In this document: positions 1-35,275 of the stretch, piece by piece | Numbering within the stretch: the first letter of the stretch is position 1 | Layout of the letters: each line of letters begins with the position of its first letter | Source of the DNA: Bacteroidaceae bacterium | Lineage (GTDB): Bacteria > Bacteroidota > Bacteroidia > Bacteroidales > Bacteroidaceae | Reading direction: 5' to 3' | Assembly: GCA_017416805.1 (NCBI GenBank) | Contig: JAFQBB010000014.1 | Coordinates: forward strand, 1 to 35,275 | Length of the DNA stretch: 35,275 nt | Notes under the pieces: model-generated | What the model was told of the DNA's origin: nothing | Databases searched by the model: none | Seen by the model: only the letters and a program-made list of their open reading frames with translations | Program-made: the position numbers and the translations under genes

Positions 1-305
1 CCGGCGTTGATGTCCTTGTTGATTTGTGTTGTGAATTGCTTTCAAATTAGTATCTTTGCGCCAAGAAAGACAACCGGCCGGCGTTGATGTCCTTGTTGAT
101 TTGTGTTGTGAATTGCTTTCAAATTAGTATCTTTGCGCCAAGAAAGACAACAAGAAGCCCGCAAGGCAAAGAAAGCCGCGAGTTGTGAATTGCTTTCAAA
201 TTAGTATCTTTGCGCCAAGAAAGACAACACGGATTTTTGTACAACGAAGAGTCCGGCGGTTGTGAATTGCTTTCAAATTAGTATCTTTGCGCCAAGAAAG
301 ACAAC
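1..305 (+). CRISPR. Type II-C CRISPR array (distal end; continues left of window)
   Basis: Four identical 47-bp repeats lie at 28-74, 105-151, 182-228 and 259-305. Each begins GTTGTGAATTGC and ends AAGAAAGACAAC. They are separated by three 30-bp spacers (75-104, 152-181, 229-258), and bases 1-27 are the end of a further spacer. Repeats of 47 bp with 30-bp spacers are usual for Bacteroidetes type II-C loci. The first half of the repeat is complementary to the anti-repeat of the tracrRNA at 7378, which fixes the crRNA sense as +. Each repeat carries a Bacteroidetes promoter match (TTG at repeat bases 2-4, 19 bases, TATCTTTG at 24-31). The partial spacer at 1-27 is identical to the last 27 bases of the next spacer, so one repeat-spacer unit is duplicated. 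The repeat at 259-305 has no spacer after it, so this is the trailer end, 108 bp from cas2, which is convergent. Confidence 0.97.
29..58 (+). promoter_or_regulatory. Promoter embedded in CRISPR repeat (first copy; repeated in all four)
   Basis: The repeat contains TTG (29-31), a 19-base gap and TATCTTTG (51-58), which fits the Bacteroidetes primary-sigma consensus TTTG-N19-21-TAnnTTTG. Initiation about 7 bases past the -7 box would fall near repeat base 38-40, 8-10 bases before the spacer. The same arrangement recurs at 106-135, 183-212 and 260-289. Repeat-borne promoters are known in Neisseria type II-C arrays. Their activity here is inferred from sequence only. Confidence 0.55.
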
Positions 306-381
306 TGACTCTTCATATAAAGCTGAGTATCAGTTAGTCACAAAGGAAGTTGAAAAGAAAAAAATGATTGTCTTTTAGATG

Positions 382-409
382 ATGAATCCCGCCCAAGAGC
401 GGGATTCAT
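382..409 (-). terminator. Hairpin between the array end and cas2
   Basis: A perfect 11-bp stem (ATGAATCCCGC pairing with GCGGGATTCAT) with a 6-base loop lies 4 bases past the cas2 stop codon and between two convergent units. No T tract follows directly on either strand; a T7 run lies about 20 bases further on the - strand. It could be a weak or bidirectional terminator, or a 3'-end stabilising hairpin. The rest of 306-413 contains no gene I can see. Confidence 0.45.
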
Positions 410-413
410 TGTT

Positions 414-749
<336 letters not shown>

Positions 750-763
750 TTATTATATATGTG

Positions 764-1702
764 CTATCTTTCGGGATAAGCAACCTTGCGCAGTTCACCG
801 CTGAAACACTTATAGAGTGAAGCTGTAGTTTGCCCTACGGCAATCATCAACGGACTTCGCTTTCCCGAAATGACAACATCCAACGTAGGGATAACCAACA
901 GTTCCGCTTTCCAGTCACGCGTAAGTTCTCCCGTAGGCAATCCCTTGTTCTTTACCAACCGGTACACCAATTCATCTACGTAAGGTCGGTATGGTTCCAT
1001 AATGTCATCAGCCAAGCAATAAGCATTGTAACGGTTGTGGTGATGAATACCCAATGTAGGAAGAAGTCCGCTTGATACCAAGGCCCTTGCCACTACGGCC
1101 CGAAGGATGGCATAACCATAGTTCAGCAGATTGTTAGGAGGTACACCATCTCGGTCGCGTGTGAAACCTGCAATATGTTGTCCGAACAAGTACTTCCAAT
1201 AGTATGCTGCAGCTCTCCCCTCCAAATTGTCTGGGTCTCCACTGCGTACATCCTTTGCCCACACGTGCATACACCTGACTTCTTCGTTCCGGCAATCGTG
1301 CAATACCGATGCCTGATTGATGATTTTCGCTTGTATGGTCTGTTGCCAAAGTTGCTTTTTCAGTGGCAAGGAAGCATCTAACTGATGACGGAACCGTTCA
1401 TTCTGTGTTGTATTCCCATAAAGTGGAAGCATCAATCCCACGGGCATACTCCGGCTGTCGCAAGTAATCACGGCACAATTGTTTTCCAACAAAGCCTCCA
1501 TAGCTCCCGAAGTGATGGTTATCTGTTTGTTGTCGAGTACCACCACCCCTATGTCCTCTATCGGTTTGGTCACTTCCGTTTGCCTTTTGAAACTCTCAGG
1601 CAAAGCATCGCATTTCTCCACCTCTGGTAATTTTATCACCAGTTGGTTGTTGCGTAACGACAGGTATGCAGGATTTCCGAAATAGAGGGTCTTCTTGATC
1701 AT
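764..1702 (-). CDS. cas1: CRISPR-associated endonuclease/integrase Cas1 (type II)
   Basis: The 312-residue protein begins MIKKTLYFGNPAYLSLRNNQL, as subtype II Cas1 proteins do. The catalytic metal ligands are visible: Glu161 in NLEGRAAAYYW, His220 in LGIHHHNRYN, and the acidic group around Asp232-Glu236 in LADDIMEPYRP. The protein catalyses integration of new spacers with Cas2. The start codon lies only 5 bases after the stop codon of the preceding rhuM-type gene, so its ribosome entry region is inside that gene and translation is probably coupled. No cas4 or csn2 is present, which places the locus in subtype II-C. Confidence 0.96.
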   Translation of the reverse strand: MIKKTLYFGNPAYLSLRNNQLVIKLPEVEKCDALPESFKRQTEVTKPIEDIGVVVLDNKQITITSGAMEALLENNCAVITCDSRSMPVGLMLPLYGNTTQNERFRHQLDASLPLKKQLWQQTIQAKIINQASVLHDCRNEEVRCMHVWAKDVRSGDPDNLEGRAAAYYWKYLFGQHIAGFTRDRDGVPPNNLLNYGYAILRAVVARALVSSGLLPTLGIHHHNRYNAYCLADDIMEPYRPYVDELVYRLVKNKGLPTGELTRDWKAELLVIPTLDVVISGKRSPLMIAVGQTTASLYKCFSGELRKVAYPER

Positions 1703-1707
1703 GGCTT

Positions 1708-2706
1708 CTATCTTTTCAGTTTCTTCTGTTCCCGTTCAAAATTCTCAATGAAGTGCAATTCTACAGGTGAAAGTTGGTATTGCGTACGTTCTTTGAAACG
1801 ATCATATTCAGTATCCGCTTTCAACTTGGCCACCTCTGCAGAAATGGTGCCGGCATGAGTCAGAAGTTCCTTTCCCGACAGTTTCAAGAAATCATCCAAC
1901 TTCTGAATCCAATCTTTCATATACATAGGTGTATGGCTCTTCGCCTGAAGTTCCGCAAAATCAAGATATAAGTTGACAATACGGTTCAACGTGTCCAACT
2001 CATCTTCGTTCAAATAGTTCTTGGCATATTCTGCATCCTGTCGTTTAGGCAAAGCTCCCGTCCATGTAGTCAGTCCCATGAAGTCCTTATCTGCATCGGC
2101 TCGATTGTATATAATCTCAGCCGCCGTATGCCCATGTACGGAATAGTGCATCTTGTTCTGTACGGTAGCAAAAAATTGTCGGGTTGTTTCTGTTCTCGGG
2201 TCGTAGTCGATACTCAATGCATAAATTTCCAATATCTTCCGGTAAAACACCTTCTCCGATGAGCGGATGTCACGAATGCGTGCAAGCAGTTCGTCAAAGT
2301 AATTGCCTTTTCCTGCATTCTTCAACAGCTCATCATTCAGTGCAAAACCCTTGACAAGATATTCCCTCAACACCTGTGTAGCCCATATACGGAACTGTAC
2401 ACCCCGATAGGAATTGACCCTATAACCAATGCTAATAATCATGTCAAGGTTGTAATAGTTAACCTGATATATTTTTCCATCAGAAGCAGTTGTTGCAAAA
2501 AATGCAACAACTGAAGTTTCCTGTAATTCACCACTTTCCAATACATTTTTTATATGTCTGGATATGGTAGATTTATTGCGCTGAAACAATTCCGCCATTT
2601 GGTCAATGGTCAACCAAACGGTTTCATTGGCAAGCGTGACTTCTATCTTGCTTTCCCCATCAACGGTTTGATAGAGGATTATTTGTCCTTTATTAGAGTA
2701 GTCCAT
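1708..2706 (-). CDS. RhuM-family protein embedded in the cas operon
   Basis: This 332-residue protein matches the RhuM family (named from a Salmonella pathogenicity-island gene; often found on mobile elements; molecular role poorly known). An N-terminal winged-helix-like segment reads WLTIDQMAELFQRNKSTISRHI (about residues 31-52). The family core follows: the YYNLDMIISIGYRVNS and FRIWATQVLREYLVKGF stretches, then a C-terminal domain with HGHTAAEIIYNRADADKDFMGLTTW. The length is full for the family and no damage is seen. It starts 17 bases after cas9 and ends 5 bases before cas1, so it is almost surely cotranscribed with both. The HTH suggests DNA binding. Any link to CRISPR control or adaptation is inference. 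No Fic/Doc partner gene adjoins it. Confidence 0.88.
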   Translation of the reverse strand: MDYSNKGQIILYQTVDGESKIEVTLANETVWLTIDQMAELFQRNKSTISRHIKNVLESGELQETSVVAFFATTASDGKIYQVNYYNLDMIISIGYRVNSYRGVQFRIWATQVLREYLVKGFALNDELLKNAGKGNYFDELLARIRDIRSSEKVFYRKILEIYALSIDYDPRTETTRQFFATVQNKMHYSVHGHTAAEIIYNRADADKDFMGLTTWTGALPKRQDAEYAKNYLNEDELDTLNRIVNLYLDFAELQAKSHTPMYMKDWIQKLDDFLKLSGKELLTHAGTISAEVAKLKADTEYDRFKERTQYQLSPVELHFIENFEREQKKLKR

Positions 2707-2723
2707 ATTTCCTTATCAATATC

Positions 2724-5700
2724 CTATTTGGTTATATTACCTAATCTATCAACTTTAATTGGAATACAGACTTCTTTTATCATTTCATTCGTCCAAGCTC
2801 TTTGAGCTTTATTATTACTTCCCAACTCTTTTGTTTCAATTATAGGACTTGCAACAAAACAAGGAATAAAATGAGCTTCGTTTCCAGTACAACTTACAAA
2901 TTTATAAATTCTTGAACAATTTAACTTACCTCCTATATGAATATCCTTTTCACCCACTGTCGGCACATAAACCAAATCATTAGGAGACAAAACAAACTTT
3001 GGCTCATTACCATTCTCATCAGTCGGTACAGGCGATAGACCCTGTTTTAATCTTTCTATAACAACATTTAAAGGAATAGTTGCATAAGTTCTTTTCTTTA
3101 CAGTCTTACCTGATTCTACATTCAACTTTTCTGTTTCATATATAGCAAAATAAAGATTAGTACCTTTATCTGCTTCTACAAACTTGAATAACTTATTACC
3201 CTTTTGTCCAACAGCAAACTTATCCCCCTTCTCATATTTGCGAACTTTATAGATTGGATGATGATATTTCCCTTTATTCAAACGAACAATGTTCCGATTC
3301 ATTTCATCTATTCCATCTAATGAATAAGCAATATTAGGATCATTCCCCTTCTCCTCCAAATGATGTAATAAAATTGTCTGAATACCAGTATCTGTTATTT
3401 TATTTTTAATAATAGATACAGCTTTTTCATAATCATTGGCATCACCAAGAATTTCTATTAGCGACTTTCTCGCTGCAAAGAATCTATCTTTCGTTTCCTT
3501 TGTGAAGTAATACACCTTAATTTTAGCCAAATCTATATCTTGCCATACATCATGATGTTCTTCAAAGTACTTCTTTATTCTCTTTTCATCATATCCTTGT
3601 TTCAATAAAGACAATAGTTTTTCCTTAAATTCCTTTTCTACAATTCTTGAAGGCTTCTTAATTGCTTCATTTAACTTAATTGATTTAATCTTACGCAAAT
3701 TCACTTCTCCATATACAGTGTCTATATGCATAGACTTACGAATAGCCCAATTAGAACGTACTTGTTTAACAAGTCTCTTCTTACCATCCTCAAAACGAAC
3801 ATACATATTGGTTGCCTTATTGATGACACGTAAATTCTGTTTAAAGCTAACCACGATATTATTCAACACTTGATATACATCTTGCGTAAACGTATTCCAA
3901 GGTTTCTTTATCATCCATTTATAATTACCCTTATCATCTGTCTTAACCTTGTCGCACAACAATATCTGCAAATCATAACGTGATATTTTAGATTTACTAC
4001 TTGCCGATTCATTATTCAAATAATTGACAATGTTTCTGTTAGCACAAGCAATAATAATAGCGTCCATAGCGTGATGACGATGGTCGATGCGTTTTTTATT
4101 AAATCCCTTTTGAAGTTCCAACGGCATAGAAGGTACTTCGTAACCATTTGTAGTTTTTGTTGTAAACTGATTAGTTCCCGTCATTTCATTGAGACGCAAG
4201 AAACGAGGCAAGATGATTTTATTCCAAACATCATTGATACCCCAATCTTTCTTCAATCTGTCAGTCACACCACCTGTACATACAATGACATTCTTGGATA
4301 TTGCTTCTTCTTCACCTTCTTCACGTACAATATTTGAAAGTAATCCTTTAATAACTTTACTGATATATCGACTATCATTCAATTGTCTTGCAATAAATTC
4401 ATCGGGGATGGAATCCATCATTAATTTGCGCATCTTACCACGATTGCGCACATAATGGTCTTTCACGAATTGTTCATACTCCCCTTCTGTAAAGATTGTT
4501 ACAACCTTTCCAAAAGACAATTCAATCTTTTCACCATGATGTTTTTTGATAAACTCAAATCCCAAAAGGTTGTTTTTCAATTTGTTTACTTCCGATTCAC
4601 AAATAACCTTGTTCGAGAATGAATCATCGATATAACGGGATTGAGGAATCACGTGCTCTATCTCATACGCAGAAGTGAACAATTTGGCCAATGGGATTGG
4701 TTGGCCGGTATAAGGTGAACAATACTTTTGTTCCAGCCACAACTTATAACGAAGAACCTCGCTTCTTGTCGGACGTTTCTTGACATCACTTTCCTTGAAC
4801 TTCTTCAATATATCTTCGATTTCATTCTTTTCCTTTTCATCTCTATATTTATAATCAGATGAATTATCTTTTTCATAAACATCTTCTCTATCCAACACAC
4901 CTTCCTCGTAAATACGCAAAATATCCTGCTGACTTGGTGAATAAGGACGGACATTTTCTATCTCAAATTCAGGATTAGCAAATTCCATCAACAACGCTTT
5001 AATACGTAAGTTCGTATTTTCATTATTAGTGATTTTTTCAGTATCCTTACGACGCTGTTCTGCCGTTTGTTTCATGTTTCGTCCAAGTTCTACGTGTATT
5101 TCATCAATTTTCTCATATTTTTCCCATATATCACGTACCGTCCGAAGAGTCTCTGTTATCACTTGTTCAACAATAGGATTACGCAAGGAATGCTGTTTGA
5201 ATGATTTCAAATATTTCTGCAAATCATCATGAGTCTTCCATCTTGTTATTTCCTTTGCCTCTGAATGTCGGTTATAGACAACATAGCAAGCCAACCAAGG
5301 AGAAAGTCCTCTAAACGATGACACATCTGTAAGGTTCATTGCCTTTTCCCTTACTCTGTTCTTGATGCTTTCATCATATTCTCCAGAAATGATTTTATCT
5401 ATTCTTCCACGAGTAAGCTCATCTATGTTACTTTCTGACCAATATTTTCCCATTCTCATTAAGAGTAATAATTTCTTGATTGCTTTGGCAGAATAAGCAC
5501 CATATTCTTTCTTGAATGGTGGGAACTTCTGGAAAACATCAACAAAACAATCATTCAAGCTATACTTATCGGCAAACTTACGTAAAGCCTTTATCAATTC
5601 TTGTTTGTCATCAACCGAATATAATAAATGCCACATTCTCTCTTCCAATTCTTTATTCAAAAAATCGGGAGATATACCGGCCTTGGATAAATAAGACAAG

Positions 5701-7286
5701 AGTTGGGCACGTGTTTCATTACAAGGATAAAGCTTGTCTTCCACATAATTCCAACGATAGTTTCCCACATTCTTTTTTAATCCGAATGAAGGATATTTCA
5801 AGAAATTCTTTTGATCGATAGTCTTCCTGTCATTTAACCAATCGAACAATGCCACATAATCTTCTTCTGACTTCAAGAAATCTGATGTAACATCAATATC
5901 CTTTGCCAAATCTTTCTTATAGATATGCAAATTGCTCAAGAATTGCCAAAGGCGGAACTCTTGATACAACGGATGCGACTTGGCGATACACTTCAATCCA
6001 TATTTCTTTTCTTCGCCTGTTTCCTTATCTTTTACTATATATTCCTCATATGGACAATTAGATATCAAAGATTTCTTGGTTTTCAACGGACGCTGATAGA
6101 ATAAAATGTCATCCACAAACAAATAAGTAAAATCACGATTAGCGATGTTTGTGCGATATGCCTCATTACTTGGATATAATTCTTCAATACAGGCTTGGTA
6201 TAAATCCTTATTTTGAAGTTCAGGATGGAATACCTTTTGCTTGTTCAGTATTTGAATCAATTCATCCTTATAAAATTTTCTTTCGATAGTACGTACCAAT
6301 TTGCCACGTACTTTTTGATTTGGATTTTGGAGAATGGAGTCATAGATGTATGTACCTACGGTTTTACCTGTATCCAATATAGTTTTTTCTGTTTTAATTC
6401 TAATTTTATCGTATAATTTATTCTTCTCTTTTTCAGTCATCCTTTCAATTTCATCAATAGAAGGCAAAATCGATAAACTTATTTTTTGTTCTCCATTTTT
6501 TAACGTTGTTTTCTTTACAATAAAATCTTTAGTCTCAGATTTCCACGAATAAATATCATTATAGAATGCAGCTTTATAAATCCAACCGTTTTCTAAAGAT
6601 ACTTCAAACCAATATTTATTTCCTTTTTTGTCTTTTTCGCCTTTGACAACATCAACAACTTTTAAACTTTCTATTGTAAAATTATTATCCTTTTCAATTT
6701 CCACTTCTGATAATTGATAATAACCACGTTTCTGATTGAAATTCAACAAAACCCAAGCCAATTCTTCCTTTGAAATCTTTTGAGTTAAAGCCTTCTTACG
6801 GAGATAATAGATTGTCCAATCATACGGAACTTTCTTGCCCACAAGTTCCGAATGAGTCAATCTGAAGTCTTCTAGCATCTCATTGAACGAATCAATAAAC
6901 AAGAATTCATATTTACCCATTTCATTCTTGCGCCAAGCCAACTTCGGTTCTTCACCTTCCTTGATTTGACCATAACGATTTAAGGTCTTTGAATAATGAG
7001 AAGGCAAGAACTCCAAAATATCAAGTACCCGATGTAATCGTTCTCTACGCAACAAACATCTTTCAAGCAAATGACGCATACCTCGCAATCTAGTACGTTC
7101 TGCAGTTTGGGAAATAGAATTTCCTTTATCAAAATCACCTAATACAGTTGCATCCATAGGAATAATTCTACTTCCTGCTGCATCAATTTTTACTAATTGA
7201 AGATTTCCTTCGTCATCAATTTCAGCGACAATTACCGCCCAACCAATACTATTTGTTCCTAAATCAAGGCCTAAAATTCGTTTCAT
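2724..7286 (-). CDS. cas9: Cas9 endonuclease, type II-C
   Basis: This 1520-residue crRNA/tracrRNA-guided nuclease is complete in sequence. RuvC-I is MKRILGLDLGTNSIGWAV with catalytic Asp8. RuvC-II is EIHVELGRNM with Glu733. The HNH motif is YEIEHVIPQSRYIDDSFSNK with catalytic His878 and the distal Asn of SNK; Glu877 precedes His where SpCas9 has Asp. RuvC-III is RHHAMDA with His1072 and Asp1075. All catalytic residues are present. An arginine-rich bridge helix (TRLRGMRHLLERCLLRRERLH) follows RuvC-I. It is long for subtype II-C (many are about 1000-1450 residues). It starts the rhuM-cas1-cas2 operon and diverges from the tracrRNA gene. Its DNA is visibly more AT-rich than that of rhuM or cas1, so the operon is a mosaic in composition. 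Confidence 0.97.
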   Translation of the reverse strand: MKRILGLDLGTNSIGWAVIVAEIDDEGNLQLVKIDAAGSRIIPMDATVLGDFDKGNSISQTAERTRLRGMRHLLERCLLRRERLHRVLDILEFLPSHYSKTLNRYGQIKEGEEPKLAWRKNEMGKYEFLFIDSFNEMLEDFRLTHSELVGKKVPYDWTIYYLRKKALTQKISKEELAWVLLNFNQKRGYYQLSEVEIEKDNNFTIESLKVVDVVKGEKDKKGNKYWFEVSLENGWIYKAAFYNDIYSWKSETKDFIVKKTTLKNGEQKISLSILPSIDEIERMTEKEKNKLYDKIRIKTEKTILDTGKTVGTYIYDSILQNPNQKVRGKLVRTIERKFYKDELIQILNKQKVFHPELQNKDLYQACIEELYPSNEAYRTNIANRDFTYLFVDDILFYQRPLKTKKSLISNCPYEEYIVKDKETGEEKKYGLKCIAKSHPLYQEFRLWQFLSNLHIYKKDLAKDIDVTSDFLKSEEDYVALFDWLNDRKTIDQKNFLKYPSFGLKKNVGNYRWNYVEDKLYPCNETRAQLLSYLSKAGISPDFLNKELEERMWHLLYSVDDKQELIKALRKFADKYSLNDCFVDVFQKFPPFKKEYGAYSAKAIKKLLLLMRMGKYWSESNIDELTRGRIDKIISGEYDESIKNRVREKAMNLTDVSSFRGLSPWLACYVVYNRHSEAKEITRWKTHDDLQKYLKSFKQHSLRNPIVEQVITETLRTVRDIWEKYEKIDEIHVELGRNMKQTAEQRRKDTEKITNNENTNLRIKALLMEFANPEFEIENVRPYSPSQQDILRIYEEGVLDREDVYEKDNSSDYKYRDEKEKNEIEDILKKFKESDVKKRPTRSEVLRYKLWLEQKYCSPYTGQPIPLAKLFTSAYEIEHVIPQSRYIDDSFSNKVICESEVNKLKNNLLGFEFIKKHHGEKIELSFGKVVTIFTEGEYEQFVKDHYVRNRGKMRKLMMDSIPDEFIARQLNDSRYISKVIKGLLSNIVREEGEEEAISKNVIVCTGGVTDRLKKDWGINDVWNKIILPRFLRLNEMTGTNQFTTKTTNGYEVPSMPLELQKGFNKKRIDHRHHAMDAIIIACANRNIVNYLNNESASSKSKISRYDLQILLCDKVKTDDKGNYKWMIKKPWNTFTQDVYQVLNNIVVSFKQNLRVINKATNMYVRFEDGKKRLVKQVRSNWAIRKSMHIDTVYGEVNLRKIKSIKLNEAIKKPSRIVEKEFKEKLLSLLKQGYDEKRIKKYFEEHHDVWQDIDLAKIKVYYFTKETKDRFFAARKSLIEILGDANDYEKAVSIIKNKITDTGIQTILLHHLEEKGNDPNIAYSLDGIDEMNRNIVRLNKGKYHHPIYKVRKYEKGDKFAVGQKGNKLFKFVEADKGTNLYFAIYETEKLNVESGKTVKKRTYATIPLNVVIERLKQGLSPVPTDENGNEPKFVLSPNDLVYVPTVGEKDIHIGGKLNCSRIYKFVSCTGNEAHFIPCFVASPIIETKELGSNNKAQRAWTNEMIKEVCIPIKVDRLGNITK

Positions 7287-7312
7287 GATATCTCATTTTT
7301 TAATTAATTCCA

Positions 7313-7320
7313 CAAAAATA
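7313..7320 (-). promoter_or_regulatory. Possible -7 box of the cas9 promoter
   Basis: TATTTTTG on the - strand fits TAnnTTTG and would start a transcript about 20 bases before the cas9 ATG. I see no good TTTG at the required distance upstream, so the assignment is weak. The box faces away from the tracrRNA promoter. Confidence 0.3.
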
Positions 7321-7341
7321 TGTAATCTTTTTCACAAATAC

Positions 7342-7372
7342 TTGCATTGTATAAAAAAAGTGTATATATTTG
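7342..7372 (+). promoter_or_regulatory. tracrRNA promoter
   Basis: TTG at 7342-7344, a 20-base gap and TATATTTG at 7365-7372 match the Bacteroidetes promoter consensus closely. Initiation about 7 bases further on would be near 7378-7380, exactly where the anti-repeat begins. That agreement supports both calls. Confidence 0.75.
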
Positions 7373-7377
7373 CCACA

Positions 7378-7464
7378 TAATTTGAAGCAATTCACAATAA
7401 GGATTATTCCGTTGTGAAAACATCAGGTTCTGATCCCTCGTCCTTTAACGGGGGATTTTTCTTT
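7378..7464 (+). ncRNA. tracrRNA
   Basis: Bases 7378-7398 (TAATTTGAAGCAATTCACAAT) are complementary to the first half of the CRISPR repeat with one missing A (a one-base bulge). The next part, AAGGATTATTCCGTTGTG, is a nexus-like hairpin with the AAGG...CCGTT pattern seen in other tracrRNAs. The RNA ends in an intrinsic terminator at 7433-7460. The predicted length is about 85 nt. The gene diverges from cas9 and overlaps, antisense, the last 20 codons of the BRO-N gene at 7404-7841. Confidence 0.88.
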
Positions 7465-7841
7465 CCCTCTATCTCCCTCTCCTCCTCAAAGAAACGTTCG
7501 GATGCCACCTGTGCCATCCACCGTTTGAATGGTTCAGCCTTAGGTGAAGGAATGGACTGGATAAGACGGAAAAGCTGTTCCTGGTCGGCAACATCTGTCA
7601 AGCGCATCTTGCCATCAGCAGCTTTCATTTTGAAAGCGTGACAATTTGTCACGGTTTGATTTCCCTCCTCTATAAGACGTTGTTTTAGTTTGCGCCAATA
7701 TGCTTGAGGGTTGACGCTGTCTGTTAATACAGCCACTACATCAATGATGGAGAAATACCATTTCTCCTGTTCATCGTCCCACACAGTGCGGACTTTCTTC
7801 TCTTCAAATATCTTGATGGATTCTTTCTTTGTCATAACCAA
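7404..7841 (-). CDS. Truncated BRO-N / antirepressor-like protein
   Basis: The first ~115 residues are a clear BRO-N (phage antirepressor-type) domain: IKIFEEKKVRTVWDDEQEKW, FSIIDVVAVLTDS, YWRKLKQRL, KMRLTDVADQEQLFRLIQSIPS and EPFKRWMAQVASER. Relatives I know of this type continue for well over 100 more residues. Here the protein ends at 145 residues with an unrelated, charged tail (KKNPPLKDEGSEPDVFTTE) whose codons are the antisense of the tracrRNA. The gene looks cut at the tracrRNA boundary, as if the cas9-tracrRNA DNA landed in it. Start could be Met1 or Met3. It lies 30 bases after the ImmA-type gene and reads toward cas9. The remnant may be non-functional or a domain-only regulator. Confidence 0.8.
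   Translation of the reverse strand: MVMTKKESIKIFEEKKVRTVWDDEQEKWYFSIIDVVAVLTDSVNPQAYWRKLKQRLIEEGNQTVTNCHAFKMKAADGKMRLTDVADQEQLFRLIQSIPSPKAEPFKRWMAQVASERFFEEEREIEGKKNPPLKDEGSEPDVFTTE
7433..7464 (+). terminator. tracrRNA intrinsic terminator
   Basis: An 8-bp stem (ATCCCTCG pairing with CGGGGGAT, one G-U) encloses an 8-base loop and is followed by TTTTTCTTT. On the other strand no T tract follows, so it should not stop transcription running toward cas9. Confidence 0.8.
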
Positions 7842-7871
7842 TGAATCTATAATTGTACGCTATACTTATAT

Positions 7872-8933
7872 TTATAACACTTTCACCCTTTCTGAATCTG
7901 AATCATACACTTCTCCCTCTCCCAAATTCTGTATTTCACCTTCCGTAATGACTTGCTCGGCCAAAGCACGTTGCAACAGTCGGGCATAACGGTCGGTATG
8001 CTCCATGATAGGGTAAGCGCCCCACCCCTCTTCCATGGGATTAGCATGAATGTGGGTGTCGTAGATATGATTGTAGTAAGTATCTGTAATGATACCCAAA
8101 TCTTTTGCTCGGTGGACTATAGCTGCTATGGAAATGCCGTAACGGCAACGGAGGCTGACAAGTTCGCCCAGGGTGAATGCAGTGCGGTGATGCCCCAACT
8201 CTTCTTGAAAAACTGATGCAGGACAGAGGAATGCGCCTGCAAAACGGTGACAAAGACGCTCACGCTCTTTGTCTGTAACTGACTTATCGAAATTCAGTAA
8301 CAGATGGGCCAATTCGTGAAGGGCAGTAAAACGTTTCCGCTCGGAAGTGTGATTATTAGATAAGTTGACCACAATCAGTGGAATGGTCTTATTGACAAAG
8401 GTAGAGAAACCCAATGCACAATCGGTTCCAGCCTCAAACTCGATAATTTTAATACCTACACTTTCCATCATTTCATATACGGAAAGTATAGGATAATTGC
8501 CTGCTCCCCATTTGATCCGCAATTGTCGGGCTGCAATTTCCACATCGTCCATCGTGGAGATTTTTCGATTCTTCAACGGATTTTTAAATATGAAATCCTT
8601 AGCCAAAAGGTCTTCAAGATGAAGATATCGCTCCATTTTGTCCTGTGCAACGAGTATCATCTGCCTTTCGGCACGGACTGGTATGTGTTCTCCATTGCGG
8701 CGGAAACTTATCTGTTCAATCTGTATCCCCTGACGAAAGAAGTAATCTGTAGGCAAATTCAGTGATTTGGCTATGGCATCCAAAACCTGGCTACTGGGCA
8801 TCATTTGCCCGTTCTCGTATTTGGAAATTGCTTGTTTGCTGACAACACCTTGTATGGAATGGGATAATTCTTCCATAGACAGGCCTTTCATCAGTCGGGC
8901 ATTCTTCAACCGATTGCAAAATAGGTTTTTCAT
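7872..8933 (-). CDS. XRE-type HTH + ImmA/IrrE metallopeptidase
   Basis: Residues 1-70 form an XRE helix-turn-helix (LKNARLMKGLSMEELSHSI, KQAISKYENG, IAKSLNLPTDYFF). Residues ~130-290 form an ImmA/IrrE-type zinc peptidase with HELAH at 206-210 and FAGAFLCP further on. In ICEBs1, ImmA cleaves the ImmR repressor, and IrrE controls DNA-damage responses in Deinococcus. Proteins joining both domains are commonly stress- or element-linked regulators. The 353-residue length is normal for the fused form. The gene is upstream of the BRO-N gene on the same strand. Target and signal are unknown. Confidence 0.9.
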   Translation of the reverse strand: MKNLFCNRLKNARLMKGLSMEELSHSIQGVVSKQAISKYENGQMMPSSQVLDAIAKSLNLPTDYFFRQGIQIEQISFRRNGEHIPVRAERQMILVAQDKMERYLHLEDLLAKDFIFKNPLKNRKISTMDDVEIAARQLRIKWGAGNYPILSVYEMMESVGIKIIEFEAGTDCALGFSTFVNKTIPLIVVNLSNNHTSERKRFTALHELAHLLLNFDKSVTDKERERLCHRFAGAFLCPASVFQEELGHHRTAFTLGELVSLRCRYGISIAAIVHRAKDLGIITDTYYNHIYDTHIHANPMEEGWGAYPIMEHTDRYARLLQRALAEQVITEGEIQNLGEGEVYDSDSERVKVL

Positions 8934-8962
8934 GAACTAATATGTAATGATTTATCGGTTGA

Positions 8963-8994
8963 CAAAGGTATAAATAACTAACAATATGCGTCAA
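8963..8994 (-). promoter_or_regulatory. Promoter and possible operator of the HTH-ImmA gene
   Basis: On the - strand TTG (8992-8994), 21 bases, then TACCTTTG (8963-8970) fit the Bacteroidetes promoter. The hexamers GTTGAC (8958-8963) and GTCAAC (8990-8995) form an inverted repeat across it, and TTGTTAGTT occurs twice in the same span. This could be an autoregulatory operator for the HTH protein; that is inference. Confidence 0.5.
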
Positions 8995-9072
8995 CTAACA
9001 AGATAGTATTATAATTATTTAACGGAATATGGTCATTATCCAACCATTTTCCATTATTAGTGTTCGGCACAC

Positions 9073-9169
9073 ACACATTTTTGTAGTGTTTCTACCTATT
9101 TTATAGTAAATAAGGGGAGGGCTGTAACACTAAAGAGTCGGTTTTTCCCTTACATGTACAAAAATGTGT
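9073..9169. repeat. Nested inverted repeat in the ImmA-alaS gap
   Basis: ACACATTTTTGTA (9073-9085) and its exact complement TACAAAAATGTGT (9157-9169) enclose a second pair, AGTGTT (9086-9091) and AACACT (9126-9131). This is the only structure I see in the gap 8996-9188. It could be a remnant of a small element or part of an RNA. No ORF is inside. Confidence 0.4.
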
Positions 9170-9188
9170 CTTATGAGCTTTCCGTAGT

Positions 9189-9227
9189 AAAAAAAAGAGC
9201 ACCCCCTCGTGTCGGGATGCTCTTTTG
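9189..9227 (-). terminator. alaS terminator
   Basis: On the - strand, AAGAGCATCCC pairs with GGGGTGCTCTT (one G-U pair) and is followed by a run of eight T. It lies about 30 bases past the alaS stop codon. Confidence 0.85.
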
Positions 9228-9240
9228 ATATATTCACTAA

Positions 9241-9261
9241 TCACCAGTAACTAGTAACTCA
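9241..9261 (-). repeat. Short heptamer-word array at the alaS stop codon
   Basis: Read on the alaS strand, the words GAGTTAC, TAGTTAC, TGGTGAT and TAGTGAA follow each other in 7-base steps from the stop codon into the 3' region. It is a short relative of the larger arrays at 13003, 23897, 25670 and 26261. Confidence 0.5.
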
Positions 9262-11877
9262 CGCCTGTGCCAGCTCCACCACTTTATCGACGGCGGAGAT
9301 GAGACCTTCGGGGTTCTTTCCTCCGGCGGTGGCGAAGTGGGGCTGACCGCCTCCCCCACCCTGGATGAGACGGGCGGCTTCTTTCACCAGGGCTCCGGCC
9401 TTGAGGCCTGCGGCTACGAGGTCGTCGCTGATCATGACGGTGAGCATGGGCTTGCCTTCGTTGACACTACCGATGACGCAGAGGAGCTTCTCGGGGATGG
9501 CCTGACGCACCTGGAAGGCAATGTTCTTCACGGCGTCGGCGGGCATGGGCATCACACCTTTCACCACCTTCATGCCGCCAATCTCTTTGGCTTCGGCAAT
9601 GAGGCGGTCCTTCACCTCGGCTTCCTTCTCCTTCATGAAGTCCTCTACCTGCTTGCGGAGGCCGGCATTCTCCTCGATATGCTTGCGGATGGCGGCCTTG
9701 AGGTCGGGGGTATTGTTGAAGAGGGCACGCAGGTCGTTCATGGTGTCCTGAATATTGTCGAGCATGGCTTCTACCTTGGCACCGGTGATGGCTTCGATAC
9801 GGCGCACTCCGGCGGCTACGCTGCTCTCGGAGAGTATCTTGACCATACCTATCTTACCGGTGGCTGACACGTGGGTACCGCCGCAGAACTCTACGGACGA
9901 GCCGAACTGGACAACGCGTACGCGGTCGCCGTACTTCTCGCCAAAGAGGGCGATGGCGCCCAGCTCCCGGGCCTCCTCGATGGGCAGGTCGCGATGGTCG
10001 GTCAGGGGCACATTCTCGCGGATCTTGGCATTCACCAGGTGTTCTACCTGACGGATTTCCTCGTCGGTGACCTTCTGGAAGTGTGAGAAGTCGAAACGGA
10101 GGCTTTCGGGGGTGACGAGTGAACCTTTCTGCTCGACGTGTGTGCCAAGTACCTGGCGCAGGGCTTCGTCGATGAGGTGGGTACATGAGTGGTTGGCGGC
10201 ACAGGCGGCGCGCTTCTCGGTATCGACACAGGCCATCATGGGTGCCTCGGGGTGTTCGGGCAGACGCTTGGCGATATGGATGGGGAGGTTGTTCTCCTTC
10301 TTGGTGTCGATGATGTCGATGGTCTCAAACTCGCTGACCAGCACACCGGTGTCGCCCACCTGACCACCGCTCTCGGCATAGAAGGGGGTCTTGTCGAGGA
10401 CAATCTGATAGAGTGTCTGATTCTTCTGCTTCACCTGACGGTAGCGCAGGATGGAGGTCTCATATTCAGTATAGTCGTAGCCCACGAACTCGGTGTCTCC
10501 CTCCTTCAGGGGCACCCAGTCGCCTGTCTCCACGGCGGCGGCATTGCGGGCACGCTCCTTCTGTTGCTGCATCTGTGCGTTGAACTCGCCGATGTTGACG
10601 GTGAGCCCGTTCTCGCGACAAATCAGCTCTGTCAGGTCGAGGGGGAATCCGTAGGTGTCATAGAGGGTGAAGGCACTGGTGCCGTTGATTTCAGTCTTGC
10701 CGGCTGCTTTCACCTCGGCCATCACCTTGTCGAGCAGGCGGATACCGGTCTCGAGGGTGCGCAGGAAGGATTCCTCTTCCTCCTTCATCACCTTCTCGAT
10801 GAGTGTCTGCTGGGCCTTCAGCTCGGGATATGCGCCGCCCATATTGTCGATGAGCACGGGCAGGAGGCGGTACATGAAGGCCTCTTTCTGGCCGAGGAAG
10901 GTGTAGCCGTAGCGCACGGCACGGCGCAGGATGCGGCGGATGACGTATCCGGCCTTGGCATTGGAGGGCAACTGGCCGTCGGTGATGGAGAAGGCGATGG
11001 TGCGGATGTGGTCGGCAATGACGCGCATGGCCACATCGGTCTCGCGGGCAGCCCCATAATTGATGCCGGCCAGCTGGCCGATGGCGCGGATGATGGGTTG
11101 GAAGACATCGGTGTCGTAGTTAGACGTCTTGCCCTGCAGGGCCATGCAGAGGCGCTCGAAGCCCATACCGGTGTCGATAACCTTGGCGGGCAGACCTTCG
11201 AGCGAGCCGTCGGCCTTGCGGTTGTATTGCATGAACACGAGGTTCCAGATTTCGATTACCTGAGGATGGTCGTGGTTCACCAGGTCGCGTCCGCTCACCT
11301 GGGCACGCTCTTCGGCAGGACGGAGGTCGATGTGAATCTCCGAGCAGGGGCCGCAGGGGCCTGTGTCGCCCATCTCCCAGAAGTTGTCTTTCTTGTTGCC
11401 ATTGATGATGTGGTCCTTGGGCAGGTACTGCTCCCAGTAGCTGGCGGCTTCGTCGTCGCGGCCAAGGCCCTCCTCGGGGCTACCTTCGAAGACGGTGGCA
11501 TAGAGGTTCTCGGGGTTCAGTTTGAGGACATCCACCAGATACTCCCATGCCCAGCTGATGGCCTCCTTCTTGAAATAGTCGCCGAAGGACCAGTTGCCAA
11601 GCATCTCGAACATGGTGTGGTGATAGGTGTCGTGGCCCACCTCCTCGAGGTCGTTGTGCTTGCCGCTCACGCGCAGACACTTCTGCGAGTCGGCCACGCG
11701 CTTGCTCTTGGCTGGGGCATTGCCCAGGATGATATCCTTGAACTGGTTCATACCGGCATTGGTAAACATCAGTGTGGGGTCGTCCTTCACGACCATGGGA
11801 GCCGAGGGCACGATGAGGTGCTCCTTTGACTCGAAGAAACTCTTGAACGAGTCTCTGATTTCGTTTGCTGTCAACAT
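9259..11877 (-). CDS. alaS: Alanine-tRNA ligase
   Basis: The 872-residue class II synthetase charges tRNA-Ala in the cytoplasm. The N-terminal catalytic domain includes [12 protein letters not shown] and the motif around [18 protein letters not shown]. The editing domain has its four zinc ligands: His563 and His567 in NHSCTHL, Cys665 and His669 in CGGTHV. The C-terminal glycine-rich [14 protein letters not shown] is present. Length and motif spacing match the bacterial enzyme closely. The TGA stop codon lies in the first bases of a short heptamer-word array. The gene is strongly GC-biased at third positions compared with the cas region. Confidence 0.98.
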
Positions 11878-11913
11878 ATTTTATACTTATCTAATTATTT
11901 ATCTGAAAAATGA

Positions 11914-11945
11914 TTTGCAAAGATACGCTCTTTTTCGTATTTTTG
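11914..11945 (+). promoter_or_regulatory. Promoter of the M23 peptidase gene
   Basis: TTTG (11914-11917), 20 bases and TATTTTTG (11938-11945) match the Bacteroidetes consensus in full. A start near 11952 gives an 80-90 nt leader. Confidence 0.7.
11918..11925 (-). promoter_or_regulatory. Possible -7 box of alaS
   Basis: TATCTTTG on the - strand fits TAnnTTTG 40 bases before the alaS ATG. No clear -33 box is visible. It abuts the -33 box of the divergent peptidase promoter. Confidence 0.35.
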
Positions 11946-12040
11946 CCCCCATATTAAGGGAAAAGTTTACAAGAAACCAATCATAAAACCCCAAAGTCGA
12001 TAAAAAACAATCGATTTTGGACTTAAATTGAATGCTTTTT

Positions 12041-13009
12041 ATGCGAAAAGTATATTATACATACAATCCGAAGACACGAAAATATGACCAATACCGCCCG
12101 ACTTTCCGGGTGAGACTGTTAACAATCATACGACAGATGTTTTTGGGCATGGGATTTGCCGTTGCCGGATTTCTTCTACTCTATTGGCTCTTGGGTACCC
12201 CATCGGAAAAGGCTCTTCGTATTGAAAATTCCCAATTACAAGCGCAATACAATGTGCTATCCCACCAACTGGACGAGGCGCTGGAGGTGATGGAAGACCT
12301 GCAACAGAGAGATGACAACCTGTATCGTGTCATTATGCAATCAGACCCCATCTCGGAGCATGTACGCAAAGCCGGATACGGTGGCACCAACCGCTATGAG
12401 CATCTGGAAGCGATGGCCAATGCCAACCTCGTCATCAACACTACCCAAAAGTTAGACATCCTGAAACGGCAACTCTATATCCAGTCGAAATCATACGATG
12501 AGATTGTAGAATTGTGCAAACAAAACGATGAACGCCTGCAATGCATCCCGGCCATACAGCCCGTATCAAACAAAGACCTGAAAAGGACAGCTTCGGGATA
12601 CGGATTACGCATAGACCCCATCTACAAGACACATAAATTCCACTACGGCATGGACTTCTCGGCCGACACGGGTTCGCCCGTATATGCCACAGGAAACGGC
12701 ACCGTGGTAAAATCGGGGTGGGAAAGCGGATATGGGCTGACCATAGAGATTGACCACGGATTCGGATACCGTACCCGATATGCACACCTGAGCAAGAACC
12801 AAGCAAGACGCGGACAGAAGGTAAAACGTGGAGAGGTCATAGGGCTTGTGGGAAGCACAGGAAAGAGCACCGGCCCGCACCTGCACTACGAAGTGGTGAA
12901 CAAAGGCCGGAAGGTAAACCCTATAAACTATTATTTCATGGACCTAACGGCGGAAGAATATGACCGCATGATACAGATGGCGGCCAACCACGGAAAGGTG
13001 TATGACTAG
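12041..13009 (+). CDS. M23 (LytM-type) peptidase, membrane-anchored
   Basis: An N-terminal cytoplasmic stretch (MRKVYYTYNPKTRKYDQYRP) is followed by one membrane segment (FLGMGFAVAGFLLLYWLL), a coiled-coil-like region with many Gln, Glu and Leu residues, and a C-terminal LytM domain. The zinc site is visible as HYGMD (His201, Asp205) and HLHYE (His280, His282). Active LytM enzymes cut peptidoglycan cross-bridges, so it acts in the periplasm on the cell wall. I prefer the ATG at 12041, because the family usually begins MRKVYY; an in-frame ATG lies at 12032. The TAG stop codon is the first word of a tandem array. Confidence 0.92.
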   Translation: MRKVYYTYNPKTRKYDQYRPTFRVRLLTIIRQMFLGMGFAVAGFLLLYWLLGTPSEKALRIENSQLQAQYNVLSHQLDEALEVMEDLQQRDDNLYRVIMQSDPISEHVRKAGYGGTNRYEHLEAMANANLVINTTQKLDILKRQLYIQSKSYDEIVELCKQNDERLQCIPAIQPVSNKDLKRTASGYGLRIDPIYKTHKFHYGMDFSADTGSPVYATGNGTVVKSGWESGYGLTIEIDHGFGYRTRYAHLSKNQARRGQKVKRGEVIGLVGSTGKSTGPHLHYEVVNKGRKVNPINYYFMDLTAEEYDRMIQMAANHGKVYD

Positions 13010-13254
13010 CTACTAGTGACGAGCTACGAGCTACTAGTGACGAGCTACGAGCTACTAGTGACGAGCTACGAGCTACTAGTGACGAGCTACGAGCTACTAG
13101 TGACGAGCTACGAGCTACTAGTGACGAGCTACGAGCTACTATTGACGAGCTACGAGCTACTAGTGACGAGCTACGAGCTACTAGTGACGAGCTACGAGCT
13201 ACTAGTGACGAGCTACGAGCTACTAGTGACGAGCTACGAGCTACTAGTGACGAG
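13003..13254 (+). repeat. Heptamer-word tandem array after the M23 gene (21-bp period)
   Basis: From 13017 a 21-bp unit repeats about 11 times. Each unit is built from three 7-base words: GAGCTAC twice and TAGTGAC once. One unit near 13141 has ATT for AGT. The array starts inside the last codons of the M23 gene and supplies its stop codon. Because 21 is a multiple of 3, one frame stays open and encodes a TSYELLV repeat; I do not think it is a gene. The words recur, with 14-bp period, at 23945, 25670 and 26261. Confidence 0.95.
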
Positions 13255-13274
13255 TAAAAAGCTATGTTGTTCAC

Positions 13275-13330
13275 CGCTAACCGTTCATCGCTAACCGCTA
13301 ACCACTCATCGCTAACCGCTAACCATTAAA
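13275..13330 (+). repeat. Second heptamer-word array (CGCTAAC)
   Basis: Eight consecutive 7-base words run without a gap: CGCTAAC, CGTTCAT, CGCTAAC, CGCTAAC, CACTCAT, CGCTAAC, CGCTAAC, CATTAAA. The word differs from the array just before it, but the 7-base step is the same. It ends 4 bases before the MerR-type start codon, in the position of the ribosome entry region. Confidence 0.8.
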
Positions 13331-13334
13331 GAAT

Positions 13335-13685
13335 ATGGCATATAATCCAGACAAAGATTTAAAATTATATCATTCTATCGGTGAAGTAGCCGAAATGTTT
13401 AATGTGCCTGAAACCCTTTTGCGCTATTGGGAGAAAGTGTTTCCTGAAGCCATCACACCCAAAAAAGCCGGACGAGGAATCAGACAATACCGCAAAGAGG
13501 ATATTGAAAACATCCGCATCATCCACCATCTGGTCAAAGAAAAGGGTATGACACTGGCTGGCGCACGGCAAGTCTTGAAAGGAAACAAAAAGGGTACCAT
13601 ACAAACCGCAGATGTGGTGGATCGCTTGAAAGCGATACGCGAAGAACTCATAAAGATGCGTAAGGAACTTGATTATGTCGTGTAA
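13335..13685 (+). CDS. MerR-family transcriptional regulator
   Basis: The 116-residue protein has a MerR-type winged HTH: YHSIGEVAEMFNVPETLLRYWEK (about residues 12-34) and then IRQYRKEDIENIRIIHHLVKEKGMTLAGAR (about 49-78). A short helical C-terminus (VVDRLKAIREELIKMRKEL) would form the dimer coiled coil. No cysteine-containing metal site or effector domain is present. This size and form are common in Bacteroidetes. It follows the M23 gene on the same strand, across 325 bases that are mostly repeat. Its target is unknown. Confidence 0.92.
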   Translation: MAYNPDKDLKLYHSIGEVAEMFNVPETLLRYWEKVFPEAITPKKAGRGIRQYRKEDIENIRIIHHLVKEKGMTLAGARQVLKGNKKGTIQTADVVDRLKAIREELIKMRKELDYVV

Positions 13686-13789
13686 AGAAAAAAAAAGTTG
13701 GTTTATAACCCTTTCGCCCTATTTTCTTAAAAAAAGATAAGAAATGTACTATTATAAGAAATCTGCTATCGATTCAAAATAATAATAAC

Positions 13790-13797
13790 TATCTTTG
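13790..13797 (+). promoter_or_regulatory. -7 box of a probable small RNA
   Basis: TATCTTTG fits TAnnTTTG. The -33 region is not recognisable. Initiation would be near 13804. Confidence 0.4.
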
Positions 13798-13803
13798 CAA
13801 AGA

Positions 13804-13983
13804 ATTAATCATAAAACTTTTCATCTCATAAGAGTAACTAAATTGTTGTTAAATAAAAAGAAGGAAAGTTCGCAGTGATGCAAGCCTACTTCGAGGATTT
13901 TTGTTAATCCTTATACCATCAAACTTTGAATTAGACATAAGATTAGTGAGAATGCCCCGCAGTGATGCGAGGCATTTTTTTTT
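13804..13983 (+). ncRNA. Candidate structured small RNA (about 180 nt)
   Basis: The 304-base gap between the MerR gene and nspC has a -7 box at its left and a strong terminator at its right, but no credible ORF. Inside are a small hairpin AGGATT/AATCCT (about 13899-13916) and two copies of GCAGTGATGC: one near 13870 and one in the terminator loop region. Size and position would suit a 6S-type RNA of Bacteroidetes, but I cannot confirm the family from sequence alone. Confidence 0.45.
13952..13983 (+). terminator. Intrinsic terminator before the nspC 3' end
   Basis: ATGCCCCGC pairs with GCGAGGCAT (one C/A mismatch) around a 6-base loop and is followed by nine T on the + strand. It ends the transcript from about 13804 and may insulate nspC, which converges on it. 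Confidence 0.8.
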
Positions 13984-13989
13984 GCATAA

Positions 13990-15126
13990 TCAACACATCC
14001 TATTGCGATAATCCTCGTATTGGTAATTTCTGAGGATCTCCACATCACCATTCGTATGCATAAGGGCCACAGAAGGATGAGAAATGCCATTAAACATAGT
14101 GGTCTTGACGGTAGTGTAATGCAGCATATCCTCCAAAACGATGGTTTCTCCGACTTGCAACTCATGATCGAATTGCCAACTCCCCATATAGTCACCACTC
14201 AAACAACTGTTTCCTCCCAAACGATAGACAAAATCGCCCGGACTCGAAGTTTTTACGGCATCAGCATCAAGCGAAACGGCCCCACGCACCGCCGGTTGAT
14301 AAGGCATCTCCAAACAATCGGGCATGTGACAAGTGAAACTGACATTCAAAATAGCGGTACGTATCCCCCGACTCTCTACAATGTCAACAACCCTTGCCCA
14401 TAAAGAACCGGCTTGCCAAGCAAAAGCAGAGCCGGGCTCGAGGATAATATGCAAATTGGGATAACGCTTTTTCAGTCCCTTCAACAATCCGATGAGATGA
14501 TCTACGTCATAGCCTGCCCGCGTCATCAGATGCCCACCTCCCAAATTCAACCATTTCAATCCGGATAACCAACGGCCAAATTTATCCTCAAGATGATGCA
14601 GAGTGCGCTCCAACTGATAAGAGTCTGACTCGCAATGGCAATGACAATGAAAGCCATCAATACCATAAGGGAGTTCCTCTGGGAGGAGGTCGGCCGTCAC
14701 GCCAAAGCGGGTACCAGGTGCACAAGGATTGTATAACTCTACCTCCACCTCCGAATATTCAGGATTCACACGCAGACCACAAGAAATATCGGCACCCACC
14801 AGGGGATAAAAACGATTGAACTGGCTTAACGAATTGAACGTGATATGGCTGCTACAAGCCATAATGGCAGGAAAATCTTCATCGGTATAAGCAGGAGAAT
14901 AGGTATGAGCCTTGCTTCCAAATTCCTCAACCGCAAGCCGGGCCTCATATAACGAACTGGCCGTAGTGTGATTGATATACTCGCGAAAAATAGGGAATAC
15001 CCTCCAGAGAGCAAAGGCCTTGAATGCAAGAATGATTTCTGCACCTGATTCATCAGCCACATGCTTGATGAGAGCCAGATTCCTACGCAACAACGTTTCA
15101 TCTAAAAGATAACAAGGAGAAAGCAT
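13990..15126 (-). CDS. nspC: Carboxynorspermidine decarboxylase
   Basis: This 378-residue PLP enzyme makes norspermidine/spermidine-type polyamines from the carboxy-precursor. The PLP lysine is Lys36 in LAFKAFALW. Further family marks are NPEYSEVEVELYNPCAPGTR, HCHCESDSYQL, LNLGGGH, ILEPGSAFAW and SFTCHMPDCLEMPY, with the active-site Cys and Asp. The reading frame is open to 15294, but I place the start at the ATG at 15124-15126. The family starts there (LSPCYLLDE), and the extension is low-complexity and unlike NspC. The gene lies 64 bases after pcrA on the same strand and probably shares its transcript. Confidence 0.94.
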   Translation of the reverse strand: MLSPCYLLDETLLRRNLALIKHVADESGAEIILAFKAFALWRVFPIFREYINHTTASSLYEARLAVEEFGSKAHTYSPAYTDEDFPAIMACSSHITFNSLSQFNRFYPLVGADISCGLRVNPEYSEVEVELYNPCAPGTRFGVTADLLPEELPYGIDGFHCHCHCESDSYQLERTLHHLEDKFGRWLSGLKWLNLGGGHLMTRAGYDVDHLIGLLKGLKKRYPNLHIILEPGSAFAWQAGSLWARVVDIVESRGIRTAILNVSFTCHMPDCLEMPYQPAVRGAVSLDADAVKTSSPGDFVYRLGGNSCLSGDYMGSWQFDHELQVGETIVLEDMLHYTTVKTTMFNGISHPSVALMHTNGDVEILRNYQYEDYRNRMC

Positions 15127-15190
15127 GGAGAAATATATATGAAATGTATGGATTTGTAAACGTATCTGTTTTTTTTTACCACTTTTATAC

Positions 15191-17677
15191 TTACTGAATG
15201 ATTTTGAATCTTGCAAACCGCAACAACAATTGCTTGTCACCCACATTACGGAAACGGATTGTGGCCTTGCAATCTTCACCTGTACCTTCAACATTCATCA
15301 CTTCACCTATCCCAAAACGTTCGTGCTCAATAATCTGGCCTATACGCAAGGAGAGGTTTGACGATGATGACGATTGGGAAGGGGAAGAAGATACAGAAGT
15401 AACCTTCCTCATACCCTGAGGCACATTAGGACGGACGGATGAATATGAAGGCGAATAAGAGCGACGGAAAGATGTATGCTCTTCATTCCTGTCATACCCA
15501 TGGCCTGATGAGGAATAACCACGATCTGACAACTCATCATCGCGGAAGGTACTATTTCTTCCAGATGATGCCACACGACGTTCATAGGGAGAGAAAGACT
15601 GATAATTGTCACTATCGGGGTTACGCCACGAACTGAATGGCAAATGTCCGCCTCGGGAAGAATCTGCCGATTCACGCCTTACAGGTATCCCCGCATCGGG
15701 CATATTCAAATAATGAGAATCAATATCTTTCAGGAAACGGCTCGGATTACAGAATTCTGTCTTCCCATAACGGAAACGGCTACGTGCAAATGAAAGGAAA
15801 CAATATTCTTCGGCACGCGTCAAAGCCACATAAAACAGACGGCGCTCCTCCTCCATCTGCCGGTACGACTCTTGAGCCATTGGACTGGGAAAGAGATTTT
15901 CTTCCATACCTACGACATATACCACCCGAAACTCCAGCCCTTTAGCCGAATGGATTGTCATCAGGGTGATTTTATCTTCATTATCAGCATCATTTTTATC
16001 AAGATCCATTTCCGAAAGCAAAGAGACTTCGCTCAGAAAATCGCCTAACAGGATATGTTCGTTTCCTTCCTCTTCACGAGTAGCGCAAAAGTCATGAATA
16101 CTATTCACCAACTCTTCAAGATTCTCTTGTTTGCTCAATCCTTCGGGAGTACGGTCTTGCATGATATCATTCATGATACCGCTCCGGCGCACAATGTCCT
16201 GCCCCAAGTCATACGCATTGCGTGTCCCGACTTCGTCAAGAAATCCCTCTATCAATTCTCTGAACACCTGAATCTTTGCATGCGTACCTTTGTTGATGGC
16301 AAGGCCGTATTCCAAAGGAGTGCATATCACTTGCCACAAACTGACCCCAGCTTGCGAAGCGGCGTTGACAATTTTGTTTATCGTAGTATTTCCAATGCCT
16401 CGAGCCGGATAATTTATGACACGTTTCAAGGCTTCTTCATCGTTAGGATTGACCGCCAAACGGAAATACGCAATCACATCTTTCACCTCCTTACGCTGGT
16501 AAAAGGATATTCCGCCATAGATGCGGCAAGGAATAGAGCGTTTACGAAGAGCTTCTTCGAAAATTCGGGATTGGGCATTCGTCCTGTATAAGATAGCCTG
16601 TTCGCTATAAGGGATATCCTTCCGGCTACATAGTGCCATTATTTTATTAGCCACAATTTCACCCTCCTCCACGTCGCTATAGGCGCAAAACACCTGAATG
16701 GCATCTCCCTTGTCTTTTTCGGAAAACACCTCTTTCCTTATCTGCTCACTATTTTTTGCTATCAGGCTATTGGCCGCATTTACAATAGTTTGTGTCGAGC
16801 GATAGTTCTGTTGCAACTTGAAAAGACGTGCATTGTCATATTGTTGGGTAAATTTCAATATGTTATCTATATTTGCCCCGCGGAAGGAATAGATACTCTG
16901 AGCATCATCGCCTACCACACAAACATGCTGATGGATAGCCGTCAGTTGCCACACAATGGCATGTTGTGCATAATTTGTATCCTGGTACTCGTCCACAAGG
17001 ACATAACGGAATTGATTGGCATACTTCTCCCTAATGTCGGGATGCTGATCGAAAAGCAACCATGTATATACCAACAAGTCATCAAAATCCATAGCATCAG
17101 CCTGGCGGCAACGATCCCAATACCGGCGGTATATATCACCAATCGCCGGCATACGGGCTGCCTCGTCCGCTTTTCTCAGTTGTAAGTCGGAAGCATAGCC
17201 TGAAGGAAGAATCAGCCGGTTCTTGGCATTACTGATATGACTTTGTACCGTACTTGATTTGTAGGTCTTATCGTCGAGCCCCATCTCCTTGATAATAGCT
17301 TTAATCAGGCTTTTCGAATCAGAGGCATCATAGATAGTGAAATTATGGGTAAATCCTATACGGTCGGCTTCGAAACGTAAAATCCGTGAGAATATGGAAT
17401 GAAAAGTACCCATCCACAAGCCATGTGTCCGTTCACCAACAAATCTTGCAATACGATTCTTCATTTCGGACGCCGCTTTGTTGGTAAAAGTCAATGCCAA
17501 AATATTCCATGGCGCATAGCCTTGCTCTAACAGGCAGGCTATCTTATAGGTCAGCACACGTGTTTTACCTGAGCCGGCTCCTGCAATCACCAACAACGGG
17601 CCTTCATTATAAAGTACAGCAGCACGTTGCTCATCGTTCAACTCCTCTATATAATTTATGGACGGACGATTTTCCAT
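15191..17677 (-). CDS. UvrD/PcrA-type ATP-dependent DNA helicase
   Basis: This superfamily 1A 3'-5' helicase acts in repair and replication-fork processing. Walker A is GAGSGKT near the N-terminus. Motif Ia follows (LALTFTNKAASEMK), then DEYQDTN (motif II), VVGDDAQSIYSFRGA (motif III), QNYRST (motif IV), LMTIHSAKGLEF (motif V) and VALTRAEE (motif VI). A Ser-rich linker leads to a PcrA-like C-terminal tudor segment (IGQIIEHERFGIGEVMNVEG). I choose the second Met (17677, MENRPSINYIEELNDEQ): the family begins there, and the promoter places transcription start only about 11 bases before the first ATG at 17701. It is followed by nspC. Confidence 0.94.
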   Translation of the reverse strand: MENRPSINYIEELNDEQRAAVLYNEGPLLVIAGAGSGKTRVLTYKIACLLEQGYAPWNILALTFTNKAASEMKNRIARFVGERTHGLWMGTFHSIFSRILRFEADRIGFTHNFTIYDASDSKSLIKAIIKEMGLDDKTYKSSTVQSHISNAKNRLILPSGYASDLQLRKADEAARMPAIGDIYRRYWDRCRQADAMDFDDLLVYTWLLFDQHPDIREKYANQFRYVLVDEYQDTNYAQHAIVWQLTAIHQHVCVVGDDAQSIYSFRGANIDNILKFTQQYDNARLFKLQQNYRSTQTIVNAANSLIAKNSEQIRKEVFSEKDKGDAIQVFCAYSDVEEGEIVANKIMALCSRKDIPYSEQAILYRTNAQSRIFEEALRKRSIPCRIYGGISFYQRKEVKDVIAYFRLAVNPNDEEALKRVINYPARGIGNTTINKIVNAASQAGVSLWQVICTPLEYGLAINKGTHAKIQVFRELIEGFLDEVGTRNAYDLGQDIVRRSGIMNDIMQDRTPEGLSKQENLEELVNSIHDFCATREEEGNEHILLGDFLSEVSLLSEMDLDKNDADNEDKITLMTIHSAKGLEFRVVYVVGMEENLFPSPMAQESYRQMEEERRLFYVALTRAEEYCFLSFARSRFRYGKTEFCNPSRFLKDIDSHYLNMPDAGIPVRRESADSSRGGHLPFSSWRNPDSDNYQSFSPYERRVASSGRNSTFRDDELSDRGYSSSGHGYDRNEEHTSFRRSYSPSYSSVRPNVPQGMRKVTSVSSSPSQSSSSSNLSLRIGQIIEHERFGIGEVMNVEGTGEDCKATIRFRNVGDKQLLLRFARFKIIQ

Positions 17678-17719
17678 TCGGCAATATCTCTTAGTGTTCA
17701 ATTAATGTCAACTGAAATG

Positions 17720-17750
17720 CAAAAGTAATTATAAACAGAGAAATAGACAA
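17720..17750 (-). promoter_or_regulatory. Promoter of the pcrA-nspC unit
   Basis: On the - strand TTG (17748-17750), 20 bases and TACTTTTG (17720-17727) fit the consensus. The start would be near 17713. Confidence 0.55.
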
Positions 17751-17837
17751 GGCATATGACTCTTTTTAAGGGAAAAACTTTTGTTGGTGTCAAGCGGATA
17801 ATAGTGAATATCGCTATTATCTGAAACCTTTGATTAT

Positions 17838-17882
17838 AAAAAAACAACCTCTTCTATCCTACAGGGAGGAATAGAAGAGGTT
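17838..17882 (-). terminator. ompA terminator
   Basis: A 12-bp perfect stem (AACCTCTTCTAT pairing with ATAGAAGAGGTT), extended inward by CCT/AGG, is followed on the - strand by a run of seven T. It lies about 25 bases past the OmpA-family stop codon. Confidence 0.88.
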
Positions 17883-17906
17883 GATGATAGATTTTTCTCT
17901 ATATTG

Positions 17907-19037
17907 TTACTTGATTTCTACGATAACCCGGCGATTGTATGATACTGGAGTCAAAGATGATACGCCACCCTTTCCTTCAACAACCATATTGTCGCGGCTC
18001 AAGCCCAATTTTTCAAGTTCCTTGGCTACAGTTTCAGCACGTTTTTCAGAGAGTTTCTGATTGTAAACGGCACTTCCTGTTGCACTATCGGCATAACCTG
18101 TAACATATACCTTCACGTTGTTTTCCTTAGCCACATTGGCAATAGCCTCCAGATTGACAATCTCTTTCTTGGAAACAAGGCGAGAAGAACCAATATTGAA
18201 GAATACTGACTGAGGAGCACCAGTAGCTTTATAAACTTCCTGAACCTTGATTACTTCTTTAGGCTTCTTTGCCAATTCAGATTTCAAACGTGCATTCTCT
18301 GCTTGTTGGTCGGCCAATGATGCATTCAAAGCATCGAGTTGGGCAGTATTCAGAGCCATAATGGCATCTACATCTACGGCTTTTCTGAAAGTATTCTTTC
18401 CTATATCAAATGTGAAACCGATTGAGAGATCCAAGAATTTTTCATAGCTATCATTGATTTCCAGCAATTTGCCATGACGATCGGCAAGGAAAACGCCTGC
18501 TTCAGCAAAAATATCAACACGCTTGCCCAAACGCCAGCTTGAATGTACACCAAAATCAAGAGCTGATTTGTCATCAATGAATCCCCAGCCTCCAAACAAG
18601 GTCAGATTCCATACACGGGTTTCGCTATAGCCACAAAGCAGATTGCTCATATTGAACATCATGTCTGCACGACTTGCACAATAGGCGAAATCAAGATATT
18701 GGTCAGAAAAATCACGGCTGTGGAGCATTCCATTGAATTTATAACGCATTCCCAATCCTGGAGTAAACCACTTGCCGATAGCCAAGTTTACGCCCCATTT
18801 CCCATTGGGCGCATCAAAAAGGAGGCCACCCCAATCACTTTCACCATGGCCCATGCTTGACATGTGGGTAGCTCCAACACTCAAGAACCAGTTGCTCCAA
18901 AAATCATTTGTATAAACACAATACTCTTTCTCAGGAATCTCGGTTGTAACAACTTCAGCCGTTGATTCTTGCGCTTGTACATAATTACCAAATGTTGTTC
19001 CTGCTAAGACCAACATCAGCACTACCATCTTTTTCAT
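17907..19037 (-). CDS. OmpA-family outer membrane protein
   Basis: This 376-residue protein begins with a signal peptide (MKKMVVLMLVLAGTTFGNYVQAQ). Residues ~40-215 form a beta-barrel-like domain rich in aromatic residues (WSNWFLSVGATHMSS, LTLFGGWGFIDDKSALDFG). A short coiled linker follows (LDALNASLADQQAENARLKSELAKK). The C-terminal OmpA/MotB-like peptidoglycan-binding domain carries VKVYVTGYADSATG and NQKLSEKRAETVAKEL. It would link the outer membrane to the wall, as the major OmpA proteins of Bacteroides do. It is monocistronic, with its own promoter and terminator. Confidence 0.93.
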   Translation of the reverse strand: MKKMVVLMLVLAGTTFGNYVQAQESTAEVVTTEIPEKEYCVYTNDFWSNWFLSVGATHMSSMGHGESDWGGLLFDAPNGKWGVNLAIGKWFTPGLGMRYKFNGMLHSRDFSDQYLDFAYCASRADMMFNMSNLLCGYSETRVWNLTLFGGWGFIDDKSALDFGVHSSWRLGKRVDIFAEAGVFLADRHGKLLEINDSYEKFLDLSIGFTFDIGKNTFRKAVDVDAIMALNTAQLDALNASLADQQAENARLKSELAKKPKEVIKVQEVYKATGAPQSVFFNIGSSRLVSKKEIVNLEAIANVAKENNVKVYVTGYADSATGSAVYNQKLSEKRAETVAKELEKLGLSRDNMVVEGKGGVSSLTPVSYNRRVIVEIK

Positions 19038-19089
19038 GTTATTTTCTATTTTTTAATCAATTAGTCAATTAAGAATGTATAAATCGGGA

Positions 19090-19120
19090 CAAAGATATAA
19101 AATCTCAATTAAACCACAAA
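19090..19120 (-). promoter_or_regulatory. Promoter of the OmpA-family gene
   Basis: On the - strand TTTG (19117-19120), 19 bases and TATCTTTG (19090-19097) give a full consensus match. It suggests strong expression, with a leader of about 45 nt. Confidence 0.75.
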
Positions 19121-19173
19121 GAAAAATACAAATTATCGTTTATTTATCCTAAAGAATCAACATTTTATACAAC

Positions 19174-19210
19174 AAAAAGCTGTACTGGACAATGCCAATA
19201 CAGCTTTTTT
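19174..19210 (-). terminator. nqr operon terminator
   Basis: AAAAAGCTGTA pairs with TACAGCTTTTT, with a partly paired inner CTGG/CCA part. T tracts on both strands make it bidirectional. It lies just past the nqrF stop codon and ends the operon. Confidence 0.85.
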
Positions 19211-19236
19211 GATACTACTTTTATGCTCAAAAAAAA

Positions 19237-20502
19237 TCAGCCTCCAAAGTTATCGTACATGATGCTGCTTTCCTCTACGCCGAGGTCGGTGAGCATAGCC
19301 ACCACGGCCTTCGACATGGGGCCGGGGCCACACATGTAGTATTCGATGTCTTCGGGAGCTTCGTGATCCTTCAGGTAAGTGTTCAGCATCACCTGATGAA
19401 CGAAGCCTGCGGTGTACTTCACGCCAGCTGCATCGGCGGCTGGGTCGGGACGGTCGAGTGCCAAGTGGAAGTGGAAGTTGGGGAAATCTTTCTCCAATCC
19501 GAGGAAGTCCTCGAGGTAGAACACTTCGTTCAAGGCACGTGCACCGTAGAAGTAGTGCATTTCGCGATCGGTTGTGTGGAGGGTCTTGGTCATGTGCATA
19601 ATCTGTGCACGCAAGGGAGCCATACCGGCACCACCACCTACCCAAATCATTTCGCGCTTGGAGTCGAAATGCGGGTGGAAGTCTCCGTAAGGACCACTCA
19701 TGATCACCTTGTCGCCGGGCTTCAGGGTGAAGATGTATGATGAAGCGATACCGGGGTTCACATCCATGAATCCGCTACGGTCGGCCTTCATGGGCGGAGT
19801 AGCGATACGCACGGTCAGCATGAACACGTTACCCTCGGCAGGATAGTTGGCCATAGAGTAGGCACGCACGGTCTCTTCGGGGTTGACACACTTCAAGGGG
19901 AAGAGGCCGAACTTCTCCCATGCGGGCAGATATTCGTCGCCAATGAGACCCTTGTCGATGTCCTTGTCATAATCCATAGAGAATGCAGGAATCTTGATCT
20001 GTGCATACGAACCGGGGAGGAAGTCCATCTGTGCACCTTCGGGAAGCTGCACCTTGAACTCCTTGATGAAGGTTGCCACGTTCTTGTTGCTGATGACAGT
20101 ACATTCGTACTCCTTCACACCCATTACACTTTCGTCAACCTTGATACCGAGGTCGCCCTTCACCTTGCACTGGCAAGCCAAGCGCCAATTGTCCTTGATC
20201 TGCTTGCGGGTGAAGTGTCCCTTTTCTGAATCGAGGATTTCGCCACCACCCTCTAATACCTGGCATTTGCACTGGCCGCATGAGCCTTTACCGCCACAGG
20301 CAGAAGAGAGATAGATGCCCTGTGCCGAGAGGGTGTTGAGCAAGCTGCTACCCTGCTCTACCGACACAGTGTCCTTACCATTGATGGTAATATTCACATT
20401 GCCGCTGGGCGACAAATACTTCTTTGCTACGAGCAACATAATCACCAAGATGAGTACGATGGTGAGGAAGACTCCAATGCTCGTTAAAATCAAATTTATC
20501 AT
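19237..20502 (-). CDS. nqrF: Na+-translocating NADH:quinone reductase subunit F
   Basis: This 421-residue subunit is the NADH entry point of Na+-NQR. An N-terminal membrane helix (residues 3-26) is followed by a 2Fe-2S ferredoxin domain with Cys69, Cys75, Cys78 and Cys110 (ACGGKGSCGQC, RLAC). Then come an FAD-binding part (RAYSMANYPAE) and an NAD-binding part (MIWVGGGAGMAPLRAQI, YYMCGPGPMS). It ends in the typical ...MYDNFGG. It is the last gene of the operon, 21 bases after nqrE. Electrons pass from NADH to FAD and 2Fe-2S, then onward in the membrane. Confidence 0.97.
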   Translation of the reverse strand: MINLILTSIGVFLTIVLILVIMLLVAKKYLSPSGNVNITINGKDTVSVEQGSSLLNTLSAQGIYLSSACGGKGSCGQCKCQVLEGGGEILDSEKGHFTRKQIKDNWRLACQCKVKGDLGIKVDESVMGVKEYECTVISNKNVATFIKEFKVQLPEGAQMDFLPGSYAQIKIPAFSMDYDKDIDKGLIGDEYLPAWEKFGLFPLKCVNPEETVRAYSMANYPAEGNVFMLTVRIATPPMKADRSGFMDVNPGIASSYIFTLKPGDKVIMSGPYGDFHPHFDSKREMIWVGGGAGMAPLRAQIMHMTKTLHTTDREMHYFYGARALNEVFYLEDFLGLEKDFPNFHFHLALDRPDPAADAAGVKYTAGFVHQVMLNTYLKDHEAPEDIEYYMCGPGPMSKAVVAMLTDLGVEESSIMYDNFGG

Positions 20503-20523
20503 TGCTAAATTCTCCTTTCTTTA

Positions 20524-21120
20524 TTAGATTTTCAAACCAGAGAAACACATGAATGCCATAGCCATGAGACCTACGGTGATGAACGTGATGCCGAGTCCTT
20601 TCAAAGGAGCGGGCACGTCAGAGTAAGCCAACTTCTCGCGGATAGCTGCAAGACCTACAATGGCCAACAACCAACCGATACCTGAACCGGCGGCATAGCT
20701 GAGCACTTCGCCCATGTCGTTGAACAGACGTTGTTGCATGAAGAGTGAAGCACCCATGATGGCACAGTTCACGGCAATCAACGGAAGGAAGATACCGAGT
20801 GAAGCGTACAACGAGGGGCTGAAACGCTCTACAATCATCTCCACCAACTGAACGATAGCAGCGATAACAGCAATAAAGAGGATGAATGAAAGGAAGCTGA
20901 GGTCAACTCCTTCCACCAGGGCATTAGCCTTGAGCACGTAGTTTTCCAACAGATAGTTCACGGGCAGAGTCACCAACAACACGAAGGTTACGGCAATACC
21001 CAATCCGAGAGCTGTCTTTACATTCTTAGATACCGCCAGATAGGAACACATTCCCAGGAAGTAGGCGAATATCATATTGTCCACGAAGATGGACTTTATA
21101 AATAGGCTTAAATATTCCAT
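20524..21120 (-). CDS. nqrE: Na+-NQR subunit E
   Basis: The 198-residue inner-membrane protein has six hydrophobic helices and begins [31 protein letters not shown]. It carries conserved Cys in the first (GMCS) and fourth ([11 protein letters not shown]) helix regions, which hold the intramembrane iron-sulfur centre together with NqrD. The family is shared with RnfA. It lies 175 bases after nqrD, separated by an octamer array. Confidence 0.97.
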
Positions 21121-21206
21121 ACGTTATTTATTAATTTGCTAATGTGATGAATTTGCCAATTTGCCAATCATTGGCCTACGGTCTTTGGCATTATACACAT
21201 TATTTT

Positions 21207-21298
21207 ATTGGCATATTTGCACATTGGCATATTTGCACATTGGCATATTTGCACATTGGCATATTTGCACATTGACACATTAGCACATTGGCACATTA
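21207..21298 (-). repeat. Octamer-word array between nqrD and nqrE
   Basis: On the + strand the 8-base words ATTGGCAT and ATTTGCAC alternate four times (16-bp period). ATTGACAC, ATTAGCAC, ATTGGCAC and ATTAATTA follow. The last word contains the nqrD stop codon. Further ATTTGCCA words lie near 21150. The array is transcribed within the operon. Confidence 0.9.
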
Positions 21299-21934
21299 AT
21301 TACTACTCTCTTGCAATTCGGGATTCTTTGCACGCTGGTACCAGATGATGCAAGCCACGATGATGAGCGCCATAGGAGGCATCAGCATAAGGCCGTTGTT
21401 CAGGTATCCGGCTTCATAAGCCACCTCGGGGATGATGCGGAAGCCGAAGAGGGTACCGGAGCCGAGCAACTCACGGAAGAAAGCCACGATAATCAGGATC
21501 TTGGCATAACCGAGGCCGTTTCCGATACCGTCGAGGCATGACTCCCACGGACCGTTCTGCATGGCAAATGCCTCAAGACGTCCCATCAGGATACAGTTGG
21601 TAATGATAAGTCCCACATACACTGAGAGCTGTACGCTCACGTCGTAAGCAAAGGCCTTCAGAATCTCACTCACGATAGTTACCAGTGCGGCCACAACCAC
21701 CAGCTGCACGATGATACGGATGCGGTTGGGGATGGTGTTGCGCAACAGAGAGATGACCACGTTGGCAAAAGCCGTAATCACGGTCACCGAAAGTCCCATC
21801 ACAATGGCCGGCTCCAACTGGGCAGTCACGGCCAAGGCTGAACAGATACCGAGCACCTGCACGGTCACGGGGTTGTTCAAGCCAAGCGGAGTAAAGAGAA
21901 CTTCTTTATTCTTCTTTGAAAATAGTTGTCCCAT
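21296..21934 (-). CDS. nqrD: Na+-NQR subunit D
   Basis: This 212-residue polytopic membrane protein is homologous to NqrE and RnfE. Recognisable stretches are NNPVTVQVLGICSALAVTAQLEPAIVMG, the Cys-containing NCILMGRLEAFAMQNGPWESCLDGIGNGLGYA, and a C-terminal helix ending at ELQESSN. With NqrE it holds the intramembrane Fe-S centre and forms part of the Na+ path. Its stop codon is part of the downstream octamer array. Confidence 0.97.
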   Translation of the reverse strand: MGQLFSKKNKEVLFTPLGLNNPVTVQVLGICSALAVTAQLEPAIVMGLSVTVITAFANVVISLLRNTIPNRIRIIVQLVVVAALVTIVSEILKAFAYDVSVQLSVYVGLIITNCILMGRLEAFAMQNGPWESCLDGIGNGLGYAKILIIVAFFRELLGSGTLFGFRIIPEVAYEAGYLNNGLMLMPPMALIIVACIIWYQRAKNPELQESSN

Positions 21935-21946
21935 TTTTTTATTCTA

Positions 21947-22025
21947 AATTTTGAATTATGAATTCTGAAATGCTGAAAAGCCGCATGGCTAATTCATAAT
22001 TTATAATTCATAATTAATAATTATT
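21947..22025 (-). repeat. AATT-heptamer arrays between nqrC and nqrD
   Basis: Two runs of 7-base words occur: AATTTTG, AATTATG, AATTCTG (21947-21967), then AATTCAT, AATTTAT, AATTCAT, AATTAAT, AATTATT (21991-22025). The decamer GCCGCATGGC at 21980-21989 separates them. The last word overlaps the nqrC stop codon (22021-22023). Confidence 0.75.
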
Positions 22026-22689
22026 TCAAAAACTTCTCATAGGGTTTCAGGCAATTCTTCAGCATGGCGTCCACACCCTGCGAGGTGATGGTACCACCTG
22101 AGATACCGTCCACTTCGTAGTCGGGATTTGCCACACGTCCATTCTTTACCACACAGAGGCCTACGTTGGCACCATCGAACACCTTCTTGCCCACAAACTG
22201 GGTTTGGAACTTAGGTGTAGTAATCTCGGCACCAAGGCCCGGAGTTTCACCTGCGTGAGAGAAATAGGTACCATATACGGTATTCTTGTCCTCGTCCAAG
22301 CCAATGTATCCCCAGATGGGTCCCCAAAGACCTGCACCATATACGGGGATGACATACTTCTTCTGTCCGTCCACCTCGCACTCGAACACGTGCAGACGAC
22401 CTTCAGCAATCTCACCTTTATAAGTAGTGTTGAAAGCCCCCTCGTTGGCAACCAACGAACCGTCGGCCTGCATCAGCATGTCGCCTTTCACAACACTGTT
22501 GTAAGTAGCCTCGGCATCCTCCACATCAGCGATGTTCAGGGCTGCCAGAATCTGTTTCTTCGTATCCAACTCCACATTCTTGTTCTGCTGTTCCTTCAAC
22601 GAAGAACTTACAAAAGCAAGCAGGAATGCCACGATAATGACCATTACCGAAGCATAGATGATTGTATAGCTATTACTATTAGTATTCAT
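22021..22689 (-). CDS. nqrC: Na+-NQR subunit C (covalent FMN)
   Basis: This 222-residue protein has one N-terminal membrane helix (YTIIYASVMVIIVAFLLAFVSSS) and a periplasmic FMN-binding domain. The flavinylation motif reads DGISGGT, with Thr200 as the residue expected to receive FMN from ApbE. The usual motif has SGAT, so a Gly replaces Ala here. Gly-rich LWGPIWGYIGLD and ETPGLGAEI are family marks. It lies 17 bases after nqrB. No apbE gene is in this window. Confidence 0.96.
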   Translation of the reverse strand: MNTNSNSYTIIYASVMVIIVAFLLAFVSSSLKEQQNKNVELDTKKQILAALNIADVEDAEATYNSVVKGDMLMQADGSLVANEGAFNTTYKGEIAEGRLHVFECEVDGQKKYVIPVYGAGLWGPIWGYIGLDEDKNTVYGTYFSHAGETPGLGAEITTPKFQTQFVGKKVFDGANVGLCVVKNGRVANPDYEVDGISGGTITSQGVDAMLKNCLKPYEKFLK

Positions 22690-22706
22690 ATCTTTTATCG
22701 ATAATT

Positions 22707-23882
22707 TTATTTGTTAGTATTCAATCGTTTCACACGGCGGTTGATGTTGCTCTGTACCACATAGTAGTCAATCAGCGGAGCAAACACGTTCATCAGCAGG
22801 ATGGCCAGCATCATGCCTTCGGGGTAACCGGGGTTGAGCACGCGGATGATGACCGCCATGGCTCCCACGAGGAATCCGAAGATGAACTTACCTGTCTCTG
22901 TACGGGCAGAGGTAACGGGGTCGGTAGCCATGAATACGGCACCGAAGCAGAAACCGCCCAATACGAGGTGCTGATACCAGGGCATCATGGCCATGTAGTT
23001 GCTCTCGGCACCAAAGGTGTTGAACAACAGGGCCACTACGGCACCACCCACAAACACGCTCAACATGGTCTTCCAGCTGGCTACACCGCTCCACAACAGG
23101 AGAATGGCACCCAAGGCAATGGCAATGACGCTTGTCTCACCGATAGAGCCGGGGATGAAGCCCCACACCATATCCATGCTGAATTCAGGCACACCCACGG
23201 TAGCTGCATGACCCAGCGCCGTAGCGGCGGTGAATCCGTCGGGCAGGTCGGCGCCAAGGCCGAAGATGCTCTCTGTAGCCACCCACACGGTGTCACCCGA
23301 CATCTGGGTAGGATAAGCAAAGAAAAGGAACGCACGCGCGATAAGGGCCACGTTGAACACGTTCATACCCGTACCACCGAACACTTCCTTCGCGAAGATT
23401 ACGGCAAAGGCAGTAGCCACGGCCAGAATCCACAACGGACAGTTCACAGGCACAATCATCGGAATCAGCATACCCGATACGAGAAAACCTTCCTGAATCT
23501 CTTCGTTCTTCAATTGGGCAATGATGAACTCGATACCGAGACCTACGATGTAAGAGACGAGAATCTTGGGCAACACGGCCAGGAAGCCATATCCGAAGAC
23601 CTCGATGAAACTGGCACTATCCATCAGCCCTGCGGCCGTGTAGTGCTGGTAACCCACGTTGTACATACCGAACAGCAAGGCCGGCACCAGTGCGATTACC
23701 ACAAACGACATGATGCGCTTCGAGTCGATGGCATCATGGATGTTCACACCCTTGCGGGCGGTGGTGTTGGGTACGAACAGGAATGTTTCGAAACCGTCGA
23801 ACACCGAGCGCAGCGCGTGAAGCTTGCCTCCCTCCTCAAAGTTCGGCTTTATTTTGTCGAGATAATTTCTTAACGCTTTCAT
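22707..23882 (-). CDS. nqrB: Na+-NQR subunit B (covalent FMN)
   Basis: This 391-residue integral membrane subunit has about ten hydrophobic helices. After a cytoplasmic start (MKALRNYLDKIKPNFEEGGKLHALRSVFDGFETFLF) come VNIHDAIDSKRIM and the helices. The flavinylation motif is DGFTAAT, with Thr221 the expected FMN attachment. Family marks include FGGTGMNVFNVALIARAFLFFAYP and MATDPVTSARTETGKFIFGFLVG. It carries riboflavin/FMN and a Na+ channel part. Confidence 0.97.
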   Translation of the reverse strand: MKALRNYLDKIKPNFEEGGKLHALRSVFDGFETFLFVPNTTARKGVNIHDAIDSKRIMSFVVIALVPALLFGMYNVGYQHYTAAGLMDSASFIEVFGYGFLAVLPKILVSYIVGLGIEFIIAQLKNEEIQEGFLVSGMLIPMIVPVNCPLWILAVATAFAVIFAKEVFGGTGMNVFNVALIARAFLFFAYPTQMSGDTVWVATESIFGLGADLPDGFTAATALGHAATVGVPEFSMDMVWGFIPGSIGETSVIAIALGAILLLWSGVASWKTMLSVFVGGAVVALLFNTFGAESNYMAMMPWYQHLVLGGFCFGAVFMATDPVTSARTETGKFIFGFLVGAMAVIIRVLNPGYPEGMMLAILLMNVFAPLIDYYVVQSNINRRVKRLNTNK

Positions 23883-23896
23883 TATTTTCAGTTTTT

Positions 23897-23984
23897 AGTT
23901 ACGAGCTACGAGCTACGAGTTTTTCAGCTACGGGTATAGTATTCAACTTGCCACTTGTAGCTTGTCACTTGTAGCTTGTCACTA
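23897..23984 (-). repeat. Heptamer-word array between nqrA and nqrB
   Basis: On the nqr strand the words AGTGACA, AGCTACA, AGTGACA, AGCTACA, AGTGGCA follow the nqrA stop codon directly (14-bp period). Nearer nqrB three words run in the opposite sense (CGTAGCT twice, CGTAACT). The two halves are complementary, so the nqrA-nqrB spacer RNA could fold into a hairpin. Confidence 0.8.
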
Positions 23985-23986
23985 TG

Positions 23987-25333
23987 TTATTCCATCTCCT
24001 TTCTGAGTGCATCCAATCCTTCGCGGACAATGCGTTGCAACTCCAGTTTTGATGAATCCACAAACTCACACAGGGCAAAATCCTCAGGAGCCACCTCGTA
24101 GATACCCAGTGCCTCCATGCGGTCGATGTCGCCGGCAATGATGGCCTTCACCAGATACTCGGGCATGATGTCCATGGGGAACACGCGGTCATACTCGCCA
24201 CTCATGATCATGTGGCGCTCGCCACCCTTCACACGGGCATCCAGTGTGTACTCCTTCTTGCCCAACAACCAGCTGAAGTAGCTACGACTGGTGCTGTACT
24301 GATCCATACGGGGCATAATCCAACCCAGCATTTCGTGTACATCGTCACCCTCGGGGATAACGGTCAGCTCCGTAGCATGAGCGCCCACAAAGCCCTCGAG
24401 CGAGCTCTTGTCGCCGGTCAGCACGTTGCCGTTGATGATGCGCAGGTTCTTGCCTTCGGCCAAACGACCGTCCAACACGCTCGCAATCTGAGCACCCACC
24501 TTCACACGGGCGTATGCCGGAGTCTTCACCTCCGAACCGGCCACGGCAATGATGCGGGTCAAATCCACCTGACCTTTGTTGAACAGACGACCGATGAAGA
24601 TAACCTCCTCGGCATCCAGTGTCCACACCACTTCACCCTTGTTCACGGGAGCCGTGTGGTTGATCTGGACACCCACATTTCCTGCAGGATGCGGTCCGTC
24701 AAACACCGTCACGGTCACACCCTTGGCCTCCTTCAGGGCAGCACTTGTCTGCTTAGCGCTCACGCCCAGGTAAGTGGGAGCCATCTTGGCCAGTGCGTCA
24801 AGACCTGTCTGGAAATCCGCCTCCTGACCGCTCAATACATACTCGAACTCGGGAGCCAAAGGCTGAGAGTCGAAAGCCGACACGAAGATGGCGCGAGGCG
24901 CAACTTCAGGGTTAGGCACTACGTCGTAAGGACGTTGCTTGAAGAATCCGAACAGACCAGCCTCCAACAGAGCCTCCTTCACCTGCTCACCGGTGAGCGA
25001 TGCCACACTCTTCTTGCCAAAATCTACCACTTCGTTCCCCTCGGCAGCCACACGCACGCTGAGCACCTTGCGGCGGGCACCGCGCTCAACCAGCGTCACC
25101 TTACCGCTGACAGGCGAAACGAACTTTACTTCAGGGTGATTCTTGTCGATGAACAAGGCCTCACCCGCTTTGACCATCTGCTCCTCCTTGACAACCACCT
25201 TGGGAGTCACACCCGTGAAGTCATCCGGACAGAGTGCATACCCTGCCGCCGGCTTCACTTCCAGCATCTCCCGCGCCGGTTTGCCCTTCAGATTGATGTC
25301 CAAACCTTTACGTAACTTTACTAAATTTGCCAT
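23987..25333 (-). CDS. nqrA: Na+-NQR subunit A
   Basis: This 448-residue cytoplasmic-side subunit is the first gene of the operon. Recognisable parts are IKLRKGLDINLKG-like start (LVKLRKGLDINLKGKPA), the FFKQRPYDVVPNPEVAPRAIFVSAFDSQPLAP stretch, GPHPAGNVGVQINHTAPVN, GAHATELTVIPEGD, and a C-terminal LCEFVDSSKLELQRIVREGLDALRKE. The length is as in other NqrA proteins. The operon couples NADH oxidation with quinone to Na+ export, the main respiratory coupling in many Bacteroidetes. Confidence 0.97.
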   Translation of the reverse strand: MANLVKLRKGLDINLKGKPAREMLEVKPAAGYALCPDDFTGVTPKVVVKEEQMVKAGEALFIDKNHPEVKFVSPVSGKVTLVERGARRKVLSVRVAAEGNEVVDFGKKSVASLTGEQVKEALLEAGLFGFFKQRPYDVVPNPEVAPRAIFVSAFDSQPLAPEFEYVLSGQEADFQTGLDALAKMAPTYLGVSAKQTSAALKEAKGVTVTVFDGPHPAGNVGVQINHTAPVNKGEVVWTLDAEEVIFIGRLFNKGQVDLTRIIAVAGSEVKTPAYARVKVGAQIASVLDGRLAEGKNLRIINGNVLTGDKSSLEGFVGAHATELTVIPEGDDVHEMLGWIMPRMDQYSTSRSYFSWLLGKKEYTLDARVKGGERHMIMSGEYDRVFPMDIMPEYLVKAIIAGDIDRMEALGIYEVAPEDFALCEFVDSSKLELQRIVREGLDALRKEME

Positions 25334-25371
25334 ATTATTTATAACAATAATGAATTTATCAAAAGATGGTG

Positions 25372-25379
25372 CAAAGATA
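25372..25379 (-). promoter_or_regulatory. -7 box of the nqr operon
   Basis: TATCTTTG on the - strand fits TAnnTTTG about 40 bases before the nqrA ATG. No good -33 box is visible at the right distance. Confidence 0.4.
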
Positions 25380-25534
25380 CTTAAAAAGACAGAATATAGC
25401 CTACTGACTGGTAGAAAAAAAAGAGGGAGGAACAGAGAAAAACACCCCTATTCCCCTCCTCTTTCGCTTTTCCTTACTTCCAAAGGAAGAATTGTCACAT
25501 CTAGATAGCAAATGAGCGATTCACTCTATTCACT

Positions 25535-25763
25535 ACCTGCCTGTCGGCAGACAGGTTTTGATTATTTACGATTTATTTGCTATTGAGCTATTTAGTGCCG
25601 CACGGCCCAACTTTAACCCACGTCATCCGCGTCTCTGCGGATGAAAAATTTTCCGCGCCGCATGGCCCACTCGTAGCTTGTAGCTCGTAGCTAGTCACTA
25701 GTAGCTAGTCACTAGTAGCTCGTCACTCGTAGCTCGTCACTCGTAGCTAGTAACTCGTAGCTA
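25535..25763. repeat. Composite intergenic repeat, copy 1
   Basis: The 413-base gap before nqrA holds no gene. It has, in order, a small hairpin (ACCTGCCTG/CAGACAGGT, 25535-25556), an AT-rich GATTTATTTGCTATTGAGC part, GCCGCACGGCCCAAC (25597-25611), GCCGCATGGCCCACT (25657-25671), then a heptamer array of GTAGCTN and GTCACTN words with 14-bp period (25671-25763). The array runs into the 3' end of the next gene and encodes its last five residues and stop codon. Confidence 0.75.
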
Positions 25764-26193
25764 ACCCCCATCCCCTCTCGATGCTCTCCCTGTCCACCTC
25801 GTCGGGGCGGATGCCGCACTCCACGCAGGTCATGGCCATGAGTATGCGGGCAAACACGCGGTGTCCCTCCTTCGTGCGGGGCGATGGCAAGGGCTGACGC
25901 CCTGCCACCTTGTAATCCAAGAGCCTTATCACCGTGCGCAGATACGCTCTGGTGTCGTTGCCGTCCTCGGGCGGTGCCCATCGGTGGATGATGTTCTCTA
26001 AGGTATAAGACTTTCCCTCCTGACGCAGGCGCAATTGGTACGTCTCCATCAGCTTCCATGCCGCACGGTAGCCGAAAGCCATGGTGGTGAATTCCTCAAA
26101 CTCCTTGTCCGTCACTATCTCTCGTCTGCCCACCCACCGGCTCGTGCCGCGACGGATGTTGAGCGGGTTGTTGTTTCTGATTCCTCGGGTCAT
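25747..26193 (-). CDS. Phage-type 'structural protein P5'-like small protein
   Basis: The 148-residue protein begins MTRGIRNNNPLNIRRG and contains FEEFTTMAFGYRAAWKLMETYQLR, IIHRWAPPEDGNDTRAYLRTV. This pattern is common to a Bacteroidales/phage family often labelled structural protein P5 and possibly related to peptidoglycan-active proteins. I am sure of the family type but not of its biochemical role. The final residues (LATSY) and the TAG stop codon are encoded by heptamer words of the adjoining array, so the original C-terminus may have been replaced. Two composite repeats flank the gene. Confidence 0.6.
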   Translation of the reverse strand: MTRGIRNNNPLNIRRGTSRWVGRREIVTDKEFEEFTTMAFGYRAAWKLMETYQLRLRQEGKSYTLENIIHRWAPPEDGNDTRAYLRTVIRLLDYKVAGRQPLPSPRTKEGHRVFARILMAMTCVECGIRPDEVDRESIERGWGLATSY

Positions 26194-26318
26194 TTATGAT
26201 TTATTTATGATTTTTGATTTTTGATTTATTTACGATTGGGCTATTGGGCGCCGCATGGCCCACTAGTCACTTGTAGCTAGTCACTTGTAGCTAGTCACTA
26301 ATAGTTAGTCACAAAAAT
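26187..26318. repeat. Composite intergenic repeat, copy 2
   Basis: Same order as copy 1: GATTTnn words (26190-26235), a CTATTGGGC part, GCCGCATGGCCCACT (26250-26264), then GTAGCTA/GTCACTT words with 14-bp period (26262-26312). It lies between the P5-like gene and the DUF3987 gene, in the same orientation as copy 1. Confidence 0.7.
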
Positions 26319-26341
26319 AACTGACTAACTGACTTAACTGA
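26313..26341 (+). repeat. AATAACTGACT repeat, right-facing copy
   Basis: AAAAATAACTGACT, AA, CTGACTTAACTGAC form a motif of about 30 bases that recurs inverted at 35186-35218 with about two differences. It ends just before the stop codon of the DUF3987 gene. Confidence 0.6.
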
Positions 26342-26346
26342 CAACA

Positions 26347-28800
26347 TTACCGATTATCCTCACCTCTGAACTTTCCGCATTTCATGTATTCCCCTGTCGT
26401 TTCATCGAACATGACGTAACCGCGTCTTTTCCAGTTCTGCAACATCATGTTAGGACTGTCCTTCTTGCCTTGTGCCCGGCGGATATTTGTCACCTCTTCG
26501 CGCGAGAACCGGTCGGGCAGCATCTCCAGCATATTTTTTGGCCCGGGGCTCACGGTGATATTTTCCCTGTTCATCTCCTCTTTCAGCCGTTCGCCAAAGA
26601 AGTGCATCTTGCACCACAGGTCGTACTCTTCGCTCCAACGGACAAACTCCTCTATCTCCGGCGTCCATTCTCCGTGGGCAATGTAGAGTGTCATGGCCTT
26701 CAGGTAGGCTATCACGTTGGCACGGTACGAAAGCATCTCATAGGCTTCATCGTCGGTCAGAACCGAACGTTCGGCATTCTCTTCCAGCAACTTCCGGGCA
26801 AGCGTTTCGGCTTCGGGACATTCAACATGCCCCACAGCCACATTCAGCCGTTCGATGTAGGGATGCAGTTCGTCGGCAAACCGTTGGTCGTAGGTGCCAT
26901 AGACCGGAATTTCTCCCGCCTTGGTTGGTTCCATGGTGCAGAAGTTCAGGCGCGAGAGTGTGCCGTCGGTCAGTGCGCCCCGGAAGTACCATTTCCCCTT
27001 CTGTATGGTCGATGATGCATTCCAGTTCCACTTGACTCTGACCCGTGCCGTCACACTTTGGCTTCCCACGCGCTCCTGTCCGTAGAGTCCCTGGTCGAAG
27101 GCCAACCGGATGATTTGGCTCACCTGGTTGCCACGGCTCGAGGTTTTCAGTTGGTCGAGCAGTTCCAGTTCATCCATCGAGGTGTAGAGGAATTTCCCGT
27201 TCGCATCGCTGAGCCGTTGCACAAAGGCCGCGTTCGTCATGTCGCTGACCAATACCTGTATGCAGAGCCCGTCTGGACGCTTCGGCTTCTCCTTGTTGGC
27301 TCCCTTGGTGTTGAGCGACTCCTTCCACTCCTGTTCGCGCTTGCGGTTCAGCGCATCGCGCTCCACAATGTCGGCCAGAATGTATTCGATGGGCTTGTTC
27401 ACCGCACTCTTTCCGCTCGACATCTTGGCCAGCAGGACACACATGAAGGTGGCTTCGTGCTCCACATTGTCCACATAGCGGAATTTCACTCCGCCCAAGT
27501 GGGCGCCTAGTGCGGGGAAGACAGCATGAGCCACCGCCGCCCGTGCATGAGGAGGGACGTTGCGCGTGAGCAGTTCGATGAGCGGCGGAAGCCGTTCGGG
27601 GATGGGAGGACAGGCAGACCCACCTGAATCCTCCCTGTGAGGGAGGACTTGAGAATGCTCCGCCTTCAATGCCTGTAGCACCTTTGTCAACTTCATGGGC
27701 ATGTACTTGCGCGGCTCGCGCAGGGCATTGTCGATGCACTGCATCTTCTCCTCCTGCGGAAAACCGTCGTAGTTGGGGATGGCGCGGTTCAACAGCTCTC
27801 TGTCAAACCCAAAGATGTGCCTCAATGAGCAGGCAATGTCAAAAATCTTCGTATTCCTGTCGCCTTGCGTAGGTGGTTGGCCATCGCCCGTCAGCTCCCA
27901 GTATTTGGCGACGATTTCCGTGGCGGGGAGGCCGTGATAGGCAGGAATGGCAGACCCTCCCCCTGCCCCTCCGCAAGGGAGGGGAGTAGAATGTCTGGCT
28001 TGTATAGGGGCCGCATTCCTCATTTTGTCATCCTGAGCGTAGTTTACGGAGTCGAAGGATCTCTGAGCATTGCCGACTGTCTCCTGAACATTTGCTATAC
28101 CCTGAGATGTTTCGGCTTCGCTCAACATGACAAATGATTTGCCCTCACTATCCACTCCTTCCCCTTGGGGAAGGCCGGGATGGGGTCTGTCTTCACCATC
28201 TACTGGAAGGCCGGGATGAGGTCCGCTGAACAGCACCTTCCCATCCACAAAGAACAGGTCCTCAAACGTCACGGCATACGACAAACGCGAAAGGTCTTTG
28301 CAGGCCGCATCGTAAGGTTCACCCATCAGCTCCGCAATCCACCGCTGGTCGGTCTGTGGGCTGCTCCCCTGCCGCAGGCGAAGCACCAGCCTCAGGCCGT
28401 GTCCGCCCGGTGTACGGTGAGCCAGAGCCAGCAGTCCGTCCGTAGGGATTCCGGCTTCGCGCATGGTGGAGAGGAACTTGCGGTAAAGGTCGAAAGCCTC
28501 GCCCTCCGTGCGGTCAAAGTCCATCATGAAGAGCCCCGTCGGGCGCAGGAACTGTGCACAGCGCGAGCCCCTCAAGCGTTCGCCCGATTGTCTGCATTTT
28601 TCCTCATACACCCGATACGCCTCCGTGTCTGCCTCGCCACAAAAGATGAAGGCCGGAAGTGCCCGTTTTCTGTTCTTATTACCCGCCCTCACGGCAGCGA
28701 TGGTCTCGGCCATCTCCCGCGAGCGCACTATCTCATAGAATTTTTCCTCCGTACATGGCTTCCACATACCGTCGAGGTTGTTGTTGATATATCCGATCAT
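26347..28800 (-). CDS. VirE-N (BT4734-like) / DUF3987 protein
   Basis: The protein has 817 residues. Residues ~1-190 are a BT4734/VirE-N-type domain (FLRPTGLFMMDFDRTEG, GGHGLRLVLRL), resembling a primase-like fold. After a linker, a DUF3987 domain contains a P-loop-like LLAKMSSGKSAV and later SMDELELLDQLK. Such proteins recur in Bacteroides accessory islands; the function is unproved. I choose the ATG at 28798-28800. It overlaps the stop codon of the preceding gene (ATGA), whereas the ATG at 28827 lies inside that gene. The linker (about 27.95-28.23 kb) is foreign in composition and made of palindromic intergenic-type repeats, all in frame. Confidence 0.85.
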   Translation of the reverse strand: MIGYINNNLDGMWKPCTEEKFYEIVRSREMAETIAAVRAGNKNRKRALPAFIFCGEADTEAYRVYEEKCRQSGERLRGSRCAQFLRPTGLFMMDFDRTEGEAFDLYRKFLSTMREAGIPTDGLLALAHRTPGGHGLRLVLRLRQGSSPQTDQRWIAELMGEPYDAACKDLSRLSYAVTFEDLFFVDGKVLFSGPHPGLPVDGEDRPHPGLPQGEGVDSEGKSFVMLSEAETSQGIANVQETVGNAQRSFDSVNYAQDDKMRNAAPIQARHSTPLPCGGAGGGSAIPAYHGLPATEIVAKYWELTGDGQPPTQGDRNTKIFDIACSLRHIFGFDRELLNRAIPNYDGFPQEEKMQCIDNALREPRKYMPMKLTKVLQALKAEHSQVLPHREDSGGSACPPIPERLPPLIELLTRNVPPHARAAVAHAVFPALGAHLGGVKFRYVDNVEHEATFMCVLLAKMSSGKSAVNKPIEYILADIVERDALNRKREQEWKESLNTKGANKEKPKRPDGLCIQVLVSDMTNAAFVQRLSDANGKFLYTSMDELELLDQLKTSSRGNQVSQIIRLAFDQGLYGQERVGSQSVTARVRVKWNWNASSTIQKGKWYFRGALTDGTLSRLNFCTMEPTKAGEIPVYGTYDQRFADELHPYIERLNVAVGHVECPEAETLARKLLEENAERSVLTDDEAYEMLSYRANVIAYLKAMTLYIAHGEWTPEIEEFVRWSEEYDLWCKMHFFGERLKEEMNRENITVSPGPKNMLEMLPDRFSREEVTNIRRAQGKKDSPNMMLQNWKRRGYVMFDETTGEYMKCGKFRGEDNR
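28024..28134 (-). repeat. 111-bp palindromic repeat inside the DUF3987 gene
   Basis: The ends TTTGTCATCCTGAGCG and CGCTCAACATGACAAA are inverted copies with two differences. The inner parts (AGTTTACGGAGTCGAAGGATC; GATGTTTCGGCTTCG) resemble the TCATCCTGAGCGTAG...GAAGGATCT intergenic repeat known in many Bacteroidetes. The length is 37 codons, so the frame is kept. It encodes a stretch from FVMLSEAETSQ to VNYAQDDKM. Confidence 0.75.
28157..28174. repeat. Perfect short palindrome in the DUF3987 gene
   Basis: CCTTCCCC, TT, GGGGAAGG. The flanking GGCCGGGATGGGG text is repeated about 50 bases away (near 28205), producing the doubled HPGLP residues of the linker. Similar palindromes in the same gene are CCCCTCC/GGAGGGG at 27966-27984 and TCCTCCCT/AGGGAGGA at 27629-27647. 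Confidence 0.7.
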
Positions 28801-29135
28801 ACTTCCACTCCCCATGTTGCGTCCCACACTTCATCGCGCAGCACCTTGATGATGTTCACGCCCTCAGCCTTGAACACTTTCAACGTCAGCTGTATGGCCC
28901 CGTCGTGCGTGGCCGACAGGCGTCCGTGAGCCACCTTCTTGAGCAGTGTGCTCTTGGTCCGTATGCGTGGACGCACCTCGAAGTCCACGGCTCCGCTGGC
29001 CGCCACCCGCGCCACTCCCGAGCGGGTATAGGGGTTAGTCACCTGCCCCTCCACCCTGGCCGGTGTGAAGGCAAAATAGTTGTCACAGATGAGGGCGTTG
29101 CCCTCGATGTTGATGTTGTTGGTATGCTTTTTCAT
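28797..29135 (-). CDS. Small conserved-looking protein upstream of DUF3987
   Basis: The 112-residue protein begins MKKHTNNINIEGNALICDNYFAFTPARVEGQV and continues with basic and beta-like stretches (DFEVRPRIRTKSTLLKKVAHGRLSATHDG). It ends DEVWDATWGVEV. I do not recognise the family; it is not an HU-type protein by sequence. The frame is open to 29234, but I prefer the ATG at 29133-29135, because the extension is Arg/Phe-rich and unlike coding sequence here. Its stop codon overlaps the next start codon (ATGA), so it is coupled to the DUF3987 gene and probably works with it. Confidence 0.65.
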   Translation of the reverse strand: MKKHTNNINIEGNALICDNYFAFTPARVEGQVTNPYTRSGVARVAASGAVDFEVRPRIRTKSTLLKKVAHGRLSATHDGAIQLTLKVFKAEGVNIIKVLRDEVWDATWGVEV

Positions 29136-29250
29136 TTTCTGATTTGAATTACGAGAGAAAAACAGAAGTTCGGTGAATACAAGGCCCTGTATGTGTGTTC
29201 TTCGAAGAAAAATTCTCCTCCCTCCCGTCTTCAACTCAGGTTTACGAGGG

Positions 29251-29258
29251 CAAAGGTA
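29251..29258 (-). promoter_or_regulatory. Possible -7 box of the small gene-DUF3987 unit
   Basis: TACCTTTG on the - strand fits TAnnTTTG. No clear -33 box is seen. Initiation near 29244 would leave a leader of about 110 nt. Confidence 0.35.
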
Positions 29259-29303
29259 TAGCGTTAATGGAATTGATGAGTAAAATCGCTATTCATCAAA
29301 ATG

Positions 29304-29798
29304 TTAACGATTACAACCCCTTATAATACAGAGAATTATATTTGTAAATTTTCTGTCTAATCCATTCCCAATTACAACCCTAAGATTGGAATCTTTATTT
29401 GTATTTTCTATGAGACGATGAATTTGGGTGTTATTGTAATGGTTCTGGTACACGTTATTTTCGCGTAATATTCCTACAATTCTGAGTACATTGTTTTTCT
29501 CGAACTCTTTGCATTTTTTACTTTGCGGTTTAGAAAAAAATAAATGGGACAATTCTTTGTGGTTCAATATCTGCAGCCATAAAGTCTGTATTCCTCCTTT
29601 CCATTTCGGGTTAACCAACGAATTTATTTTTCCGACATAGGAAAGTATTTGGCTGATTGTTTCCTCTGACAATTTATTGACAGTTTTGATGCGGAATACT
29701 TTTCCATTAGTTTCCATTTCTCCATTATCAATACGAATTTTCAAGTCTTTTTTCTGTTGTTCAGAAATTGGATACCAATTATTGTTTATTGTGGCCAT
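29304..29798 (-). CDS. Hypothetical protein, AT-rich
   Basis: The 164-residue protein begins MATINNNWYPISEQQKKDLKIRID and contains KTVNKLSEETISQILSYVGKINSLVNPKWKGGIQTLWLQILNHKELSHLF and NNVLRIVGILRENNVYQ. An upstream in-frame Met is at 29825. I recognise no family. The KWKGGIQTLW centre and basic C-terminal part do not suggest a known motif, and no signal peptide or membrane segment is seen. Codon use is more AT-rich than in the DUF3987 gene, which suggests separate origin. A strong terminator about 100 bases upstream separates it from the R-M operon. Confidence 0.6.
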   Translation of the reverse strand: MATINNNWYPISEQQKKDLKIRIDNGEMETNGKVFRIKTVNKLSEETISQILSYVGKINSLVNPKWKGGIQTLWLQILNHKELSHLFFSKPQSKKCKEFEKNNVLRIVGILRENNVYQNHYNNTQIHRLIENTNKDSNLRVVIGNGLDRKFTNIILCIIRGCNR

Positions 29799-29928
29799 AG
29801 GGCAAAAGATCTTTATGCCCACCATCTTACCTCATTTTTAAGGCATTGATGACGAGCGGGTTAAACTCTTTTGCGCCGTGGGCCCACAGCTGCAAATTCA
29901 TCATAGGCATTAAGGCTTCGCGAGAACA

Positions 29929-29975
29929 AAAAAACGACGGCACACACTTCTTGCTTGAAGTGTATGCCGCCGTCA
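29929..29975 (-). terminator. Intrinsic terminator downstream of the R-M operon
   Basis: GACGGC plus ACTTC pair with GAAGT plus GCCGTC in a long stem with a 6-base loop, followed on the - strand by seven T. It lies about 150 bases past the stop codon of the large R-M gene. Confidence 0.85.
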
Positions 29976-30045
29976 GGTCGGACCTCGGCCCGAGCTCAAT
30001 AGCTACGGGTTGCCCTGCATAATGTCTTTTATGGCTGCAAATGTA
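29976..30045 (-). ncRNA. Possible structured RNA ahead of the terminator
   Basis: The GC-rich segment just upstream of the terminator has two tandem palindromes, AGGTCGGACCT (29976-29986) and CTCGGCCCGAG (about 29985-29996), in otherwise AT-rich DNA. It could be an independent small RNA or the structured 3' UTR of the R-M mRNA. The gap 29826-30116 also has an open frame without early ATG that ends in a 27-codon ORF (stop near 29829); I do not call that a gene. Confidence 0.3.
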
Positions 30046-30116
30046 AGAGCATTATTTCACATCTGCAAATAATTGTTGAAAAATATTGTATTTTTCTTGA
30101 TTCATGTAGAGAAACG

Positions 30117-33100
30117 TTATTCCATCGGCTTAATCATCGTTTCGACAAATTCTATTTCGCTTTCAGACAAACCGTATTTTGCGTAGAGTTGTCTGTCTAT
30201 GTCTGCTACCGGCTGTGTCCAATCAATGTCGGATTGTGAGGTGAAATCCTGGAGGGGGACATTGGCCCATGTACTACCAGCCGTATGGTGAGTGACTTTT
30301 AATGTAGCCAACAATGTTCGCGCAAATTTTGACTTGATATACTTCATACAAGCATTCGCCTCTTCAAATGTACTAAAATGACCTATACTAATGAACGTAT
30401 CAGTATGTCCTTCATTGGGTGAGCAAATGACAGGAGAACTTAGAACCTCCCCAATGACTCCTGTTCCATTAGCTTCTGCAATAAGTACATTATATTTGCT
30501 GCAATAATCATTCGGCTTAATGTAATTTTTATCAATCCATCTGTAAAGCCTTACGTTTGCACTTAGTCCTAACATCTTGATTGCATCGCTATGGGTAGAT
30601 GTTTCTGTAAAGATATGAGGCAATCTTTCAAATGATTTTGATGTGATTTTAGATTTGGTTCCTTTTCCTTGGACATCCAACACCTCAGGATGTTCTACAA
30701 AAAGTTTATCTGAATATTTATATACGCCTTGTGAAGAAATGATGTTTTTCAGTCCTCCACTTGTAAAGTCTTTATGTGAATGAACCTTTTCTGATATCGT
30801 ATCCAATTCGTCACGTTTTGTGTATGAACCGATTTTTCCGAAGTTCTTTTCTTTGTCCCGATAAGCTATAGCTATTCCTCCCTTGATGTTGGCAGCAACA
30901 GTAGGGAATACGTTACCAGCTTCTTCAATATATTCGACCACTTTAAAATGAGAATCATTCAACACCTTATTTACCCATCCGTCAGGAGTCTGTCCGGCAT
31001 TAAACAAGAAACGACCCGGAGTTATCATCATTGTTTTAGGAGTCAGAGTAAAAGACGCATCATAAAAAAGATGGTAAATAGGTGAATTGCGTGTATTCTT
31101 ACCTTCTTTGTCATACGGTGGATTGCCTATTGCCACATCAAAACTCATATTCATCAAGTTTTCCATTATATCTTTATTTTTTGTTTTATCAATTAAATCA
31201 AATGACGTAAAATCTGTAAAAATGTTTTCCGTAGGTATTCCCATCATACGAAACATTTTACGGGTACATTCATAGGTGATGCCAGAAGTGGGGATGGTGT
31301 AGATGTTTTCCTTTACCTCCTCACCATATTTCTGGGAAATAGCATATTCAAATTCGCCAATCTTACCAGCAATATTCAGGAAACGGGATTCAGCCGCCAC
31401 ATCATCGGGCAGAGCATCCACCATTTTCTTTGCCACCCATTCGGGAGTTATGATTTCAGAGCCGGACAAACGGGAGAATCGGCGCATAGCAGTTTGTACG
31501 TTTGCCTCCAAATCTTCTCCAAGATCATCTACATTGTTGATTTTGTTTTCCAACTCATTTAGTGCCATGGGATGGATTTTCTCACGGATGAGTTTCACTG
31601 TCTCTACATCGAGATTCAGATTCTTTGCAATGCGCTTTCCATCCTCACTATCCTCTATGCGCCTGATAATGTCGTTCAGACTTTTCTCTTCTGCATCGGA
31701 GAGGTATGCGAAAAGCAGGAGTTTGAAGTAATAGGTCTGCAATTTTTTCCGTAAAGACTTCAACTCATTTTCTTCAGTTCTTCCGTTGGTCCGATTCTGT
31801 TGATTGGAATCATTCTCTTCGGATGTAGGAGTAGGAGTAGCATTGTCACCTGTTTCAACATCTCCTTCCTCTCCTTTATAAGGCTTTTCGGCAAAGACAT
31901 TTCCAGATGGGGACATTTCCCACTCTTTTTCAATCAAAGCCTTTAATGCAGCATCGTCGAAAACCCCGTCATCAACAGCCACATCAAAAGTTTCATCCAT
32001 AATGCTCTTGTTGGCAGAATAGCGTCGGACAGCATCAATGATGTTGGCTGGTTCTACCTGTTGCAGTTTTTCTTTATTCAACCAAATTATGGGAGATATT
32101 TTCAAATCGTGTTGCAGGCGTACGGCCAATTCGTCATTGCCTGCTATTGAGGTGTTGATGTTTGAAATCAGTGACTTCCGGTTTTGCATTACAAACATGC
32201 GGGTAGGGTCGAAATCAACCAACAAGGTCTGTGGTTTCATGTTATATCGGATTTCTTTCCCTTCCTCATTCTTGATGATCTTCACATACTGGCTTTGCAA
32301 ACGGAAAATAGCTTGGTCGTACTCCTGTGGTGACGATACATCTTTCAAAAATATCATCGTATCCCATTCACGGACAGTGCTTCCAGTCAGCATTTTACCT
32401 ACAGTCAATGTTATGGTTTTCTTCCCTATTGACTCGTAACTTTCTATATCATTTTTGAGTTGGTTGGCATAATCCGAACCGCTATACTTGGGTGGACATT
32501 CCAATCCTGCCAAATTCAACACTACATATTCATTCAAATTGACGAATTTCTCCGTGGAAAGAAGTTTTTTCATTGCATCACACGATGCACGGAAAGGTAA
32601 CACCATCACCATGTGACGGCACATTTTCCCCTCTTTTATCCGGTCGTAATTTAAGAAACTGAAAATGTTTGCATCTTCTTTGCTTCCATCTATGGCTTTC
32701 AACAAATCAAGCACTTCATTTTCATACTTGAATGTCTTATAATCGCCAGATGCAGTTAACGACAGTGGGTGTAGAAGTGTGTTCAACCGGTAATCAAATC
32801 CTTCATTGCGCAATTCGTTCAGTCGATTGATGGCTGATTGATTCAAATTAAAGGCAAAGCGAACCATCTGTGGGAAACCATAATAGGGATTCTCCCACTC
32901 ATCTTTTTCCAGATTTTCATCATCCCACCTCTGTTGCTCATCAATAATGTCATTATATTGGACAAAGGCAATGATATCTTCTTTCTGAAATTCTCCATCC
33001 ATCAGAATACGGTAAGGAGTACCGGATAAATGAAGCTTTATCTTAGGCGCAAACAACTTTATTGGTTCTTCCAAGTCGGTAAAATCTTGATCGTATGCTT

Positions 33101-34049
33101 CCAACTCTTTCTTTATGCTTGAAGCTTTCAATCCGTTCAGGACTTTACCTGTTTCTTCTGAACGCGCGGCAAAATGGCTTTCATCAATAATCAATAGGTC
33201 AATGTTGCCCTGCCCATTGTGCTCGAACAGGTCTTTATGGCGTTCTTTTACATCATCACCCAACAAATCCTGCAAAGTGAGAAATACAACAACACGTTTC
33301 CCGTCTGTCAGAAATTCAGAGACGGCATTCGGATTTGCCCTCAAACTTTCTGTAGTTACGAAGTGGTAACCTTCAAAAATATTTGGCCGTTGCACATTGA
33401 TTTTCCACTCATCACGGACTGCAGTTTTTCCACACACTATTACCACCAGTTTCGCATCCATTTCCTTGGCACAGCAGAGTGCTGTAAACGATTTGCCAAA
33501 GCGCATTACAGCATACATCAGCAGGTTGGTCCGTCCTGCATTGACAGCTTTCTTGAAGGCTTCAATCACTTCCTGTTGATTGTCACGAGGTTGCCAATCG
33601 GCATTCCGCTCATACTCCATTTCTCCCAAAGGCAGACGGTCTTCTGTGCTGTAGAAATCATAGCGGTTGTCTCTGTTTTCAAAACTTGCTTGAATGTCGT
33701 CTATGGCTTCTTGCACATCCTGACTGCTGGCTTCACGGAAAAACTCGTTAGATGGATACACTCCTTCGGCAAATTCCTCCTTCGGCTTCCTATAAAATTC
33801 CTTGCTTTCAAGGTAAGCATGAACTGAATAGTCACGGAAAAAAGTATTGTCATTGACCTTGGCGGTATGTTCAAACTCTTTCTTCAAATTTTTATAGTGC
33901 TTGCTCCACTCGCTAAGACGAATATGTACAGGACGATATGTGTCACCAACTTTCAGATAATTAGGTACTGTCTGCGTGGTGAACGCATAGATATGTGGCT
34001 CTACACGTCCGTATATGATTCCGTCCAATATATCAGTATTCACACTCAT
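30117..34049 (-). CDS. Single-chain GIY-YIG-like nuclease / DEAD-type helicase / N6-adenine methylase
   Basis: This 1310-residue R-M-type protein has three parts. Residues ~15-100 resemble a GIY-YIG/T5orf172 nuclease (HIYAFTTQTVPNYLKVGDT, then RPVHIRLSEW). Residues ~155-620 are a superfamily 2 helicase with MRFGKS (Lys186), DESH (289-292), SGTP (342-345) and a C-terminal RecA lobe with GKMLTGSTVREWDTM and RLQSQ. An acidic, Asn/Thr-rich linker (GDNATPTPTSEENDSNQQN) follows. Residues ~880-1150 are an Eco57I-like methylase with GNPPY (976-979). Its SAM motif I is altered: FLNIAGKIGEF where FLDPAAGSGEF is usual. The C-terminal ~200 residues probably recognise the target. The start overlaps the stop codon of the partner gene (ATGA). 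Confidence 0.85.
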   Translation of the reverse strand: MSVNTDILDGIIYGRVEPHIYAFTTQTVPNYLKVGDTYRPVHIRLSEWSKHYKNLKKEFEHTAKVNDNTFFRDYSVHAYLESKEFYRKPKEEFAEGVYPSNEFFREASSQDVQEAIDDIQASFENRDNRYDFYSTEDRLPLGEMEYERNADWQPRDNQQEVIEAFKKAVNAGRTNLLMYAVMRFGKSFTALCCAKEMDAKLVVIVCGKTAVRDEWKINVQRPNIFEGYHFVTTESLRANPNAVSEFLTDGKRVVVFLTLQDLLGDDVKERHKDLFEHNGQGNIDLLIIDESHFAARSEETGKVLNGLKASSIKKELEAYDQDFTDLEEPIKLFAPKIKLHLSGTPYRILMDGEFQKEDIIAFVQYNDIIDEQQRWDDENLEKDEWENPYYGFPQMVRFAFNLNQSAINRLNELRNEGFDYRLNTLLHPLSLTASGDYKTFKYENEVLDLLKAIDGSKEDANIFSFLNYDRIKEGKMCRHMVMVLPFRASCDAMKKLLSTEKFVNLNEYVVLNLAGLECPPKYSGSDYANQLKNDIESYESIGKKTITLTVGKMLTGSTVREWDTMIFLKDVSSPQEYDQAIFRLQSQYVKIIKNEEGKEIRYNMKPQTLLVDFDPTRMFVMQNRKSLISNINTSIAGNDELAVRLQHDLKISPIIWLNKEKLQQVEPANIIDAVRRYSANKSIMDETFDVAVDDGVFDDAALKALIEKEWEMSPSGNVFAEKPYKGEEGDVETGDNATPTPTSEENDSNQQNRTNGRTEENELKSLRKKLQTYYFKLLLFAYLSDAEEKSLNDIIRRIEDSEDGKRIAKNLNLDVETVKLIREKIHPMALNELENKINNVDDLGEDLEANVQTAMRRFSRLSGSEIITPEWVAKKMVDALPDDVAAESRFLNIAGKIGEFEYAISQKYGEEVKENIYTIPTSGITYECTRKMFRMMGIPTENIFTDFTSFDLIDKTKNKDIMENLMNMSFDVAIGNPPYDKEGKNTRNSPIYHLFYDASFTLTPKTMMITPGRFLFNAGQTPDGWVNKVLNDSHFKVVEYIEEAGNVFPTVAANIKGGIAIAYRDKEKNFGKIGSYTKRDELDTISEKVHSHKDFTSGGLKNIISSQGVYKYSDKLFVEHPEVLDVQGKGTKSKITSKSFERLPHIFTETSTHSDAIKMLGLSANVRLYRWIDKNYIKPNDYCSKYNVLIAEANGTGVIGEVLSSPVICSPNEGHTDTFISIGHFSTFEEANACMKYIKSKFARTLLATLKVTHHTAGSTWANVPLQDFTSQSDIDWTQPVADIDRQLYAKYGLSESEIEFVETMIKPME

Positions 34050-35029
34050 TTATTGTTCTTGTTAAGCAGTGATACAAATTCAATAGGTTTTCCTTGCCAC
34101 CAATCCATCACTTTGCAATAAATTCCATTATGCTTGTGTGGATTATTTTTCTTGCATCCCTCGCAAGGAACTGTTTTCTTTTTTTTGTTCCCGAACAGGT
34201 CTTCTGAAACAATGACTTCCTTATTTGAACAGCTATTGGGAATTACATATTTCAACCCATCCATCTGTAACAAATTCCACGATACAATGTAGGCAATGGA
34301 CTGTACCTCTTCCGCACTTGGCATCTTATTGAACCTTGCCTGGTAATATTCGATGAACGAGACTAACAGATTTTCACGAGCCAAAAGCAAACTGTCTCCT
34401 TGCCATTCGTATCCATAAATATTTTTATACGACCATTGTACTACATCGAACCATTCATCGTATGTCGAGGTGTTTTCATTTACCAGACGTATTTTCCGGT
34501 CAAGCATACCGATACGTTCTTGCAATGGAATGAATTCCCCTGTCACGGCATCGTAACGACTTACAATGTATGGAGCTTCGCCACAAGTGATTTCAAGACG
34601 GGTACTGCGGATATAATCTTCCCATGTCTTTCCTTCAGGAAATGTGACAGGTTCGGTAGTTGATTTCCAAGTACGTTTGTCTTCACTCATTACGTTGAAC
34701 TTATTGGGAGAATCAAACCACACCTCATCCACATAATTGATTTGCAAGTTACACACCCAAGCGGGTGTAAATATTTCTGCCATTTTCTTGGAGCGGCCTT
34801 TCTGATTCTCCCGCGGTTTCAACACGCGTGGTTTGATTATTCCTTCGTGTTCACCCGTAATGGCCTCAATCGTTATTTCAGAGTTGAAATCATAACCTTC
34901 TCCCAACTCTGCATAGTCATCGGTAGCCCAAAAGATGTTTCGTCCCGTAGTGTGGTCGCGAAGCAACTCGGGCAACACATCGGGGTACATTTGGAGTATG
35001 TCATTCTCTAAAACATCCACATTATTCAT
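34046..35029 (-). CDS. Restriction endonuclease subunit M-like partner protein
   Basis: The 327-residue protein belongs to a family annotated as 'restriction endonuclease subunit M'. Marks are the methylase motif X-like KKMAEIFTPAWVCNLQINYVDE, then TRLEITCGEAPYIVSRYD, YEWQGDSLLLARENLL and a C-terminal Cys/His group (CEGCKKNNPHKHNGIYC) that could bind zinc. It lacks an NPPY catalytic motif, so it cannot methylate alone; it may complete the large protein's methylase. The frame extends to 35092, but the promoter at 35068-35098 starts transcription near 35060, downstream of that ATG. Hence the ATG at 35027-35029 is chosen. It is translationally coupled to the large gene. Confidence 0.82.
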   Translation of the reverse strand: MNNVDVLENDILQMYPDVLPELLRDHTTGRNIFWATDDYAELGEGYDFNSEITIEAITGEHEGIIKPRVLKPRENQKGRSKKMAEIFTPAWVCNLQINYVDEVWFDSPNKFNVMSEDKRTWKSTTEPVTFPEGKTWEDYIRSTRLEITCGEAPYIVSRYDAVTGEFIPLQERIGMLDRKIRLVNENTSTYDEWFDVVQWSYKNIYGYEWQGDSLLLARENLLVSFIEYYQARFNKMPSAEEVQSIAYIVSWNLLQMDGLKYVIPNSCSNKEVIVSEDLFGNKKKKTVPCEGCKKNNPHKHNGIYCKVMDWWQGKPIEFVSLLNKNNK

Positions 35030-35067
35030 ATTTTTATCTTTAGGATTCCGTTTTTTTATTGATTCCG

Positions 35068-35098
35068 CAAAATTAAGAAAAAGCTGTTGCACTGCAAA
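35068..35098 (-). promoter_or_regulatory. Promoter of the R-M operon
   Basis: On the - strand TTTG (35095-35098), 19 bases and TAATTTTG (35068-35075) are a full consensus match. It decides the start of the downstream gene. Confidence 0.75.
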
Positions 35099-35185
35099 AG
35101 GAAATGCAGAAATAATTTTGAGGGTGCTCTCCTATCCCGTCTTGCAAATGGAAAATGAACTTATGCTCCCCCCCCGCAAAATGCA

Positions 35186-35218
35186 GTCAGTTAAGTCAGA
35201 TAAGTCAGTTATTTTTGG
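35186..35218 (-). repeat. AATAACTGACT repeat, left-facing copy
   Basis: On the - strand it reads AAAAATAACTGACT, TAT, CTGACTTAACTGAC, the inverted partner of 26313-26341. It is upstream of the R-M operon, near a run of nine C (about 35168-35176). No gene is visible from 35100 to the window end. Confidence 0.6.
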
Positions 35219-35275
35219 GAGGGGTAAATCAAAAAAAATAGTGGAAATAGAAATTATTATATATATTAATATATA

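What the first reader, a model, noticed from the sequence alone, without database searches (positions are those of the whole stretch)
1708..2706. A rhuM-family gene built into a type II-C cas operon
An intact 332-codon RhuM-type gene lies between cas9 and cas1 with gaps of 17 and 5 bases, so it must be cotranscribed, and its 3' end holds the ribosome entry region of cas1. RhuM proteins have an HTH-like N-terminus and are common on mobile elements, with no settled function. They are not a standard part of subtype II-C operons as I know them. It may be a CRISPR regulator, an adaptation helper, or an addiction or anti-phage partner. A simple neutral insertion would be expected to leave wider or damaged joints.
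Basis: partly seen in the sequence, partly recalled or inferred. Interest (0 to 1): 0.72.

Follow-up and report, generated by a model that had tools for sequence, protein, structure and literature searches.

The report
RhuM gene inside a CRISPR operon
In several gut bacteria a gene for a probable DNA-binding protein sits between the cutting gene and the memory-making genes of a CRISPR immune system; it is kept intact in some lineages and lost in others, and its predicted shape hints that it may handle broken DNA.

The parts
1..305 (+). CRISPR array (window edge): four 47-bp repeats (28-74, 105-151, 182-228, 259-305)
   Evidence: RF01362
414..746 (-). cas2, 110 aa
   Evidence: PF09827, TIGR01573
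764..1702 (-). cas1, 312 aa
   Evidence: PF01867, TIGR03639
1708..2706 (-). rhuM, 332 aa: predicted Bro-N-like N-terminal part plus helical C-terminal part
   Evidence: PF13310 E 1.4e-111; PADLOC PDC-S05 E 6.9e-155; model and fold matches
2724..7286 (-). cas9, 1520 aa
   Evidence: RuvC_III, HNH_4, bridge helix; TIGR01865
7375..7460 (+). probable tracrRNA (limits approximate): anti-repeat about 7380-7400, terminator hairpin 7432-7457, Bacteroidota -7 box 7365-7373 just upstream
   Evidence: complementarity to the repeat read by eye from the sequence; block 7460-7365 shared with L039
7404..7841 (-). Bro-N ORF upstream of cas9, shorter than the slot Bro-N proteins; its 3' end overlaps the probable tracrRNA on the other strand
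   Evidence: PF02498; alignment with slot Bro-N proteins
7872..8933 (-). XRE + ImmA/IrrE-type peptidase gene upstream of the Bro-N ORF
   Evidence: HTH_3, Peptidase_M78

Best explanation
rhuM is a portable accessory gene of DNA-cutting immune operons. Its product is a DNA-binding protein: a Bro-N-like DNA-binding domain joined to a helical domain, in an arrangement like that of DdrC of Deinococcus. Shown here: the gene, its place, its recurrence, selection on intact copies, decay elsewhere, block inheritance with cas1-cas2, neighbourhood with restriction-modification genes, and fold similarity (clear for the alternative occupant, moderate for RhuM). Inferred: made from the cas9 transcript, it binds the breaks, nicks or single strands that Cas9 (or a restriction enzyme) leaves, and so affects what happens to the cut DNA: end protection or capture, including supply of ends to Cas1-Cas2, or limiting damage from self-cutting. 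It helps but is not needed for the core system.
Confidence: 0.4

Rival explanations
1. Hitchhiker: rhuM and Bro-N genes are mobile genes that settle in long, well-expressed defence operons because the operon carries them; they have no CRISPR function, and selection keeps a function of their own until they decay.
For: Occupancy is patchy and decays in place: L050 and L175 keep only end pieces of rhuM, L047 and L174 are broken, Bro-N is split in L041 and L051. L037, whose Cas1 is almost identical (100% after rounding), has no rhuM. RhuM relatives are on viral contigs (107 of 129 candidate stretches confirmed), in 51 phage records and 126 plasmid records.
Against: Bias towards restriction-modification genes, repeated use of the same place, purifying selection on intact copies, and two families without sequence likeness but with like predicted folds in one place.
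Confidence: 0.25
2. Regulator: RhuM is a Bro-N-type transcription factor or antirepressor that controls the cas operon or senses phage infection.
For: HTH-like N-terminus and fold matches to phage Bro-N, repressor-domain and Ant-like proteins; an XRE-ImmA gene and a Bro-N ORF lie just upstream of cas9.
Against: A large, strongly conserved C-terminal part is more than a small regulator needs; close relatives sit beside many unlike defence genes; the upstream XRE-ImmA type of gene was seen in only 3 other loci scanned, none with rhuM before cas1 (upstream flanks were short in many loci).
Confidence: 0.2
3. Back-up toxin: RhuM harms the cell when the DNA-cutting system fails or is inhibited, as proposed for RhuM beside PrrC and R-M genes.
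For: Proposal in PMC3710099 (passages read), from RhuM-DOC fusions and R-M neighbourhoods; L131 has RhuM next to a Fic-domain gene.
Against: PF13310 is the only Pfam match of this protein, with no Fic/DOC or nuclease domain; no second small gene stands with it between cas9 and cas1 in the window; frequent decay of rhuM while cas genes stay is not what an addictive toxin predicts.
Confidence: 0.13

Closest known systems
RhuM-domain ORFs between cas1 and cas9 in Bacteroides fragilis II-C loci (PMC5704556, 2017)
   Same: Same protein family in the same operon interval; repeats are also 47 bp
   Different: There two ORFs per locus, called hypothetical; the passages read give no spread to other genera, selection, block inheritance, second family or fold. 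I read no B. fragilis locus myself
RhuM in restriction-modification operons; PADLOC candidate PDC-S05
   Same: Same protein family, at about 75-82% identity for the closest ones; next to type I, II, IIG and III-like systems
   Different: Here the partner is Cas9-Cas1-Cas2
DdrC of Deinococcus radiodurans
   Same: Best fold match of both slot occupants; two-part architecture
   Different: No sequence match for RhuM; DdrC is under IrrE/DdrO control and belongs to a DNA-damage response (PMC5436757)
Csn2 of type II-A (recalled)
   Same: Accessory gene in a type II operon; DNA-end binder used in spacer acquisition (recalled)
   Different: No Csn2 match in the lists seen; different position in the operon; not fixed in the subtype

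Membership tests
RhuM family (PF13310) | Match above the curated cut-off over the whole domain | tested here: met
   372 bits against 33.7, profile 1-249 of 252
CRISPR-Cas subtype II-C | cas9, cas1, cas2 and no csn2 or cas4 in the operon | tested here: met
   Only cas2, cas1, rhuM and cas9 ORFs of note between array and tracr region; the subtype is called by gene content, not by a Cas9 tree, and the array runs off the window
DdrC family (for RhuM) | DdrC two-part fold | tested here: inconclusive
DdrC family (for RhuM) | Sequence homology to DdrC | tested here: inconclusive
   Profile of 46 RhuMs finds no DdrC chain up to E 10
DdrC family (for slot Bro-N proteins) | DdrC two-part fold | tested here: met
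DdrC family (for slot Bro-N proteins) | Sequence homology to DdrC | tested here: inconclusive
   Profile of 34 finds DdrC alone, E 0.007-0.017, C-terminal half; a single sequence finds nothing
DdrC family | Binds DNA breaks or single strands, protects ends | not testable with these tools
   Needs purified protein
Csn2 | Match to a Csn2 profile | tested here: not met
   No such match at E 0.001 in Pfam or NCBIfam, nor among the 25 of 38 PADLOC families listed
Fic/DOC toxins | Fic domain in the protein | tested here: not met
   PF13310 is the only Pfam match

The most novel reading that the evidence does not exclude
RhuM, and the Bro-N protein found in its place, are II-C counterparts of Csn2 or Cas4: DNA-break-binding adaptation factors that catch ends made by Cas9 or by repair and pass them to Cas1-Cas2. 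They would be inherited with cas1-cas2 rather than with cas9, and two DdrC-like families would have been recruited to one job.
Probability: 0.12. Interest if true: 0.82.

Novelty: new variant of a known kind. Interest (0 to 1): 0.56.

Why it matters
RhuM is annotated as a virulence protein and its function is not settled. Its recurrent place in a compact Cas9 operon, its block inheritance with cas1-cas2, and the DdrC-like fold of the alternative occupant give a direct test: does a DNA-break binder assist II-C adaptation or survival of DNA cutting? II-C has no Csn2 or Cas4 (recalled), so how it selects and protects prespacers is a question on which this bears.

Tried and rejected
Homology between RhuM and the slot Bro-N proteins: profile comparisons gave probability about 2% twice, so a common origin is not claimed; only like predicted folds are. 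PDB by sequence: nothing for RhuM (only a chance match at E 1) and nothing for a single Bro-N sequence. PHROGs: no match. One origin for the eight intact cas-linked RhuMs: neither shown nor rejected (3 changes; AU p 0.253); one search had counted L295 as not cas-linked before its operon was read. A promoter for rhuM alone: no better than chance. The Bacteroidota -33/-7 pattern gave 4 matches in the window, none in the cas operon. More cas-linked RhuMs outside the family: none among 28 new loci from 393 genomes of the order, though L069 and Butyricimonas L078 came.

Literature, open-licence papers only: 'RhuM, CRISPR' 83 papers, 20 listed; 'RhuM, restriction-modification' 14; 'RhuM, hsdS' 1; 'KilA-N, cas9, Bacteroid' 0; 'RhuM, phage defence' 1; 'virulence RhuM family protein' 2; 'PDC-S05' 2, seen as listing only; 'RhuM, cas9, cas1' 5, of which only PMC5704556 is on topic by its title. 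I ran no search for Bro-N genes between cas9 and cas1, so I make no claim about print there; (DdrC or BRO-N, 12 of 404 listed) was for DdrC. PMC12629846 was seen in one passage, which only lists RhuM among toxins.

Known weak points: in the Cas1 tree 9 loci without a cas9 call were counted as empty; L212 was first counted as empty and then corrected to Bro-N; the tree is the quick kind with SH-aLRT only. In L104 the contig starts inside rhuM, which also looks frame-broken, and cas9 is not in view. The Mantel test used 7 rows with values copied, L295 left out as a near-copy of L119. At 5 and 10 kb it gives 4 and 6 of 17 against 0.25 and 0.47.

Full report
What is there. The window lies in a genome of 3.16 Mb in 64 contigs (G000) whose nearest named matches are Bacteroidaceae. 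On the - strand it reads cas9 (2724-7286), rhuM (1708-2706), cas1 (764-1702), cas2 (414-746) and then a CRISPR array with 47-bp repeats at the window edge. The gaps are 17, 5 and 17 bp. RhuM matches PF13310 over nearly the whole profile (E 1.4e-111) and the PADLOC candidate model PDC-S05 (E 6.9e-155), so a defence link had been flagged by others. A probable tracrRNA lies on the + strand at about 7375-7460: anti-repeat read by eye, a -7 box at 7365-7373 and a terminator hairpin at 7432-7457.

Spread. Two sets of cas1 loci were read. The first is 80 named loci, the best 80 of 588 confirmed stretches, so chosen by similarity. The second comes from 399 genomes of the family, of which 130 have a cas1 match at E 1e-60: 104 loci from 102 genomes (100 fetched, plus the window, G137, G239 and G248); 28 genomes, mostly with weaker or partial matches, were not fetched. 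In these 104 family loci intact rhuM stands before cas1 in 5 (window, G137, G239, G248, G317), decayed rhuM in 3 (G062, G074, G188) and Bro-N in 4 (G232, G244 and G161 whole by similarity; G055 cut); 5 loci had no cas9 call. A Phocaeicola massiliensis record found through the plasmid collection has it too (L295). Pooled and made non-redundant, 160 Cas1 proteins give 13 rows with rhuM (8 intact, 4 decayed, and L104, broken at a contig end beside a Bro-N gene, cas9 not in view) and 11 with Bro-N, L104 included; 23 rows are occupied in all. The Cas1 tree needs 9 changes for rhuM, at least 4 forced by supported branches, 6 for Bro-N and 14 for occupancy.

Limits of the spread. RhuM is common: 228 of 301 family genomes have a match at E 0.001. 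Of the 29 RhuM loci with flanks from that search (L008-L036) only 3 are cas-linked, and of 28 further ones from 393 genomes of the order none is, within 1.5 kb. CRISPR is thus a minor home of RhuM.

Origins. In a tree of 64 RhuMs the eight intact cas-linked RhuMs fall in one supported clade of 28 rows together with RhuMs beside restriction-modification genes. Whether the cas-linked ones are one clade is open (AU p 0.253). Two more RhuM lineages stand in cas loci: the decayed L174 copy is closest to viral-contig RhuMs (54%), and the L104 copy is closest to L248 (66%), where RhuM-like ORFs lie upstream of cas9. So entry happened at least three times, before counting Bro-N.

Selection and decay. 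Window against G137 gives dN 0.056 and dS 1.14 for rhuM, dN 0.033 and dS 2.84 for cas1. In all rhuM pairs but two dS is saturated; pN/pS then lies between 0.12 and 0.21, against about 0.14 to 0.24 for cas1. The near-copy pair L119/L295 has omega 0.2 for rhuM and 0.07 for cas1, on few changes. Against this stand decayed copies: only the two ends of rhuM left in L050, a short scar in L175, a broken copy in L047, and a broken L174 copy with an ORF between it and cas9 that looks like a transposase by eye (not searched); Bro-N is split in L041 and L051 and reduced in L056 and L190. The gene is useful where kept and dispensable for the operon.

Unit of inheritance. L037 comes from the same genus and has an almost identical Cas1 (100% after rounding; the two rows are not fully identical). 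Window DNA and L037 are alike over the tracr region and the first 54 bp of cas9 (7460-7233) and again from 1707, the first base after the rhuM stop, through cas1, cas2 and the array. With L038 they are alike again from 2708, two bases before the rhuM start, so rhuM-cas1-cas2 is one block. In both cases no DNA likeness was found over the body of cas9; the proteins of window and L038 are 31% identical. Over 7 loci rhuM distances follow cas1 (r 0.71, p 0.0014) and not cas9 (r 0.34, p 0.15). This fits a tie to the adaptation genes but could be linkage alone.

Company elsewhere. I read 17 RhuM neighbourhoods outside CRISPR, taken from the top, and scanned 29 neighbour proteins plus one slot Bro-N protein against Pfam, 10 of the 29 also against PADLOC. 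In 9 of 17 there are restriction-modification or other defence genes: ZacB/ZacC models (L120, where rhuM itself is split), type I (L121; L124 with a GajA-like ATPase), a methylase with a ResIII protein (L127), an AlwI-like system (L128), a methylase with an HD-CE protein (L130), type IIG (L131), PDC-M26A with a PD-(D/E)XK protein (L134) and an EcoRI-type pair (L136). Of the other 8, four had one or two neighbours scanned without such a match (L122, L126, L132, L135) and four had none scanned (L123, L125, L129, L133). As a control, DNA methylases of two Pfam families lie within 7 kb of the RhuM gene in 5 of 17 genomes against 0.34 expected (P 1.6e-5). Annotated plasmids show RhuM overlapping hsdM as well.

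Mechanism. DdrC binds single- and double-stranded DNA, protects it from nucleases, condenses it, promotes circularization of linear DNA and anneals strands (PMC5436757, abstract). A protein of that kind beside Cas9 and restriction enzymes, all of which cut DNA, suggests handling of cut DNA. A LexA site upstream of a rhuM was bound in vitro by B. subtilis LexA (PMC3998124, passage), which fits a damage link. I commit to a DNA-break or single-strand binder that modulates the fate of cut DNA, with supply of ends to Cas1-Cas2 as the bolder version. None of this is shown for RhuM itself.

Prior work. PMC5704556 (passages read) says that for most of 40 II-C strains of B. [quoted passage not shown] PMC3710099 (passages) proposed RhuM as a toxin domain in R-M loci. 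So the location is not new.

Noticed in passing
window 2724-7286; L037 3667-7941; L038 2591-6967: Three MAGs of one genus share the tracr region, the first ~54 bp of cas9 and cas1-cas2 with like repeats, but carry different cas9 bodies (window against L038 31% protein identity): cas9 seems to be exchanged under a constant RNA and adaptation module.
   Followed up: partly
window 7404-7841 (-): A Bro-N ORF just upstream of cas9 is shortened, and its 3' end is read antisense through the probable tracrRNA.
   Followed up: partly
window 7872-8933; L048 2133-3128; upstream of cas9 in L253 and L257: XRE-ImmA-like genes (the other three by likeness to the window protein only) upstream of cas9 in four loci; the other three have no rhuM before cas1. 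IrrE, a peptidase of this kind, controls DdrC in Deinococcus (PMC5436757).
   Followed up: partly
L039, L040, L048, L057, upstream of cas1: Hairpins followed by T-runs, seen by eye, stand between cas9 and cas1 in unoccupied loci, suggesting that cas1 is transcribed apart from cas9 there.
   Followed up: no
L092 8929-9753: An unidentified 274-codon ORF lies between cas1 and cas2.
   Followed up: no
L086 6786-7814; L114 7454-8000: Long cas9-cas1 intervals (1029 and 547 bp) with no match to RhuM or Bro-N.
   Followed up: partly
L248 816-2347 (oriented with cas1 on +): Two RhuM-like ORFs upstream of cas9; L248 is the closest relative (66%) of the RhuM before cas1 in L104.
   Followed up: partly
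window 1-27 and 78-104: Two neighbouring spacers at the window edge are identical, a duplicated spacer.
   Followed up: no
G000 contigs C6, C51, C3, C22: The window's genome holds five further RhuM matches outside this locus: one full-length at 51% identity, others partial or divergent.
   Followed up: no
L126, L131: RhuM is followed directly by a gene with a Bro-N-like start; the one in L131 has a Fic/DOC domain, the one in L126 was not scanned.
   Followed up: no
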